NCBI RefSeq assembly: GCF_014638915.1
Contig: NZ_BMFQ01000002.1
Span: 1-64,000, forward strand
Direction: 5' to 3'
Origin: Xanthomarina arctica
GTDB taxonomy: Bacteria; Bacteroidota; Bacteroidia; Flavobacteriales; Flavobacteriaceae
DNA: 64,000 nt
Position 1 is the stretch's first letter. The number at the start of each line of letters is the position of its first letter. The notes under the pieces are model-generated. The model worked only from the letters and a program-made list of their open reading frames with translations. It had not been told where the DNA came from and did not search any database. The position numbers and the translations under genes are program-made. Below, piece by piece: positions 1 through 64,000 of the stretch.

Positions 1-11
1 GGCTTATTGTA
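1..11 (+). rRNA. 3' end of 23S rRNA (last bases only)
   Basis: The first bases, GGCTTATTGTA, resemble the very 3' end of bacterial 23S rRNA (E. coli ends GGCUUAACCUU), and a 5S gene follows about 135 bp later, the normal rRNA-operon order. Only about ten bases are visible, so the call rests mainly on context and the exact end cannot be fixed. Bases 12-146 look like the AT-rich 23S-5S spacer and hold no gene I can see. Confidence 0.4.
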
Positions 12-146
12 CAGCTGTTCTTTTTATAAAGTACAATTAAATTACAAAATTCATGTTATTTTTTTCAATATGTTAAGATATTTGTTCCAATTTTATGTTG
101 GAACGCTGAAAGTGTTAAGTTTAATCTTAGCACTCCAGCAATAACT

Positions 147-254
147 TAAGGTGGTTATTGCAATGGGGCTCACCTCTTACCATTCCGAACAGAGAAGTTA
201 AGCCCATTAGCGCCGATGGTACTGCATTTGTGGAAGAGTAGGTCATCGCCTTTT
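147..254 (+). rRNA. rrf: 5S ribosomal RNA
   Basis: The region carries the conserved 5S core: CCGAACAGAGAAGTTAAGCCC at 183-203, followed by GATGGTACTGC. The terminal helix forms between GGTGGT (150-155) and ATCGCC (245-250), extended by flanking A/T pairs, giving a length of about 108 nt as expected for Bacteroidetes. It is the last gene of an rRNA operon and is followed at once by a strong terminator. End positions are good to a few bases. A short ORF reading through this region (216-419) is not a gene. Confidence 0.95.
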
Positions 255-258
255 TTAG

Positions 259-294
259 AATCCCGATTCATTTTTTTGAATCGGGATTTTTTTT
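259..294 (+). terminator. Rho-independent terminator of the rRNA operon
   Basis: A perfect 12-bp stem, AATCCCGATTCA / TGAATCGGGATT (259-270 and 277-288), with a T6 loop is followed by a run of T. It lies 5 bp after the 5S gene. Confidence 0.92.
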
Positions 295-423
295 GTAATA
301 AATTTAGATGTTTGGCTGAACTATTGTCTATTATTAACCCCATTCAATATCCATATAAAAGGATTAATACTTATCTAAATCTTTTTTGTAAATTTATCGT
401 TGATTATTTTACACCTTAATATT

Positions 424-2862
424 TTGAAGAAAAATCCAGAATTAGATTTAGCTTGGTCCTTTGCCAATCATACCAATAGAAACATATTTTTAACGGGTAA
501 AGCAGGCACTGGTAAGACTACTTTTTTGCATAAAATTAAGACTGAATCTTTTAAACGTCTTATTGTTGTAGCTCCAACTGGAGTAGCTGCTATAAATGCG
601 AAAGGGGTAACTATTCATTCATTTTTTCAAATGCCTTTTGGTCCTTTATTGCCTGATGAGTCTAATGTGCCAAGTAATAACTTCAATAGAAAATTCAGTA
701 AGAATAAAATCAATTTAATCAAATCTTTAGATTTATTGATTATTGATGAAGTTAGTATGGTGCGTGCCGATCTATTAGACGGTATCGATCGTGTTTTAAA
801 ACGTTATAGAAAATCTACTAAAGTTTTTGGAGGTGTTCAGGTTTTAATGATTGGTGATTTACAACAACTTTCACCTGTAATTAGAGATCAAGAATGGAGT
901 CTTTTAAAGTCTTATTATAAAACAGGTTTCTTTTTTAGTAGTCATGCTTTTCAAGCTTGTAATGCTGTAACTATTGAATTGAATATGGTTTACAGACAGG
1001 TTAATCAAACGTTTATTGATATTCTTAATGAAATAAGAAACAATGCGCTTACTCAAGCTTCTACAGATGAATTAAACAAACGGTTTATTGAAGATTTTAG
1101 ACCAAACCCTTCAGAAGGCTATATATATCTAACAACTCATAATAGAAAAGCTGATCAAGTTAATATTGAAGAATTAAATAACATTAGTTCTAAGGCAATT
1201 AGCTTCAAAGCAAAGATTGATGGTAAATTTCCGGAACATTCCTATCCTAATGATGAAATTTCATTATTGAAAGTGGGTGCACAAGTCATGTTTATTAAAA
1301 ATGATAGTTCCCAAGAGAAGAGATATTTTAATGGAAAAATAGGGAAAGTGATCGAAATTTCAAAAGATGAAGTGGTTGTTAGATGTCCGGATGATGATTT
1401 TAATATTGTAACCACTCCTGAAATTTGGGAAAATATTAATTACACAGTAGATACAGATACGAAGGCTATCACTGAAAATAAAATTGGTTCCTTTACGCAA
1501 ATCCCATTGAGGTTGGCTTGGGCTATAACCATTCATAAAAGTCAAGGTCTAACTTTTGAAAAAGCGATTATTGATGCTCAAGGTGCTTTTGCTCATGGTC
1601 AAACTTATGTGGCATTAAGTCGATGTAAATCGTTAGAAGGTCTTGTACTTAAAAGTAAAATTAATTCCAATCAGATTATTAGTGATAGTCATGTTACTAC
1701 ATTCAATAAGAATTCTGAGGAGGACAGACCAAATCAGAGTACTTTAGATCTTTCACGTATAAACTTCCAATTAGACGCGATTCATGAAATTTTTAATTTT
1801 CATGAATTTCTATATCCATTAAACCGGATTTTGGATGTGTTTTATAAGAACAGAAATAGTATTAAAGGTAAGGTTGAAGAACCCATATTAACTATTAAGG
1901 ATCAAGCTATAATTCCACTTTTAAAAGTTGCTAATAGTTTTCATGGACAATTAAAAAGCATTTCTGCCGATGGACAGATTCCTGATAACAGTAAAATAAT
2001 TCAAGAACGTTTTATTAAAGCACTAGAATATTTTAAAGTTCAAACCGAGAAATATATTGTCGCCTCTTTAAATTCTTTCAATTTTTCCACAGACAATAAG
2101 GACATTGAAAAAGATCTTACTAATCAAATAGATATTATAGAAGAGTTTTTAACCATAAAGCAGTTGTACTTTGAAGGTTTAGCGACAAGTTACAATACCA
2201 ATACATTTTTGGAATTGAGGGCAAAATCTGCATTTGTTAGTAAGGAAAAACCTAAGAAACAAAAAAGACACCTTCCTGAAGGTGCTTTAAATGTGGAATT
2301 GGTGGAAGAATTACGAATTCTTAGAAACGATTTAGCCAAAGATAATGATCTAGCTCATTTTCAAATTTTCACTCAGAATGCATTATACGACATGTGTGAA
2401 ACCTTGCCTACAACAAAAAAGGAACTATTAAAAGTTAATGGTATGGGGAAAATTCGCGTGGAAAAATATGGAGATGTTATTTTAAAAGTTATCACTTCCT
2501 TTTGTGAGAATAATGATATTGAAACTTCCGACGAAACCTCAGATTTAGAAACTTCTGAACCAAAAAAAGAAAAGGGAGATACCAAGAAATTATCACTAAA
2601 CCTTTTTAAATCTGGTAAAACAATTCCACAAATTGCCAAAGAAAGAGAATTAAACGAAAACACTATTTTTGGGCATTTGTCCTCTTTTATCTCTACAAAA
2701 GAGGTTGAAATAACAGACCTTATGTCTGAAGTACATTATAAAGAATTGAAAAAGATTATTCCTAAAACAACTTTTGAAAATCTTTCAGATTTAAAACATC
2801 AATTGGATGATAAGTACTCTTATGGTGAATTAAGGTTGGTTCTAGAAACACTAACTAAATAA
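424..2862 (+). CDS. PIF1/RecD-like superfamily 1 helicase with HRDC and C-terminal HTH domains
   Basis: This is probably an ATP-dependent DNA helicase acting in replication or repair. Walker A GKAGTGKT lies near residues 25-32, Walker B/DEVSM follows about 80 residues later, and the UvrD-type C-terminal helicase motif (AITIHKSQGLTF, then ALSRCKSLEGL) comes in the middle. After a linker there is an HRDC-like domain (LYDMCETLPTTKKELLKVNG) and a C-terminal helix-turn-helix (GKTIPQIAKERELNENTI), an arrangement known from Bacteroidetes helicases. There is no ATG: the frame opens with TTG at 400 and has another TTG at 424. I chose 424 (about 812 residues) because it starts just before the conserved NPELDLA segment, but 400 is possible. 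It is monocistronic after the rRNA operon. Confidence 0.88.
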   Translation: MKKNPELDLAWSFANHTNRNIFLTGKAGTGKTTFLHKIKTESFKRLIVVAPTGVAAINAKGVTIHSFFQMPFGPLLPDESNVPSNNFNRKFSKNKINLIKSLDLLIIDEVSMVRADLLDGIDRVLKRYRKSTKVFGGVQVLMIGDLQQLSPVIRDQEWSLLKSYYKTGFFFSSHAFQACNAVTIELNMVYRQVNQTFIDILNEIRNNALTQASTDELNKRFIEDFRPNPSEGYIYLTTHNRKADQVNIEELNNISSKAISFKAKIDGKFPEHSYPNDEISLLKVGAQVMFIKNDSSQEKRYFNGKIGKVIEISKDEVVVRCPDDDFNIVTTPEIWENINYTVDTDTKAITENKIGSFTQIPLRLAWAITIHKSQGLTFEKAIIDAQGAFAHGQTYVALSRCKSLEGLVLKSKINSNQIISDSHVTTFNKNSEEDRPNQSTLDLSRINFQLDAIHEIFNFHEFLYPLNRILDVFYKNRNSIKGKVEEPILTIKDQAIIPLLKVANSFHGQLKSISADGQIPDNSKIIQERFIKALEYFKVQTEKYIVASLNSFNFSTDNKDIEKDLTNQIDIIEEFLTIKQLYFEGLATSYNTNTFLELRAKSAFVSKEKPKKQKRHLPEGALNVELVEELRILRNDLAKDNDLAHFQIFTQNALYDMCETLPTTKKELLKVNGMGKIRVEKYGDVILKVITSFCENNDIETSDETSDLETSEPKKEKGDTKKLSLNLFKSGKTIPQIAKERELNENTIFGHLSSFISTKEVEITDLMSEVHYKELKKIIPKTTFENLSDLKHQLDDKYSYGELRLVLETLTK

Positions 2863-2924
2863 TTTTTTTGTAAGGTTCTAATACTAACAGGAATAATTAC
2901 AAATTATTAACTATTTTAGTGTCT

Positions 2925-3422
2925 ATGAATATTATCATCCAAGCTACTCTAAGAAATCTGGAAAACACTAGAAATATATTATCTTTTTTATCCAACGAGC
3001 AGTTAAGTGCAGCTTCAATACCACCATATTATTCTAGTGTAGGTTCTCATATTAGACACATATTAGATTTTTATGATTGTATTTTGGTAGAAAGCGTGGC
3101 GCTAGATTTAACTTCCCGAAAACGAAATATGGATGTTGAAACTAATTGTAAGATTGCTTTGAACTATTATAAGGTTGTAATTGAAAAAATCAAAGCCTTG
3201 GAGGGAACCGATTTAAATCGAATAGTGTATGTTACTGATGATTTAGGATTAGGTAAAACTGAAATAAAATACACGTTTTCTGGTTTATTGGCTCAGGCAA
3301 CCAGCCATACCATTCATCATTATGCGATTATCAGTTATATTTTTGAAGGTTTAGATATAAAAGTTTTAAATGACTCCTTTGGATATAATCCTACAACTCC
3401 AAAATCGAAATCTATTAATTAG
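2925..3422 (+). CDS. DinB-superfamily (four-helix, metal-binding) protein
   Basis: The protein is 165 residues. It has the DinB-fold pattern of histidines that bind a divalent metal: HIRHILDFYD near residue 47 and HTIHHYAII near residue 128. Members include thiol-dependent transferases and many proteins of unknown role, so substrate and function are not known. I prefer the ATG at 2925 over a GTG two codons earlier at 2919. It converges on the DUF6095 gene, and the two reading frames overlap by 8 bp at their 3' ends. Confidence 0.8.
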   Translation: MNIIIQATLRNLENTRNILSFLSNEQLSAASIPPYYSSVGSHIRHILDFYDCILVESVALDLTSRKRNMDVETNCKIALNYYKVVIEKIKALEGTDLNRIVYVTDDLGLGKTEIKYTFSGLLAQATSHTIHHYAIISYIFEGLDIKVLNDSFGYNPTTPKSKSIN

Positions 3423-3654
3423 GTGCTTTATAAAACATACTATCCATAATAGTTTTCAAGCCCATAAAAGCTAAATAAACTGCTAAGCCACAAATTAAAA
3501 TAGAAAGAATTAAGAGTGGTATATAAAGAGGTTTTTCTTGATTGCTGAAAGCGATATACATTAATGTTGGGCCTAAAAACATACAAACTAAAGAAATTCC
3601 CATTTTTTTTAATCCTTTTACTAAAATGTCTTTATTTGTTCTTTTAGTTTCCAT
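3415..3654 (-). CDS. Small two-TM membrane protein, DUF6095-like
   Basis: This is a 79-residue protein with a short basic N-terminus (METKRTNKDILVKGL) and two hydrophobic helices, one near residues 18-38 (MGISLVCMFLGPTLMYIAF) and one near 45-68. I recognise it as resembling the DUF6095 family of Flavobacteriia; its function is unknown. The frame extends ten codons upstream to 3684, but the METKRTNK start at 3654 is favoured because it overlaps the end of murQ by only 11 bp. It is probably co-transcribed with and translationally coupled to murQ. Confidence 0.7.
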   Translation of the reverse strand: METKRTNKDILVKGLKKMGISLVCMFLGPTLMYIAFSNQEKPLYIPLLILSILICGLAVYLAFMGLKTIMDSMFYKAPN

Positions 3655-4462
3655 TTTTGTAGTTTTTAATAGCTTCTCGAACATTTTTATAGGTGGTTAG
3701 TAGCTCTTGAGCTTCCACTTTTGAAATATCTAGTTCGGCCATAATCATTTGAGTTCCTCTTTCAACAAGCTTGTTATTGCTTAGTTGCATATCTACCATT
3801 TTATTCCCTTTTATGTGACCTAATTTAATCATTGTGGTGGTGGTAATCATATTTAGGACTAATTTCTGAGCAGTTCCTGCTTTCATTCTAGAACTTCCAG
3901 TAACAAATTCTGGACCCACAATTACTTCAATTGGAAATTGAGCTGTATGAGACAAGGGGCTTTTATGGTTACATGTAATGCAGCCAGTAACAATATTGTT
4001 TTTATTGCACATCTTTAAGCCAGCGATGACGTAAGGAGTTGTTCCAGAAGCCGCAATACCTATAACAATATCTTTAGTATTAATATTCTGAGCTTGTAAA
4101 TCGTCCCAAGCTTGTGTGAGAGAATCTTCGGCAAATTCCACAGCTTTTCTAATGGCAATATCACCTCCAGCTAATAAACCAATAACTAAATCGTGAGAAA
4201 CTCCAAAAGTAGGAGGGCATTCAGAAGCATCTAAAATTCCTAAGCGACCACTGGTGCCAGCTCCTATATAGAATAAGCGACCACCATTTTTTAGTTTTTC
4301 TACAATTTGATTTACAAGGTTTTCAATTTGTGGAAGGGCTTTTTCTACAGCTAGTGGAACTGTTTTATCCTCAGAATTAATATTAGTTAGTAATTCTTCA
4401 ACAGACATCTTTTCCAGATGGTCGAAATTAGAATCTTGTTCAGTTGTTTTTGTGAAATTCAT
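3644..4462 (-). CDS. murQ: N-acetylmuramic acid 6-phosphate etherase MurQ
   Basis: MurQ cleaves the D-lactyl ether of MurNAc-6-phosphate in cytoplasmic peptidoglycan recycling. The SIS sugar-phosphate fold is clear: YIGAGTSGRLGILDASECPP near residue 62, a second block GIAASGTTPYVIAGL, and the signature GPEFVTGSSRMKAGTAQK. The length (272 residues) is a little shorter than the roughly 300 of E. coli MurQ. The frame could start at 4471, but 4462 is preferred because a TAnnTTTG box ends only six bases upstream of it. The small DUF6095-like gene follows and overlaps its 3' end. Confidence 0.95.
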   Translation of the reverse strand: MNFTKTTEQDSNFDHLEKMSVEELLTNINSEDKTVPLAVEKALPQIENLVNQIVEKLKNGGRLFYIGAGTSGRLGILDASECPPTFGVSHDLVIGLLAGGDIAIRKAVEFAEDSLTQAWDDLQAQNINTKDIVIGIAASGTTPYVIAGLKMCNKNNIVTGCITCNHKSPLSHTAQFPIEVIVGPEFVTGSSRMKAGTAQKLVLNMITTTTMIKLGHIKGNKMVDMQLSNNKLVERGTQMIMAELDISKVEAQELLTTYKNVREAIKNYKNGN

Positions 4463-4468
4463 ATACTT

Positions 4469-4476
4469 CAAAAATA
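4469..4476 (-). promoter_or_regulatory. -7 promoter box of murQ
   Basis: The minus strand reads TATTTTTG, matching the Bacteroidetes -7 consensus TAnnTTTG, six bases before the murQ ATG. No clear -33 TTTG is visible. Transcription from here would start at or next to the start codon. Confidence 0.5.
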
Positions 4477-4491
4477 CAGAATTTTCAGCAT

Positions 4492-5313
4492 TTAGTTTTC
4501 TACTGTATAATTTATTTCAGCAACTTCTGAAAGTCTGAAATAACCAAAAGGATAATTGGCTTGATTTGTTATATTAAAACAATTCCCTCTTACGGTAGCT
4601 GGCTGTGTTTCAAAAGGACCACCACCACCGCTACTAGTTTGTTGAAGTAATAAGAACATAAATTCATAAAAACGTTCTGATACGCCATAATTTCTAATAA
4701 TAACTTCGTCTCCAGGTCCAAAATCTTCTTCCACATAATACCCGAAAATCTGGTTCCCATTTACAAATTCATCTTTAAAAGTATCCAAAGACGGTGAGAC
4801 AGGAATGCTTGGAATAAATTCAAAAAAATAATAATTCTCTTGATCTGCTGGATCTGTAAAAAAAGCTTTTATTTCTGTGTCTTCACCTGTAAAACCACCT
4901 TCCAGATTTTGTTCAACATAATCAAATTCAGGTACAGCTAATAATGTTTCAGATGCCTCGTAGGTTTCATTGTTGTAAGTAATAGTAAGGTTGTAAACTC
5001 CATTAAGAATGGGGTCAAAACTTGAGTTTCTATAAATTCCCGTATCGCCATCTTCAATAAAATCATAGATGTTATTATTTTCATCTGTAATCAAAACTTG
5101 TGCATTATTTGCAGGTGGTACTGAACTATCGAAAAAAGGAGCGCTCAACGTTAATATTATTGCTTGTTCGTTACCTGTAGTGCCTTTTAACCAATTTATA
5201 GAAGCATCGATTACAAGCCTTGGTTCTGAAGTTGGTACATCTACATCAACGACCTCTTCACAAGAAAAGACTAGAATGGATAAAATAAATACATATATAT
5301 ATTGAATTCTCAT
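4492..5313 (-). CDS. DUF4249 outer-membrane lipoprotein
   Basis: DUF4249 proteins are Bacteroidetes lipoproteins typically encoded next to a TonB-dependent receptor and thought to be its surface partner; their ligand is unknown. A lipoprotein signal, YVFILSILVFSC, puts the acylated cysteine at about residue 17, followed by acidic EEVVDVDVPT. The family-like opening PRLVIDASINW follows. The frame extends far upstream into the receptor gene, but the lipobox fixes the start at 5313, four bases after the receptor stop codon. The two genes clearly form an operon, receptor first. The length is 273 residues. Confidence 0.88.
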   Translation of the reverse strand: MRIQYIYVFILSILVFSCEEVVDVDVPTSEPRLVIDASINWLKGTTGNEQAIILTLSAPFFDSSVPPANNAQVLITDENNNIYDFIEDGDTGIYRNSSFDPILNGVYNLTITYNNETYEASETLLAVPEFDYVEQNLEGGFTGEDTEIKAFFTDPADQENYYFFEFIPSIPVSPSLDTFKDEFVNGNQIFGYYVEEDFGPGDEVIIRNYGVSERFYEFMFLLLQQTSSGGGGPFETQPATVRGNCFNITNQANYPFGYFRLSEVAEINYTVEN

Positions 5314-5317
5314 TGTA

Positions 5318-7693
5318 TTAAAATTTGAAATTATATGAAATTGAAGGAACAATACCAAAAATGGATAATTGGACAGCTTCGTTTGCCCCCGTATCACTAT
5401 TTTGTTGAAAAGTAATGGATGCGGCGTTTTGTCTGTTATAAACATTATAAATACCAAAAACCCATTCACTTTGCCATCCCTTATTTTTTTCTGGTTTTGG
5501 GGTATAAGTCGCAGAAATATCTAATCTGTTATAAGTTGGAAGTCTATATTCATTACGTAGCCCGAAATTTGGAATCGATATCCCGTTATATTCATATTGG
5601 GCATCTGGATAGGTTAAAGGCTGTCCTGTTTGAAATATAAAATCGGCATTAAAGCTCCATTTTTCATTTAAATCATAACTTCCCACAATAGATATATCAT
5701 GAGTTTTATCGTAAGGCGTGTCATACCATTCTCCATCATTTATTCCAGGTTCTTCTGGTGTTCTACCTGGTGTTCTTTGTTCAGATTTGGAAAGCGTATA
5801 GGAAATCCAACCGTTAAAACGACCTTCATTTTTTCTAAATAAAACTTCTAACCCATAAGCTTTTGCTTCCCCATTTAAAATAACTTGCTCGATGGCATTA
5901 TTCGCAATCAAATCGGCTCCATCAATATAATCTATTCGATTGTCTACCATTTTATAGAAGGCTTCAACTTCAAGAGAAAATGTGTTATCCTTAATGTTTC
6001 TAAAATACCCTAAGGCTACTTGATCTAAAATTTGTGGTTCTATATATTTACCAGCTGGTGCCCAAATATCTAAAGGCGTTGGGGAACTGGTATTTGAAAT
6101 TAAACTTAAATACTGACTTAGTCTATTGTAACTTGCTTTGATGGACGAATTATAATTTAATTCATAAGCCAATGAGATGCGAGGTTCCAAATTCCCAAAT
6201 GATTTTATAACATCACTTCTTTTATAACTTTCAGTACCTATAGGGTCTGCTTTTTCATAAATTTGAAGTTCTTGATTAAAATCAACGGCTTGATTATTTT
6301 CATAAATATTTAATTCATCTTGTCCTAGACGTAAAAATGTACTAAATCTTAAACCATAGGAAACCATTAATTTATCTGAAAGCTTTTGTTCAATATCTAT
6401 ATAAATAGCATTTTCAAAAGCATATTTATCAGTTAGTTTATCAGCATTTATTCCTGAATCTGATGAGGAAGGCGTTATTTCACCTGGATTAAATTTATGA
6501 TAAATACTGTTTAATCCATATTGTAATTTTATTTTATCGCTTAGATAATGTTTAAAATCGTATTTGAAATTAAAGTTTCTTATCCCGGAATCCCAATTGA
6601 AACCAACAAAATCTAAGTTCAAACCGTAATAATAATCGGAATAGATTAAAGAGGCATTTGAAAACAGCTTATCTGAAAAAAGATGATTCCATCTAAAATT
6701 CAATACAGTATTTCCATAAGTATTTACAAAGCTTTCATTTAGACTAAATACGTCCCGACCAAAATAACCAGATAAGAATACATTATTATTCTCATTAAGT
6801 TTATAACTGATTTTTGTGTTTAAATCATAAAAATAGGCTTTGTTTTCAATGTCAAATAAAGGTAAGAATAGATGGGCATAGGTTGCTCTTCCTCCTAATA
6901 AAAAAGATCCTACGCCTTTTTTTATAGGACCTTCAGCTAATAATCTGCTTGAGATAAGTCCGATACCACCGTTCATATGGAAATCATTACTATTCCCTTC
7001 TTTTTGATAAATATCTAATACAGATGATACACGTCCGCCATATCGAGCAGGAATTCCACCTTTATATAATTTTAAATCTTTTATGGCATCTGGGTTGAAA
7101 ACGGAAAAGAATCCAAAAAGATGTGATGAATTATAAATAGTTGCTTCATCTAGTAAGATTAAGTTTTGATCTGCAGCACCACCGCGCACATTGAACCCAG
7201 AAGCTCCTTCCCCGGCAGTAGTAACACCAGGTAATAGTGTTATAGCTTTAATAACATCTGCTTCCCCAAAAACAACAGGGATTTTTTTTATAGAACTAGC
7301 AGAAAGTGTGTTCATGCTCATTTGAGGTTGCCTGATGTTCAGTTTTTCGACATTGTTGTTAATTACAATCTCATTCAGACTTTCAGCAGATTCAACTAGA
7401 CTATAATTTTTTGTTATATTTTCGGTTAGATCGATGGATTCGGTAATGTTTGTATAACCTAAATAACTAATTACCATATTATAGGTGCCTTTAGGAAGCG
7501 TGATGGAGTAGAAGCCATATTCATTCGTTGTAGCTCCAGTTGATAGTTCAGGAAATAAAATATTAACGCCAATAAGGGTTTCGTTACTACTGATATCAGA
7601 AATAACACCACTCACAGTAATTTTTTCTTGTGCGAAAACGCTATGAAAGTTGAAACCAATAAGTATAAATATCCAGAGTATTCTTTGCTTCAT
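5318..7693 (-). CDS. TonB-dependent receptor with carboxypeptidase-regulatory-like N-terminal domain
   Basis: This is an outer-membrane active transporter of 791 residues. After a signal peptide (cleavage near FAQ, residue 22) comes a CarboxypepD_reg-like beta domain (VSGVISDISSNETLIGVNI...), then a plug domain (about 115-230, with FNVRGGAADQNLILLDE), then a 22-strand-type barrel ending in the aromatic SISYNFKF. It lacks the SusC signature and is paired with DUF4249 rather than SusD, so the substrate cannot be read from sequence; iron-, peptide- or small-molecule uptake are all possible. It is first in a two-gene operon. Confidence 0.92.
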   Translation of the reverse strand: MKQRILWIFILIGFNFHSVFAQEKITVSGVISDISSNETLIGVNILFPELSTGATTNEYGFYSITLPKGTYNMVISYLGYTNITESIDLTENITKNYSLVESAESLNEIVINNNVEKLNIRQPQMSMNTLSASSIKKIPVVFGEADVIKAITLLPGVTTAGEGASGFNVRGGAADQNLILLDEATIYNSSHLFGFFSVFNPDAIKDLKLYKGGIPARYGGRVSSVLDIYQKEGNSNDFHMNGGIGLISSRLLAEGPIKKGVGSFLLGGRATYAHLFLPLFDIENKAYFYDLNTKISYKLNENNNVFLSGYFGRDVFSLNESFVNTYGNTVLNFRWNHLFSDKLFSNASLIYSDYYYGLNLDFVGFNWDSGIRNFNFKYDFKHYLSDKIKLQYGLNSIYHKFNPGEITPSSSDSGINADKLTDKYAFENAIYIDIEQKLSDKLMVSYGLRFSTFLRLGQDELNIYENNQAVDFNQELQIYEKADPIGTESYKRSDVIKSFGNLEPRISLAYELNYNSSIKASYNRLSQYLSLISNTSSPTPLDIWAPAGKYIEPQILDQVALGYFRNIKDNTFSLEVEAFYKMVDNRIDYIDGADLIANNAIEQVILNGEAKAYGLEVLFRKNEGRFNGWISYTLSKSEQRTPGRTPEEPGINDGEWYDTPYDKTHDISIVGSYDLNEKWSFNADFIFQTGQPLTYPDAQYEYNGISIPNFGLRNEYRLPTYNRLDISATYTPKPEKNKGWQSEWVFGIYNVYNRQNAASITFQQNSDTGANEAVQLSIFGIVPSISYNFKF

Positions 7694-7721
7694 TAATCTA
7701 TAAATTATTCATTAAAGTTAT

Positions 7722-7750
7722 AAAAAAAAGCCCCTTAAAGGAGCTTTTTT
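7722..7750 (-). terminator. Rho-independent terminator after icd
   Basis: On the minus strand AAGCTCC/GGGGCTT (one G-T pair) closes a short loop and is followed by eight T. It lies between icd and the TonB receptor, so the receptor needs its own promoter. Confidence 0.8.
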
Positions 7751-7769
7751 AAACAAATTATTAGCTTTT

Positions 7770-10013
<2,244 letters not shown>

Positions 10014-10044
10014 TTAATAGAATTTGCTTAATTTTTAAGCCATG

Positions 10045-10052
10045 CAAATATA
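10045..10052 (-). promoter_or_regulatory. -7 promoter box of icd
   Basis: The minus strand reads TATATTTG, about 49 bp before the icd ATG. A TTTG at the normal -33 spacing is not evident. Confidence 0.45.
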
Positions 10053-10144
10053 TGAATTTTCAAGTAGTTTTTAATGAAGATTGCTTGAAACACGCTTATT
10101 TTATGAAGTTGATAAAAAAGGGAATTGTTTCTTGATGATTTTGA

Positions 10145-10717
10145 TTATTCTATATCAAGATTATAGGATTTTAATAGGTTTAAGGCACCTTCTTTGGAAA
10201 ACTTAGCTTGTTTAAGATTATTAAACTCTGGATTTATATGAAAATTATACGAAGTTCTAAAATCTGCTTTTTCCAAATTACAGTTGTTGAAAACACTTTG
10301 ATTTAAATTACATTCTAAAAACTTCGCTTGGCTCAAATTAGCTTCGGAGAAATCAATGTTTTCTAACTGACAATTATTGAAACTTGTTTTATTAAGATTG
10401 CACTTATAAAAGGAAGCAAAACCCAGGTTGGATTGATTAAATGAAAATGACATTAAAAAGGAATTGCAGTCGTTAAAAAGAATACCCAGTAATTTGCATT
10501 CGGTAAATACCACATCTTTAAACGTTGTATTTTTAACTTTGGTACTACTTAAATTGCAGGAAATGAATTCGCATTCTGTAAAAGTAATGCTTGATAGATA
10601 TGATTCTGAAAAATTACAATCTATAAAAATGCAATTATCATATTCTGCTTTTGGGAGCTCCTTTATGGTATAATCTACTTTTGTGTAAGTCTGGTCTAAA
10701 ACAAGTGGAAGGTTCAT
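10145..10717 (-). CDS. Pentapeptide-repeat protein
   Basis: The 190-residue protein is built of A(N/D)LXX-type five-residue repeats forming a right-handed quadrilateral beta-helix. The repeats run from about residue 25 to 170, for example ANLSQAKFLECNLNQSVFNN, with many CNL/CNF units. It has no signal peptide, so it is probably cytoplasmic. Some relatives (Qnr, McbG) mimic DNA and protect gyrase; the general architecture (Cys-rich, NLxx/CNF steps) is similar, but gyrase protection cannot be claimed from sequence. It is monocistronic, with a promoter at 10742-10770. Confidence 0.88.
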   Translation of the reverse strand: MNLPLVLDQTYTKVDYTIKELPKAEYDNCIFIDCNFSESYLSSITFTECEFISCNLSSTKVKNTTFKDVVFTECKLLGILFNDCNSFLMSFSFNQSNLGFASFYKCNLNKTSFNNCQLENIDFSEANLSQAKFLECNLNQSVFNNCNLEKADFRTSYNFHINPEFNNLKQAKFSKEGALNLLKSYNLDIE

Positions 10718-10741
10718 TCTTAATATAGGTTATTGGAAAAC

Positions 10742-10770
10742 CAAAGATAGCATGTTTATATAAAAACAAA
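10742..10770 (-). promoter_or_regulatory. Promoter of the pentapeptide-repeat gene (-33 and -7)
   Basis: On the minus strand TTTG (10767-10770) is followed after 17 bp by TATCTTTG (10742-10749), a full Bacteroidetes-type promoter, 24 bp before the ATG. The -33 element lies inside the T-tract of the hairpin at 10760-10813. Confidence 0.65.
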
Positions 10771-10813
10771 AGCCATATCACAATAGAAGTAAATCTATAT
10801 CTGACATGGCTTT
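10760..10813 (-). terminator. Terminator-like hairpin with no gene in front of it
   Basis: On the minus strand AAAGCCATGTCA pairs with TGATATGGCTTT (one mismatch) around a loop of about 20 bases, followed by TTTTGTTTTTATA. It is oriented to end a minus-strand transcript coming from 10814-11370, where no intact gene is present. Confidence 0.5.
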
Positions 10814-10834
10814 CTTTGAAATAGTTTACATGAT

Positions 10835-11070
10835 CTAATCTAGTATTGCTACTAAATAGTATAAATTTTCATCTATACCTTTCAATTCAAGGGTTTCTAT
10901 TTCAAAAAGAAACAATCGTTGATGCAACTTTCAAAATGTATTGACATGTTGCCGAAATGTTTCTGATTAACTGTTTTTCTTGATGATTTTCTTTTTGTAA
11001 ATCGTTTTCACGAATAACAAGCTATCCAATCATTGCTTTCTAAAGAAGTATCTGCTTTCGCATATACTCT
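10835..11070 (-). pseudogene. Possible remnant of a decayed small gene
   Basis: No intact ORF exists here, but three consecutive minus-strand stretches in different frames read like protein with normal flavobacterial codons. One is 11070-11011 (ending SLESNDWIACYS), one about 11019-10905 (ENDLQKENHQEKQLI...), and one 10930-10835 (ending LKGIDENLYYLVAILD then TAG). Joining them needs two frameshifts. A terminator-like hairpin follows the last stop at the distance expected for a gene end. I do not recognise a family, and chance open stretches in AT-rich DNA are a real alternative. Confidence 0.22.
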
Positions 11071-11370
11071 CTATTAAAAACTTTCAACTTTTTTAGTTAT
11101 TGACTGACTGAACAAACAACACTTTTAAAAGTATCTTGATTTCTTAGTTTAACATGTTTTTACACATGTCACCTTAAAACCTCAAAAAACAATTATAAAT
11201 AAGAACGTTTTTATTTAAAAAAAATTCTATAACTAATTCATTTTCATGAAACCAACTTAACGTTGTTTATAAATTCTTTAGCTAAGATACATCAAGAAGG
11301 TGTAAAAAACAATATTTTTAACATATTAGATATCAACAACTTATGAACCGGAGTTATTAACTTTTGTTAA
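11071..11370. other. AT-rich intergenic stretch, no gene seen
   Basis: Bases 11071-11370, the rest of the roughly 700-bp gap between the pentapeptide gene and rplS, hold stop-dense AT-rich sequence in all frames. I found no tRNA, no tmRNA or RNase P signature and no long inverted repeat. Confidence 0.5.
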
Positions 11371-11399
11371 TAAAAAAAGCCCTGTATCTACAGGGCTTT
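11371..11399 (-). terminator. Rho-independent terminator of rplS
   Basis: A perfect 11-bp stem AAAGCCCTGTA / TACAGGGCTTT with a two-base core is followed on the minus strand by a T run (11371-11377). It lies about 20 bp after the rplS stop. Confidence 0.93.
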
Positions 11400-11419
11400 C
11401 TAAAGTTATTAAACGTTTA

Positions 11420-11773
11420 TTAACGTCTCATTTTTTCTTTGATTCTTGCTTTTTTACCAGTAAGACCTCTGAAGTAATAGATACGAGCTCTACGAACTTT
11501 ACCTTTTTTATTCACTTCAATTTTTTGAAGGGCTGGCATGTTTACAGGTATAATACGTTCTACACCTATTGTTCCAGACATTTTTCTAATTGTAAATGTC
11601 TCAGAAGCTCCAGAACCTCTTTTTTGGATTACTACTCCTCTAAAGAACTGGGTACGAACTTTTTCACCCTCTCTAATTTCGTAGTATACTGTAATTGTGT
11701 CTCCAGCGCTAAACTCTGGAAAATCTTTTTTTGTTACAAATTCGTCTTGTACAAATTTTACTAAAGATTCCAT
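11420..11773 (-). CDS. rplS: 50S ribosomal protein L19
   Basis: L19 is a 50S subunit protein at the 30S-50S interface. The 117 residues are full length and carry the family signature: FSAGDTITVYYEIREGEK, then FRGVVIQKRGSGASETFTIRK, then the C-terminal RRARIYYFRGLTGKKARIKE. It follows trmD as in many bacteria, but with a 187-bp gap that contains its own promoter, so it can be expressed independently of trmD. rpsP and rimM, which accompany trmD-rplS in E. coli, are not here. Confidence 0.98.
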   Translation of the reverse strand: MESLVKFVQDEFVTKKDFPEFSAGDTITVYYEIREGEKVRTQFFRGVVIQKRGSGASETFTIRKMSGTIGVERIIPVNMPALQKIEVNKKGKVRRARIYYFRGLTGKKARIKEKMRR

Positions 11774-11846
11774 ATCTTTTATTTAATTATAATTAATTCG
11801 AAACAACATTCACGATTCTCGCCAGAGGTTAACTCGAAATTGGGTG

Positions 11847-11876
11847 CAAATATAGTTATTTTATTCAAATAACAAA
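11847..11876 (-). promoter_or_regulatory. Promoter of rplS (-33 and -7)
   Basis: On the minus strand TTTG (11873-11876), an 18-bp spacer and TATATTTG (11847-11854) form a good Bacteroidetes promoter. It would give a leader of about 70 nt before the ATG, long enough for a structured autoregulatory leader, though I could not establish a convincing fold by eye. Confidence 0.65.
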
Positions 11877-11960
11877 TTATAAATTCCAAATTCCAATAAT
11901 GAAATTTTGATATTAATATTAGGCATTTTTTGGAATTTCTTTTTTGAGTTTTGGAATTTC

Positions 11961-12644
11961 TTAAAGTTCATCTTTAAGTAAATCTGGACGTCTATTTTTT
12001 GTATGCTCGTATGCTTTTTCTTCACGCCATTTTTCTATTTCAGGGAAATTCCCACTAAACAAGAGTTCAGGAACTTTCCAGCCTTTATAGTCTCTTGGAC
12101 GAGTATAAATTGGGGGCGCTAATAAATCATCTTGAAAAGAATCGGTTAATGCGGATGTTTCATTCCCTAAAACTCCAGGGATTAATCGAATGATAGCATC
12201 GCATAATACAGCTGCTCCAAGTTCTCCTCCTGAAAGCACATAATCTCCAATCGAGATTTCTCGGGTTATAAAATGATCGCGAACGCGTTGGTCCACACCT
12301 TTATAATGTCCACAAAGAATGATAATGTTTTCTTTTAAAGATAATTGATTGGCAATACTTTGATTTAAGGTTTCTCCATCAGGAGTCATGTAAATAACCT
12401 CGTGATACTCTCTTTCAGATTTTAATTTTGTTATGCATTTGTCAATTGGTTCTACCATCATAACCATACCTGCACCGCCACCAAATTGATAATCGTCTAT
12501 AGTTTTATGATTGTCTGTTGTAAAATCTCTTAAATTGTGAAAATGGACTTCTACTAAATCTGCTTCAATAGCTCGTTTTAAAATAGAAGCTTCAAATGGA
12601 CTTTTTAGTAGTTCTGGTAAAACAGTAATGATATCTATACGCAT
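11961..12644 (-). CDS. trmD: tRNA (guanine37-N1)-methyltransferase TrmD
   Basis: TrmD methylates G37 next to the anticodon using SAM and prevents frameshifting. At 227 residues it is the usual size. The trefoil-knot SAM site is visible: [16 protein letters not shown] near residue 52, the [15 protein letters not shown] block near 112, and [16 protein letters not shown] near 130, including the catalytic Asp of the family. It is a dimeric cytoplasmic enzyme. It has its own -7 box at 12663-12670 and sits upstream of rplS on the same strand. Confidence 0.97.
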
Positions 12645-12662
12645 GATAAGATTTTAGAAGTG

Positions 12663-12670
12663 CAAATATA
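12663..12670 (-). promoter_or_regulatory. -7 promoter box of trmD
   Basis: The minus strand reads TATATTTG, 18 bp before the trmD ATG. No clear TTTG was seen at the -33 position. Confidence 0.5.
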
Positions 12671-12731
12671 ACTGAAATGTTTTATGGAATTTCGTGTTAT
12701 GACCTTAAGTTAGATTTTTTAGTATGAAGAT

Positions 12732-14252
12732 TTACTCAAAAATTCTTCTGCTAAACAATTCTTTCATCCTATTAAAATCTTGTTTCGGGTTTTTACAGAT
12801 ATAAATGTTCTGATACAGTTCCTCTTCGTTAGCAACATAGGGATTGTAAATAGTTTTAACTAAAGTGACACTTTGAAAATAGGGGTCAAAAAAATCTCCC
12901 ACTTGATAACTTAATGCAATTATAGTATTCGGCATTTTACCATTAGGTACCCAACTATAAAAGCTTCCATGAAAAGAAAAGGCTTTGGGAAGGTGATACC
13001 CTTCACCATATAGATTTACAGCTCCGGCTTGTCCATAATGTTTTCCCCAAATAGAACAATATTGCTTTTCATTTTCTGATAAACTTTGATATGCCAAGGC
13101 TAATTCTTGCATGGTTGTTTTCCATTTTTCTTGGGAATAATATTCATCGTATTTAACCACGAATTCACCACCTTCAATTTCTTTTGCTTCAAATGGATAT
13201 ACTTTGTCTAGATACCTATCAAAACTATATACTGGCATTCCAAAGGGAATAAGTATGGCACCAAAAAGGAAAATAATAGTTATAGGATATATGGCCCATT
13301 TCTTTTTAGTCATAAAAGTGTTTTCTAAAAAAATGGCTCCAAAAGGTATCAGTGTTAAAATTATAGGATAGAAATAATAGCCTTTGCCGTTTTTGTAAAA
13401 AAGTAACAGAAAAGATAAGCCAATGGCAACAGCCAGTATGGTCACTACATTTTTGTCTTTATTGAAGAAGAGATACCAAATGGCAGGTATTACTAAAAAT
13501 AAAGATGTTATGGGGTTAATTGAAATTAGAAGATCAATTAGATTTTGCAACCTAGTTATATGATCCAGTTGAGTTTCATAAAGTCTTTCTGTCATCTGAA
13601 ATAAAGGGAAATCATTAGCATATTGCCAAATGATATTTGGTGTAATACATAGAAGGAAGACAAGGATGTTATACCAGAATTTGTTTTTTAGCAATGCGTC
13701 TCTGGTTCTTTTAAAAAGCAACAAACTCGAAAGACCAAAAAGGAAAAAGATAGTATCGTATTTAGTTGAAAATCCTAAAATGCAGAATAAAGTGAGATAC
13801 CATAAAGATTTCCTGTCAAGATATTTTACAAATTTAATAAGTTGATAAAACCCTAAAATACAGAATAACTGACTAAAAACAACTGGTTGAAAAAGTTGTT
13901 GAGAGCGACCAAAACTAGGAGCAATAATAATAGCTAACAGAACTAAAAAGATGGCTTTGTTTTTGCCACCTAGTTCTAGAGTGATTTTCGCTACATAGAC
14001 TATAATAAGTATGGAAGCTAGGTGAGAAAAGAGATGATGTACAAAAACAGAATTCGATTGAAATAAATTTTGAATAAATGCAAGCACACCAATAAGTGGA
14101 GGGAATTCCATATAACCAAAAGCAAGGTGTTTTCCAGCTTCAATATGTAATAATTCGTCTCCTTGAAAACCTGAATGACTATCTGCTATTAGATGAAGCG
14201 TTAGTTTTAAAAGGCAAAAAAACAAAATGATTATTTTGGTCTGTAAACTCAT
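12732..14252 (-). CDS. GT39-family (ArnT/PMT-like) membrane glycosyltransferase
   Basis: This 506-residue integral membrane protein has about ten to twelve hydrophobic helices. It has the GT-C/GT39 layout: an N-terminal TM followed by a periplasmic loop with the acidic motif FQGDELLHIEAGKHL (about 29-43), where the Asp-Glu pair is the expected catalytic acid site, then FGYMEFPPLIGVLA. The helices end near residue 345 and a soluble C-terminal domain follows. Relatives transfer a sugar from a polyprenyl-phosphate carrier to lipid A or proteins; donor and acceptor here are unknown. It stands alone between trmD and an acetyltransferase. Confidence 0.82.
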   Translation of the reverse strand: MSLQTKIIILFFCLLKLTLHLIADSHSGFQGDELLHIEAGKHLAFGYMEFPPLIGVLAFIQNLFQSNSVFVHHLFSHLASILIIVYVAKITLELGGKNKAIFLVLLAIIIAPSFGRSQQLFQPVVFSQLFCILGFYQLIKFVKYLDRKSLWYLTLFCILGFSTKYDTIFFLFGLSSLLLFKRTRDALLKNKFWYNILVFLLCITPNIIWQYANDFPLFQMTERLYETQLDHITRLQNLIDLLISINPITSLFLVIPAIWYLFFNKDKNVVTILAVAIGLSFLLLFYKNGKGYYFYPIILTLIPFGAIFLENTFMTKKKWAIYPITIIFLFGAILIPFGMPVYSFDRYLDKVYPFEAKEIEGGEFVVKYDEYYSQEKWKTTMQELALAYQSLSENEKQYCSIWGKHYGQAGAVNLYGEGYHLPKAFSFHGSFYSWVPNGKMPNTIIALSYQVGDFFDPYFQSVTLVKTIYNPYVANEEELYQNIYICKNPKQDFNRMKELFSRRIFE

Positions 14253-14317
14253 TTACATTGTATCTTATATTAAGTGAATTCCGAAAATACATCTTAAAAT
14301 TAATCGAAGTTCGAATT

Positions 14318-14755
14318 TTAATTATTTGTCCAAAAGAAATGTAGATCTGGATCTTTCCTAAAACCTAAGCGCTGGTACAAATGCTGGGCTGGATTATCAA
14401 ATGCTGTTTGAATAGCCAAGCCTTTTAGGTTATTTTCTTTACAATAGGTTTTTGACTTATTAATAAGAGCTTCACCAATACCTTTTCCACGATTATTCCC
14501 ATCAACATATAAATCGTTTAATAAGTACATAGATTCCATGGTTACTGAAGAGAACAAAGGATATAATTGTGTAAATCCAACGGCAATGTTTTCGAGGTAG
14601 GCTATAAAAATAATAGAATCCTTATTTTTTAATCTTTCGAATAAAAATTGTTTGGATCTAACTACGTCCGAATCTTGCTCATAGAACACACGATAGCCAT
14701 CAAACAATGGAGTTAAATTCTCTAGGTGTTCTATCTGTGCTTTTAAAATGGTCAT
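14318..14755 (-). CDS. GNAT-family N-acetyltransferase
   Basis: The 145-residue single-domain protein has the GNAT fold. The acetyl-CoA binding loop is NNRGKGIGEALINKSK (about 88-103), preceded by the beta-4 strand LYLLNDLYVDG and followed by the C-terminal motif AQHLYQRLGFRKDP. The substrate is unknown; relatives acetylate amino groups of small molecules or proteins. The start codon follows directly after the T tract of the terminator of the upstream gene. Confidence 0.87.
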   Translation of the reverse strand: MTILKAQIEHLENLTPLFDGYRVFYEQDSDVVRSKQFLFERLKNKDSIIFIAYLENIAVGFTQLYPLFSSVTMESMYLLNDLYVDGNNRGKGIGEALINKSKTYCKENNLKGLAIQTAFDNPAQHLYQRLGFRKDPDLHFFWTNN

Positions 14756-14756
14756 A

Positions 14757-14788
14757 AAAAAAATCTGTAAACGTGAATTTACAGATTT
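14757..14788 (-). terminator. Terminator between the 14816-15445 gene and the acetyltransferase
   Basis: A perfect 11-bp stem AAATCTGTAAA / TTTACAGATTT (14761-14771, 14778-14788) with a 6-base loop is followed on the minus strand by seven T that reach the ATG of the acetyltransferase. Confidence 0.8.
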
Positions 14789-14815
14789 TTAATATAATTA
14801 TAGAAAAATAGGTTG

Positions 14816-15445
14816 TTAATTCCCTTTTTGCTTGTTCAATTCGTCTTGCAACTGACGTCTTACTTTTTGTTCTCGTTCTAAAGCCACTTTTCTGTGTTCT
14901 TCAAATTCATCTTCAATTTCTTCTAATGCATTTTTGGCATCTTTAGTTATTAAATGACTGTTTTTGAATTTATATATAAAAAATAATAACAAAGCCAATA
15001 ACACACCAATAATAGACCACATTAACACATTGTAGTTAGATTTGCTCATTTGTAATCCAAACAAAGACATGTTGTTTTTTTCTCCTGTAGTTTTGTCTAA
15101 ACTATTTTGGGTGTTGGTAAGATTCGATTTTAAATCGGTAATTTCCGTAGCCTGATTAATAACAATTGCTTTTGTGTCGGCTAAATTCTCACGTATAGTT
15201 TTTAATGAATCGTTAGTATGTGCTTGTAAAGTAGTAATCATACTACGTTTTACAGCTTCATACATTTGACCATTTGTACCTCGAAAATCACCAGATTTTT
15301 GAAGCACATATTCAAATTGATTATTAATTGTACTGTTGTTTAAAGATAATTTATCTTCTTCCTCGTCAGTATCCGTTTGCGCGTTCAGTGTGTTGAAACT
15401 ACTAAGTATAAGTGCTGAAATAGCGAAAAGTTTAAAAATATTCAT
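14816..15445 (-). CDS. Periplasmic/membrane coiled-coil protein of unknown function
   Basis: The 209-residue protein starts with a signal peptide (cleavage near LNAQ, residue 23) and an acidic stretch TDTDEEEDKLSL. A helical region follows with a heptad-like coiled coil (about 85-120: ADTKAIVINQATEITDLKSN). A single TM helix (VLMWSIIGVLLALLLFFIY, about 140-158) and a charged cytoplasmic coiled-coil tail end it. I recall flavobacterial relatives carrying the label tRNA (guanine-N1)-methyltransferase; nothing in this sequence supports that (no SAM-binding knot), and the label probably comes from a misread. The true function is unknown. Confidence 0.75.
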   Translation of the reverse strand: MNIFKLFAISALILSSFNTLNAQTDTDEEEDKLSLNNSTINNQFEYVLQKSGDFRGTNGQMYEAVKRSMITTLQAHTNDSLKTIRENLADTKAIVINQATEITDLKSNLTNTQNSLDKTTGEKNNMSLFGLQMSKSNYNVLMWSIIGVLLALLLFFIYKFKNSHLITKDAKNALEEIEDEFEEHRKVALEREQKVRRQLQDELNKQKGN

Positions 15446-15520
15446 TTGGGATTGCTTATTGATTTTGAATGTTTATAATGACGAAAATAAGGAATTAAGT
15501 TTAGATATAATTACCATTTA

Positions 15521-15545
15521 TGAAAAAGCCTCATGCAATGAGGCT
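15521..15545 (-). terminator. Terminator of the two LVIVD lipoprotein genes
   Basis: The 8-bp stem AGCCTCAT / ATGAGGCT (15527-15534, 15538-15545) with a 3-base loop is followed on the minus strand by TTTTTCA. Confidence 0.75.
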
Positions 15546-15571
15546 GATTTATATACGAACGTAATTGGTTT

Positions 15572-16315
15572 TTAGATGTTGAGTTGGCTTAATTCATTAA
15601 TATTCTCAATATTATTCATGTCTAAGCTGTACTGATACAAGCCATTTTCACCAATTAAAATGAGCAAATTATTTTGAATTATTACGTCGAAAGCATTTCT
15701 GTTGATGCTATGTACTAGTTGAGAATTTTCGGGATCTGAAATATCAAAGATCTTGACCTCGTCGTCGCAAACAAATAAATAATTGTTATATAAACCTAAA
15801 CCAATAGGCTTCATAAGATTTCTGTCTGAAATTAAAACTGGATTTAGAATATCTGAAATATCATAAATTTCAAGTCTATTTACATTGTTTCCACATCCAG
15901 TATCTGAATGAAGGGTAACAAAAGCAAAGTTGTCGTTTGCAACTACTGGATCGCAAGCTGTAAAATGATTAACTTCAGATAAATATTCTGGAGATTCAGG
16001 ATTTGAAATATTATAAATAAACATACCATTTCTAGAACCTATATAAAGATACTCCTTGTAATTAAAAAGAGTTTCTATATCAAATCCAATATGAACAGTG
16101 TTTACTTGTACGGGTTGTTCGGGATTAGAAATATTGAAGACAGTCATAAATTGTTGGTCTACGGTATATAAATAATCATTTAGAATGGTAAAACGCGCCA
16201 GGGAACCTCCTTGACCGGTTTCAGCGGACGATGGAGATGCCGAAAAAGAATCTGTAGAATCTGAATCGCAAGAAAATAATATGGCAATTAATATTAATAT
16301 TAAATATTTTTTCAT
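15572..16315 (-). CDS. LVIVD-repeat (beta-propeller-like) lipoprotein
   Basis: This 247-residue lipoprotein has a signal IAILFSC with the lipidated Cys at about 16, then a Ser-rich linker. The body is made of repeated units of the type (V/I)(F/Y)(N/D)ISNPE(Q/S)P: VFNISNPEQPVQ, IYNISNPESPEY, IYDISDILNPVL and IFDISDPENSQL. This is typical of LVIVD repeats, which form propeller-like surface structures. It is shorter than many flavobacterial members. It is the second gene of a two-gene unit, 11 bp after its homologous neighbour. The function and ligand are unknown. Confidence 0.8.
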   Translation of the reverse strand: MKKYLILILIAILFSCDSDSTDSFSASPSSAETGQGGSLARFTILNDYLYTVDQQFMTVFNISNPEQPVQVNTVHIGFDIETLFNYKEYLYIGSRNGMFIYNISNPESPEYLSEVNHFTACDPVVANDNFAFVTLHSDTGCGNNVNRLEIYDISDILNPVLISDRNLMKPIGLGLYNNYLFVCDDEVKIFDISDPENSQLVHSINRNAFDVIIQNNLLILIGENGLYQYSLDMNNIENINELSQLNI

Positions 16316-16326
16316 GAGTAGTTATA

Positions 16327-16845
16327 TTAGTTGATTAGTCTCCAACCTATAATAATAAGGTCGTCTTCGTAATAGTATTGTTGAAAGTCTGGTGAGGCCC
16401 TAAATGGATTTGGGAAAATATTTGGAATGCGCTTGGTAATTTCAATAGCATCAAATAAATCTGTGAACTTTAACGCAATTAAATCTGAAGCATTATCAAT
16501 GTAAATGCTATTTTGCTTGATACTCATATCTGATGAGCCAATAACTTTTAAAAACCCTATGTTTTCGGGGTTTTCAGGATTTGTATTATTTATAATGTGA
16601 AACCCTTCTTGAACTTCATTAATAAAAAGAAACGTGTCTTTTACATAAATTTTTCCTGAATTTACAATTGTTCTAGCTGGTAATAATTCTATAGAGGATT
16701 CAAATTCAGCACGTGTTATGAGTATGGGTTCGTATAGGTTTTGGTATGGCGGATATGTAACGTCGTCGTCTTGGGAGTATCCAAAACATCCAGATAAACT
16801 TAATAATCCGATATAGATTAAAACTGTGGTTAGTATGTTTTTCAT
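16327..16845 (-). CDS. Short LVIVD-like lipoprotein
   Basis: The 172-residue lipoprotein (signal GLLSLSGC, Cys at about 20) is related to the gene that follows it. It has one recognisable repeat, GFHIINNTNPENPENIGFL, and a plausible second strand set (LIALKFTDLFDAIEI). It ends near the C-terminus with IIIGWRLIN. It is probably co-transcribed with the 247-residue protein at 15572-16315. Paired LVIVD lipoproteins suggest a two-component surface complex, but this is inference; no enzymatic motif is seen. Confidence 0.7.
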   Translation of the reverse strand: MKNILTTVLIYIGLLSLSGCFGYSQDDDVTYPPYQNLYEPILITRAEFESSIELLPARTIVNSGKIYVKDTFLFINEVQEGFHIINNTNPENPENIGFLKVIGSSDMSIKQNSIYIDNASDLIALKFTDLFDAIEITKRIPNIFPNPFRASPDFQQYYYEDDLIIIGWRLIN

Positions 16846-16904
16846 AGTTTGGTATTGGTGTTTAATTAATAGATACTGTAAACACCGAAAGGTTGCGTAA
16901 GGCC

Positions 16905-16938
16905 CAAAAAAAATCTCGTTTAATTAAAAACGAGATTT
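16905..16938 (-). terminator. Rho-independent terminator of gap
   Basis: The 11-bp stem AAATCTCGTTT / AAACGAGATTT with loop AATTAA is followed on the minus strand by eight T (read as A, 16905-16912). It lies 22 bp after the gap stop. Confidence 0.9.
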
Positions 16939-16959
16939 TTATGCAGTTTATTTTAACCA

Positions 16960-18408
16960 CTAATAATATGTATAACGTCTAACCTTAGCAATATATTTAG
17001 CTAATCTGATAACTTGATGGCTGTAACCATACTCATTATCATACCAAATATATAACAAGACATTTTTACCATCTTTCCTTACTATAGTTGCTTTGCTATC
17101 GTAAATTGAAGGAGCAGAACATCCAACAATATCACTAGAAACAAGCTCATCGCTCATTTCATATTTAATTTGTTCTACTAAATTCCCTTCAAGAGCATAT
17201 TTTTTGATAATAGAATTGACGCCTTCAACAGAAGTCTTTTTATCTAATTCTAAGCATAAAATAGCTAAAGATCCATTAGGAACAGGAACACGAATAGCAT
17301 TAGATGTTAATTTACCTTCAAGAGAAGGTAATGCTTTTGCAACAGCACTTCCAGCTCCAGTTTCTGTAATAACCATGTTTAATGCCGCAGCACGTCCACG
17401 ACGGTATTTACTATGGAAATTATCTACTAAATTCTGGTCGTTTGTATATGCATGAATCGTTTCAAGATGTCCACTTTTAACGCCAAGAGAATCTTCAATA
17501 GCTTTTAAAATAGGAGTAATAGCATTGGTTGTACAAGATGCTGCAGAGAAAATATCAACTTTATCTGGATTATGATCTAAATGATTCACACCATGAACAA
17601 TATTTGGAACACCTTTTCCAGGAGCTGTAAGCAATACTTTATCAACACCTTTAGAAGTTAAATGTCTGCTTAAAGCTTCGTTGTCTCTAAAAGCTCCAGT
17701 GTTATCAATTACTAAAGCATTATTTATTCCATATTTTGTATAGTCAATATCTTCTGGATTATTAGCGGAAATAATGTTTACTGTAGTTCCGTTAATAATT
17801 AAAGCACTATTTTTTAAGTCTGCTATTACTGTTCCAGAGAAATCGCCATGAACAGAGTCATTTCTTAAAAGAGAAGCTCTTTTTTCTAAAACAGTTTGGT
17901 CTATGGCACCACGAGTTACAATGGCTCTTAAACGTAACTGACTTCCTTTTCCTGTGCGTGTCATCAATTCACGAGCAACCAAACGTCCAATTCTACCAAA
18001 ACCATAAAGAACGACATCTTTAGGTTTTATACCATTTTCTTTGTTGGCGTCTTTTAATTTTTCTGCAACAAATGCCAATGCATTGTTATACTTTTTCTCT
18101 TCTAAATGATATTCATAAGTTAATTTACCAATATCTAGTTTAGCAGGTGGCAAATCTAGAGTTTGAATAGCTTGTGCTATTTCAACAGAATCGAAAATAG
18201 AAATTGGTTTTTGTACAAATTCACCTGCATATTCATGCAAATTTAGAATTTGACTAACGTTTCTATCTATTAATTGGTTTCTAAAAAGTACCAATTCAAT
18301 AGATTTGTCGTACCATAGATCGCTTATTATTTTAATAAACTCTACAGTCGCTTTTCTTCTATCTGCTTGAAAAGCTAATTCGTTCTCATAAGTCTCGTTA
18401 AAACTCAT
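16960..18408 (-). CDS. gap: Glyceraldehyde-3-phosphate dehydrogenase, long form with N-terminal extension
   Basis: It oxidises glyceraldehyde 3-phosphate to 1,3-bisphosphoglycerate with reduction of NAD(P). The catalytic core starts only at about residue 130: nucleotide-binding GFGRIGR at 136-142, active-site SCTTN at 291-295 (Cys292), and a C-terminal WYDNEYGYSHQV block. The 482 residues compare with about 335 for ordinary GAPDH; the roughly 130-residue helical N-terminal region is the known long form found in Bacteroidetes and some other bacteria. Its cofactor preference and glycolytic versus gluconeogenic role cannot be read here. Confidence 0.95.
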   Translation of the reverse strand: MSFNETYENELAFQADRRKATVEFIKIISDLWYDKSIELVLFRNQLIDRNVSQILNLHEYAGEFVQKPISIFDSVEIAQAIQTLDLPPAKLDIGKLTYEYHLEEKKYNNALAFVAEKLKDANKENGIKPKDVVLYGFGRIGRLVARELMTRTGKGSQLRLRAIVTRGAIDQTVLEKRASLLRNDSVHGDFSGTVIADLKNSALIINGTTVNIISANNPEDIDYTKYGINNALVIDNTGAFRDNEALSRHLTSKGVDKVLLTAPGKGVPNIVHGVNHLDHNPDKVDIFSAASCTTNAITPILKAIEDSLGVKSGHLETIHAYTNDQNLVDNFHSKYRRGRAAALNMVITETGAGSAVAKALPSLEGKLTSNAIRVPVPNGSLAILCLELDKKTSVEGVNSIIKKYALEGNLVEQIKYEMSDELVSSDIVGCSAPSIYDSKATIVRKDGKNVLLYIWYDNEYGYSHQVIRLAKYIAKVRRYTYY

Positions 18409-18475
18409 TGGTTGTAATTTTTAGTGTGTTGTTAAATAATTTTCAAGGAGCAAATTGCTTCGTTGAATTTAGTTG

Positions 18476-18483
18476 CAAAAATA
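18476..18483 (-). promoter_or_regulatory. -7 promoter box of gap
   Basis: The minus strand reads TATTTTTG, fitting TAnnTTTG, 67 bp before the ATG. No clear -33 element was seen. Confidence 0.4.
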
Positions 18484-18520
18484 GGATATTTAAGTCGTAT
18501 TTGACTTAGGTTTCTTAAAT

Positions 18521-18550
18521 TAAAAATCCTTCAGAATTTTCTGAAGGATT
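18521..18550 (-). terminator. Rho-independent terminator of the HtrA gene
   Basis: The perfect 12-bp stem AATCCTTCAGAA / TTCTGAAGGATT with a two-base loop is followed on the minus strand by five T. Confidence 0.92.
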
Positions 18551-18570
18551 GATTTGTTTTATAAATGCTA

Positions 18571-19983
18571 TTAATTAAAATTATAGCGTTCCATTTCGCC
18601 TCTTGAATTAATAAGTTCAATACGCAATGGTTCAGATACGGGTTTGTTTCTAATTATTTCCTGTACATCGTCTACATTGGCTACCTTAATATTGTTAATA
18701 GAAGTAACAATGTCTCCTTCTTGAACCCCATTGGCTCTTAGGTATTTAGAATAGCTTTCACCCAAGACAGATATTTTAACACCATTAGATGTGTTGTATT
18801 TTTTCAATTCTTCTTTAGATGCATTTTTCACAATACCTAATTGTGGAATGGTGTAGGTTTGATTTCTAACTAAAGTAACAGGGACTTCTTTTAAATTGCC
18901 ATTTCTAAGGTAGCTAACATGAACCACATCATCCGGACGTTTGGTACTTAAATAACCCGTTAAATCTGAAAATTTAGAAATTTTAACACGGTCTATTTTT
19001 ATGATGATATCACCAGTTTCCAATCCAGCTTCATAAGCACCAGAATTTTCATCTACAGAATCTATATAGAATCCTTCGGTTTCATTAACGCTTAATCTTT
19101 CTGCAAATCCACTGTTTAACGCACCGCCAGTAACTCCTAAAATGCCATTTTGCACATTCCCATATTCCATAATATCTTCAACTACCTTTCTTGCAATATT
19201 ACTTGGAACAGCAAAAGAATACCCTATATAAGAACCTGTTTGAGATGATATAGCTGTATTAATTCCTATTAAATCGCCATTAGAATTTACCAAAGCACCA
19301 CCAGAATTTCCTGGATTTACAGCCGCATCTGTTTGTATAAAAGATTGTGTGTTTCTTCCTCCAGTTAAATCTCTGGATTTGGCGCTTATAATACCGGCTG
19401 TTACTGTAGAAGTTAAGTTAAACGGATTTCCAACGGCTAGAACCCATTCTCCAATTTTTGCCTGATCGCTATCACCAAATGTTGTGTAAGGCAAATCGTC
19501 TCCCGCTTCTATTTTCAATAAAGCAATATCTGTTTTATCGTCCGTTCCAATAATCTTTGCTTCGTAAGTACTATTATCATTTAAAGTAATTAATAAAGAA
19601 CTTGAACCTGAAATCACATGATTATTTGTAATAATATAACCGTCTGGTGAAATAATAACCCCAGAACCAGTACCAATTTGAGGACGTTGTGAGGATCTTC
19701 CGTAGAATAAATCTTCAAAAGTCATTTGTCCGGAATTCCCTGTAGTTGTGTTTTTTACGTGTACAACGGTATGAACTGTTTTTTCGGCTGCACTTGTAAA
19801 ATCCACAGTATTTTCAGGAATAAAACCTGAGTTAGAAAAATTACTCACTGGAAATGCTGAAAGAGATGTATTAGCTTGAGTTGTTGGATTTATATTGTCT
19901 TTTTCTAAAAACAGTTTGTAAGCTGAAAGTGTTATAATGCCTCCTAAGACAGAAACTAAAACTAAAGTTGCTATTTTTTTCAT
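18571..19983 (-). CDS. Do-like periplasmic serine protease/chaperone (DegP/DegQ/HtrA)
   Basis: It degrades or refolds misfolded envelope proteins. An N-terminal membrane/signal segment (about 4-22) is followed by a trypsin-like domain with the triad His122 (ITNNHVISG), Asp152 (DKTDIALLKI) and Ser227 (VNPGNSGGALVN), and two PDZ domains from about 290 to the end (ENSGAYEAGLETGDIIIKI and YLRANGVQEGDIVTSINN). The length (470) fits DegP/DegQ. A near-perfect 20-bp palindrome lies 17 bp upstream of the ATG, a plausible control site. It has its own terminator and is monocistronic. Confidence 0.95.
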   Translation of the reverse strand: MKKIATLVLVSVLGGIITLSAYKLFLEKDNINPTTQANTSLSAFPVSNFSNSGFIPENTVDFTSAAEKTVHTVVHVKNTTTGNSGQMTFEDLFYGRSSQRPQIGTGSGVIISPDGYIITNNHVISGSSSLLITLNDNSTYEAKIIGTDDKTDIALLKIEAGDDLPYTTFGDSDQAKIGEWVLAVGNPFNLTSTVTAGIISAKSRDLTGGRNTQSFIQTDAAVNPGNSGGALVNSNGDLIGINTAISSQTGSYIGYSFAVPSNIARKVVEDIMEYGNVQNGILGVTGGALNSGFAERLSVNETEGFYIDSVDENSGAYEAGLETGDIIIKIDRVKISKFSDLTGYLSTKRPDDVVHVSYLRNGNLKEVPVTLVRNQTYTIPQLGIVKNASKEELKKYNTSNGVKISVLGESYSKYLRANGVQEGDIVTSINNIKVANVDDVQEIIRNKPVSEPLRIELINSRGEMERYNFN

Positions 19984-20000
19984 AAATAATTATTTTTTTT

Positions 20001-20020
20001 ATTTCCGCGTACACGGAAAT
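20001..20020. promoter_or_regulatory. 20-bp palindrome upstream of the HtrA gene
   Basis: ATTTCCGCGTACACGGAAAT is symmetric at 18 of 20 positions, the two exceptions being C/T and A/G pairs that still pair as G-U in RNA. It lies 17 bp before the HtrA ATG. It has no T tract on the HtrA strand, so it does not look like a terminator. It could be an operator or a translation-controlling hairpin. Confidence 0.5.
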
Positions 20021-20149
20021 CTTATATGAGTTGAGAATAAATGTTATAACTATAAAATTAATTTTTTATTGAATTGCTCTTTGTGTTTTAACGATTTTTA
20101 ACGTCACATTTAACGTGTCTTTAACAAGAGAATTAATCATGTTAATTCT

Positions 20150-20157
20150 TATATTTG
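20150..20157 (+). promoter_or_regulatory. -7 promoter box of the dapF cluster
   Basis: TATATTTG lies eight bases before the dapF ATG, so the transcript would be leaderless or nearly so. The -33 region has no clear TTTG. Confidence 0.5.
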
Positions 20158-20165
20158 CTGAGTAT

Positions 20166-20945
20166 ATGGAAATTTTATTTTACAAATATCAAGGGACTGG
20201 AAACGATTTTGTCATGATTGATAATCGTTTACAAGAATTCGACAAGAATAATACCAAGTTGGTTGCCAAACTCTGCGACAGACGTTTTGGTGTTGGAGCC
20301 GATGGTCTTATATTATTGGAGAATCATCCTGAACTAGATTTTAAAATGGTCTATTATAATGCCGATGGAAATGAAAGTTCCATGTGTGGAAATGGCGGTC
20401 GTTGTTTAGTTGCTTTCGCAAATTTTCTGGGTATTATTAAAAACAAAGCATCTTTTGAAGCCGTTGACGGTTTGCATCATGCGATTATTGAAAACGATTT
20501 GGTGAAATTGCAAATGCAGGATGTTGTTTCTATTGAAAACAATAAAGACTATGTGTATTTGAATACAGGTTCGCCACATCATGTTCAAATGGAAAATAAC
20601 ATTCATGACTTGGCAATTAAAGAAGTTGGTTCAAAAATCCGTTACGGACAACCTTATAATGAAGCAGGAACCAACGTGAATTTTGTGAAGCAACTTTCAG
20701 AAAACACATTTCAAGTTAGAACCTATGAGCGCGGTGTCGAAGATGAAACTTTATCTTGTGGCACTGGCGTTACTGCTGTAGCTTTAGCCATGTTTGAAAC
20801 TGGAAAAACTAAAAGCAATTTGATAAGCCTTGAAACTGAAGGAGGGAAACTACAAGTGTCATTCGACAAACAAGATAGTATTTATAAAAACGTTTGGCTT
20901 ATTGGTCCGGCAACTCACGTGTTTAAAGGAACTATTTCATGGTAA
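20166..20945 (+). CDS. dapF: Diaminopimelate epimerase
   Basis: DapF interconverts LL- and meso-diaminopimelate, the last step before DAP enters peptidoglycan and lysine. Both active-site cysteines are present: Cys74 in MCGNGGRC and Cys198 in LSCGTGVTA. The length of 259 residues is standard. An upstream in-frame start at 20115 is rejected because the family begins with MEILFYKYQGTGNDF and a -7 box lies between the two starts. It overlaps the next gene by 7 bp and leads a cluster of envelope genes; dapA sits separately at 40343. Confidence 0.97.
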   Translation: MEILFYKYQGTGNDFVMIDNRLQEFDKNNTKLVAKLCDRRFGVGADGLILLENHPELDFKMVYYNADGNESSMCGNGGRCLVAFANFLGIIKNKASFEAVDGLHHAIIENDLVKLQMQDVVSIENNKDYVYLNTGSPHHVQMENNIHDLAIKEVGSKIRYGQPYNEAGTNVNFVKQLSENTFQVRTYERGVEDETLSCGTGVTAVALAMFETGKTKSNLISLETEGGKLQVSFDKQDSIYKNVWLIGPATHVFKGTISW

Positions 20946-21460
20946 CATTAAAAGGGAAAGACATTTATTTAAGAGCTCTGGAACCGGAAGATTTAGAGTT
21001 TATTCATACCATAGAAAATGACGAATCTGTTTGGGAAATTAGTAGTACACAAACACCCTATTCTAGATTTTTAATTAAACAGTATCTTGAAAATGCCCAT
21101 AAAGATATTTTTGAAGTCAAACAATTGCGTTTAGTTATTTCAAATTATAGTAATATTGCGCTTGGAATGATAGACCTTTTCGATTTCGATTTTAAAAATA
21201 GTAGAGCAGGGGTTGGTGTTCTAATTAAAGAAACTACTGAAAGACAAAAAGGAATTGGGAACGAAGCTTTAGAATTGTTAATTCAATATTGTAAAACACA
21301 TTTAAATTTGCATCAATTGTATTGTAATATTTCTGAAGATAATGAAGCAAGTCTTAAGCTATTTACAAAACATGGATTTCAAATAATAGGATTAAAAAAA
21401 GATTGGAATCTTGTTAATGGTTCCTATAAAAACGAATATTTACTTCAACGTATTAATTAA
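20939..21460 (+). CDS. GNAT acetyltransferase, RimJ/RimL type
   Basis: The protein is 173 residues. It opens with IYLRALEPEDLEFIHTIEND, the typical start of RimJ/RimL-type (ACETYLTRANSF_3) acetyltransferases, and has an acetyl-CoA loop ERQKGIGNEALELL and the C-terminal NEASLKLFTKHGFQ. The substrate is unknown; family members act on ribosomal protein N-termini or antibiotics such as spermidine or aminoglycosides. It overlaps dapF by 7 bp and its stop overlaps the mltG start codon by one base (TAATG), so all three are translationally coupled. Confidence 0.88.
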   Translation: MVTLKGKDIYLRALEPEDLEFIHTIENDESVWEISSTQTPYSRFLIKQYLENAHKDIFEVKQLRLVISNYSNIALGMIDLFDFDFKNSRAGVGVLIKETTERQKGIGNEALELLIQYCKTHLNLHQLYCNISEDNEASLKLFTKHGFQIIGLKKDWNLVNGSYKNEYLLQRIN

Positions 21461-22503
21461 TGTATATTAAAAAAATTCTTCTCGCAGTTCTTCTAATTGG
21501 ACTTGTTTTTGCTGGCTTATTTGCAAATTATGTATATGGCGTTATGCTAGTTAACAACACGTCTTTTAATAACGAACAAGCTTATATTTATATTGCTACA
21601 AATGGAACTTACACCGATGTTAGGGAACAATTAAAACCTTTATTAAAAGATATTGAAAAGTTTGATGCTTTAGCAAAACAAAAAAAATATATCACCAATA
21701 TTAAAGCTGGGCGTTATATTATTAAAAAAGGCATGAGCAATAATGATATTATTAATTCTATAAGAAGTAAAAATATCCCTTTAAAGCTGGCTTTTAACAA
21801 TCAGCCAAATCTAACAGCTCTTGCAGGAAGAATTTCCATGCAAATTGAAGCAGATAGTTTGAAGTTAGTAGAAGCAATGAACGACGAAGCATTTCTAGCT
21901 AGAAACTCGTTTACTAAGGCTACAGCTCTTGGCATGTATGTCCCTAATAGTTATGAATTTTTCTGGAACACGTCTTCTATTGAGTTTAGGGAGAGAATGT
22001 TGAAAGAATACAGTCGTTTTTGGAATGATAGCAGAAAAGCCAAAGCTAAAGCTCTTGGTTTAACAGAAAATGAGGTTATCACTTTAGCTTCAATTGTTCA
22101 TGAAGAATCCAAACAAGCAGTCGAACAGCCTAGAATTGCTGGTGTTTATTTAAATAGGTTGCGTATTGGAATGCCTTTACAAGCGGATCCTACATTAAAA
22201 TTTTCTGCATACCAATTACCAGAATATCAAAACGTGATTATTAAGCGTGTTTTAAACGTTCATAAAGAAATTGATTCTCCATACAATACGTATATGTATG
22301 CTGGTTTACCTCCAGGGCTTATTACCATGCCAGACATTACAGCTATCGATGCTGTTTTAAATCCTGAAACCCATAGTTATTTTTATTTTGCTGCAGATGC
22401 TAGCAAACTGGGATACCACAAATTCGCAAAGACTTTAAGTCAACACAATGCCAATGCTAGAGAATATCAAAGATATTTGTCGGCGCAAGGAATCAATAAA
22501 TAG
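21460..22503 (+). CDS. mltG: Endolytic peptidoglycan transglycosylase MltG (YceG-like)
   Basis: MltG cuts nascent glycan strands in the inner-membrane periplasmic face and so sets glycan length. One N-terminal TM helix (about 5-28) is followed by a LysM-like region and the YceG domain. The family active-site block LASIVHEESKQ lies near 209-219, followed by RIAGVYLNRLRIGMPLQADP. The C-terminal LPPGLITMP and YFYFAADASKLGYHKFA blocks are typical. At 347 residues it is full length. It is translated from an overlapping TAATG behind the acetyltransferase. Confidence 0.95.
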   Translation: MYIKKILLAVLLIGLVFAGLFANYVYGVMLVNNTSFNNEQAYIYIATNGTYTDVREQLKPLLKDIEKFDALAKQKKYITNIKAGRYIIKKGMSNNDIINSIRSKNIPLKLAFNNQPNLTALAGRISMQIEADSLKLVEAMNDEAFLARNSFTKATALGMYVPNSYEFFWNTSSIEFRERMLKEYSRFWNDSRKAKAKALGLTENEVITLASIVHEESKQAVEQPRIAGVYLNRLRIGMPLQADPTLKFSAYQLPEYQNVIIKRVLNVHKEIDSPYNTYMYAGLPPGLITMPDITAIDAVLNPETHSYFYFAADASKLGYHKFAKTLSQHNANAREYQRYLSAQGINK

Positions 22504-22509
22504 TTTTAA

Positions 22510-23415
22510 ATGAGTGTTAAACATACCATTATTGCTTGTTTAATTACTTTTAGCTCTTTTTCACAGAGCAAACTAAATACATTCTTAACTCCAAGTGATA
22601 CTTTAAATAAACCAAGGAGAAACGCTGTTATTATTTCAGAGGCTTCTTTGGCAACCTTAACTTTGGTTGGGTTGAATCAACTTTGGTATGCCGATTATCC
22701 AAAATCTAAATTCCATACGTTTAACGACAATAGTGAATGGTTGCAAATGGATAAACTGGGACATGTGTTTTCGGCTTATCAATTTGGAAGGTTAGGAGCT
22801 AATGCACTTCAATGGAGTGGCGTTAGCAAGAAAAATCAGTTAATTTACGGTTCTACTATAGGTGTTGCTTTTTTAACAGTAGTTGAGGTTTTTGATGGTT
22901 TTTCTGAAGAATGGGGGTTTTCCTGGGGCGATATGGCAGCGAATGTTACAGGAGCCGGTTTGTATGTTGGTCAGGAATTGCTTTGGAAAGAACAACGAGT
23001 CACTATAAAATATTCGTTTCATAGAACAGATTATGCGCAACAGAATCCGGATAAGCTTGGCAATGGACTTTCAGAAGAATTCCTAAAGGATTATAATGGT
23101 CAAACCTATTGGCTGAGTTTTAATTTACATTCTTTTTTTAAAGATAGTAAAATTCCTATTTGGTTAAATGTGGCATTTGGTTATGGAGCAGATGGCATGG
23201 TTTCAGGTACCAACCCAGCGGATGGTGAAATTAGTTATTACCAAAATCCTTACAGACAATATTACTTCAGTTTAGATATTGATTTAACAAGAATTAAGAC
23301 AAATTCTCACGTCTTAAGGACTGTTTTCGATGTTTTTAACATGATAAAAGTGCCATTTCCAGCCTTGGAGTTTAACGATAAAAACGGCATAAAGTTCCAC
23401 GGAATCTACTTTTAG
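22510..23415 (+). CDS. DUF2279 protein (YfiM-like)
   Basis: This 301-residue protein begins with a weak signal peptide (LITFSSFSQSK, cleavage near 20). Its middle has the DUF2279 blocks: MDKLGHVFSAYQFGRLGANA, a hydrophobic segment and EVFDGFSEEWGFSWGDMAAN with conserved Glu/Asp/Trp. Members are predicted envelope proteins of unknown role. It follows mltG after 6 bp and precedes a lysozyme-fold protein, so it is probably part of the cell-wall cluster, but no specific function can be claimed. Confidence 0.8.
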   Translation: MSVKHTIIACLITFSSFSQSKLNTFLTPSDTLNKPRRNAVIISEASLATLTLVGLNQLWYADYPKSKFHTFNDNSEWLQMDKLGHVFSAYQFGRLGANALQWSGVSKKNQLIYGSTIGVAFLTVVEVFDGFSEEWGFSWGDMAANVTGAGLYVGQELLWKEQRVTIKYSFHRTDYAQQNPDKLGNGLSEEFLKDYNGQTYWLSFNLHSFFKDSKIPIWLNVAFGYGADGMVSGTNPADGEISYYQNPYRQYYFSLDIDLTRIKTNSHVLRTVFDVFNMIKVPFPALEFNDKNGIKFHGIYF

Positions 23416-23457
23416 GAGCACTTAATCGATTAGTTTTCAGATATTAAAAAAAAGAGT

Positions 23458-23465
23458 TATATTTG
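23458..23465 (+). promoter_or_regulatory. -7 promoter box before the lysozyme-fold gene
   Basis: TATATTTG lies 57 bp before the ATG at 23523. There is no TTTG at -33 spacing, so this is a weak call. Confidence 0.4.
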
Positions 23466-23522
23466 CAAGCTGAAATTTTCAAGTAATTATCCTATTGATT
23501 TTTACTGAAGAAATTTAAAGAT

Positions 23523-24188
23523 ATGATAAAAAATATTGGAAGTTACTTAGTGATATCACTTACAGTATGTTTCTTATTGTTTGGATCGATTTATTTAAAT
23601 AAATCGGTAAAAGAGAAAAATTATACCTCACCAAGATACGCATTGAATGATGTTAGTCATGGAGAAGTTTCTCAAGATAACTTATTTCCTTTACATGAAC
23701 CTCAAGCATCTTTTTCACCAACTTTGGGAAAATCCTTAGTCGGATTTAAAGAAGCATTAGGGTTTAAAGAATCTGGAGGAGATTATTTTACTGTAAACAC
23801 CTTAGGTTATTTAGGGAAGTATCAGTTTGGTAAAGAAACACTAAAAATGATTGGTATTTATAATCCGGTGTTATTTTTAAGTAATCCTGAATTACAAGAA
23901 AAAGCTTTTATAGCTAATGCGGAGCGTAATAAGTGGATTTTACGAAAAGACATCAAACGTTTTAATGGTAAAGTTCTAAATGGAGTAAAAATTACTGAAT
24001 CTGGAATTTTGGCTGCAGCACATTTAGCAGGACCAGGAAATGTGAAGAAATACCTAAGAAGTTACGGGGAAACCGGTTTTACAGACGCCTACGGAACATC
24101 GATTTCATATTACATTAAAAAATTCTCAGGATACGATACCTCTAAGATAAAACCAAACCGAAAAGCTAAAGTAAAGCTTTCGGCTTAA
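23523..24188 (+). CDS. Membrane-anchored lysozyme-fold (transglycosylase-like) protein
   Basis: The protein is 221 residues. An N-terminal hydrophobic anchor (about 7-24) and a linker precede a lysozyme-like domain. The motif FKESGGDYFTVNTLGYLGKYQFG near residues 82-104 is the expected catalytic Glu region (ESGG), with the following Y-L-G-K-YQFG typical of Slt/lysozyme-like domains. Downstream AAAHLAGPGNVKKYLRSYG fits the same fold. It probably cleaves or binds peptidoglycan in the periplasm. It converges on the methylase gene, with the two ends only 4 bp apart. Confidence 0.72.
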   Translation: MIKNIGSYLVISLTVCFLLFGSIYLNKSVKEKNYTSPRYALNDVSHGEVSQDNLFPLHEPQASFSPTLGKSLVGFKEALGFKESGGDYFTVNTLGYLGKYQFGKETLKMIGIYNPVLFLSNPELQEKAFIANAERNKWILRKDIKRFNGKVLNGVKITESGILAAAHLAGPGNVKKYLRSYGETGFTDAYGTSISYYIKKFSGYDTSKIKPNRKAKVKLSA

Positions 24189-24192
24189 GGTT

Positions 24193-24909
24193 TTATTCTT
24201 TATGAATAATGAATAGCGTTGGTCTTTTATGAAGATCGACGCTATTTTTTTTCCATTCTTTTACGGTTAGAGTTTTTATATACTCCGTTGGTAAAGTAAC
24301 GTCGCATGCTACGCAAACCATGGTGTAATCATTCAGCGTATTGCAAATATCTTCTAGTAATTTGTTATTTCTATAAGGGGTCTCAATAAAGGATTGAGAT
24401 TGATTTTGAGTGAAAGATAATTGCTCTAAGCGTTTTAGTTCTTTTTGTTTATCTGCTTTATCTATAGGCAGATACCCATTAAAAGCAAAACTCTGTCCAT
24501 TCATTCCAGAACTCATATGAGCCATTAATATAGAAGAAGGTCCAACCAATGGTACAACTTGAATATTCTGTTGGTGTGCAATTTTTACGACATCTGCTCC
24601 TGGATCTGCAATAGCTGGACAACCAGCTTCAGAAAGTAATCCGACATTTTTACCTTGTAGGCATGGTTCTAAAAAACTTGGAAGTTCAACTGGGTCTGTA
24701 AACTTATTCAAATGAAACATCTGTAAACTTGACTGCTTCTTACTGGGTTTAATCTGTTTTATAAAACGTCTGGCAGTTTTTTCATTTTCAACAATATAAA
24801 CATCTACTTGTTCAATAATTTTTTTTACAGTTAATGGTAATACCTCTAAAGGAGCATTGTCTCCTAAAGTGGTTGGGATGAGGTAAAGTTTTCCGTAGGG
24901 GCTAGTCAT
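24193..24909 (-). CDS. RsmI-like SAM-dependent methyltransferase (tetrapyrrole-methylase fold)
   Basis: The 238-residue protein belongs to the tetrapyrrole (corrin/porphyrin) methylase superfamily that includes RsmI (16S rRNA C1402 2'-O-methylase). It has the core GLLSEAGCPAIADPGADVV, the GPSSILMAHMSSG loop and a QSQSFIETPYRNNKLLE block. It is shorter than RsmI (about 286) and its N-terminus (LYLIPTTLGDNAPLEVL) differs from the usual TPIGNL motif, so it is a divergent paralogue rather than certain RsmI. The substrate is probably RNA but unproven. It converges on the lysozyme-fold gene and follows a T9SS protein on its own strand. Confidence 0.78.
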   Translation of the reverse strand: MTSPYGKLYLIPTTLGDNAPLEVLPLTVKKIIEQVDVYIVENEKTARRFIKQIKPSKKQSSLQMFHLNKFTDPVELPSFLEPCLQGKNVGLLSEAGCPAIADPGADVVKIAHQQNIQVVPLVGPSSILMAHMSSGMNGQSFAFNGYLPIDKADKQKELKRLEQLSFTQNQSQSFIETPYRNNKLLEDICNTLNDYTMVCVACDVTLPTEYIKTLTVKEWKKNSVDLHKRPTLFIIHKE

Positions 24910-24919
24910 TAATAGATAC

Positions 24920-26335
24920 TTATTTGATTATTATTTTTTGTGTTTTCTTGGTTCCAGTTTCTGAAATTATTTCCGCTAAATAAAAACCACTTGGAATAGT
25001 TTTGGTGTCTATTTGGATGTTATGTGTTTGATTATTGGTAATGGATTTAATTAATTTTCCTTGAAGATTGTAAATGTTTATGGTTTCAATTAATACCTGT
25101 GGGTTATTAGTTTCAATTGTAAACGAGCCACTTGCTGGATTAGGGTATATTTTAATGTCAAACAGCATGTTTTCAGAGATGCTTAAATTAGTATCTATAA
25201 TTTTGAAAACACTTCCAGAATCGATTCCAGCAATATAAAGTTCTCCATTTTGATCTTCTCCAAACGCAGTCCATCCGTTTCCATTAAAAGGATCGGTAAA
25301 AGTCATGTTCCAAGTGTCATTATTGTATTTAAGAATCCCAATTTCATTACTACAATAATCCGCAAAAAAGTAATATCCAACAAAGTTGGGCTGGGCAGTA
25401 CCTCGATATCTATAACCTCCAGTAATGGAGCATTTAAAATTCCCACTTGACGAATGTGTGTATTGTGAAATAGGAAAAGTTAGCTCGCTTATATCATCAG
25501 GACAATTTCCAGACGTGTTATATATTTGATCTCCTTCATAACAACGCCATCCATAATTTAGGCCAGCTTGATCTAGTGCTACCATATTTATTTCTTCAAT
25601 TTGACTTTGACCAACATCTGCAATCCAAAGATCATGTGTTTGTCTATCGAATGAAAATCTCCACGGATTTCTAAGTCCGTAAGCCCAAATTTCTGGTAAA
25701 GCATTCGGTTCTGCTGTGCTTGGAAAAGGATTGTTAGAAGGAATGGCATAATTTAAACCAGTATCTGTATTATCCACATCTATTCGAAGCATTTTTCCTA
25801 ATAAAGTATTTAAGTTTTGACCTCTATCTTCTGGATCTCCACCTGAACCACCATCTCCAAGACCTATGTATAAAAATCCATCATTTCCAAAAGCTAAATC
25901 ACCTCCATTATGATTACCATAAGGTTGTTCTACATTTAATAAGATTACTTCAGTTGTAGGACTTACTGTATTTGCATCGGTAGGATTTGCAAGAAATCGA
26001 GAAACAACGGTGTCGCCATTATTATCTATATAGTTTACAAAGAAGAAGCCATTTGTGGCATATTGTGGATGAAAAGCTAAGCCTAGTAATCCTCGTTCGC
26101 TACCGCTTTGAACTCTGGCGTCAATATCAAGAAAAGGTGTACTATTTATAGAACCATCAGAATTAACTATTTTAATCAATCCACCTCGCTCTACAACAAA
26201 CAACCTACTATCTCCAGCATTTTTTACGCTAACAGGGCTTGAAAAACCAGTAGCAAATAAATCCAATTCAATTTCCTGTGAAAAAATGAAATAAGGAAAT
26301 ATTAAAAACAGCAATAGAATCGTGTTTGGTTTCAT
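24920..26335 (-). CDS. Secreted PQQ-dependent glucose/sorbosone-dehydrogenase-like protein with T9SS sorting domain
   Basis: This 471-residue secreted protein has an N-terminal signal peptide (IFSQ, cleavage about 19) and a six-bladed propeller of the GSDH (glucose/sorbosone dehydrogenase) family. The propeller shows VERGGLIKIV, ERGLLGLAFHPQYATNG, YGNHNGGDLAFGNDGFLYIG and WAYGLRNPWRFSFD. The last roughly 75 residues form a type IX secretion sorting domain (IYPNPASGSFTIE ... LAEIISETGTKKTQKIIIK), so it should be exported by T9SS to the surface or medium. The real substrate and whether it binds PQQ are unknown. It lies 10 bp from the methylase. Confidence 0.88.
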   Translation of the reverse strand: MKPNTILLLFLIFPYFIFSQEIELDLFATGFSSPVSVKNAGDSRLFVVERGGLIKIVNSDGSINSTPFLDIDARVQSGSERGLLGLAFHPQYATNGFFFVNYIDNNGDTVVSRFLANPTDANTVSPTTEVILLNVEQPYGNHNGGDLAFGNDGFLYIGLGDGGSGGDPEDRGQNLNTLLGKMLRIDVDNTDTGLNYAIPSNNPFPSTAEPNALPEIWAYGLRNPWRFSFDRQTHDLWIADVGQSQIEEINMVALDQAGLNYGWRCYEGDQIYNTSGNCPDDISELTFPISQYTHSSSGNFKCSITGGYRYRGTAQPNFVGYYFFADYCSNEIGILKYNNDTWNMTFTDPFNGNGWTAFGEDQNGELYIAGIDSGSVFKIIDTNLSISENMLFDIKIYPNPASGSFTIETNNPQVLIETINIYNLQGKLIKSITNNQTHNIQIDTKTIPSGFYLAEIISETGTKKTQKIIIK

Positions 26336-26415
26336 CTTATATTAATTTTAGGAATTAGGTATCCAAATTACAAAAAAGTAAAGAAGAAAACTAAAATAAA
26401 ATTACTTGAAATCAA

Positions 26416-26871
26416 TTATTTAAGAAGTTTTTTTGCGATTTCTTCACAAGCTTCATCCAACATTTTAAATGTGTTTTCAAATCCTTGAATGCCTCCAGTA
26501 TATGGATCTGGTACATTATGATTTTGGTTTGGATAAATTTCGTTTAAGATCATTTTTACTTTAGCAATATCATTCTCGTTTCTTGCTAATTTTATAACGT
26601 TGGCGTAATTAGAATCGTCCATTACATAAATGTATTCAAAAGAATCAAAATCTGCCTCAGTAAATTGTCTGCCTCTTTGAGCAGAAATATTTAGACCATA
26701 TTTTTTTGCAACCTTAACAGAACGCGTATCTGGAGGATCGCCAACATGATAGTTTCCTGTTCCAGCAGAGTCAATTGTAAATTTTTCTATTGGAAGCTTA
26801 GATCTTAAAATGCCTTCGGCTAATGGCGAACGGCAAATATTACCCAAGCAAACCATTAGTATTTTAGTCAT
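26416..26871 (-). CDS. Low-molecular-weight protein tyrosine phosphatase
   Basis: The 151-residue enzyme has the LMW-PTP signature at the N-terminus: VCLGNICRSP, giving Cys8 and Arg14 of the CX5R(S) loop, and the general-acid aspartate in VPDPYTGG near residue 119. It dephosphorylates phosphotyrosine proteins or arginine-phosphates in the cytoplasm. It is 29 bp downstream of dnaA and may be co-transcribed with it; this neighbourhood is common in Flavobacteriia. Confidence 0.93.
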   Translation of the reverse strand: MTKILMVCLGNICRSPLAEGILRSKLPIEKFTIDSAGTGNYHVGDPPDTRSVKVAKKYGLNISAQRGRQFTEADFDSFEYIYVMDDSNYANVIKLARNENDIAKVKMILNEIYPNQNHNVPDPYTGGIQGFENTFKMLDEACEEIAKKLLK

Positions 26872-26900
26872 AATAAATAATTAAAAGGATGATTTTAAGT

Positions 26901-28328
26901 CTAAACTGATAATTTTTTAGAAAGGTCTTCTACGTATTTTCTAAATTGCTTATCTGTAGTAGATAAATTATCTACCGTTTTACAGGCATGAAGAACAGTA
27001 GCATGATCTCTTTTTCCTATTTGAGATCCTATGCTTGCTAAAGAAGCTTTGGTAAGTTTTTTCGCAAAAAACATGGCCAGTTGTCTAGCTTGAACGATAT
27101 GACGTTTTCTAGTTTTAGACTGTAAAGTATCTATATCCATTTGGAAGTAATCTGAAACTACTTTTTGGATATAATCTATAGAAACTTCTCTTTTCGTGTT
27201 CTTAACAAACTTCTCAACAACTTGTTTCGCTAAATCTATGGTGATTTCTTTTTTATTGAAAGACGATTGTGCGATTAAAGAAATAATTGCACCTTCTAAC
27301 TCACGGATATTAGATTTAATATTTTTAGCAACATATTCAATTATATCTTCTGGCATTTCAACACCATCACGATATAATTTATTTTTTAGAATAGAAACAC
27401 GAGTTTCAAAATCTGGATTTTGTAACTCAGCTGAAAGTCCCCATTTAAAACGAGATAATAAGCGTTGTTCTATATCTTGCATGTCTACGGGAGCTTTGTC
27501 ACTTGTTAAAATAACTTGTTTTCCGTTTTGATGTAAATGATTGAAAATATGGAAGAATACATCTTGCGTTCCCGTTTTTCCAGATAAGAATTGAACATCA
27601 TCAATAATAAGGATGTCTATTATCTGATAAAAATGAATAAAATCGTTTCTATTATTCTTTTTAACAGAATCTATATATTGTTGCGTGAATTTTTCAGCAG
27701 AAATATATAAAACTGTTTTTTCAGGGTACTTATCTTTAATGTCAACACCTATAGCATGAGCTAAATGTGTTTTTCCTAAACCTACACCACCAAAAATCAG
27801 CAATGGATTAAAGGAAGTTCCTCCTGGTTTAGAAGCTACAGCTAATCCAGCACTTCTAGCCAAACGGTTAGAATCCCCTTCAAGGAAATTTTCGAAACTG
27901 TAATTTGGATTAAGTTGAGACTCAATCTTTACGTTTCTAATTCCTGGAATTATAAACGGATTACGTAATTCTGGATTTTTATTATTTAATGGAATATCAA
28001 CTTCTTGAGACTTGACAGAAGATCTATTTGAGCTAGGAATTTTTTCTGTAAAAGGTTGTTTGTTACCATAGGTGTTTTCCATTTTAATAATGTAAACAAG
28101 TTTGGCTGTTGCTCCTAATTCTTTAGTAAGGGCCACTTTTAATATTTTTACATAATGTTCTTCTAGCCACTCGTAAAAGAATTTACTAGGCACCTGAATG
28201 CTTAAAGAGTTATCTGAAAGTTTCACTGCTAGAATAGGTTCAAACCATGTTTTATAGGCTTGCGGTTGGATGTTATCCTTTATAAATTCAAGGCAATTAT
28301 TCCATACCGATTGCGCAGTTACACTCAT
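26901..28328 (-). CDS. dnaA: Chromosomal replication initiator protein DnaA
   Basis: DnaA binds oriC DnaA boxes and opens the duplex. The four domains are visible: N-terminal oligomerisation domain (about 1-80), a linker, the AAA+ domain with Walker A GGVGLGKT at 180-187, Walker B around DIL IIDDVQF (Asp243-Asp244) and sensor residues, and the C-terminal DNA-binding domain with SLASIGSQIGKRDHATVLHA near 437-456. The length of 475 residues is normal. Its upstream region (28329-28500) has no obvious cluster of DnaA boxes, so oriC is probably not placed here. Confidence 0.98.
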   Translation of the reverse strand: MSVTAQSVWNNCLEFIKDNIQPQAYKTWFEPILAVKLSDNSLSIQVPSKFFYEWLEEHYVKILKVALTKELGATAKLVYIIKMENTYGNKQPFTEKIPSSNRSSVKSQEVDIPLNNKNPELRNPFIIPGIRNVKIESQLNPNYSFENFLEGDSNRLARSAGLAVASKPGGTSFNPLLIFGGVGLGKTHLAHAIGVDIKDKYPEKTVLYISAEKFTQQYIDSVKKNNRNDFIHFYQIIDILIIDDVQFLSGKTGTQDVFFHIFNHLHQNGKQVILTSDKAPVDMQDIEQRLLSRFKWGLSAELQNPDFETRVSILKNKLYRDGVEMPEDIIEYVAKNIKSNIRELEGAIISLIAQSSFNKKEITIDLAKQVVEKFVKNTKREVSIDYIQKVVSDYFQMDIDTLQSKTRKRHIVQARQLAMFFAKKLTKASLASIGSQIGKRDHATVLHACKTVDNLSTTDKQFRKYVEDLSKKLSV

Positions 28329-28512
28329 TATAAATTTTATGATTTACTAGTTAGTTATTAAAAGAGAAATGGAATTCTCTGACTGATTTTATAGCATGAC
28401 AAATATGTGAACAAAATTCTTAAAAAAAAAATCAATTGCTATTGAATTTAAAGAAATTTTTTCGCATGTTTAATGCCTTGACTAAACTACAAAAAATTAT
28501 TTGAATACTTCT

Positions 28513-28911
28513 ATGAATTTCGATGAAATACCAATAAGAGTGAGATATGGTGAAACGGACCAGATGGGTGTCGTACATCATGCAAATTATGCATTATATC
28601 TAGAAATGGGGCGTACGGAGTGGCTTCGAAAAAAAGGCATTTCTTATAAGGAAATGGAGCAAAATGGCATCATGCTTCCTGTAATCTCAATGAATTTAAT
28701 TTTTAAAAAGTCCGCGCTTTATGATGATGTTCTTAAAGTGAAAACACAGTTAAAAAAAGCACCTTCTGTTAGGATAGAATTTGAATATGAAATTACTAAT
28801 GAAGCTGGTGATATTTTAGTCCTGGCAACCACTGTTTTGGCGTTTATTGACATGAAAACTAAAAGACCAATAAAGTGTCCAGATGATGTTTTTGAAAAGA
28901 TAATGGATTAG
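28513..28911 (+). CDS. Acyl-CoA thioesterase, YbgC/FadM-type 4HBT
   Basis: This 132-residue hot-dog fold thioesterase has the 4HBT signature GETDQMGVVHHANYALYLEMGR, which contains the catalytic Asp (TDQMG) and the HHANY/LEMGR helix. Members hydrolyse acyl-CoA or 4-hydroxybenzoyl-CoA and, in proteobacteria, sit with the Tol-Pal system. A TTG start at 28501 is possible, but I prefer the ATG at 28513, nearer the conserved start. It is transcribed divergently from dnaA and overlaps the yigZ-like gene by 4 bp at its 3' end. Confidence 0.88.
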   Translation: MNFDEIPIRVRYGETDQMGVVHHANYALYLEMGRTEWLRKKGISYKEMEQNGIMLPVISMNLIFKKSALYDDVLKVKTQLKKAPSVRIEFEYEITNEAGDILVLATTVLAFIDMKTKRPIKCPDDVFEKIMD

Positions 28912-29528
28912 ATTTCTAGCTCCTTGATGTCAACTTCATATATAGATTGAAAACTGTCTTTAGTTTTTGAGGCTTCTTTAAGTCTTACTGAAATTTCAAT
29001 CTTGCAATCTAGTTCTAAAGTCTGACCAACTATTTTTAAATTGTTTTCTTTTATTATACGCATCACCTTATTCATGTTCTTATAATCAAAAGATATAATA
29101 AAATTTTTATTAATGGTTCTGGTTACGATTTTAGAATCTTCCAAAGCCATTTGTGCTGTGGTTTTATAGGCATTGATTAACCCGCCAACTCCAAGTTTGA
29201 CACCACCAAAATATCTTACCACTACAATCAAAACATTGGTAACTTCAAAAGATTGAATTTGTCCATAAATAGGCATGCCTGCGCTATTATTTGGTTCGCC
29301 ATCATCATTTGCTCTAAATTGTAAATTGTTTTCGTCGGTACCAAGCTGATATGCATAACACCAATGTCTGGCAGAATGGTGCTGTTTTTTTAAAAGCTCT
29401 ATATGTTCTTTTACTTGGTCTTCATCTTTAACAGGATAGGCGTAGCCAAAGAATTTGGAGTTTTTATCTTTAAATAGAACTTCTTTTGATGGTTTGCTTA
29501 ACGTTTTATAAGTGTCTTTAATATCCAT
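28908..29528 (-). CDS. YigZ/IMPACT-family protein
   Basis: The 206-residue protein has the UPF0029 (IMPACT) N-terminal domain: SKFFGYAYPV, HSARHWCYAY, RANDDGEPNNSAGMPI and VVRYFGGVKLGVGGLI, followed by a DUF1949-like C-terminal ferredoxin fold. Eukaryotic IMPACT regulates translation; bacterial YigZ is linked to proline and peptide metabolism but its reaction is uncertain. It overlaps the transporter gene at one base and is the last gene of an operon of three (HAD, DMT transporter, YigZ), with 3' ends convergent on the thioesterase. Confidence 0.9.
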   Translation of the reverse strand: MDIKDTYKTLSKPSKEVLFKDKNSKFFGYAYPVKDEDQVKEHIELLKKQHHSARHWCYAYQLGTDENNLQFRANDDGEPNNSAGMPIYGQIQSFEVTNVLIVVVRYFGGVKLGVGGLINAYKTTAQMALEDSKIVTRTINKNFIISFDYKNMNKVMRIIKENNLKIVGQTLELDCKIEISVRLKEASKTKDSFQSIYEVDIKELEI

Positions 29529-30391
29529 TAAGCCAAAGTTACTAATAAGATTGAAATAATTGCCAGCCCAATACCAATCCAGTTTTTAAATGAGAGTTTT
29601 TCTTTAAAAAGTATAAGACCTATTAAAGAGGTAAGCATTAAAATAGCAACATTGTTTATTGTGAAAATTGTAGAACTATCAAAAGTTTCGTGGTTTAAAG
29701 CTTTTAGAATATAATATATAGATGCGTAATTTACAATTCCTAAAACGGCACCACCAATAATACTCTTAGGATTGAATTTAAAATCCTTTTTAAGCATCTT
29801 TATAATAAGGACAACAATTCCAAAACATGCCGCGAAAAAGAAAATAGTTGCAGAAAATAAAGGAATGCCACCTTCTTTAAGATAAGTAGTCTCTATATAT
29901 TTAATAGAGGTGTCTATAATTCCTGAACCTAAAAATAGAATAACAGGAAACATGAGATTGCTTTTAAAGTTGAAAGTTGCATCTTTTTTAACCGACACAA
30001 AATAAACAGCAATTAAAGCAAGAGAAATTCCCAGAAGCTTTAGAATTCCTGTGTTTTCATGGTACACATAAATACCAAATATTACAGGAATAATAACGCT
30101 CATTTTAGTGGCAACCGAGGCAACTGATAATCCGTTGCGTTGTGAGGTAATTGCCATAACATTAAAAATACTAATAAATAAAAAACCCAAAATCAAAGCA
30201 CCAAAAAACCATTCTGATTGGATAATTTCCTGAGCGTCAAAAGGGTTGTTGGAAGTTATTAAGCCACAAAAACAGGCTGTAATATAGTTAAACACAATGG
30301 CTTGCAGTGTATTAATCTTAAATCTATCAAATAATTTGAAGATTAAAAAGATAAGCGTAGAAGCTAGAATGCTTAATAATAAATAGATCAA
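29528..30391 (-). CDS. EamA/DMT-family drug/metabolite transporter
   Basis: The 287-residue integral membrane protein has about ten hydrophobic helices in two five-helix halves of the EamA type. The first half ends with NGLSVASVATKMSVIIPVI and the second carries INNVAILMLTSLIGLILFKE, the typical two-fold repeat. It is predicted to export or exchange small metabolites such as amino acids or nucleotide sugars; the substrate is unknown. It overlaps the upstream HAD gene by 4 bp (ATGA) and the downstream YigZ gene at one base. Confidence 0.86.
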   Translation of the reverse strand: MIYLLLSILASTLIFLIFKLFDRFKINTLQAIVFNYITACFCGLITSNNPFDAQEIIQSEWFFGALILGFLFISIFNVMAITSQRNGLSVASVATKMSVIIPVIFGIYVYHENTGILKLLGISLALIAVYFVSVKKDATFNFKSNLMFPVILFLGSGIIDTSIKYIETTYLKEGGIPLFSATIFFFAACFGIVVLIIKMLKKDFKFNPKSIIGGAVLGIVNYASIYYILKALNHETFDSSTIFTINNVAILMLTSLIGLILFKEKLSFKNWIGIGLAIISILLVTLA

Positions 30392-30999
30392 AAGAGCTCT
30401 TTTTTAATGTTGAACAAATTGATAATGTCTTCGGTTTTCGGATTAATATTCCAAGTATGAATGCCTAATTTAGATGCTTCTATTGTATTCTCTTCCGTAT
30501 CGTCTATAAATAAACAAGTTTCAGGAGTTAAATTATTTTCAGCTAATACAAATTGGTAAATATCTGCATTTGGTTTTCTTAAATTAATTTCATGAGATAG
30601 GTAAAACACATCAAAACAGTTTTTAAAATCTTCGTAAAAAGATATTTTCTCTTTTATTAAATCGATGTGAAGCTCGTTGGTATTGCTCAACAATATAAGT
30701 TGGTATTTTTTTTCTGAAGCCAAATTTTTTATAAATTCCAATCTGTGTTCTGGAAAATCCTTAATAATGCAATTCCAAGCATAAAGGATGTCGTCTTCTG
30801 TTAAGTCTGGAAAATTTCCTAAATAGAAATCAATAAATTCTTCAGTTGAAATGAGGCCTTGTTCGTAAAAGCAATTGAAGGCCACCATTTCTTCAGAAAA
30901 AGAGTCTATTTCAAAAAGTGATAAAGCGTGATTCATGGCGTTTTCTTTATCTAAATTGATAAAGACATCGCCAAAATCGAATATAAGGGTTTTAATCAT
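30388..30999 (-). CDS. HAD-superfamily hydrolase (subfamily IA)
   Basis: The 203-residue cytoplasmic phosphatase-like protein starts at motif I FDFGDVFINLD. Motif II Ser/Thr is in LLSNTNELH and motifs III/IV are in RKPNADIY and CLFIDDTEEN. In motif I the first Asp is D9 and the second is D12 of DFGD, matching nucleophile and acid. The cap is helical (subclass I). The substrate is unknown. It is first in the operon HAD-DMT-YigZ, 57 bp downstream of ribD. Confidence 0.9.
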   Translation of the reverse strand: MIKTLIFDFGDVFINLDKENAMNHALSLFEIDSFSEEMVAFNCFYEQGLISTEEFIDFYLGNFPDLTEDDILYAWNCIIKDFPEHRLEFIKNLASEKKYQLILLSNTNELHIDLIKEKISFYEDFKNCFDVFYLSHEINLRKPNADIYQFVLAENNLTPETCLFIDDTEENTIEASKLGIHTWNINPKTEDIINLFNIKKELF

Positions 31000-31056
31000 A
31001 ATTACTTACTGTCTATTGATTCCTTCTAATTATAAACTAAGCAGAAATCTTTTTGG

Positions 31057-32061
31057 TTATTGATTTGAATATATTTTTAAATAATCTTCATTAATAGAAA
31101 ATTCTTCAAGTTGTTTTCCTTTAAATGTTGGTGCTTTTACTCCCTTGTTAAAAGTTGCTCTCCCTTTAAAAACGCGAGCTTCATCCCAAAGGTTTTCATC
31201 TATAAAAGTTTGAAGTGTCTGTCTTCCTCCTTCAATAATAATAGATTGAATCTCTTTTTTATATAAGAAAGCACAAATATTTTTAGCAACATTTTTTGAG
31301 AAATCTATTTCGTTTTCTGAAATAATGAAGGTTTCCGCATCATCATTATAAACGCGGTATTTTTTTGATAGCTTATTAGTTTTATCCAAAACGACTCGAA
31401 TAGGGTTTTTTCCTGTCCAATCTCTAACGGTTAAACTTGGATTATCTTCTAAAACCGTATTGGTGCCCACTAAAATAGCCTGTTCTTCTGCTCGCCATTT
31501 ATGGACTAATTGTCTGGAAATTTCATTTGTAATCCAAACTGGTTTTTGTTCGTTTTTTGTTTCTGGAGCAATAAAACCATTCTCGGTTTCAGCCCATTTT
31601 AAAATAATATAAGGGCGTTTTTTGTTGTGAAATGTAAAAAAGCGCTTGTGATGATCTTGACACGCTTTTTCTAAAACACCAACAGTAACTTCGCATCCAG
31701 CAGTTTTTAACTTCTCAATGCCTTTCCCTGCTACTTTACTATGAGTGTCTATCGTTCCAATAACGACATGTGGTATGTGGTGTTTTATAATCAAATCGCT
31801 ACAAGGTGGGGTTTTTCCAAAATGGCTACACGGTTCAAGCGTGACGTACAAAGTAGCTTGTGCAAGTAAGGATTTGTTTTTAACAGATTGAATGGCATTT
31901 ACTTCGGCATGATTTCCGCCATAAGCACTTGTAAAACCTTCACCAATAATTTCATCTTTATTCACAATAACACATCCTACCATTGGATTTGGAGCAGTAC
32001 TCCCTAAGCCATTTTTGGCAATCTCAATACAGCGTTTTATGTATTTTTCATGTATCTTCAT
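31057..32061 (-). CDS. ribD: Riboflavin biosynthesis protein RibD (deaminase/reductase)
   Basis: RibD deaminates and then reduces the pyrimidine intermediate of riboflavin synthesis. The N-terminal deaminase domain has the zinc site HAEVNA (His51, Glu53) with PCSHFGKTPPC (Cys78 and Cys87). The C-terminal reductase domain carries KWRAEEQAILVGTNTVLEDNPSL and SIIIEGGRQTLQTFI. The length is 334 residues; I trimmed the frame's first five codons, because the deaminase starts with MKIHEKYIKRC. It is divergent from the acetyltransferase and both promoters share a short gap. No FMN riboswitch was seen (only 20-35 bp upstream). Confidence 0.95.
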   Translation of the reverse strand: MKIHEKYIKRCIEIAKNGLGSTAPNPMVGCVIVNKDEIIGEGFTSAYGGNHAEVNAIQSVKNKSLLAQATLYVTLEPCSHFGKTPPCSDLIIKHHIPHVVIGTIDTHSKVAGKGIEKLKTAGCEVTVGVLEKACQDHHKRFFTFHNKKRPYIILKWAETENGFIAPETKNEQKPVWITNEISRQLVHKWRAEEQAILVGTNTVLEDNPSLTVRDWTGKNPIRVVLDKTNKLSKKYRVYNDDAETFIISENEIDFSKNVAKNICAFLYKKEIQSIIIEGGRQTLQTFIDENLWDEARVFKGRATFNKGVKAPTFKGKQLEEFSINEDYLKIYSNQ

Positions 32062-32078
32062 CCCCTGAAATTTCAACG

Positions 32079-32104
32079 CAAAAATAACATAATAAAGTGA
32101 GCAA
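32079..32104 (-). promoter_or_regulatory. Promoter of ribD
   Basis: On the minus strand TTG (32102-32104) and TATTTTTG (32079-32086) lie 15 bp apart, 17 bp before the ribD ATG. The -33 element lies inside the first codons of the divergent acetyltransferase gene. Confidence 0.5.
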
Positions 32105-32588
32105 TAATAATATTGTTATTAGAGAAATAACTTCTGAAGATAATAGTCAAATCGCACAAGTAATTCGTGAAGTGTTAATAGAATTTGGTGCGCCAAAAGT
32201 TGGAACAGCCTATGAAGATGTTTCTTTAGATAATATGACAGAAGCTTATGGAAATAGTGCATCTGTTTATTTTGTATTGGAAAATAAAGGTAAAATTATT
32301 GGAGGAGCAGGAATTGCGCCTTTAGAGAATTGTGAAGGAAATATCTGCGAGCTTCAAAAAATGTACTTTTTACCGGAAGCCAGAGGTTTGGGGTTGGGAG
32401 TTAAAATGATGAAAAAATGTTTGGAATTTGCTAAAGATTTCGGATACCATAAATGTTATCTAGAAACCTTACCGTATATGACGGATGCCACAAAATTATA
32501 TGCCAAAGTAGGATTTGAATCTTTAGATAAACCCATGGGTAATACAGGTCATTTTTCCTGTAACGTGTGGATGATAAAAGAATTATGA
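32097..32588 (+). CDS. GNAT-family N-acetyltransferase
   Basis: The 163-residue GNAT enzyme has the CoA-binding loop EARGLGLGVKMMKKCLEFA (about 95-113), the preceding CELQKMYFLP strand, and LYAKVGFESLDKPM at the C-terminus. It starts at GTG (32097); no ATG is available near the start. The substrate is unknown. Its stop TGA overlaps the ATG of prmC (ATGA), indicating translational coupling. Confidence 0.86.
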   Translation: MSNNNIVIREITSEDNSQIAQVIREVLIEFGAPKVGTAYEDVSLDNMTEAYGNSASVYFVLENKGKIIGGAGIAPLENCEGNICELQKMYFLPEARGLGLGVKMMKKCLEFAKDFGYHKCYLETLPYMTDATKLYAKVGFESLDKPMGNTGHFSCNVWMIKEL

Positions 32589-33460
32589 GACTAAAGGACA
32601 TTCAAGAGATATTTCATAAAGAATTAGATGCTATTTTTGGAGCAAACGAAGTTGGTAGTTTCTTTAATATTTTAATATCTCATTATTTAAAATTGAATAG
32701 AATAGCCTTAGTGCTAGATCCAGAATTAACGATAAGTAAAGTTGAAGAACAGCCACTTTTCGAAGCATTAAGCAGATTAAAATTAGAAGAACCCATTCAA
32801 TATATTATAGGTGAAACCGAGTTCTATGGATTGCCTTTTAAAGTAAATGAACACACTTTAATCCCTAGGCCAGAAACGGAAGAACTGGTTGAATGGATTA
32901 TGAAATGTCATTCAAATCGAAGCGATGAATCTAATTTTAACATTTTGGATATTGGCACAGGAACAGGTTGCATAGCTATTTCTTTAGCTAAAAATCTTCC
33001 TAATGCTCGGGTTTATGCTATAGATGTTAGTAAAGAAGCTTTAAACATTGCCAAACAAAATACAGAATTGAATCAAATAGAGGTTCAGTTTATTGAAGCT
33101 GATATTTTAAATATTGACTCATGGAATTTGGAATTTGATAATTTGAAATTTGATATTATAGTGTCCAATCCGCCTTATGTTAGAAACTTAGAAAAAATAG
33201 AAATAAAAAACAACGTTTTAAAACACGAACCTCATTTAGCACTGTTTGTAGAAGATAGCAATCCGTTACAGTTTTATGAGGCTATTGCCAATTTTGCCAT
33301 GGTTAATTTGAAAGAGAAAGGACTTTTATTTTTTGAAATTAATCAATATCTTGGAAACGAAACGAAACAATTATTACACAATAAAGGCTTTACAGATCTG
33401 GAGTTAAAACTGGATATTTTCGGGAATAACCGCATGTTAAAAGCATTAAAGAATTTTTAA
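32585..33460 (+). CDS. prmC: Peptide chain release factor N5-glutamine methyltransferase PrmC
   Basis: PrmC methylates the Gln of the GGQ motif in RF1 and RF2. The 291-residue protein has an N-terminal helical domain with the IPRPETEELVEW motif near 93-104 (RPET), the SAM motif LDIGTGTGCIAISLA near 121-135, and the catalytic SNPPYV near 194-199. The frame opens earlier, but MRLKDIQEIFHKEL matches the family start and overlaps the acetyltransferase stop. It is followed by ligA after 3 bp. Confidence 0.95.
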   Translation: MRLKDIQEIFHKELDAIFGANEVGSFFNILISHYLKLNRIALVLDPELTISKVEEQPLFEALSRLKLEEPIQYIIGETEFYGLPFKVNEHTLIPRPETEELVEWIMKCHSNRSDESNFNILDIGTGTGCIAISLAKNLPNARVYAIDVSKEALNIAKQNTELNQIEVQFIEADILNIDSWNLEFDNLKFDIIVSNPPYVRNLEKIEIKNNVLKHEPHLALFVEDSNPLQFYEAIANFAMVNLKEKGLLFFEINQYLGNETKQLLHNKGFTDLELKLDIFGNNRMLKALKNF

Positions 33461-35458
<1,998 letters not shown>

Positions 35459-35523
35459 TTTTAAACACCTGAAATTCTTGAAGGTAATGCAGTTTAGTAT
35501 ATGGGTTATTTGTTAATATTAGA

Positions 35524-35531
35524 TATATTTG
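35524..35531 (+). promoter_or_regulatory. -7 promoter box of the first YhhN-like gene
   Basis: TATATTTG lies 32 bp before the ATG at 35564. No TTTG at normal -33 spacing was seen. Confidence 0.4.
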
Positions 35532-35563
35532 CATTCATAAACCAACAGTAACTAATTTCCTTT

Positions 35564-36253
35564 ATGGTGTTTTTCATTTCAATGTTTGCTCTTTTAAGTT
35601 TTCTTAACATTAATATGGATATGCAAATAGAAATGTTTATTGCTCCTGTTATCACCTTGTTTTATTTGATAAGAGTAAAAAACAAAACCATTTTTTTAAC
35701 ACTATTCCTAATTACTTATTCGATTTCCGATCTTATTAATTTTTACGATCAGGAAAGCTATGTCGAGGTTATGTATTTTATTTGTAATGGCCTATATATG
35801 TTGTCGTATATATTTTTACTGTTAGAATTTAATAAAACGGTAAATATGAAAGAGATTTTTAAAAGATTTCCAGTTCATTTAACTGTTCTCGCTTTGCTTA
35901 ACATTTATATAGTATTTGTAATGGCAACCATTATAAATCCGATAGAGTTTGAGACTAGTAATTTAAGTTTCGTCAGAATTTTTGAACATGTTTATAATAT
36001 TTTGCTTTTGGGCTTATTAAGCATGTCGTTTTTTAATTATTTATTAAACGAGAACAATAAAGCGCTTCTCTTATTTTCAGGATGCTTGGCATTAACTTTC
36101 TTTGAGTTTTTATTAATAGGGTACTATTATCTTTCCGATGAAATGAGTATTATTCGCTTTGTTTCAATTTTATTAGAATTGAGTGCGTTTTTAATGTTTT
36201 ATTTTTCTGCCACAATAAAAAGGGAAGCTATTGAGTTAAATGATTACGCATAA
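35564..36253 (+). CDS. YhhN-like integral membrane protein, paralogue 1
   Basis: The 229-residue protein has about seven hydrophobic helices. It resembles the two genes that follow and, more distantly, the YhhN/lysoplasmalogenase family: shared blocks are APVITLFYLIRVKNKTIF, then ISDLINF, then LALLNIYIVFVMATI and NNKALLLFSGCLALTFFEF. The usual YhhN signature around the first acidic motif is only partly kept. It has its own promoter and 172 bp follow before the next paralogue. Function unknown; if the family assignment holds it may act on lysoplasmalogens or similar lipids. Confidence 0.6.
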   Translation: MVFFISMFALLSFLNINMDMQIEMFIAPVITLFYLIRVKNKTIFLTLFLITYSISDLINFYDQESYVEVMYFICNGLYMLSYIFLLLEFNKTVNMKEIFKRFPVHLTVLALLNIYIVFVMATIINPIEFETSNLSFVRIFEHVYNILLLGLLSMSFFNYLLNENNKALLLFSGCLALTFFEFLLIGYYYLSDEMSIIRFVSILLELSAFLMFYFSATIKREAIELNDYA

Positions 36254-36396
36254 GAGTTTATAAATTCCTTTCACTAAGTTTTGTTTCTTTTGATGAACAG
36301 TTAGTATAATGACAATTCTTCATTTGGAATCCGTCTAAAAAAAACTCATTTCACCGATAAAGTGTGTAATTTATTCGTCAAGTCGTTAATTTTGTA

Positions 36397-36404
36397 TATA
36401 TTTG
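36397..36404 (+). promoter_or_regulatory. -7 promoter box of the second YhhN-like gene
   Basis: TATATTTG lies 21 bp before the ATG at 36426. No clear -33 TTTG was found. Confidence 0.4.
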
Positions 36405-36425
36405 CTTTCAATTACTGTTTAATTT

Positions 36426-37148
36426 ATGATTTTAACTAAATCGAATATTCTTATTGCATCCATAATTGCATTGTGCATTTCTTTTGCACTTTTTCAATTT
36501 CAGGATGAATATTTTATTTCTAGTATGTCAAAGTCTTTAATTGTACCATTATTTACCTTATTATATTTTATAAACGTAAAAAATAAATCCCCTTATTTTA
36601 CTTGGTTTCTTTTGTTGTTTTCTTTTTCAGAGTTAATAAATTTTATTTCTTTTTATTTAGATACAGACGAAGCTTTAGATCTCTTTTACTTAGCAGGCAA
36701 TTCTATCTATATAATTGCCTATATATTATTATTGTTTGAAGTTCTAAAAGGTCTTAAAATGAGTAAAGTAATTAAAGATTATAAGCACCATCTTTTGATA
36801 CTAGGTTTATTGAATATTTATATTGTATATGTGCTTTTAACAATTGTATATCCAGCCTTTAGTAATACAGATTTGGTCTATATTGAGCTTTTGTATAATG
36901 TGGTTATGCTCTTATTACTATCTTTTTCATTAATTGGCTATTTCTATAATGACAATAAAAAAGCCTTACTATTTTTCCTGGGTACCTTGTGTATTGTCTT
37001 TTCTGAGTTTATACAAATTGCCTATTTTTATATCATAGATACGGACATGCTTAATTTTGCTTCTACCTTATTGTTTGTATTGGCCTTTTGCTTTTATTAT
37101 TTCTATTCAAGAGTAAGGAATGAAAAAACCTTTAAGTTATTTAACTAA
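36426..37148 (+). CDS. YhhN-like integral membrane protein, paralogue 2
   Basis: The 240-residue protein has eight or so hydrophobic helices. It aligns with its neighbours over KSLIVPLFTLLYFINVKNKS, FSELINF, LGLLNIYIVYVLL and DNKKALLFFLGTLCIVFSEF. KSLIVP and the acidic SELINF match the KPLxxP and GD positions of YhhN/TMEM86 proteins, so YhhN-like is my best guess. It has its own upstream region and -7 box, so the three paralogues are probably independently expressed. The function is unknown. Confidence 0.6.
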   Translation: MILTKSNILIASIIALCISFALFQFQDEYFISSMSKSLIVPLFTLLYFINVKNKSPYFTWFLLLFSFSELINFISFYLDTDEALDLFYLAGNSIYIIAYILLLFEVLKGLKMSKVIKDYKHHLLILGLLNIYIVYVLLTIVYPAFSNTDLVYIELLYNVVMLLLLSFSLIGYFYNDNKKALLFFLGTLCIVFSEFIQIAYFYIIDTDMLNFASTLLFVLAFCFYYFYSRVRNEKTFKLFN

Positions 37149-37244
37149 AAGTTAGCCATGTTTTTCCTTTAAATGGTTTCTAGATTCCCGAAATTTTTTT
37201 AACACAAAATTATAATTTTAACACACTTTTCGATGAACTGCACG

Positions 37245-37272
37245 TTTGTATCGATGTAATTCGTTATATTTG
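37245..37272 (+). promoter_or_regulatory. Promoter of the third YhhN-like gene (-33 and -7)
   Basis: TTTG (37245-37248), a 16-bp spacer and TATATTTG (37265-37272) match the Bacteroidetes consensus. The TCGATG direct repeats at 37230 and 37251 flank the -33 box. Confidence 0.65.
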
Positions 37273-37299
37273 ACTCCAACCTACTTATGATTAACTACT

Positions 37300-38079
37300 G
37301 TGAAAGAATGGCTAAAAATTAGTTATAACAGAATATTCCTATGTGTTCTGTTGCTACTTATCCTATTGAATGTTTTTGCTTCCCTAAGTGAAAACCAACT
37401 ATTATTACAAATTACCAAACCTTTATTTGTACCGGTTTTTATAATGTATTATTTTATAAAGAACAGTTACATATTTATATTGTTTGTGGCGTTTTTCGTG
37501 TTATCGTTTATAGGAGATTTTTCTTCGGTATTTTCGTCTAACAACTCCGTACTTAAGGTTTCTAGCTTTGTGTATTTTTTAAGCTATTTAGCGCTTATTA
37601 TTTATAGCATTTCCAAGTTTAAGCGCATTAGGATAGACCTGGTAATTGCATCGTATTTGCTGGTGGTAATAAGTATAAACTCTTATTTTTTGTATGAATT
37701 GTTTGGGATATTAAAAACTCAAATTTCTGATATAACAGAAGTAAATCTCTTTATAGCAAAAAGTGTTTCATTAATAGTTTTGGCTTTTTTATCCTTTGTA
37801 ATTTATCTAAATTCAGACTCGAAGCAATCCATACTTTTTCTCTTTACGGCCTTGTGCTTTGTCTTTTCAGACGTACTTCATTACATCAGTAATTATTATA
37901 TCTATAACTGGAGTTTTGTAATGTTAGATAATGTATTACATGCTGTTGGGTTGTTCTTCTTATTTAATTTTATTATTGGTGAAAATAGATTGCGTAAAAA
38001 ACTATTGGTAACGGAAAGAGTTTCAAACCAAACAATAGCAAACGAAAACGAAACAGGTTATATTTTAACTAGACAATAA
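37300..38079 (+). CDS. YhhN-like integral membrane protein, paralogue 3
   Basis: The 259-residue membrane protein starts at GTG and is the most YhhN-like of the three: KPLFVPVFIMYYFI matches the KPL-P block and SFIGDFSSVF the acidic GD block, then YFLSYLALIIYSISKF. It keeps the C-terminal CFVFSDVLHYISNYYI. It converges on the metallophosphatase gene and the reading frames overlap by 11 bp at the ends. If the family is right it might act as a lysoplasmalogenase in the inner membrane; this is inference. Confidence 0.62.
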   Translation: MKEWLKISYNRIFLCVLLLLILLNVFASLSENQLLLQITKPLFVPVFIMYYFIKNSYIFILFVAFFVLSFIGDFSSVFSSNNSVLKVSSFVYFLSYLALIIYSISKFKRIRIDLVIASYLLVVISINSYFLYELFGILKTQISDITEVNLFIAKSVSLIVLAFLSFVIYLNSDSKQSILFLFTALCFVFSDVLHYISNYYIYNWSFVMLDNVLHAVGLFFLFNFIIGENRLRKKLLVTERVSNQTIANENETGYILTRQ

Positions 38080-38986
38080 TCGAAGTTCCGTTAGCGGTTT
38101 TATTTTTATCGGAATCAAAGAAGAAATCTATTCTTCCTAAATTAATACCATAGCATCCAACTTGGTTTACTAAGACATCTTTATCTACTATATTTTTGAC
38201 AATCGTTGGTCTTGGTAAAAAAGTATGTGTATGTCCGCCAATTATTAGATCAATATTTTTAGTGCTTTCTGCTAGTAATAAATCACTTGGTTTTTCTGCG
38301 TTATTCTTGTATTCATAACCAATATGGGATAGACAGATTACCAAATCACAATGCTCATCTTCCTTTAAAATACGACTCATATCTTGGGCAATTTCTATAG
38401 GATTTAGATATACAGTTTCTTTGTAAAGGTCTTTTATAACCAAACCATCTAACTCAATACCAATTCCAAAAACGCCAATTCTAATGCCATCTTTTATGTA
38501 TATTTTGTAGGGTTCTACATGAGAATCTAGAACGGTGTTTGAAAAATCGTAATTAGCAGAAATAAAATCGAATTTGGCATGAGGTAATTGAGCATATAAA
38601 CCATCAATACCATTGTCGAAATCATGATTTCCAATGGTTGCAGCATCATATTTTAATTTACTCATTAATTTAAATTCAAGTTCGCCACCATAATAATTAA
38701 AGTAGGGAGTTCCTTGAAAAATATCACCAGCATCTAGCAAAAGGGTATTTGGATTCTCATTTCTAATATCTTGAACCAGACTAGCTCTCCTAGCAATACC
38801 ACCTTTATTTGGATTTCTACCATCTTCAGGGCCAAAAGGATCTATATGACTATGAACATCATTGGTGTGTAAAATGGTTATTTTAGTTGCTTTAGAAGCA
38901 GACATAAAAGAAGGTAATGTTAAGCCCCCAATAGTTGCCAAGGCTGTTGCTGCCGTTGTTTGCTGTATAAAATTTCTTCTTTTCAT
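38069..38986 (-). CDS. Metallophosphatase, catalytic half of a split 5'-nucleotidase, Tat-exported
   Basis: The 305-residue protein carries only the N-terminal metallophosphatase domain of the UshA/5'-nucleotidase family: LHTNDVHSH (metal ligands Asp and His), GDIFQGTP, IGNHDFDNG, and a C-terminal GGHTHTFLP. It starts with a Tat-type signal, KRRNFIQQTTAA (twin Arg, then Ala-rich TM), so it should be exported folded. The C-terminal substrate domain of UshA is missing here and encoded by the upstream gene. A two-protein nucleotidase is implied but unproven. Confidence 0.9.
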   Translation of the reverse strand: MKRRNFIQQTTAATALATIGGLTLPSFMSASKATKITILHTNDVHSHIDPFGPEDGRNPNKGGIARRASLVQDIRNENPNTLLLDAGDIFQGTPYFNYYGGELEFKLMSKLKYDAATIGNHDFDNGIDGLYAQLPHAKFDFISANYDFSNTVLDSHVEPYKIYIKDGIRIGVFGIGIELDGLVIKDLYKETVYLNPIEIAQDMSRILKEDEHCDLVICLSHIGYEYKNNAEKPSDLLLAESTKNIDLIIGGHTHTFLPRPTIVKNIVDKDVLVNQVGCYGINLGRIDFFFDSDKNKTANGTSIIV

Positions 38987-38987
38987 T

Positions 38988-39749
38988 CTATTTTTTTAAT
39001 TTTATAAATCTGTCGTCAATTACAGGGTTTATAGTGTCCATTTTACCGAAATAATCTAAAAAGGTGTTTCTTATTTTATAATTTAAAATGTATAAACTAT
39101 CACTAGGCTTAAAGAAATTCATGCCATCTCCACCATTGTATAAATAGTCGTTAGTTGCCACATAATAGATTTTAGAAGTGTCAATTGGTTTGTTATTAAT
39201 ACTTGCTTCAAATAAATCATTATTGATGTCAAGTACAATTTTTAATTTAGCAATAGGGTGTGCTCTTTTAGCTTCAACCAAATAAGCGATTAGTTGATTA
39301 ACTTGGCTTCCTTTTATGGCAGCAACCACAACACTATTTTCAAAAGGCATAATTTCGAAAGCTGTTCTTGCGGTAATATCACCTTTAGAAATTATTGAAC
39401 GAATTCCTCCATGATTAACTAAAACCATATCGATATCTTTCCCAGTACGTTGCTTAAAAACAGGATTTGTTTGTTCAAAAATAACATCGGCAAATAGATT
39501 CCCAATAGCCGTATTTAATTCTCCATCGCTTTTGGAGTACGTGTTCCTTGCAAAGCAAATAACGCTATCCATATCTTTGTTTATATGGTCTCTATAAGGT
39601 TTAACAAAAGCTTCAATGCTGGCGTCTGTTTCTATACTATCGGTAATAGCAATTAGTTTTCCTTCAATTCTTGTTAACTGCTGTGGTTCTTGTTTACAAC
39701 TACAAATAGTTACTAAAAATAATATAGCAAAAAGAGGTTTAAAATTCAT
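38988..39749 (-). CDS. 5'-nucleotidase C-terminal domain lipoprotein
   Basis: The 253-residue lipoprotein (FLVTICSCKQ, Cys near 18) contains the 5'-nucleotidase C-terminal domain that binds the nucleotide base in UshA. Recognisable are ELNTAIGNLFADVIFEQT, VLVNHGGIRS and NDYLYNGGDGMNFF. It lacks the metallophosphatase domain, which is in the next gene, one base pair after its stop. It is first in the operon and would be anchored in a membrane by its lipid, while its partner is Tat-exported. Together they may form a split UshA-like nucleotidase. Confidence 0.9.
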   Translation of the reverse strand: MNFKPLFAILFLVTICSCKQEPQQLTRIEGKLIAITDSIETDASIEAFVKPYRDHINKDMDSVICFARNTYSKSDGELNTAIGNLFADVIFEQTNPVFKQRTGKDIDMVLVNHGGIRSIISKGDITARTAFEIMPFENSVVVAAIKGSQVNQLIAYLVEAKRAHPIAKLKIVLDINNDLFEASINNKPIDTSKIYYVATNDYLYNGGDGMNFFKPSDSLYILNYKIRNTFLDYFGKMDTINPVIDDRFIKLKK

Positions 39750-39793
39750 GGCGATACATGTGAGTTTTAATAAAATTTTGTCTGTACTTTTAC

Positions 39794-39801
39794 TACCTTT
39801 G
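39794..39801 (+). promoter_or_regulatory. -7 promoter box of the DUF6913-dapA pair
   Basis: TACCTTTG lies 20 bp before the ATG at 39822. A TTTTG 13 bp upstream is too close to be a standard -33. Confidence 0.45.
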
Positions 39802-39821
39802 TAATAAAGTATAAAGATATA

Positions 39822-40346
39822 ATGATTTTAAAGGGTTTAAAAGAAAAATCTATTAAAAAGAATTTAACTACCATTTTAAATAATCGGGAAACTCATTTTA
39901 ATAATAATAAAATTGAAAGTTTAGGAGTCATTTTAAATGCGGAGGAAACAACCGATTTCGAAGCGATAGAAACCTTTGCAAAGACCTTGAATCTGTCTCC
40001 AAATAAATTGAAAATCATCGCGTTTACCGAATTGACAAAAGAGATAACTTGCACATGGGAAAACTGTTTTAATCCGAAAGACTTCACCTGGAACGGCAAA
40101 ATAAATAACTTAGAACTAAAATCTTTTTTAGATACTAAATTCGATTTATTAATAAGTTATTACGCCAATGATGTTTCAGAATTAAAGTATTTAACGTCTG
40201 CTTCCAATGCCCATTTTAAGGTTGGTATATTTCAAAAGGATTCACGTTTAAACGATTTAATAATAAAAACCGATTTCAATAATTTGGAAGCCTTTAAGGT
40301 GGAACTAAAAAAATACTTGACGGTATTAAATAAATTAAAAGCATGA
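39822..40346 (+). CDS. DUF6913-like cytoplasmic protein
   Basis: The 174-residue soluble protein has no signal peptide or TM. I recall similar proteins of about 170 residues next to dapA in flavobacteria, and the pattern DLLISYYANDVSELKYLTSA and AHFKVGIFQKDSRLNDLI fits the family I know as DUF6913, but I cannot confirm it. Function unknown. Its stop overlaps the dapA start (ATGA), so it is tightly coupled to dapA. Confidence 0.62.
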   Translation: MILKGLKEKSIKKNLTTILNNRETHFNNNKIESLGVILNAEETTDFEAIETFAKTLNLSPNKLKIIAFTELTKEITCTWENCFNPKDFTWNGKINNLELKSFLDTKFDLLISYYANDVSELKYLTSASNAHFKVGIFQKDSRLNDLIIKTDFNNLEAFKVELKKYLTVLNKLKA

Positions 40347-41221
40347 AAAACAAATTAACGGGTTTAGGAATAGCCATTGTAACACCTTTTAAAAAAGATC
40401 TTTCTGTAGATCATGAGGCGCTCTCAAAAATTGTAAATTTCAATATTGAAAACGGAACTGATTATATCGTTATTAGTGGTACAACTGGAGAAAGCGTTAC
40501 GGTTAGTAAGCAAGAAAAAAAAGAGATTATCGCTACCATTGTTAAAGCCAATAATAACCGAGTGCCCTTAGTTTTAGGAATAGGAGGTAACCATACAGCT
40601 GAAATTATTGAAGAAATTAATACGACAGATTTTACTCATATTTCTGCTATTTTATCTGTTTCTCCAGCTTATAGTAAACCTACTCAAGAAGGAATCTATC
40701 AGCATTTCAAAGCCATTTCATTAGCATCGCCAAAACCAATTATTTTATATAATGTGCCAGGAAGAACATCTTCGAACATGTTACCTGATACAGTTATTAG
40801 ATTGGCTACAGATTTTAAAAATATTATAGCTATAAAAGAAGCAGGCAATAATATGTTTCAATACTTTCTTTTATTAAAAAATAAACCTGAAGATTTCTTA
40901 ATTATTTCAGGAGACGACGATCTGGCATTATCTGTAATTTTGGCTGGAGGAGCAGGAGTTATTTCTGTACTTGGTCAAGCTTTTCCAGAAAAATTCTCAA
41001 AAATGATTCACTTAGGATTAGAGGGAAATGCAAAAGAAGCCTATAAACTTCATTATCAGTTTTTAGATGTTATTTCCTTGATCTTTTCTGAAAATAATCC
41101 AGCAGGAATTAAAGCTGTTTTAGAGAGATTGGATCTTTGTGCGGATACGGTAAGATTGCCATTAGTTGTTGCATCCGATTCCCTGAAAAACAAGATTGAG
41201 AACTTTTTAAAAAACTTTTAA
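40343..41221 (+). CDS. dapA: 4-hydroxy-tetrahydrodipicolinate synthase
   Basis: DapA condenses pyruvate and aspartate semialdehyde in the DAP/lysine pathway. The 292 residues form the (beta/alpha)8 barrel: GLGIAIVTPFKKD at the N-terminus, SGTTGES near 45-51, Tyr136 in ILYNVPGRTSSN, and the Schiff-base Lys165 in IAIKEAGNN. It supplies the same pathway whose last step is dapF at 20166. Its start overlaps the upstream gene by 4 bp. Confidence 0.96.
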   Translation: MKNKLTGLGIAIVTPFKKDLSVDHEALSKIVNFNIENGTDYIVISGTTGESVTVSKQEKKEIIATIVKANNNRVPLVLGIGGNHTAEIIEEINTTDFTHISAILSVSPAYSKPTQEGIYQHFKAISLASPKPIILYNVPGRTSSNMLPDTVIRLATDFKNIIAIKEAGNNMFQYFLLLKNKPEDFLIISGDDDLALSVILAGGAGVISVLGQAFPEKFSKMIHLGLEGNAKEAYKLHYQFLDVISLIFSENNPAGIKAVLERLDLCADTVRLPLVVASDSLKNKIENFLKNF

Positions 41222-41311
41222 AAAGTTAAATTATACTTAAACCTGATATAAAGCGTGTTTAAGCAATTATTTTAGCCTAAAATTATATTTTTAAAATCCA
41301 TTATAATAGCT

Positions 41312-41319
41312 TAATTTTG
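41312..41319 (+). promoter_or_regulatory. -7 promoter box of bamD
   Basis: TAATTTTG lies 17 bp before the bamD ATG. A -33 TTTG is not evident. Confidence 0.45.
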
Positions 41320-41336
41320 CATCCTGTTTAAAAATT

Positions 41337-42152
41337 ATGAAGAAACTTTTTTATTTATTAATAACTTTCGCTGTTTTAAATTCATGTAGCCCATATCAAA
41401 TAGCTTTAAAAAAGCCTGATATCTCAGAAAAATTTAAAGTAGGTGAAGAACTGTATAATAAAGGAAAATTTGATAAAGCAAACAAACTTTTTGCTCAAAT
41501 AGTTCCAGAGTATAGAGGAAAACCGCAAGCTGAGAAGCTTATGTTTTTATACTCTAATACGTTTTATGAAATGAAAGATTACTATCTGGCAAGTTACCAG
41601 TTCGAAAGATTTGTTTCTGCTTATCCTAATAGTGGAAAAGTTGAGGAAGCTTTCTTTTTAAGTGCTAAAGCGGCTTATATGTTATCTCCTATATTCTCTA
41701 AAGATCAAATAGAAACTAGAGATGCTATAGAAAAGTTACAAACTTTTATAAATTTATATCCCAATTCAGAATTTACGCCAGAAGCGAATGAGCTGGTAAG
41801 GGAATTAGATTACAAACTAGAAACCAAAGCATTCGAAATTGCTAAACAATATAATACAATTGCGGAATATACTGCAGATTATAATGCATCCATAACGGCG
41901 TTCGATAATTTTATTTTAGATTTTCCTGGATCTCCATATAGAGAAGAAGCTTATTTTTACAAATTGGATTCAGCTTATAAATTAGCTATTAACAGTGTGG
42001 AAACAAAAAAACAGGATCGTCTGGAAGATGTAAAGATTCATTACAGTAACTATAAAAAGAGTTATAAAGAAGAGTCTAAGTATTTGAAAGAGGCAGAGAA
42101 AATGTTGGAACATATTATTAAAGAATTAGAAAAATATAGTACTAAAAGTTAA
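41337..42152 (+). CDS. bamD: Outer membrane assembly factor BamD
   Basis: BamD is the TPR lipoprotein of the BAM complex that inserts beta-barrel proteins into the outer membrane. The signal ends in the lipobox AVLNSC (Cys at about 17). TPR-like repeats run through the protein, with the typical FERFVSAYPNSGKVEEAFFLSAKA and FDNFILDFPGSPYREEAYFY. The length is 271 residues. It heads a cluster bamD-rpoZ-coaBC-porD, spaced by only a few bases, in the order usual for Flavobacteriia. Confidence 0.95.
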   Translation: MKKLFYLLITFAVLNSCSPYQIALKKPDISEKFKVGEELYNKGKFDKANKLFAQIVPEYRGKPQAEKLMFLYSNTFYEMKDYYLASYQFERFVSAYPNSGKVEEAFFLSAKAAYMLSPIFSKDQIETRDAIEKLQTFINLYPNSEFTPEANELVRELDYKLETKAFEIAKQYNTIAEYTADYNASITAFDNFILDFPGSPYREEAYFYKLDSAYKLAINSVETKKQDRLEDVKIHYSNYKKSYKEESKYLKEAEKMLEHIIKELEKYSTKS

Positions 42153-42162
42153 ATTGAATAAA

Positions 42163-42492
42163 ATGGATTTAAAAAAAATCAAAGCTCCTGTTAATACCAT
42201 TACTTATAATAGAAATATAATAGAGGAACCTACTCAAAATATCTATGAGGCTATCTCTATTGTTTCTAGAAGAGCAGAACAAATTAATTCTGATATTAAA
42301 AAAGAATTAATAGAAAAACTTGAAGAGTTTGCTACATTTAACGATAGTCTTGAAGAGATTTTCGAGAACAAAGAACAAATCGAAGTTTCTAAATTTTATG
42401 AAAAATTACCTAAGCCTCATGCTTTAGCAGTTCAGGAATGGTTAGATAATAAAATTTATTACAGAAACACAGAAGACGATATTCAAGAATAG
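42163..42492 (+). CDS. rpoZ: DNA-directed RNA polymerase omega subunit
   Basis: Omega is the small subunit that helps RNA polymerase assemble. The 109-residue protein has the omega/Rpb6 core NIYEAISIVSRRAEQINSDIKKEL near residues 27-50, followed by an acidic helix typical of Bacteroidetes. The frame opens at a TTG at 42154, but MDLKKIKAPVNTI at 42163 is the family start. It lies 10 bp after bamD and 5 bp before coaBC. Confidence 0.88.
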   Translation: MDLKKIKAPVNTITYNRNIIEEPTQNIYEAISIVSRRAEQINSDIKKELIEKLEEFATFNDSLEEIFENKEQIEVSKFYEKLPKPHALAVQEWLDNKIYYRNTEDDIQE

Positions 42493-42497
42493 ATCAT

Positions 42498-43706
42498 ATG
42501 TCAATACTAAGCGGCAAAAATATACTTCTTGGCATTAGTGCTGGTATTGCTGCTTATAAATCTGCTTCATTGGTTCGGCTTTTTATTAAAGCAGGAGCCA
42601 ATGTAAAAGTAGTTATTACACCATCTGCAAAAGACTTTGTTACTCCGTTAACACTTTCTACTTTGTCCAAAAACCCTGTTCATTCGTCATTTGTCGACGA
42701 TGTGGATAGCGAGCTTTGGAACAATCACGTAGAATTAGGTCTTTGGGCAGATTTATTTGTTATAGCTCCTGCTACCGCAAATACCATGTCTAAAATGGCG
42801 AATGGCGTTTGTGATAATCTGCTTTTAGCTACTTACCTTTCAGCTAAATGTCCTGTCTATTTTGCACCAGCAATGGATTTGGACATGTACAAACATCCAA
42901 CAACAAAACAATCCTTTAAGAAATTAGAAAGCTACGGAAACATTATTATTCCAGCAACAAGTGGCGAACTAGCTAGTGGGTTAGTTGGGGAAGGACGCAT
43001 GGCAGAACCAGAAGATATACTTACTTTTATAGAACAAGATGTTATTGGAAAACTTCCTCTTCGTGGAAAGACTATTCTTATTACAGCTGGCCCAACGTAT
43101 GAAGCTATAGATCCTGTGCGTTTTATAGGAAATCATTCTAGTGGAAAAATGGGTTTCGAAATTGCTAAAACAGCGGCAAATCTTGGCGCAGAAGTTATTT
43201 TAATTACTGGCCCAACTCATTTAACACTAAAACATAGTCTCATTAATGTAATTCCTGTTTTTTCAGCAGAAGACATGTATTTAGAAGCACATAAGTATTT
43301 TAATCAAGTAGATGTGGCTATTTTAGCGGCTGCAGTTGCAGATTATAAACCTAAAGAAATTGCCACCCAGAAAATAAAAAAGACAGATGCTACGTTAGTA
43401 TTACATCTAGAAAAAACAAAAGATATTTTGGCCTCGTTAGGAGTTATTAAAAAACATCAACTTTTGGTAGGTTTTGCTTTAGAAACAGAAAATGAACTTA
43501 TAAATGCAAAAGCAAAACTAAAAAAGAAGAATTTAAATTTAATTGTATTAAATTCGTTGAAAGATAAAGGTGCTGGATTTAAAACCGATACCAATAAAGT
43601 AACCATCATCGACAATAAAGATGTGGTTACAGAATACAAGTTAAAGTCTAAAACGGAAGTCGCTAAAGATCTTCTAAATCAAATTATAAAACAATTACAT
43701 GGGTAG
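42498..43706 (+). CDS. coaBC: Bifunctional phosphopantothenoylcysteine decarboxylase/phosphopantothenate-cysteine ligase CoaBC
   Basis: CoaBC does two consecutive steps of coenzyme A synthesis. The N-terminal flavoprotein domain (about 1-180) has GISAGIAAYKSASLVRLF, then NHVELGLWADLFVIAPATAN and MDLDMYKHP. The C-terminal ligase (about 185-402) starts with LRGKTILITAGPTYEAIDPVRFIGNHSSGKMG and has the AAVADYKPKE block. The 402 residues are full length. The coding region overlaps porD by 8 bp. coaE, the last CoA step, is at 56746 in the same window. Confidence 0.96.
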   Translation: MSILSGKNILLGISAGIAAYKSASLVRLFIKAGANVKVVITPSAKDFVTPLTLSTLSKNPVHSSFVDDVDSELWNNHVELGLWADLFVIAPATANTMSKMANGVCDNLLLATYLSAKCPVYFAPAMDLDMYKHPTTKQSFKKLESYGNIIIPATSGELASGLVGEGRMAEPEDILTFIEQDVIGKLPLRGKTILITAGPTYEAIDPVRFIGNHSSGKMGFEIAKTAANLGAEVILITGPTHLTLKHSLINVIPVFSAEDMYLEAHKYFNQVDVAILAAAVADYKPKEIATQKIKKTDATLVLHLEKTKDILASLGVIKKHQLLVGFALETENELINAKAKLKKKNLNLIVLNSLKDKGAGFKTDTNKVTIIDNKDVVTEYKLKSKTEVAKDLLNQIIKQLHG

Positions 43707-44586
43707 GATTTTATTATTTTTAATGTTGTTTTGTAGTGTTTCTGGTTACACTCAAGAGTTAAATTGTACTGTAGTAATTAATGCAGAACAAACAGGAAAT
43801 AGTAATTTGCCAATTTTTAAAACACTGCAAAAACAAATATTTGAATTTGTAAATAATTATAAATGGACAAGTAAAGAGTTTACAGTCCAAGAACGCATTG
43901 AATGTTCCATGTATATAAATATTACCGAGTATGCTGGAGATACTTTTAAAGCAACCATTCAAGTACAGTCTGCAAGACCAATTTATGGGTCGTCTTATGC
44001 TTCACCTGTACACAACATAAACGACAAGGATTTTACGTTTCGATATTTGGAGTTTCAAAATATGGTATACAACCCAAACTCCTTTGAATCTAATTTAATT
44101 TCAGTTCTTGCTTTTCATGTTTATATGGTTTTAGGCATCGATGCAGATACATTTTCGCCAAATGGGGGAGATGCTTATTTTGATCAAGCCCAAAATATTG
44201 TAAATTATTCACAAGGTGATAACTCGAAAGGCTGGAAATTAAGCGACGGATCACAAAGTAGATATGTTTTAGTAACAGATATGTTGTCTCAAACGTTCGA
44301 AGATTACAGAAAAGTAATGTATCAATACCATAGAAACGGTTTAGATTATATGAACGACAATCAAAAGGAAGCTAAATTGAATATTTCAAATGCCTTAATA
44401 ACTTTAGAGGCAATGAATAGAGTAAGGCCTAATTCTTTCATTATGCGTACTTTTTTCGATGCCAAAACAGACGAAATTCAAGATATTTTTAGTTCTGGAC
44501 CTAGTGTTGAAATTACCAAGTTGGTTAGCGTATTGAACAATGTAGCTCCAACCTATTCTAGCAATTGGCGAAATATTAAATTCTAA
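43699..44586 (+). CDS. porD: Type IX secretion system protein PorD (DUF4835)
   Basis: The 295-residue protein has a signal peptide (SGYTQE, cleavage about 19) and is a DUF4835 member, the family named PorD after the Porphyromonas gene needed for T9SS function. It starts with ELNCTVVINAEQT and has the blocks FRYLEFQNMVYNP and VLGIDADTFSPNGGD. It should be in the outer membrane or periplasm and assist the T9SS that exports the sorting-domain proteins here (24920, 47455, 50091, 52420). It overlaps coaBC by 8 bp. The exact role of PorD is not settled. Confidence 0.88.
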   Translation: MGRILLFLMLFCSVSGYTQELNCTVVINAEQTGNSNLPIFKTLQKQIFEFVNNYKWTSKEFTVQERIECSMYINITEYAGDTFKATIQVQSARPIYGSSYASPVHNINDKDFTFRYLEFQNMVYNPNSFESNLISVLAFHVYMVLGIDADTFSPNGGDAYFDQAQNIVNYSQGDNSKGWKLSDGSQSRYVLVTDMLSQTFEDYRKVMYQYHRNGLDYMNDNQKEAKLNISNALITLEAMNRVRPNSFIMRTFFDAKTDEIQDIFSSGPSVEITKLVSVLNNVAPTYSSNWRNIKF

Positions 44587-44680
44587 TATTTTCTGAAAAT
44601 TTTCTGGCACTTTTATAATGATTTTTCAGTATCACATTTCTTGAAATTATTTATCTTTAACCTAAATTCCAGAATATCCT

Positions 44681-46333
44681 TTGATTACATCTCTATCCAT
44701 AAAAAATTATGCTTTAATAGATAGCCTTCAGGTGCAGTTTAGCCAAGGCTTTTCTATAATTACTGGTGAAACAGGAGCGGGAAAATCCATTCTGTTAGGC
44801 GGTTTATCTTTAATTCTAGGGAAAAGAGCAGATTTAAGTAGCATCAAGGATGTCTCTAAAAAATGTATTTTAGAAGCTGTTTTTGATATCACCAATTACA
44901 ATTTAAAAAAATTGTTTGAAGCCAACGATATAGATTACGAGCCTCAAACTATTATTAGAAGAGAGATATTACCATCAGGGAAATCTCGAGCTTTTATAAA
45001 CGATTCGCCAGTTAATTTAAACGTTTTACAGCTTTTAAGCGAACAGCTTATCGATATCCATTCGCAACACGAAACGCTTCAGTTAGTGGACGATTCCTTT
45101 CAATTCGAAATTATTGATGCCTTTGCTAAAAATGACGGTGTATTAAAAACATACGCCCTTCATCTTAAAGAGCATAAAATGGTTCAAAAAGAATTGGATG
45201 TATTATTGAAATTTAAGGCAGAAGCCATTAAGGAATACGAATACAATTCTTTTTTACTGAAAGAATTAACCGAAGCCAATTTGGTTGAAGGAGAACAGGA
45301 AGTACTAGAAGAAGAATATGAAACTTTAAATAATATTGAAGAAATTAGTGAATCTCTTTTACACTCTAATCAATTACTAAGTAATGAGGAGACGGGTGTT
45401 TTGTCTATTTTGAATCAATTAAAAAGTAATTTTAAAAAGATAAGTCCTTATTCAAATAAGTATCAAAATTTATTTGAAAGAATGGATAGTAGTTTTATAG
45501 AGTTAGACGATGTATTTACAGAAATGGAAAGGCTTCAAGAACAATTGGAAGCAGATCCAGAACGTCTGGAAAAAGTAAATTCTAAATTGCTATTACTCAA
45601 TAATTTATTTAAGAAACATTTGGTTTCAACGGTTTTAGAGTTAATTCAAGTAAGAGAAGTTCTTTCTGAAAAAGTTTCAGAAACTGAAAATTTAGATGAA
45701 AATATTCAGAAGAAAGAAAAAGAATTAAAAACGAAGAATGAAGCTTTAAACAAACTTTCTAAAGAGCTTCATGACAACCGTACCAAAGCTATTCCAAAAT
45801 TGTCTGAACAGCTAGAAACTATTTTGAAAGATCTAGGCATGCCAAATGCTAAGTTTCAGATTAGCCTTAATTATGGGAATACGTTTTTTACAAATGGTAA
45901 AGACGATTTATCATTTTTGTTCACAGCCAATAAAGGAGGTCAGTTTAACGAACTTAAAAAAGCAGCTTCCGGAGGTGAATTATCCAGAATAATGTTAGCA
46001 ATAAAATCTATCTTATCTAAATATAAGCAACTACCTACCATTATGTTCGATGAAATCGATTCTGGAGTTTCTGGAGAGATTTCGAATAAAATGGGACAGA
46101 TTATGTTGCAAATGAGTCAATATATGCAGGTTTTTGCCATTACGCATCTACCACAAATTGCAGCAAAAGGCCACACACATTTTAAAGTATATAAGGAAGA
46201 TGTGGAAAATGTAACAGTAACAAACCTTAAGAAATTAAATCACGACGAACGTTTGGTTGAAATAGCTCAAATGTTAGGTGGTATTGAAATTTCAACTTCA
46301 GCATTGGCTCATGCCAAGCAGTTGCTCAATTAA
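44681..46333 (+). CDS. recN: DNA repair protein RecN
   Basis: RecN is an SMC-like ATPase for double-strand-break repair. It has Walker A GETGAGKS at 29-36, a long central coiled coil (about 160-370, with LNNIEEISESLLHSNQLL) and the C-terminal ABC signature SGGELSRIMLAIKSIL and Walker B TIMFDEIDSGVSG. The 550 residues are normal length. The start is TTG at 44681 since no ATG is available before the conserved ITSLSIKNYALI. It follows porD by 94 bp. Confidence 0.96.
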   Translation: MITSLSIKNYALIDSLQVQFSQGFSIITGETGAGKSILLGGLSLILGKRADLSSIKDVSKKCILEAVFDITNYNLKKLFEANDIDYEPQTIIRREILPSGKSRAFINDSPVNLNVLQLLSEQLIDIHSQHETLQLVDDSFQFEIIDAFAKNDGVLKTYALHLKEHKMVQKELDVLLKFKAEAIKEYEYNSFLLKELTEANLVEGEQEVLEEEYETLNNIEEISESLLHSNQLLSNEETGVLSILNQLKSNFKKISPYSNKYQNLFERMDSSFIELDDVFTEMERLQEQLEADPERLEKVNSKLLLLNNLFKKHLVSTVLELIQVREVLSEKVSETENLDENIQKKEKELKTKNEALNKLSKELHDNRTKAIPKLSEQLETILKDLGMPNAKFQISLNYGNTFFTNGKDDLSFLFTANKGGQFNELKKAASGGELSRIMLAIKSILSKYKQLPTIMFDEIDSGVSGEISNKMGQIMLQMSQYMQVFAITHLPQIAAKGHTHFKVYKEDVENVTVTNLKKLNHDERLVEIAQMLGGIEISTSALAHAKQLLN

Positions 46334-46349
46334 AAAAATAAAATTTAAG

Positions 46350-46377
46350 TTTGTAGTTGAAAGTTTTATTAACTTTG
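46350..46377 (+). promoter_or_regulatory. Promoter of fabI (-33 and -7)
   Basis: TTTG (46350-46353), a 16-bp spacer and TAACTTTG (46370-46377) match the Bacteroidetes consensus. They give a 5' leader of about 35 nt. Confidence 0.68.
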
Positions 46378-46418
46378 ACTTTTTAAGAACGTAATACCAA
46401 TCAAAAATAACTAGTACT

Positions 46419-47243
46419 ATGTCATACAACTTATTAAAAGGAAAAAGAGGAATTATATTTGGAGCGCTTGACGAAAATTCTATTGCATGGAAAACAGCCG
46501 AACGTATTCATGAAGAAGGAGGGACATTTGTTTTAACCAATGCACCAGTAGCTTTAAGAATGGGCCAAATTAATGCCTTAGCAGAAAAAACAGGTTCACA
46601 AGTTATTCCTGCAGATGCAACTTCTCTGGAAGATTTAGAAAATTTGATAGAAAAGTCTGTAGAGATTTTAGGAGGTAAGCTGGATTTTGTATTACATTCT
46701 ATTGGTATGTCCATAAATGTTAGAAAAGGAAATTCCTATATGGATCAGAACTATGATTGGACACAAAAAGGAACTGATATTTCAGCCATGTCTTTTCATA
46801 AAGTAATGCAAACATTATATAAAAAGGATGCCATGAATAAATGGGGAAGTATTGTTGCTTTAACTTATATGGCTGCGCAACGTGTATTTCCAGATTATAA
46901 CGATATGGCAGATAATAAAGCCTATTTAGAAAGTGTTGCTCGTAGTTTTGGATATTTCTTTGGAAAAGATAAAACAGTTCGTGTTAATACCATTTCGCAA
47001 TCTCCAACGCCTACAACAGCTGGTTCTGGTGTAAAAGGGTTCGATGGATTTATTGCTTATGCAGATAAAATGTCGCCTTTAGGAAACGCCACAGCTTTAG
47101 ACTGTGCCAATTACACAGTAGCTATGTTTAGCGACTTAACTAAAATGGTCACCCTACAGAATCTTTTCCATGATGGCGGATTTAGTAATATGGGAGTAAG
47201 TAATGAAGTTATGGAAGCCTTTATTAAAGGAGTAGAAGAATAA
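46419..47243 (+). CDS. fabI: Enoyl-[acyl-carrier-protein] reductase FabI
   Basis: FabI is the NADH-dependent enoyl-ACP reductase of fatty acid elongation and the triclosan target. The 274-residue SDR protein has the FabI-type start GIIFGALDENSIAWKTAE and a catalytic Tyr-x6-Lys in FPDYNDMADNKAYLE. It also has the NTISQSPTPTTAGSGVKGF block and ends with a typical FHDGGFSNMGVSNE. It is monocistronic, with its own promoter and terminator. Confidence 0.93.
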   Translation: MSYNLLKGKRGIIFGALDENSIAWKTAERIHEEGGTFVLTNAPVALRMGQINALAEKTGSQVIPADATSLEDLENLIEKSVEILGGKLDFVLHSIGMSINVRKGNSYMDQNYDWTQKGTDISAMSFHKVMQTLYKKDAMNKWGSIVALTYMAAQRVFPDYNDMADNKAYLESVARSFGYFFGKDKTVRVNTISQSPTPTTAGSGVKGFDGFIAYADKMSPLGNATALDCANYTVAMFSDLTKMVTLQNLFHDGGFSNMGVSNEVMEAFIKGVEE

Positions 47244-47265
47244 AATTGTTTTAATATAAAATAGT

Positions 47266-47301
47266 AAAAGCGAGTCATATTTTTATGGCTCGCTTTTTTT
47301 T
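47266..47301 (+). terminator. Rho-independent terminator of fabI
   Basis: AAAGCGAGTCAT / ATGGCTCGCTTT (47267-47278, 47285-47296, one G-T pair) with loop ATTTTT is followed by a T run. Confidence 0.92.
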
Positions 47302-47347
47302 GTAAAAAAATATAATAACTCATTTTGTCATAAATTGTAAGAAATGT

Positions 47348-47379
47348 ATTTCGTCGTTAAAAAAAGATTTTTATCGATT
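47348..47379 (+). promoter_or_regulatory. Direct-repeat element of secreted-protein gene 1 (LytTR-like spacing)
   Basis: TTTCGTCG (47349-47356) and TTTTATCG (47369-47376) are direct repeats with starts 20 bp apart, and the first lies 106 bp before the ATG at 47455. The same arrangement at the same distance precedes genes 2 and 3. A conserved TATTTTTA -7-like box follows at 47417-47424. The two-turn spacing resembles LytTR-regulator sites; the binding protein is unknown. Confidence 0.6.
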
Positions 47380-47454
47380 TATTTGATTTAACACTTCCTT
47401 AACTAATAATTATCAATATTTTTAGCTTCTAATCAATAAATTACTTAATTAATT

Positions 47455-49923
47455 ATGAAAAAAATTACATTTTTATTATTTGCATTTGTTGCCTTTTGTT
47501 GGCAAGCTAATGCACAATTCACGGAGAGTTTTGAAACAGATATTCCAGCAACATGGACAGTTATTAATAATGGAAGTACACCTGGATGGGTTTATAACGG
47601 AGCGCCAGCTGGAGGAGCTGAAGATGGGACTGGAGTAGCTAGCATTTCATTTGGTTCTATAGCACATGACGATTATTTAATTACACCGGGTATAGCTGTA
47701 ACAGCGGGTGTAAATGATAGATTGTCTTTGTATATTAAATCTAGAAGTGCTACTTTTTTAGAGGCTTATGAGATTTTGTTGTCAACAACAGATGCAACTG
47801 CTGGAGCTTTTACGGAGGAATTACAGGCCTCAAGTGAAGCGCCTAACGCATGGACTCCTCTTTCTTTTGACCTAAGTGGATATGTAGGATCTACAGTTTA
47901 TGTAGCAGTACGTGCAACTGGTACCGATGAGTTTGCATTATATGTAGATAATGTGGTGAGTGATACTCCTCCTAGTTGTTTTCAACCAACCGCATTGACT
48001 GCTAATACTATCTCTACAACCGATGTAGATATTACTTGGACGGCTGGAGCTGGAGAAACTGCATGGAATTATGAATATGGTCCTGCAGGATTTACAATGG
48101 GTACAGGTGGTACAACTGGTAGTACGACAGTACCTAGCTTAACTCTTTCTGGTTTAACAGCAGGAGATTATGATATTTATGTGCAATCAGATTGTGGTTC
48201 TGGAGATTTAAGCCTTTGGACGGATGCAATCAGTTGGACTCAACCAAGTAATGTTGGTGATATTTGTTCATTACCATTAATAGCTACTTTAGAAGCTGAT
48301 TGTTCTACTGCTACAGCCAACACAATTGATTATGCGGTTGCAAGTGCGGATTTAAGTTCTGTTACTTGTTCTACTGCAACAAGTAATGGTGCATGGTATG
48401 AAATTACAACTTCAGATTCTGGAGCTATTAGACTTTATACTACTGGTGATGTTTCAGGTATGGCAGTTTTCTCAGATTGTGGAACTGAATTATATTGTAA
48501 TAGCACATTGGTTCCTGATTTTAGTTTATCAGGTTTTGCTCCTAATACAGCTTATTTAGTTGCTGTTTGGAAAGATGCGGCTACTACTGGAACCTCTACG
48601 GTTTGTTTTGAAGATATTGCTTGTCTTTTTGTGACCGATTTCACTGTAACTAGTGTTACCCAAACTTCAATGGAAATTGGATGGACAGAAAATGGCACAG
48701 CTACTGCTTGGGATGTTGAATATGGTATAACTGGTTTTACACCTACAGGAACACCTACGCTTGATGATGTATCTAATCCTTACAGTGTAACAAATTTATT
48801 AGCAGCTACTACATATGATTTTTACGTTCGTGCGGATTGTGGAATGAATAATACAGATGTAAGTGTTTATAATGGGCCATTTATCGTTACAACATTATCG
48901 GCTCCACCAGCAAACGATGATTGTTCTGGTGCTACCCCTTTAACTGTGGATGCAGATTTATCTTGCTCAAATCCAGTTGCGGGTACAACTATAGGGTCTA
49001 CTCAAAGTCTTCCTGGTTGTTTAGGTACTGCTAATGATGATGTTTGGTATTCATTTGTTGCTACTGGAACTACTCATGTAATTACTATAGCTAACACAGC
49101 TGGTAGTTCAGATATAGTTACTGAGGTTTTTGATGGATGTGGTGGAAATAGTTTAATGTGTCAAGATACTCCTAATTCACCTCTTACTGTAACAGGTTTA
49201 ACAGCAGGGAACACCTATTATTTTAGAATATATACATGGTCTTCTACTGCATCTCTTACTACTAGTTTTACTGTTTGTGTCGGAACTCCAGAACCAGCTC
49301 CAGCAAATGATGAATGTGTTGACGCAGAAGTTATAAACTGTGGTGATATGGTCAGTGGTTCTACTGTGTCTGCTACTAATTCTGGTAATAATACATCAAA
49401 TGATGTATGGTATGTTTTAGCAGGAACTGCTGTTGATCAAGAAATAACAGCTAGTTTATGTGGCTCAGATTTCGATACGTATATTAGAATCTTCGATGCT
49501 TGCGCTGGAACTCAAGTGGCATTTAATGATGACAATTCTGCTGCTTGTGGTACTGGTGGGAATTCTGAAGTAACATTTACTTCAGACGGAGTAACTACTT
49601 ATTATATTATGGTTGAAGGATACAGTACTAATAATGGTAATTTTGATTTAGCCATTACTTGTTCCACTATAGGAATTCAAGACTACAATGCAAGTGAGTT
49701 ATTTACTTACTATCCAAACCCGGTAAACAATACATTATCTTTAAGAGGTGTTAAAGCCATTCAAAATGTAGCTGTTTACAACATGTTAGGACAAGAAGTT
49801 TTACGTTCAGCTCCTAATACAGTTGATAGTGATTTAGATATGTCAAGTCTTAATGCAGGAACTTACTTTGTAAGAGTAACTGTTGAAAACGCGACTAAAA
49901 CAATTAAAATTATCAAGAAATAA
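47455..49923 (+). CDS. T9SS-secreted multidomain surface protein 1
   Basis: The 822-residue protein is secreted by the signal peptide (ANAQF, cleavage about 20) and a T9SS sorting domain (about 750-822, with YYPNPVNNTLSLRGV and GTYFVRVT). Between them lie a cleaved-adhesin/MAM-like domain (about 21-170: TESFETDIPATWTV), fibronectin-III-like modules (about 175-265, 395-480) and beta domains of the ANDDCSGAT / ANDECVDAE type (about 485-745) resembling pre-peptidase C-terminal domains. It has no catalytic motif, so adhesin is more likely than enzyme. It is the first of three tandem paralogues sharing signal peptide and sorting domain. Confidence 0.82.
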   Translation: MKKITFLLFAFVAFCWQANAQFTESFETDIPATWTVINNGSTPGWVYNGAPAGGAEDGTGVASISFGSIAHDDYLITPGIAVTAGVNDRLSLYIKSRSATFLEAYEILLSTTDATAGAFTEELQASSEAPNAWTPLSFDLSGYVGSTVYVAVRATGTDEFALYVDNVVSDTPPSCFQPTALTANTISTTDVDITWTAGAGETAWNYEYGPAGFTMGTGGTTGSTTVPSLTLSGLTAGDYDIYVQSDCGSGDLSLWTDAISWTQPSNVGDICSLPLIATLEADCSTATANTIDYAVASADLSSVTCSTATSNGAWYEITTSDSGAIRLYTTGDVSGMAVFSDCGTELYCNSTLVPDFSLSGFAPNTAYLVAVWKDAATTGTSTVCFEDIACLFVTDFTVTSVTQTSMEIGWTENGTATAWDVEYGITGFTPTGTPTLDDVSNPYSVTNLLAATTYDFYVRADCGMNNTDVSVYNGPFIVTTLSAPPANDDCSGATPLTVDADLSCSNPVAGTTIGSTQSLPGCLGTANDDVWYSFVATGTTHVITIANTAGSSDIVTEVFDGCGGNSLMCQDTPNSPLTVTGLTAGNTYYFRIYTWSSTASLTTSFTVCVGTPEPAPANDECVDAEVINCGDMVSGSTVSATNSGNNTSNDVWYVLAGTAVDQEITASLCGSDFDTYIRIFDACAGTQVAFNDDNSAACGTGGNSEVTFTSDGVTTYYIMVEGYSTNNGNFDLAITCSTIGIQDYNASELFTYYPNPVNNTLSLRGVKAIQNVAVYNMLGQEVLRSAPNTVDSDLDMSSLNAGTYFVRVTVENATKTIKIIKK

Positions 49924-49947
49924 ACTGATTATTTCTCATCAATATTT

Positions 49948-49976
49948 AAAAGCCACTCTAACGAGTGGCTTTTTTT
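49948..49976 (+). terminator. Terminator of secreted-protein gene 1
   Basis: AAAGCCACTC-TAAC-GAGTGGCTTT is followed by T. The loop is TAAC; the matching terminator of gene 2 has the reverse complement, GTTA. Confidence 0.9.
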
Positions 49977-49983
49977 ATGTTTG

Positions 49984-50019
49984 ATTTCGTCGTATAAATC
50001 TTACTTTCATCGATAAATC
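49984..50019 (+). promoter_or_regulatory. Direct-repeat element of secreted-protein gene 2
   Basis: TTTCGTCGTATAAATC (49985-50000) is followed by TTTCATCGATAAATC (50005-50019), near-identical repeats 20 bp apart, and the first again lies 106 bp before the ATG (50091). This copy shows the repeat most clearly, at 15-16 bp per unit. Confidence 0.62.
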
Positions 50020-50090
50020 TGGAAGGAGCCATTTAGTTCTATATTAAATTGCTATTTTTAGTTAAATATTAACTAACTAACCAAAATTTT

Positions 50091-52253
50091 ATGAAAAAAA
50101 TTACATTTTTATTTGCCTTTCTATTGACTCTTGTTGGCTATCAGTCACATGCTCAATATGGATGTGCTTCTGGTATTCCCATAACAGATGGGTATACTGC
50201 AACTGGAATAACCTCTCCAGGAACTGGAGGTCCTGAAGATTGGAATGATCCAAATCCTTCAACAATTAATATGTGTCAAAATGCTACAGGTGCGGCTTTA
50301 AGTCCATCTTATTTTGCTGATGATGTGTACTTGTTTACCTATACTGCTGGCGCAAATGATGAAGAAGTCTCAATGACAATCAACTCTCTTACTACCTGGA
50401 CTGGTTTGGGTATTTTTGCTTCATGTACTGGTACCTTTTTAGATGATTGTATGGGGTCTAGTGGTAGTACAAGTGGAGGTGTTCTAACTGCCACGGCCAC
50501 CGTGTCTTCTGGGCAAACAGTTTATATTGCCGTGGGACAATGGGGAACGCCAAATGCTTTAAATTTTGATGTAACTTCTTTTTCTGCCATTCCTTTGGTT
50601 AATCCTCCTTCTTGTACAATATTAAGTGCTCCATTAGATGGTGCTACTGATGTTGCAATTATTGGAAACCTTACATGGGCTTCGGCAACTGGCGGAGCAA
50701 CAGAGTATAACTTGGAGGTAGGAACTTCTTCCGGAGCATCTGATGTTTTTTCTGGTGCTGTAGGAAATGTAACAACCTATAACGTTGGGACTCTTGCATA
50801 TTCTTCAACATATTTTGTTACAATTACACCTTCTAATGCGAATGGTCCTGCAACTGGTTGTACTGAAGAAAGTTTTATGACCATAGCGCCACCTCCAACT
50901 GGCTCTATTTGTTCAGACCCAATAGTTATAGGTTCATTGCCTTACTCAGTATCAGACAATACCGCTAACTATGGTGATGATTACAGTGGAGCTCCTGGAA
51001 CAACTTGTGGAACAACTTCTGCATATTTAGGTGGAGATGATGTAGTTTATGCATACACAGCAACATCTGATACTGCTATCAATGTATCTATGTCACCAAC
51101 AGCAACCTGGTCGGGTATTTTTGTTTATACAGATTGTGCTGATATTGGTGTAGCTTGTGCAAACGGAATTGCAAATTCTGCTACTACCGAAAGAAATTTT
51201 GATTTAAATGTAACCACAGGAACAACTTATTATTTTGTTATTTCAACCTATCCTTCACCTCAATCAACAGAGTACAGTTTGGTAATTACAGAAAACACTT
51301 GTGTTGGAGCGACAGTTGTTTATACAGTTGTTAATGACTGCGATTTAAGCGGTGGTTTCTTAATAGATGTTGAAGTAACTGATATGGGAAGTGCCACATC
51401 CTTAACTGTTTCTGACGATCAAGGAAGTGCTTCTCAACAATTTACAAGTGTGGGAACAATGCAATTTGGACCTTACACAAATGCTACGGATGTGATTTTT
51501 ACAGTAGATGATGAAGGTGATGATGATAGTTGTACGCTTACTAGTTCTGCTCTTACACAAGTAGCCTGTCCTCCAGCGAATGATGAGTGTGCTGATGCTA
51601 CTGCTTTGATTCCAGGTGCAACTTATGGAGAAAATGCAGTTGATGGTATTTTAGTTGGTGCAACATATTCAGGTTTTACTAACACTTGTGGAGGAACTAC
51701 TGCTATTAGTAATGATGTTTGGTATTCTGTTGTTGTTCCAGCTGATGGAAATATTACAATTGAAACTGGAGCTGACATTGCAACTTCCAACCCAGGAAAT
51801 GACACTGCTTTCGAAGTTTACAGTGGAGATTGTGGGACCTTAACTTCTTTGGGTTGTGATGATGATGGAGCTGCTACAGGTCTTTTTTCTTTATTAGATT
51901 TAACTGGTTTAACTCCTGATTCAACTATTTATGTTAGAGTTTGGGGTTATCTTAATACACAACTTGAGCCATTTTCAATTTCGGCTTATAATTTAAGTTT
52001 ATCAATTAATGAATTGAGTATAGAGAATTTGTTTTCTTACTATCCAAACCCTGTAAACAACACATTCTCATTAAGAGCTGTTAAAGCCATACAAAATGTA
52101 GCTGTTTATAACATGTTAGGACAAGAAGTTTTACGTTCAGCCCCTAATACAGTTGATAGTGATTTAGATATGTCAAGTCTTAATGCAGGAACTTACTTTG
52201 TAAAAGTAACTATCGAAAATGCGACTAAAACAATTAAAATTATCAAGAAATAA
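50091..52253 (+). CDS. T9SS-secreted multidomain surface protein 2
   Basis: The 720-residue protein has a signal peptide (SHAQY, cleavage about 21). An N-terminal beta domain (GCASGIPITDGYTATG...) is followed by a fibronectin-III-like module (about 180-265: NLTWASATGG), a PPC-like domain (IVIGSLPYSVSDNTA) and a module beginning VVYTVVNDCDLSGGFLIDV. A final ANDECADATALIPG domain and the T9SS sorting domain (about 650-720) end it. The VVYTVVND and fibronectin modules recur in gene 3, and the sorting domain is nearly identical in DNA to that of gene 1. It has no catalytic motif and is probably a surface adhesin. Confidence 0.82.
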   Translation: MKKITFLFAFLLTLVGYQSHAQYGCASGIPITDGYTATGITSPGTGGPEDWNDPNPSTINMCQNATGAALSPSYFADDVYLFTYTAGANDEEVSMTINSLTTWTGLGIFASCTGTFLDDCMGSSGSTSGGVLTATATVSSGQTVYIAVGQWGTPNALNFDVTSFSAIPLVNPPSCTILSAPLDGATDVAIIGNLTWASATGGATEYNLEVGTSSGASDVFSGAVGNVTTYNVGTLAYSSTYFVTITPSNANGPATGCTEESFMTIAPPPTGSICSDPIVIGSLPYSVSDNTANYGDDYSGAPGTTCGTTSAYLGGDDVVYAYTATSDTAINVSMSPTATWSGIFVYTDCADIGVACANGIANSATTERNFDLNVTTGTTYYFVISTYPSPQSTEYSLVITENTCVGATVVYTVVNDCDLSGGFLIDVEVTDMGSATSLTVSDDQGSASQQFTSVGTMQFGPYTNATDVIFTVDDEGDDDSCTLTSSALTQVACPPANDECADATALIPGATYGENAVDGILVGATYSGFTNTCGGTTAISNDVWYSVVVPADGNITIETGADIATSNPGNDTAFEVYSGDCGTLTSLGCDDDGAATGLFSLLDLTGLTPDSTIYVRVWGYLNTQLEPFSISAYNLSLSINELSIENLFSYYPNPVNNTFSLRAVKAIQNVAVYNMLGQEVLRSAPNTVDSDLDMSSLNAGTYFVKVTIENATKTIKIIKK

Positions 52254-52277
52254 ACTGATTATTTCTAATCAATATTT

Positions 52278-52305
52278 AAAAGCCACTCGTTAGAGTGGCT
52301 TTTTT
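52278..52305 (+). terminator. Terminator of secreted-protein gene 2
   Basis: AAAGCCACTC-GTTA-GAGTGGCTTT is followed by TTTTT. The stem is the same as after gene 1 but the loop is inverted. Confidence 0.9.
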
Positions 52306-52312
52306 ATGTTTC

Positions 52313-52348
52313 ATTTCGTCGTATAAATCTTACTTTTATCGATAAATC
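52313..52348 (+). promoter_or_regulatory. Direct-repeat element of secreted-protein gene 3
   Basis: TTTCGTCG (52314-52321) and TTTTATCG (52334-52341) repeat with starts 20 bp apart, and the first lies 106 bp before the ATG at 52420. A -7-like TATTTTTA follows at 52382-52389. Confidence 0.6.
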
Positions 52349-52419
52349 GGGAAGGAGCCATTTAGTTCTATATTAAATTGCTATTTTTAGTTAAATATTA
52401 ACTAACTAACCAAAATTTT

Positions 52420-54699
52420 ATGAAAAAAATTACATTTTTATTTTCTTTTTGTTTGCTAACGCTTGGAGCCTTCGCTCAAACGGTGCAAACTTTTACAGCA
52501 AGTGGGCAGGATGATGATCCAACCGTGTTAACAATTCTTCCAGGTGATATTACTGTTAATGGAGCGAACCCTATTACGGCATTAAGCCTGACAAATTTCT
52601 CAGTACATTATTACACACCAGATGGCGATGATACATGGTGTGGAAGCTGGTATGATTTTGATCTAGCTATTGTAGGTGGCGCTGCTGATGGAACAAATAT
52701 TATTGGTGGTTGTTCACCAGATTTTGAAATTGCAGATGTATTAGATTTTACCTCTATAACTTTAACGTCTAATACCATAGATTCTTGGTCTGATCTTATT
52801 TACATGTATGTAGATTTATCAGTAACATTTACTGCCTCTGAACCACCTGTGTGTAATGCGGTATTAACCAATCCGCTAAATGGTGAGACTATTGCTAGTA
52901 ATGACGGAAATATTGAATGGAGCGCCGCTACTGGTGGAGTAGATGGATATTATTTAACTGTTGGAACTACCTCAGGTGGTTCTGAATTTTTAGCAACAAC
53001 AGATGTTGGTAATGTAACAACTTATGAACTTGGTATCTTAACAGGAGGTATTACGTATTATGTTAATATTGTGCCTTACAATCCTATAGGTTCTGCTACT
53101 TCATGTACAGAATATAGTTTTACAGTTGCTGAAGTTCCAGGCTGTGCAATAAACCCAGAACCAGCAGATGGGGCTGTAGGTGTACCAGTTGGAAATGTTA
53201 CTTTTTCTTGGGAAGCTCCAACTTCTGGGCCAACTCCAACATCGTATAATTTATATGCAGGAGAAACTCCTACTGGAGATGATTATGGTCTGATTGCAAA
53301 TTTTACAGATTTTAATGCAGCACTTACGCTAAATGGTTATGATTTAGAATTGTTTTGGATTGTAAAACCTGTTAACGGAACTACCGAAGCTACAGGATGT
53401 CCAGTTTGGAGCTTTATAACAGAATCTGCACCACCAACCCCAGCAAATAACGAATGTGCGGATGCTGAAACTATAAATTGTGGAGACACTGTAAGTGGTT
53501 ATACTACAACTGCAACGGATAATGGAGGTTATAATGCCTCTAATGATGTTTGGTATGTATTGGCCGGAACTGCTAATGGAGAAGAAATAACTGCTAGTTT
53601 ATGTGGTTCAGATTATGATACTTACATCAGTGTCTATGATGCATGTGGGGGTAATGTAGTTGCTGGTAATGATGATTTTTGTAGTGTTCAATCACAAGTG
53701 ACATTTACTTCAGATGGATCATCTACTTATTACATTGCAGTAGAGGGATATGGTACTGGTAGTGGTAATTTTGATCTAGCTGTAACCTGTGTTCCACCAC
53801 CAGCCTGTGTTGAACCTACATTCACTATTGCATTAGGAGCAAACAATTGCCCTACGGAAGAATATTATGTAGATGTTGTTGTTACTAATTTAGGAACAGG
53901 TGCTGCTGTAGATATTTCTGATGATTCAGGGGTTATTCAAACAGCTGTTGGACTAGGTTCCTATTCTTTTGGCCCGTATGCGGCAGCAACTGATGTAAAT
54001 ATAACTGTTGAAGACGCGGCTGGAGATACTTGTAGTGCAACAGATTCTATCACAACACCTTTAGCATGCCCTCCAGCTAATGACCTATGTGTAAACGCGG
54101 AAATTGTATATTGTGGAGATGTAATTAATGGTTCTACAATATCTGCTACAGACACTGGTAATAATGCTTCAAACGATGTATGGTATTCTTTAGCAGGTAC
54201 TACAGACGGAGAAGAGATATCTATTAGTTTATGTGGTTCAGATTTTGATACTTATCTAAGAGTATTTGATGCATGTTCAGGAACGGAAGTCGTTTCAAAT
54301 GATGATGATTTTTGTGATGGCTCTATTGCTGTTCAATCTGCAGTAACTTTTACCTCAGACGGAACATCTACTTATTATATCATGGTTGAAGGTTACAGTA
54401 GTAATAATGGTAATTTTGTTCTAACTGTAGGAACATGCTCTACTGTTGGAATTGAAGAATACAATGCAAGTGAATTGTTTAGCTATTATCCAAACCCTGT
54501 TAATAGTACATTAAATTTAAGAGGACAAAAAGCTATTCAAAATGTAGCTATTTACAATATGTTAGGTCAAGAGGTATTACGTACATCTCCTAATGCAGTT
54601 GATAGTGCTTTAGATATGTCAAGTCTTAATGCAGGAACTTACTTTGTAAAAGTAACTATTGAGAATATAACTAAAACGATTAAAGTGATTAAGAAATAA
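52420..54699 (+). CDS. T9SS-secreted multidomain surface protein 3
   Basis: The 759-residue protein has a signal peptide (GAFAQ, cleavage about 20). An N-terminal beta domain comes first, then two fibronectin-III-like modules (about 145-235 and 240-335). Two copies of the ANNECADAE / ANDLCVNAE PPC-like domain follow (about 345-460 and 560-680), with a gene-2-type module (FTIALGANNCPTEEY) between them. The sorting domain is at about 690-759. The two PPC-like domains share CGD, SNDVWY, DTYxxVxDAC and TFTSDG blocks with each other and with gene 1. This indicates domain duplication and exchange among the three genes. No enzyme motif was seen; surface adhesion is likely. Confidence 0.82.
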   Translation: MKKITFLFSFCLLTLGAFAQTVQTFTASGQDDDPTVLTILPGDITVNGANPITALSLTNFSVHYYTPDGDDTWCGSWYDFDLAIVGGAADGTNIIGGCSPDFEIADVLDFTSITLTSNTIDSWSDLIYMYVDLSVTFTASEPPVCNAVLTNPLNGETIASNDGNIEWSAATGGVDGYYLTVGTTSGGSEFLATTDVGNVTTYELGILTGGITYYVNIVPYNPIGSATSCTEYSFTVAEVPGCAINPEPADGAVGVPVGNVTFSWEAPTSGPTPTSYNLYAGETPTGDDYGLIANFTDFNAALTLNGYDLELFWIVKPVNGTTEATGCPVWSFITESAPPTPANNECADAETINCGDTVSGYTTTATDNGGYNASNDVWYVLAGTANGEEITASLCGSDYDTYISVYDACGGNVVAGNDDFCSVQSQVTFTSDGSSTYYIAVEGYGTGSGNFDLAVTCVPPPACVEPTFTIALGANNCPTEEYYVDVVVTNLGTGAAVDISDDSGVIQTAVGLGSYSFGPYAAATDVNITVEDAAGDTCSATDSITTPLACPPANDLCVNAEIVYCGDVINGSTISATDTGNNASNDVWYSLAGTTDGEEISISLCGSDFDTYLRVFDACSGTEVVSNDDDFCDGSIAVQSAVTFTSDGTSTYYIMVEGYSSNNGNFVLTVGTCSTVGIEEYNASELFSYYPNPVNSTLNLRGQKAIQNVAIYNMLGQEVLRTSPNAVDSALDMSSLNAGTYFVKVTIENITKTIKVIKK

Positions 54700-54720
54700 T
54701 TTAACACTTTTATATATTTT

Positions 54721-54750
54721 AAAAAGCCACTCTAATGAGTGGCTTTTTTT
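54721..54750 (+). terminator. Terminator of secreted-protein gene 3
   Basis: AAAAAGCCACTC-TAAT-GAGTGGCTTTTT is followed by TT; this is the third version of the same hairpin. Confidence 0.92.
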
Positions 54751-54761
54751 GTTTGTTTAGC

Positions 54762-54769
54762 TACATTTG
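54762..54769 (+). promoter_or_regulatory. -7 promoter box of the glycosyltransferase operon
   Basis: TACATTTG lies four bases before the ATG at 54774. If it is used, the mRNA would be leaderless. Confidence 0.5.
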
Positions 54770-54773
54770 TTAA

Positions 54774-55787
54774 ATGCAATTACAGTTTTCATTTATAATC
54801 CCTGTATATAATCGTCCAGACGAAATAGAGGAGTTGTTATTAAGTTTTACCAAGCTCGAAACAACCTTAAACTTTGAAATCGTTATTGTAGAAGATGGTT
54901 CTACTTTAACTTCAGAATCCATAATTAATTCATTTAAGGATAAACTTGATATTGCTTATTTTAAAAAGGATAATTCAGGTCCAGGAGATTCTAGAAATTA
55001 TGGAATGAAACGTGCCAAAGGCAATTATTATATCATTTTAGATTCTGATTGCATTTTACCTCCACCATATTTAAATGAAGTATCTAATAGTCTAAATGAA
55101 GAGTTTGTGCATTGTTTTGGAGGTCCTGATGCCTCGCACCAATCTTTTTCAAAAATACAAAAGGCTATTAATTTTTCAATGACTTCTTTTATCACAACTG
55201 GAGGAATAAGAGGACATAAAAAAAGTGTTAATAAATTTCAGCCGCGGAGTTTTAATATGGGACTTTCAAAAGAAGCCTTTATAAAGTCTGAGGGATTTGG
55301 AGAAATTCATCCTGGAGAAGATCCAGACTTATCTATTCGACTTTGGAATCTGGGTTATCAAACAAAACTAATTCCGGAGGCTTATGTGTTTCACAAACGC
55401 CGAATTTCTTGGTCTAAATTTTATAAACAAGTTAAAAAGTTCGGACTAGTAAGACCTATTTTAAATGCATGGCATCCAGAAACTAAGAAAATAACTTATT
55501 GGTTTCCAACACTATTTTTATTCGGATTTATTCTTAGCTTGGCATTGTTAGTACTTTATAGTTTTAAAGGGTTGCTGATTTTATATTTACTTTATTTTTT
55601 GTGCGCCTTTGTCCTTGCTTTATTCAAGACAAAAAGTTTTTATATTGCAGTTTTATCGTTAGCGGCAATAACCATTCAATTTTTTGGTTATGGAATAGGG
55701 TTTATAAGTGCTACAATTTTAATAAATTTATTAAAAAAAGATCCTAGACTTCAGTTTCCAGAATTATTCTTTAAGAAATCATGTTAA
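54774..55787 (+). CDS. GT2-family glycosyltransferase with C-terminal membrane segments
   Basis: The 337-residue protein begins with the GT-A fold SFIIPVYNRPDEIEELLLS, then VEDGS near 40 and LDSDC, a DXD-like metal site near 93. It has an EDPDLSIRLWNLGY block, typical of inverting GT2 enzymes, and two or three TM segments from about 238 to the end. It transfers a nucleotide sugar to a lipid or polysaccharide; donor and acceptor are unknown. It overlaps the YbbR-like gene by 7 bp, and coaE follows. Confidence 0.88.
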   Translation: MQLQFSFIIPVYNRPDEIEELLLSFTKLETTLNFEIVIVEDGSTLTSESIINSFKDKLDIAYFKKDNSGPGDSRNYGMKRAKGNYYIILDSDCILPPPYLNEVSNSLNEEFVHCFGGPDASHQSFSKIQKAINFSMTSFITTGGIRGHKKSVNKFQPRSFNMGLSKEAFIKSEGFGEIHPGEDPDLSIRLWNLGYQTKLIPEAYVFHKRRISWSKFYKQVKKFGLVRPILNAWHPETKKITYWFPTLFLFGFILSLALLVLYSFKGLLILYLLYFLCAFVLALFKTKSFYIAVLSLAAITIQFFGYGIGFISATILINLLKKDPRLQFPELFFKKSC

Positions 55788-56749
55788 AACTTATCAAAAC
55801 CAAAATACTAGCATCTATAAAAAACAAAAAGATTAATGTGTTTTTTTTGTTTCTCTTGCTATCTTTTACTGTGCTTGTGTTTTTAAAATTGTCTAATACA
55901 TACACAACTACTGTCGCATTTAAAATAAATAAAATTAACATTCCAGAAAGTCATTTGGTATTAAATAATGATGCACATAAAATAAATATTACAATTCGTA
56001 CGCATGGTTTTAACTTGCTAAAGTACTATTTTGAAAAACCTGAGGTTGATATTGATTTTAGTAAGAATATTTCAAAAAATAAAAAATTTTATGTTTGGAA
56101 TAAGCAACAAGGCTATTCAGATATTAATTTTCAATTCTCTAAAGATGAAGAGATTGTTGCCATTAATCCCGATACTTTAAAGTTTCGATATGATGTGAAT
56201 GCTGTAAAAAAAGTACCTGTTAAATTGGAATCAAAATGGCATTTTGCCCAAGGATTCGACTTATTGGACTCTATTAATATTGTACCAGATTCTATTAAAA
56301 TAATTGGTCCAGAAATATTACTTTCTAAAATATTATATATAGAAACGGATACGCTTATGTTGAAAGACATAAAAACGAATATTGGTAAAACAATTTCTTT
56401 AAAATTGCCTAAAAATAAGAATGATAATCTAAAGTTTTCAGATTCTGAAGTAACTGTAAGTGGAACCGTTGAAAAATTTACTGAAGGACATTTAAAAATC
56501 CCTGTTTCTGTAATTAATATTCCAGAAAACATTACAATCAAGTACTTTCCTAAAAAAGTTTTTGTAACTTTTTACACAAGTTTATCTAATTATAACAGTG
56601 TAAAAGAAGCTGATTTTGAAATTATTTGCGACTATAACCATTTAGAGAAAGGAACAGAGTATTTAATTCCAGAGATTATAAAAAAGCCTAATAGGGTTAA
56701 AAATATCAAATTATCTCAAGAGCACATTGAATTTATTATTATAGAATGA
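55781..56749 (+). CDS. YbbR-like domain protein
   Basis: The 322-residue protein has one N-terminal TM helix (VFFLFLLLSFTVLVFLK, about 20-36) and then a periplasmic part with YbbR-like beta repeats (FKINKINIPESHLVL, and a second unit around VPVKLESKWHFAQGFDLLDS). YbbR proteins in Firmicutes (CdaR) regulate cyclic-di-AMP cyclase CdaA; no cdaA is next to it here. It is placed before coaE, as commonly in Flavobacteriia. It overlaps both neighbours (7 bp and 4 bp). Confidence 0.82.
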   Translation: MLKLIKTKILASIKNKKINVFFLFLLLSFTVLVFLKLSNTYTTTVAFKINKINIPESHLVLNNDAHKINITIRTHGFNLLKYYFEKPEVDIDFSKNISKNKKFYVWNKQQGYSDINFQFSKDEEIVAINPDTLKFRYDVNAVKKVPVKLESKWHFAQGFDLLDSINIVPDSIKIIGPEILLSKILYIETDTLMLKDIKTNIGKTISLKLPKNKNDNLKFSDSEVTVSGTVEKFTEGHLKIPVSVINIPENITIKYFPKKVFVTFYTSLSNYNSVKEADFEIICDYNHLEKGTEYLIPEIIKKPNRVKNIKLSQEHIEFIIIE

Positions 56750-57333
56750 AAGTAGTAGGTATAACAGGTGGAATTGGAAGTGGGAAGACCACCGTAGCAA
56801 AGCAATTTGAAGCTTTAGGTGTTCCTGTTTATATTGCAGATGTCGAAGCGAAAAAGTTAATGAACACGTCTAAAATAATTAGAAGAAAACTAATCGCTCT
56901 TTTTGGAGAAGAAGCTTTTTTCGATAATACTTTAAATAGACCGTTTTTAGCAGATAAAATTTTTAATAATGCTTCCTATTTAGAAAAAATGAACGCCATT
57001 GTTCACCCTAAGGTTGCTTCTCATTTTAAAAATTGGGTAAAAAAACAAAAAGCTCCTTATGTTTTAAAGGAATCTGCTATCTTATTTGAAAATGGCGCTT
57101 ATAAGTTTTGTGATTTAGTAATTACTGTTACGGCTCCTCTAGAGCTTAGAAAGGAGCGTTTGCTAAAAAGAGACGACACGACTTTAGAGAAAATTCAAGC
57201 AATCATTGATAATCAATGGGATGATAATAAAAAAATTGAAAAATCCCAGTTTGTAATTGTTAATAAAGACTTAGAACAAACCCAACTCCAAGTGCAACTT
57301 ACCCATAATAAAATCGTTAACAACATAACGTAA
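56746..57333 (+). CDS. coaE: Dephospho-CoA kinase
   Basis: CoaE phosphorylates dephospho-CoA in the last step of CoA synthesis. The 195 residues have the P-loop GITGGIGSGKTTVAKQF at 5-21, Asp in YIADVEAKKL, and the CoA-domain block HPKVASHFKNWVKKQK; the lid is near LRKERLLKRDDT. The start overlaps the YbbR-like gene by 4 bp (ATGA). It is the end of the GT2-YbbR-coaE operon. Confidence 0.95.
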   Translation: MKVVGITGGIGSGKTTVAKQFEALGVPVYIADVEAKKLMNTSKIIRRKLIALFGEEAFFDNTLNRPFLADKIFNNASYLEKMNAIVHPKVASHFKNWVKKQKAPYVLKESAILFENGAYKFCDLVITVTAPLELRKERLLKRDDTTLEKIQAIIDNQWDDNKKIEKSQFVIVNKDLEQTQLQVQLTHNKIVNNIT

Positions 57334-57343
57334 TTCCTAAATT

Positions 57344-57401
57344 TTAACATTTTTGTTAATGTAAGGTTAAATGATAAGTAAGCTAAATGTTAAAATGTTA
57401 A
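57344..57401. promoter_or_regulatory. GTTAA repeat region before the two-component genes
   Basis: The region contains the inverted pair TTAACA-TTTT-TGTTAA (57344-57359), GGTTAA (57365-57370, 11 bp after the preceding GTTAA), and TGTTAA at 57388 and 57396. Repeats about 11 bp apart are typical of OmpR-type regulator sites, and an OmpR-type regulator is encoded just downstream, so autoregulation is plausible. Confidence 0.35.
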
Positions 57402-57406
57402 TTTTG
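57399..57406 (+). promoter_or_regulatory. -7 promoter box of the histidine kinase gene
   Basis: TAATTTTG lies four bases before the ATG at 57411 and overlaps the last TGTTAA repeat. A leaderless start is suggested. Confidence 0.45.
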
Positions 57407-57410
57407 AACG

Positions 57411-58988
57411 ATGAGCAAAAAGTTATTCATCATACTGGTACTATTAATGAGTTTGTCTTTAGTAGGGATCATTTTCGTTCAAGCATATTATATCAATAAC
57501 TCTTTAAAAAATGAAGAAGAGCAGTTTACATTTAACGTAAAAAAAGCGTTAAGTTATACTTCTAAAAGTATTGAAGATAGAGAGTTTAAAGAGTATGCTT
57601 TAAAGATTCAAGATTTGTTAGATCAAGGTGTAAAGCCTGATACAACGGCATTTAGAGATTTTTATTTAAAAGAAGAAGTAAAAGGCTCGAATGAAAGATT
57701 GATTTATAGAAACAGTATTTTAGAAGAAAACTATAAATTATCATCATCGATCTTTGACATAGGTTTAGACAGTATTAATATTAAAAAAGTATTAAGCGAT
57801 AGAGAAACTAAGATATTGAAAGGAAACGCCTTGGAATCTAATTCAAATTTGAATTTGGATGCCATGATGTTCGAATTTGGTAAATTGTCGAAAGGAGCTG
57901 AAATATTTTACGACACAGCTTACGAAGATTTATCTTATCGCGTCCCAATTCACAAACGTGTAACTAAAGATGAAATAGATAAACTTCTTCAAAGCAAATT
58001 AGGTGAAGACAACATTGATATAGATTTTCAATTTGCAATCTATAGTAGTGATTTGGCAACTAAAATACAATCGGAAGATTTTGAGTTAATAACAGAATCG
58101 ACTTTTAGTGTACCAATTTTTCAGAATAAAAATAATGAAAGTAATTATAGACTTTTAGTTAATTTCCCAAAACGAAATACGTTTGTACAATCTTCCATTA
58201 TTAAAATGACATTGCTTTCAATCATTTTTACATCTATTATAATTATAGCATATACAAGTGCTTTGATGCAATTATTAAAACAACGTAAAATTTCTGAAAT
58301 TAAAACAGATTTCATTAATAATATGACACACGAATTTAAAACACCTATTGCTACTATAAATTTAGCTTTAGATGCCATTAGAAACCCGAGTGTTATTGAT
58401 GACAAAGAAAAGGTTCTAAGGTATCTTAGAATGATAAAAGAAGAGAATAAGCGCATGCATGCGCAAGTAGAAAATGTACTAAGAATATCTAAACTTGAAA
58501 GAAACGAACTAAACATTAGTAAGGAACGTGTTGCTTTAAACGACTTAATAGAAGATGCCATTACGCATGTAGAGTTATTGGTTGAAGACAGGAACGGAAA
58601 GATAAACATTAATTTATCTAAAGACGATACGTCTGTTTTAGCAAATGAAACCCATTTTACCAATGTTATTGTTAATGTTTTAGATAATGCTATAAAATAT
58701 ACGCCTGAATCTAGAGCGCCAATAATAGATATTACCACCGAGAATGTGGGGACAAACATTATATTAAAAATAAAAGACCAAGGTGGTGGAATGGGGAAAG
58801 CCGCACAAAAACGTGTTTTCGAAAAATTTTATAGAGAGCATACAGGCGATAGGCATGATGTGAAAGGTCATGGATTAGGTTTAGCATATGTTAAACAAAT
58901 TGTAGAAGACCATCAAGGTCATATATCAGTTGAAAGTGAAAAAGACAAAGGAAGTACGTTTATTATCAAACTTCCATTAATATCGTAA
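57411..58988 (+). CDS. Sensor histidine kinase (RprX-like)
   Basis: The 525-residue kinase has two TM helices (about 5-27 and 263-285) around a periplasmic sensor of about 235 residues. Next comes HisKA with His307 in NNMTHEFKTPIATINLA, the N-box ETHFTNVIVNVLDNAIKYTP, and the G boxes IKDQGGGMG and GHGLGLAYVKQIV. The stimulus cannot be told from the sequence. It lies 4 bp before its OmpR-type response regulator; the pair resembles the RprX/RprY systems of Bacteroidetes. The antisense ORF at 58145-58759 is a shadow. Confidence 0.9.
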   Translation: MSKKLFIILVLLMSLSLVGIIFVQAYYINNSLKNEEEQFTFNVKKALSYTSKSIEDREFKEYALKIQDLLDQGVKPDTTAFRDFYLKEEVKGSNERLIYRNSILEENYKLSSSIFDIGLDSINIKKVLSDRETKILKGNALESNSNLNLDAMMFEFGKLSKGAEIFYDTAYEDLSYRVPIHKRVTKDEIDKLLQSKLGEDNIDIDFQFAIYSSDLATKIQSEDFELITESTFSVPIFQNKNNESNYRLLVNFPKRNTFVQSSIIKMTLLSIIFTSIIIIAYTSALMQLLKQRKISEIKTDFINNMTHEFKTPIATINLALDAIRNPSVIDDKEKVLRYLRMIKEENKRMHAQVENVLRISKLERNELNISKERVALNDLIEDAITHVELLVEDRNGKININLSKDDTSVLANETHFTNVIVNVLDNAIKYTPESRAPIIDITTENVGTNIILKIKDQGGGMGKAAQKRVFEKFYREHTGDRHDVKGHGLGLAYVKQIVEDHQGHISVESEKDKGSTFIIKLPLIS

Positions 58989-58992
58989 AGCT

Positions 58993-59703
58993 ATGAATGA
59001 ACAACAAAAAAAAATATTATTAGTAGAAGATGATCCAAATTTTGGAACTATTCTTAAGGATTATTTAATGATGAATGATTATCAAGTTACTCATGCCAAA
59101 AACGGTATGGAAGGCTTTGAGAAATTTAAGAAAGACGATTTCGATTTGTGCATTTTAGATGTGATGATGCCTTATAAAGATGGTTTTACTTTAGCTAAAG
59201 AAATTAGAGAAAAAAATACGGATGTTCCTATTGTTTTCCTTACTGCTAAAGCCATGAAAGAAGATGTTCTTAAAGGTTACAAAGTGGGTGCTGACGATTA
59301 TTTAAACAAACCTTTTGATAGTGAGGTTTTATTAATGAAAATTAAAGCCATCATGCAGCGTAAAGCTACAGAAACGGTTTCAGATAGTAAACAGTTTGAA
59401 TTCAAAATAGGAGGTTTTGATTTAAATTCTAAACTTCGTTTCTTAACTTATAATGGGGGAGAACAAGTTAAATTATCGCCTAAAGAAAACGAATTATTGC
59501 GTTTACTTGCTTTACATGAAAACGATTTAATGCCTAGAGAATTGGCTTTAACTAAAATTTGGAGAGACGATAATTACTTTACCTCTAGAAGTATGGATGT
59601 TTATATAGCCAAACTTAGAAAGTATTTAAAACTTGACGAAAATGTTGAGATTTTAAATATTCATGGGGAAGGTTTTAGACTTGTCGTTAACCAGAACGCA
59701 TAA
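58993..59703 (+). CDS. OmpR-family response regulator (RprY-like)
   Basis: The 236-residue regulator has a receiver domain with Asp56 (CILDVMMPYKDGF) as the phosphoacceptor, the acidic pair VEDDP near 11-15, and the switch Lys in DDYLNKPFD. A C-terminal winged helix (about 135-236: LSPKENELLRLLALHEND and MDVYIAKLRKYLK) follows. It should be phosphorylated by the kinase 4 bp upstream and bind DNA as a dimer. Target genes are unknown; the GTTAA repeats at 57344-57401 are a candidate autoregulatory site. Confidence 0.93.
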   Translation: MNEQQKKILLVEDDPNFGTILKDYLMMNDYQVTHAKNGMEGFEKFKKDDFDLCILDVMMPYKDGFTLAKEIREKNTDVPIVFLTAKAMKEDVLKGYKVGADDYLNKPFDSEVLLMKIKAIMQRKATETVSDSKQFEFKIGGFDLNSKLRFLTYNGGEQVKLSPKENELLRLLALHENDLMPRELALTKIWRDDNYFTSRSMDVYIAKLRKYLKLDENVEILNIHGEGFRLVVNQNA

Positions 59704-59725
59704 TCCATTAAGGACTATAAAATAA

Positions 59726-59773
59726 AAATCCAGCGGTATTTTGAGAGATCAAAATGTTGCTGGATTTATTTTT
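59726..59773 (+). terminator. Bidirectional terminator between the response regulator and miaA
   Basis: AAATCCAGC / GCTGGATTT form the outer stem (59726-59734, 59759-59767) with an inner ATTTTG / CAAAAT stem. T tracts follow on both strands. The miaA stop codon overlaps the hairpin. Confidence 0.85.
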
Positions 59774-60668
59774 TAAGGTTTATAGTTTCTATAATATTCT
59801 CTATAGGTGTTGTATAATCAAACCAAAGGATATCTTCTTTTTTTCTAAACCAAGTAAGCTGTCTTTTTGCAAATCGCCTAGAATTTTTCTTGATTTCAGA
59901 AATGGCAAAATCTAGAGGCCATTCACCTTCAAAGTACTTAAACAATTCCTTGTACCCAACCGTATTTAAGGCGTTTAAATGCTTTTTGTCTATGAGTTGT
60001 TTTACTTCCTCCAATAAACCTTCTTGCAACATTAAATCCACACGAAGATTGATTCTTTCGTAAATAACGTCTCTATCTGCTGTTAATCCAATTGAAATAG
60101 TTTTAAAAGGACGTGTTCCCTTCTCTTTATTTAAAAAAGAGGAGTAAGGCAGGCCAGAACCAATACTAACTTCCAAAGCACGGATAACACGTTGTGGATT
60201 ATCTCTAGCTATAGTATTAAAAGATTCAGGATCTAAGGCTTTTAGCTTTTCTTGAAGAATTTCTAAACCTTCATTTTTGTATAATTCGTTTAAACCATCT
60301 CTAATACTTGAATCCACTTCAGGGAAATGATCCAATCCATTTATAACAGCATCGACATATAAACCAGAGCCACCAACCATAATTGCTGTATCATGTGTTT
60401 TGAAAAGCAGATCTAAAACCTGTAAAGCATCTTTTTCAAAAGTACCTACGCTATAATGGTCTTCAATAGATTTATGATGAATAAAATGATGTTTTGCTGT
60501 TGCTAATTCTGAAGGAGTAGGAGCCGCAGTGCCAATTTGCATTTCCTTAAAAAACTGTCTGGAGTCTGCCGAAAGAATTTCGGTTTGAAAGTAATTTGCC
60601 AGTTTAATGCTTAGGGATGTTTTTCCAATGGCAGTTGGGCCTACTATTGAAATTAAAATCTTTTCCAT
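59766..60668 (-). CDS. miaA: tRNA dimethylallyltransferase MiaA
   Basis: MiaA adds the dimethylallyl group to A37 of tRNAs that read U-starting codons. The 300 residues have the P-loop GPTAIGKTS at 10-18, the D-S-R-Q-F motif (SADSRQFFKEMQIGTAAP), and a tRNA-binding region with RRFAKRQLTWFRKK at the C-terminus. The open frame starts 14 codons earlier, but MEKILISIVGPT is the family start and lies one base after the ion channel stop codon. Its stop overlaps the downstream terminator. Confidence 0.96.
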   Translation of the reverse strand: MEKILISIVGPTAIGKTSLSIKLANYFQTEILSADSRQFFKEMQIGTAAPTPSELATAKHHFIHHKSIEDHYSVGTFEKDALQVLDLLFKTHDTAIMVGGSGLYVDAVINGLDHFPEVDSSIRDGLNELYKNEGLEILQEKLKALDPESFNTIARDNPQRVIRALEVSIGSGLPYSSFLNKEKGTRPFKTISIGLTADRDVIYERINLRVDLMLQEGLLEEVKQLIDKKHLNALNTVGYKELFKYFEGEWPLDFAISEIKKNSRRFAKRQLTWFRKKEDILWFDYTTPIENIIETINLKK

Positions 60669-60669
60669 A

Positions 60670-61515
60670 TTACAATTTGTAACCACATTTGTTACAAAAA
60701 GAGGCATCATCCTTATGGTTTATAGACAAGCAATTTTCGCAGCATTGGGTATTTAAATGCCTTGGTTCTTCTTTTACAGGAGCTTTACCTTTGTGTTGAG
60801 ACGTAAACTCGGCTGTAACAATTCCTGTAGGAACAGCTATAATTCCATAACCCAAAATCATGATGAGGCTTGCAATAAATTGGCCTAGTGGTGTTTGTGG
60901 TGTAATGTCTCCAAAGCCAACAGTTGTAAGGGTAACGATGCACCAATACACACTTTTAGGGATGTTGGTAAATCCATTTTCCTCACCTTCAACCAAATAC
61001 ATAATGGTTCCAAGAATAACGGATATGATTACTATGGCATATAAAAAAACTGTTATTTTTACTCTACTTGCTTTTAAGGCGCTCAATAAAGTATCTGAAG
61101 CCCCTAAAAATCGAGCTAATTTTAAAATTCTAAAAACTCTTAATAAGCGTAACGCTCTTAAAGCGACAAGTGCATGAGTTCCTGCAAATATTAAAGATAA
61201 ATATTTAGGTATGGTAGAAAGTAAATCGATAATGCCATAAAAACTGGTTATGTATTTTAATGGTTGCTTTACTGTTATAATTCTAGCGATATATTCAATG
61301 GTAAAAAGGATGGTGATAACCCATTCAGAAATATTTAAAACTGCATGAAACCTAGTGTCAATGCTTTTCACACTTTCTAGCATAACAAGCATGATACTAG
61401 CAAGGATGGTAACTAATAAAATTAGGTCAAATAATTTTCCTGCGGGAGTATCTGCTTCATATATAATAATATAAAGTTTTTCTTTCCAGCTTATATCGGG
61501 TTTGCGTTCGGCCAT
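60670..61515 (-). CDS. Voltage-gated-type ion channel (likely K+) with C-terminal zinc ribbon
   Basis: The 281-residue protein has a six-TM layout. S4 contains regularly spaced Arg (Arg120, 123, 126, 129, within ALRALRLLRVFRILKLAR), and the pore region has the selectivity motif TVGFGD at 198-203, the K+ filter, followed by TM6. After about residue 245 it ends with a small zinc-ribbon-like domain: Cys259/Cys262 and Cys274/Cys277 (CENC ... CNKC). The ribbon on a channel is unusual. It is likely tetrameric. It lies one base from miaA and starts only 5 bases after a -7 box. Confidence 0.9.
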   Translation of the reverse strand: MAERKPDISWKEKLYIIIYEADTPAGKLFDLILLVTILASIMLVMLESVKSIDTRFHAVLNISEWVITILFTIEYIARIITVKQPLKYITSFYGIIDLLSTIPKYLSLIFAGTHALVALRALRLLRVFRILKLARFLGASDTLLSALKASRVKITVFLYAIVIISVILGTIMYLVEGEENGFTNIPKSVYWCIVTLTTVGFGDITPQTPLGQFIASLIMILGYGIIAVPTGIVTAEFTSQHKGKAPVKEEPRHLNTQCCENCLSINHKDDASFCNKCGYKL

Positions 61516-61520
61516 AAAGT

Positions 61521-61528
61521 CAAAAGTA
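61521..61528 (-). promoter_or_regulatory. -7 promoter box of the ion channel gene
   Basis: The minus strand reads TACTTTTG, five bases before the ATG at 61515, another potentially leaderless start. Confidence 0.42.
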
Positions 61529-61540
61529 CTAAAAGATTTG

Positions 61541-63484
61541 TTATTTATGCTTTAATACTATTAGCGAGTTTTTTTGAGCATCTACAATAGTACTCATGAA
61601 AACTTTTAAACTTTCGTAATATTCCGGATTGTAAATGGGTTCATTAAAGGTAAACTTAAAGTACAAAACAAGGTCATTGTCTATAATTTTTGTACTAAAA
61701 ATTAGTAAGCCTTTATTATTAGGTAAACTCATATTTACTTCTTCTGGAATTTCAAGAATTTCGTAATTATTATTTAGATCTATTTTTAAAGTATATAAAT
61801 AGGCGTCTTTGTAACCAAAGTCTATGGGATAGGTTCTATCCTTTAATTTAAAAGGATTTTCAGACATTAATTTAAACAAGAATGGATTAATATATAGGTT
61901 TTCATTAATATTTTCGGTTGGATATTCTATGGTAAACTCTTCTTGATAGTCAAAACTAGTTTTGTCCTTACTGGTAACTTTATGGTCCGAAAAGGTTATT
62001 AAATTATATTTTTCTTGATATTGTTTTAAATATTCAGATTGATTACTGTAATAAGATTTTTTTAAAGGATACGCATGATATCCAGTGGCATTAACATTTA
62101 CTTTACCAACCAATAGGTCATTCTCTTCCAATTTTAAATCGACTTTGTATTGGATGGTTGAAGTCTTTTTTGGGCTAATTTCAATCCATGTACTCCCATT
62201 TTTAAAATCTAAAAGTCTACCGTCTCCATTGAGACACCTAAAAGGTAATTCGCCAAAAGACATATATGGATCTGTAGCATCTAAAAGGTATGTTTGATTG
62301 TTAATAGTGGCCTGAACAATTAAATAATTAAATTCAGAAATTACAGGAAATAATTTGGTTGTGAAACCATTTGCTCTAGTCGATAATAATACAGGCAAAA
62401 CTTCAATGTTATTTTCTTCTAGTAGATTATGAAGAAGGATGTTTATTTCCGATACATTTCCAGATTTAGTTTTCATTAAATCTTTTATTGAAATGTCTCC
62501 AAAGATGTTATATTTTTCATTCCATGTAAATTTATTTTGAACATAGGCATAGATACTTTCAGCTCTTTTTAAGGGGTCTGTTTCAGGAAAAACAGATTCA
62601 TTAGATACGTTAACACTTAATTGCCTTCCAAAACGGGAATCAGATTTTAGTTCCTTATCTACATCTTTCCAGGTTTTACTTATTTTATCTATTCTGCCAT
62701 CAAATAATTTTACGGTGTTCAGTTCGTAACCTAATTTGGATAGATAGTTATCTTTAGTAGTCATATAATCCTCCTCAATAAATGCAGGAACATCTTCCAT
62801 AACATATTTTGAAACTGTGCAATCTGCATATCCGCCTCCTCTCACAGTTATGCAAGTGCTTTCTATGGCACTTTCATTTACTTTTAGTTTTAAAAAACCA
62901 ACCAGTTTAATATGGTACTCATAATTAGCAGGAATACTAGTATTATACTCGCTATATAACTTAGGAATATCGTCTTGAAACTCCCAACCCTGATAATTAT
63001 AAATATATGGGGATTCTGTGGTGTAACTATAAGTAATAACAGACCCTTCTTTAACATTTGGGAGGGTGAATTTGGTAATTGTATTTTTAGTATTATACTG
63101 TTCTTTATAAATATCGCTATCTCTTAATTTTGTGTGAATTACCGAAGTACCATTTAAATTATAGGTGGTAGCCATAATATTTTTAATAATCTCCTTTTTG
63201 GAGCCATCCTGATGAAGAACTATGGAAATAGTTGCCTTATCAAAACCATTACTATTCAAAATTTTTATTTTTCGTTTCACCTCTGAAACTAAATTAAAGG
63301 TTTGGTCGTCTATATAAGATTTGCCATATTCATAAAGTACAATGGCATTTGCGGTGGAATCTTGGTCAAAAACATTTGTTTGTATGTCGTCAAGAGTTAC
63401 AGAATAATCTTTTGAATTGAAATTAGATTGGGCCTGAATGCAAAAGGATGCAATTAAGAAGTAGGTTAGGTAGAAAGTCTTCAA
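61541..63484 (-). CDS. DUF3857/transglutaminase-like protein
   Basis: The 647-residue secreted protein has a signal peptide (FCIQAQS, cleavage about 19), a DUF3857 domain (about 55-220: GSVITYSYTTESPYIYN) and a transglutaminase-like region (about 270-400: RAESIYAYVQNKFTWNEKYNIF). The usual catalytic Cys-His-Asp is not clear: the loop expected to contain GVCxxxA reads KTKSGNVSEINILL, so the active site looks lost. The C-terminal part is beta-rich. The function is unknown. It starts directly at the stop of the nuclease gene. Confidence 0.82.
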   Translation of the reverse strand: MKTFYLTYFLIASFCIQAQSNFNSKDYSVTLDDIQTNVFDQDSTANAIVLYEYGKSYIDDQTFNLVSEVKRKIKILNSNGFDKATISIVLHQDGSKKEIIKNIMATTYNLNGTSVIHTKLRDSDIYKEQYNTKNTITKFTLPNVKEGSVITYSYTTESPYIYNYQGWEFQDDIPKLYSEYNTSIPANYEYHIKLVGFLKLKVNESAIESTCITVRGGGYADCTVSKYVMEDVPAFIEEDYMTTKDNYLSKLGYELNTVKLFDGRIDKISKTWKDVDKELKSDSRFGRQLSVNVSNESVFPETDPLKRAESIYAYVQNKFTWNEKYNIFGDISIKDLMKTKSGNVSEINILLHNLLEENNIEVLPVLLSTRANGFTTKLFPVISEFNYLIVQATINNQTYLLDATDPYMSFGELPFRCLNGDGRLLDFKNGSTWIEISPKKTSTIQYKVDLKLEENDLLVGKVNVNATGYHAYPLKKSYYSNQSEYLKQYQEKYNLITFSDHKVTSKDKTSFDYQEEFTIEYPTENINENLYINPFLFKLMSENPFKLKDRTYPIDFGYKDAYLYTLKIDLNNNYEILEIPEEVNMSLPNNKGLLIFSTKIIDNDLVLYFKFTFNEPIYNPEYYESLKVFMSTIVDAQKNSLIVLKHK

Positions 63485-64000
63485 TTAGTTAAAGAGTATA
63501 ATTTTAAGATTTTTATTTCTTCGGAGGTAACTTTGAATAATATGTTGGGCATCTCTATTGTTTTCCATTGGAGTTATAAGAGATTCTAAAACGCTGGTAT
63601 TTGTAATTTGATAATTAAGATTAACATAGCCTAAACCTACAAAAACACCATTTTTTATTAGAACTACACTGCGTTCATCAATTTCCCGACCTCTATCAAC
63701 AATAGCCATGTTGGTATTATTATAACTATTTTTTTCTATAAGCTTATTAACACGCTCATTATAAACCTCTACTGCTTCTTCTTTAATGCAGGCACCTTCA
63801 CACTGCTTTAAACTATAATTAAAGCAACTAGTTTTTGAAGGATATAAACCACAAAGCTTCTGACAAAGATTAAAATCTTCAACGGCCTTAAATAAAAATT
63901 GTTTAGCACTATTTCTAGTACTAAAAGTGGTGATGGCATTTTTTCGGCCATCAGCTTTATCTATTTTTAAATTGATATACCCATCGTCGTCAATAAAACT
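63485..64000 (-). CDS. C-terminal part of an exonuclease/GIY-YIG nuclease-like protein (5' end outside window)
   Basis: The minus strand is open from 64000 to the stop at 63485 (171 residues), so the gene continues past the window edge. The visible part reads like the region after the GIY-YIG domain of flavobacterial exonuclease/GIY-YIG fusions: NLCQKLCGLYPSKTSC, then FNYSLKQCEGACIKEE and the tail. These Cys-rich blocks recall UvrC/GIY-YIG proteins. The internal ATG at 63709 is not the true start. It probably acts in DNA repair, but the catalytic domains cannot be seen here. Its stop abuts the DUF3857 start. Confidence 0.72.
   Translation of the reverse strand, partial: SFIDDDGYINLKIDKADGRKNAITTFSTRNSAKQFLFKAVEDFNLCQKLCGLYPSKTSCFNYSLKQCEGACIKEEAVEVYNERVNKLIEKNSYNNTNMAIVDRGREIDERSVVLIKNGVFVGLGYVNLNYQITNTSVLESLITPMENNRDAQHIIQSYLRRNKNLKIILFN

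Follow-up and report, generated by a model that had tools for sequence, protein, structure and literature searches.

A direct-repeat pair before three T9SS cargo genes of Xanthomarina arctica, a probable operator of a conserved LytTR-type response regulator

PorX is a receiver-PglZ protein, and in the VirR-VR-RNA system of Clostridium perfringens and the LuxO-Qrr system of Vibrio a response regulator drives regulatory RNAs and, through them, exported proteins. Direct repeats two helical turns apart are by themselves no proof of a LytTR-type regulator, since AraC-type proteins also use them. LytTR operators have been described as a pair of direct repeats, each about 9-11 bp long, 11-13 bp apart and just upstream of the promoter, and autoregulation is reported for the HdrR/BrsR LytTR systems of S. 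mutans (PMC6193735). In Staphylococcus, the AgrA repeats are centred near -60 (PMC4227749). In F. johnsoniae, a LytTR regulator adjoining a histidine kinase (FJOH_RS09515) was mutated in an evolution experiment (PMC10197871), and FopS sRNAs of Bacteroides thetaiotaomicron bind near the start codons of surface-protein mRNAs (PMC11697453). For the timing of T9SS surface-protein display in flavobacteria, our analysis names one candidate regulator, one site and a list of targets.

The window analysed here, meaning the whole stretch of 64,000 nucleotides (contig NZ_BMFQ01000002.1, positions 1 to 64,000 of the forward strand), carries three secreted-protein genes on the plus strand: gene 1 (47455..49923; 822 aa), with cleaved-adhesin/choice-of-anchor J, fn3 and T9SS type A sorting domains, and genes 2 (50091..52253; 720 aa) and 3 (52420..54699; 759 aa), each with a T9SS type A sorting domain. 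All three proteins match the type A sorting domain models TIGR04183 and PF18962, and their TIGR04183 scores (57.8, 58.3 and 56.6 bits, against a curated cut-off of 23) identify them as T9SS cargo. Since a terminator-like hairpin precedes each repeat pair, past the gene preceding gene 1 (47266..47297), past gene 1 (49948..49973) and past gene 2 (52278..52303), all on the plus strand, each of the three genes looks like a separate transcription unit.

Before the start codons at 47455, 50091 and 52420 alike, three motifs begin at -106 (TTTCGTCG), -86 (TTTYATCG) and -38 (TATTTTTA). An earlier note on this DNA had described a repeat pair at an identical distance, with the first repeat 106 bp before each ATG, and a -7-like box at a common distance of 38 bp; both distances proved exact in all three genes, and only the start coordinate given for the first pair was one base early. 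The pairs occupy 47349-47376, 49985-50012 and 52314-52341, inside putative operators on the plus strand at 47345..47377 (copy 1; units 47345-47357 and 47365-47377, cores TTTCGTCG at 47349-47356 and TTTTATCG at 47369-47376), 49981..50013 (copy 2; cores 49985-49992 and 50005-50012) and 52310..52342 (copy 3, a duplicate of copy 2; cores 52314-52321 and 52334-52341). The -7-like boxes TATTTTTA follow on the same strand at 47417..47424, which begins 39 bp past the operator end, 50053..50060 and 52382..52389 for genes 1, 2 and 3, respectively. Within the window, TTTCGTCG-N12-TTTYATCG with up to two mismatches matched these three places alone, where 100 dinucleotide shuffles gave a mean of 0.08 matches; across the 3.9-Mb genome, exact matches were confined to the three window copies (reversed control, 0). 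Relaxing the pattern by dropping the TGY flank and allowing three mismatches yielded only noise (48 matches versus 53 in the reversed control) and was discarded.

The pair in the window represents the core of an extended element in which TGYATTTCRTCGA occurs twice with a 20-bp period, the full form being TGYATTTCRTCGA-N7-TGYATTTYATCGA with a unit of 13 bp. At up to three mismatches, this element was detected in 246 of 397 Flavobacteriaceae genomes, against 1 of 397 for the reversed control. By hand tally, the gap between units was 7 in 58 of the 91 places listed and in none was it 2-5 or 11-14, while the reversed control of the gap search was positive in 0 of 249 genomes. With a matrix built without this genome, the window sites ranked first, second and fourth among all window positions: copy 1 scored 27.7 bits, the window maximum and a value absent from one 4-Mb Markov sequence, copy 3 was poor at 9.4 bits (second), and copy 2 weak at 3.5 bits (fourth, with nine equally high in one 4-Mb Markov sequence). 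Moreover, the distances between element and TAnnTTTG box in relatives follow a 10.5-bp ladder (Rayleigh p 1.2e-10, R 0.87; 30 offsets taken from 95 clusters), with values of about 9, 20, 31, 42 and 51. In the family, the site thus stands just before the promoter and keeps to one face of the helix, as in LytTR operators; the window is slightly off, its operator-to-box offset of 39 bp lying about 1.7 bp from the family ladder. It is this helical phase to the -7 box that relatives keep, while the distance from element to ATG varies; the check proposed in the earlier note, for matches about 106 bp before other T9SS cargo genes, accordingly came out negative, with no further exact match in the genome and varying distances in relatives. 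Among the literature matches listed for the literal words, there was no flavobacterial paper.

Copies 2 and 3 arose by duplication, and copy 1 has diverged. Genes 2 and 3 have the same base at 104 of the 106 positions before their ATGs, and a 410-bp block that takes in the end of the preceding gene aligns between them (382 of 417 columns identical), so that the two copies cannot be treated as independent. Inside the pair, copy 1 matches them at 20-21 of 28 positions; in an ungapped comparison of the stretch from pair to ATG it does so at only 35-36 of 78, where 2000 shuffles (copies 1 and 2) gave a mean of 27 and a maximum of 40. The near-identity of copies 2 and 3, together with the signal-peptide and C-terminal sequence common to all three genes, would also be expected if the pairs were ordinary promoter surroundings, functionless in themselves and copied with an ancestral promoter during gene duplication. 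We regard this as highly improbable, since the pair is kept in copy 1 amid diverged sequence, copy 1 tops the window scores with a matrix from other genomes, and the element is family-wide with a control near zero. The family-wide element and the independently built matrix support the suggestion, already made for these promoters, of selection beyond recent duplication.

The 8-bp cores stand 12 bp apart in all three window copies, within the 11-13 bp of LytTR operators, and, judging from comparative genomics, one conserved LytTR-type regulator most likely binds the element. The candidate has 231 aa with receiver and LytTR domains (PF00072, 4.3e-19; PF04397, 4.9e-19), which define it as a LytTR response regulator; in the loci read, its gene (G000:C4:382653-383345 in this genome) has rpsF-like and rplI-like genes as neighbours, and the protein is 85-100% identical in 124 of 397 genomes. 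At an orthologue threshold of E 1e-91 or better, the candidate was present in 237 element-positive and 44 element-negative genomes and absent from 9 and 107, respectively, the 397 genomes being treated without tree correction and relatives not being independent. Among the 108 genomes of at least 3 Mb, these numbers were 87 and 12 with the candidate, and 1 and 8 lacking it. The genome has 13 LytTR matches, and two kinds, the candidate and the control L004, were run across genomes. L004 tracks the element less strongly (84/18 versus 4/2 in the 108 genomes of at least 3 Mb, p 0.31), yet it is associated with it in all 149 genomes (95/23 versus 8/23, p 2e-8). Candidate identity was 92-96% in nine element-rich genomes versus 60-64% in four classed as negative, and for the same contrast, with partly different genome sets, L004 orthologues fell from 72-75% to 60-70%; conservation of the LytTR domain was about equal, at 71% in diverged genomes with the element and 69% in element-negative ones. 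Furthermore, in 20 of 41 genomes the candidate gene has a site no more than 40 kb away. The candidate's own promoter carries a degenerate copy of the element; in the high-identity set such copies score from -7 to 22 bits, with at least 10 bits in 7 of 41 rows, and in all diverged loci the scores are below zero. As expected for a LytTR operator, the site is thus tracked by a LytTR regulator, in statistics that ignore relatedness. The LytTR-type regulator that the earlier note had suggested remains the best-supported reading, to which a specific candidate beside rpsF can now be attached.

Two other regulators have to be weighed. The element may be a LytTR operator read here by a different LytTR regulator, such as that at G000:C4:459.2k, which has a TPR/HisKA_2 kinase on one side and a T9SS-like cargo gene on the other, with a TGCATTTCAAC...TGTATTTCATAGA pair of 21-bp period between regulator and cargo-like gene; paralogues are, in general, able to share related sites. 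This is unlikely, considering that the TGCATTTCAAC...TGTATTTCATAGA pair has another period and core, and that the element is family-wide and tracks the rpsF-side regulator, L004 being the one other LytTR regulator run across genomes. Less probable still is an AraC-type or other direct-repeat regulator, with the LytTR regulator simply co-inherited: AraC half-sites about 21 bp apart, each with two contacts about 10 bp apart, would fit the 13-bp unit, but the sites are genetically linked to the LytTR regulator gene, weak sites occur in the promoter of that very gene, and the spacing is of the published LytTR kind. A core-word scan of the 13 LytTR loci of this genome recovered the pair in 0 of 13; the variant pair beside L007 was seen by eye after that scan.

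Targets were assessed in an automatic locus set (best match per genome, first 30 element-bearing genomes listed). A complete co-directional ORF lay within 330 bp at 11 of the 30 sites. Of these 11, 7 matched TIGR04183; among control ORFs, 4 of 131 did (p 5e-7). Six of the 11 were of one recurrent choice-of-anchor D kind. At 18 of the 30 sites, there was no co-directional ORF of at least 60 aa within 330 bp; the link to T9SS cargo is borne out in part, as an enrichment among co-directional targets. In earlier, partly hand-chosen loci, TIGR04183 was found in 8 of 23 proteins. Part of those loci had been picked in the knowledge that cargo genes follow similar sites, and the 60 controls had been selected by hand out of a random 90 of 157, so the automatic set is used instead as main evidence; in the other part, 9 of 10 targets were scanned singly, which gave one type B domain and none of type A. 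In relatives, the element is also found upstream of some gldK (PorK/GldK) genes.

An sRNA family with the seed AGAUUUGGG was detected in 203 of 249 genomes, with the element at a fixed distance before it: the operator stands 38-41 bp before 45 of 50 copies, which had been chosen by RNA body. Up to seven copies occur per genome; a 5' hairpin is predicted in them, and the seed lies between two hairpins. No Rfam sRNA family reached gathering score in 12 loci, and at E <=0.1 none was over gathering in five loci. It appears from this arrangement that the element's regulator also controls a small-RNA family. The window genes themselves were rejected as sRNA targets, since their duplex energies (-13.9, -11.3 and -11.3) are weaker than the control medians (-15.1 upstream and -16.5 shuffled, from longer stretches) and the 60 bases examined contain no CCCAAA.

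We therefore favor the interpretation that the three pairs are probably operators of a LytTR-type two-component response regulator. Once phosphorylated, the regulator would bind both half-sites on one helix face and activate transcription from the downstream TAnnTTTG-type box; the three T9SS-exported proteins of the window would thereby be part of a surface- and secreted-protein regulon, and the regulator would also drive sibling sRNAs and, weakly, its own gene. More tentatively, and with slightly more doubt than confidence, we propose an unnamed family-wide surface-programme switch of Flavobacteriaceae, in which one LytTR regulator may turn on T9SS-exported adhesins, gldK and other envelope genes via the 20-bp-period operator, plus sibling sRNAs whose seed AGAUUUGGG could pair with CCCAAAUCU in the 5' UTRs of some of these genes. 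The outcome would be a feed-forward loop, one arm acting on transcription and the other post-transcriptionally. Regulator and site would then be linked to a widespread sRNA family beyond any Rfam model at gathering score in the searched loci, and, if true, sites, regulator and sRNAs would make regulation readable from sequence in hundreds of genomes.

The repeat geometry of the element agrees with that of LytTR operators (AgrA, HdrR/BrsR and Bacteroides LytTR operons; PMC6193735). Unlike these, the predicted operator has a longer unit (13 bp, TGYATTTCRTCGA) and a period of mostly 20 bp, and its sites lie several helical turns from the -7 box. As in PorX/PorY-SigP, a response regulator is combined with T9SS, and the element precedes some gldK genes; however, the candidate is a LytTR protein and, at a score of 29.9 against a cut-off of 300 (NF052313), does not qualify as PorX. 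Downstream of the element, the promoters share their TAnnTTTG -7 box with the F. psychrophilum motifs SM1-SM6, which, unlike the element, are sigma-factor motifs (PMC9723704), and the main text of that paper contains no occurrence of LytTR, direct repeat or operator. The Riemerella PhoP motif TTTAACA, as given in PMC9603813, was also considered and bears no resemblance to the element. Like FopS of B. thetaiotaomicron, the flavobacterial family consists of several sibling sRNAs that carry a seed and a rho-independent terminator; FopS comprises 14 members, whose seed is in a single-stranded 5' stretch (PMC11697453), whereas the flavobacterial sRNA has at most seven copies per genome and its seed between two hairpins. 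Finally, VirR-VR-RNA and LuxO-Qrr belong to other phyla, and the proposed switch is likened to them by scheme, not by sequence.

The exported products of three consecutive genes (genes 1 to 3, ATG at 47455, 50091 and 52420) carry a T9SS type A sorting domain, and upstream of all three we found TTTCGTCG at -106, TTTYATCG at -86 and TATTTTTA at -38, which bears out the earlier note's observation of one repeat pair and a -7-like box at equal distances before three secreted-protein genes. A terminator-like hairpin stands behind the preceding gene, shortly before each repeat pair. The window (contig 2, 1-64000, of a genome of 3,906,292 bases in 20 contigs) held 3 matches to the pattern against 0.08 expected, and the exact pattern had no further match in the whole genome; the pattern is therefore not due to chance, and the genome scan proposed in that note for other copies returned the three window matches alone. 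Since the promoters of genes 2 and 3 are a duplication (104 of 106 bp identical), the independent comparison is that of copy 1, the pair before gene 1, with copies 2 and 3, which agreed at 20-21 of 28 positions within the pair and at 35-36 of 78 between pair and ATG (mean of shuffles, 27).

Relaxing the first half-site to TTTCRTCG recovered 42 matches in 33 of 149 family genomes, 3 of these in this genome, against 7 for the reversed pattern. Across 30 aligned loci from other genomes, bases outside the search pattern were conserved (T at -4 and G at -3, each in 26 of 30; A at -1 in 26 and at +8 in 27; ahead of the second half, T in 25 and G in 24), so the unit of the element is TGYATTTCRTCGA, occurring twice with a 20-bp period. 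Allowing up to 3 mismatches, this pair was present in 246 of 397 genomes and its reversed control in 1 of 397, a family-wide distribution which upholds the previous claim of selection beyond duplication alone. When the gap was left free (2-20), matches were obtained in 67 of 249 genomes and none with the reversed control; among the 91 matches listed, a hand tally gave a gap of 7 in 58, 8 in 11, 9 in 3, 10 in 4, 6 in 2 and 15-20 in 13, never 2-5 or 11-14. A strict form, searched over 84,980 named species genomes, yielded 39 stretches, all Bacteroidota by their record titles and predominantly Flavobacteriaceae (Maribacter, Muriicola, Cellulophaga, Flavobacterium, Aequorivita and others). Comparative sequence evidence, the whole basis of the proposed mechanism, points to a real, selected operator, most likely for a LytTR response regulator. 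At four loci (L279, L120 upstream of gldK, L288 and L291), CATTTCATCGATGAAATG-like palindromes are flanked by half-sites of either orientation, and the regulator may therefore bind some promoters from two sides.

A matrix of 141 distinct sites, from other genomes only and all within 3 mismatches by construction (minimum 24.6, 10% quantile 34.6, median 43.1 bits), gave 27.7 bits for copy 1 (rank 1 of all window positions), 9.4 for copy 3 (rank 2) and 3.5 for copy 2 (rank 4), with 0, 0 and 9 positions as high, respectively, in one 4-Mb Markov sequence. Thus, copy 1 is a true, though weak, member of the family. Copies 2 and 3 kept the cores and lost the TGY flanks, and their support comes mainly from likeness to copy 1; the window thus holds one clear operator copy and two degenerate duplicates. 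Among the loci fetched from this genome, further sites of 22-34 bits stand before or beside genes that by eye resemble element-bearing genes of other genomes; they encode an esterase-like protein, a CAP-like lipoprotein, a QQEKGI protein, a proline-rich short protein and a leucine-rich-repeat-like protein.

For the position relative to the promoter, 139 sites were clustered on their downstream sequence (95 clusters), and TAnnTTTG boxes 4-60 bp downstream were recorded. Offsets fell near 9, 20, 31, 42 and 51 bp downstream of the element, with periodicity at 10.5 bp (30 offsets, resultant 0.87, Rayleigh p 1.2e-10) and no signal at a period of 9 bp (p 0.81). With one representative per cluster, 31 boxes occurred in the first 61 bp downstream versus 18 in 130 bp upstream; a perfect box was present in at most about one third of clusters. 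The window's TATTTTTA, 39 bp from the element, is close to this ladder but about 1.7 bp short of it, which counts mildly against a perfect fit. The third matrix rank in the window belongs to a site at 36345-36377 (4.2 bits; 6 as high in the 4-Mb Markov sequence), with a perfect -7 box, TATATTTG (36397-36404), 19 bp downstream and on the helical ladder; the ORF that follows (36426-37148) encodes a membrane-like protein with no Pfam match.

Target genes were read at 30 loci; for the first 30 element-positive genomes listed, the tool's best match in each was taken. A complete co-directional ORF (at least 60 aa, within 330 bp) followed 11 sites and one more ran off the fetched stretch; among the 18 sites without one are divergent genes and stretches resembling leaders or RNAs. 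TIGR04183, the T9SS sorting domain, was found in 7 of 11 target ORFs versus 4 of 131 other ORFs at the same loci (p 5e-7), and a crude signal-peptide rule picked out 11/11 versus 28/131. Because 6 of the 11 targets share a choice-of-anchor D domain, the enrichment is largely due to a single recurrent type of cargo. In an earlier, partly hand-chosen set, TIGR04183 occurred in 8 of 23. The suggested link to T9SS cargo is seen as enrichment among the co-directional ORFs, but 18 of 30 sites had no such ORF. NCBIfam identifies three proteins beside sites as GldK (591-599 bits, cut-off 350); for one of them, at L120, the site is oriented away from the gene. Other neighbors include an ECF sigma factor (TIGR02937), a hybrid kinase and VanX (NF033115), and curli-like and YkwD/CAP-like proteins scored below cut-offs. 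In three genomes (L285, L286, L289), the element lies between an apparent PorX gene and a TsaE-like gene, the latter by eye; 2 of the 60 control ORFs of the earlier, partly hand-chosen set are PorX.

This genome has 13 LytTR matches, and mere LytTR presence is uninformative, since such proteins occurred in 26/26 chosen genomes (12 element-rich and 14 element-free in the 397-genome scan, the latter at this pattern and threshold only). Among those classed element-free, G201 matches with a 21-bp period, and the sRNA of G160 is preceded by a site of 21.7 bits, that of G201 by one of 10.8 bits. The candidate is a 231-aa response regulator adjoining rpsF-like and rplI-like genes. Its identity to the copy in this genome was 92-96% in 9 element-rich genomes and 60-64% in 4 element-free ones; for a control LytTR regulator, L004, the corresponding values were 72-75% (7 rich genomes) and 60-70% (7 others). 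At E 1e-91 or better the candidate was found in 281 of 397 genomes, 237 with the element and 44 without, and the 116 genomes lacking it comprised 9 with and 107 without (odds ratio 64, p 3e-49, kinship ignored). Four of the nine exceptions (G023, G046, G079, G088, G194, G246, G268, G292, G386) are less than 90% complete. Near-identity of the candidate is not required, as the element occurs both with 124 near-identical copies (E 1e-127 or better; element yes/no 113/11) and with 157 diverged ones (124/33). Confounding comes from genome size and from LytTR content in general. Among 108 genomes of at least 3 Mb, the tables were 87/12 vs 1/8 for the candidate (p 2.9e-6) and 84/18 vs 4/2 for L004 (p 0.31), kinship ignored in both; over all 149 genomes L004 also associates with the element (95/23 vs 8/23), and 13 of 15 genomes with L004 but without the candidate lack the element. 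The suggestion of a LytTR-type regulator for the pair has thereby gained a specific candidate, whose presence is associated with the element across these genomes.

Linkage was assessed for 60 sites among the matches listed, in 41 genomes with a listed coordinate for the near-identical regulator: 21 sites, in 20 genomes, lay within 40 kb of its gene versus 2.4% per site by chance. Shared ancestry inflates this observed count, which leaves out G030 and G096, two diverged genomes with coordinates and with sites on other contigs. In the high-identity set, the regulator's own promoter has two half-sites spaced at the element's period, the first resembling TGCATTTTATCGA and the second being TGGTTTTTAACCGA; scores span -7 to 22 bits and are at least 10 in 7 of 41 rows, where some genomes appear in two rows. 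No diverged locus scored positive there. Identity of the LytTR domain was 97% among near-identical copies (39 rows, with four genomes counted twice); in diverged loci it was 71% where the element is present (16 loci) and 69% where it is absent (8 loci), and missing sites are therefore not explained by the domain alone. On contig 4 (L176:5492-11664, G000:C4), a TPR/HisKA_2 kinase, a LytTR regulator and a cargo-like gene stand in a row, with a 21-bp-period element variant between the latter two; LytTR fragments with stops (L014, L015) adjoin a second copy of such a gene.

At seven loci a short untranslated stretch follows the element, two pairs looking like the same sequence. The predicted RNA has a 5' hairpin, unpaired AGAUUUGGGG and a terminator, with the stem varying and pairing kept (z-scores -4.7 and -4.0). 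Sibling candidates share a AGAUUUGGG seed (L028, L038, L077, L086, L095, L103, L104; also L349 and L359 at G000:C1:770060-770366), and no Rfam sRNA family reached the gathering score in the loci searched. A covariance model of 13 copies found members in 203 of 249 genomes, up to 7 each, counted without a reversed control; this genome's are at G000:C1:770060-770136 and 770291-770366. Presence goes with the regulator (here at E 1e-60), 185/3 vs 18/43. In 50 RNA-model loci (30 best over 249 genomes plus 20 from nine genomes chosen by hand), the best upstream operator position was 38-41 bp from the predicted RNA start in 45, against a largest pile-up of 16 (mean 9.8) for 30 column-permuted matrices; the test is not fully independent because a few sRNA promoters are among the matrix's 141 sites. 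The operator exceeded 20 bits in 21 of 50, and this genome's copies scored -9.5 and 7.4. These sRNAs are predictions.

As to partners, 42 of 135 other element sites (orthologues unmerged) have CCCAAA in the 130 bp downstream, versus 2 with it upstream and 2 with it downstream on the opposite strand. Duplexes of -18 kcal/mol or better were predicted downstream of 90 sites and upstream of 25, the best exceeding 20 base pairs (L017, L080); no such pairing was seen for the window genes. A conserved leader or RNA follows the element at L018, L020, L026, L043, L046, L099, L115, L123, L134 and L135, in some before a VanX-type gene; NF033115 was found in 1 of 11 target proteins, by sequence from L374 (the L123 locus). 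In loci read further, the leader holds CCCCAAATCTA and a terminator-like end, and so could pair with the sRNA seed. Two cargo genes (L310, L315) also have CCCCAAATCTA directly behind them, and at L133 and L284 it adjoins terminator-like hairpins; the sRNA may therefore find partners at 3' ends.

Among the titles and abstracts listed in open-literature searches on LytTR in flavobacteria or Bacteroidetes, regulons, start sites and sRNAs, none describes the element, the regulator or the RNA, which is no proof of novelty. A map of transcription start sites in F. psychrophilum reports six sigma motifs (PMC9723704), and its main text lacks the words LytTR, direct repeat and operator. LytTR sites are direct repeats of 9-11 bp, 11-13 bp apart, upstream of the promoter (PMC6193735; for AgrA, PMC4227749), and the 8-bp cores of the element, 12 bp apart, fit this arrangement.
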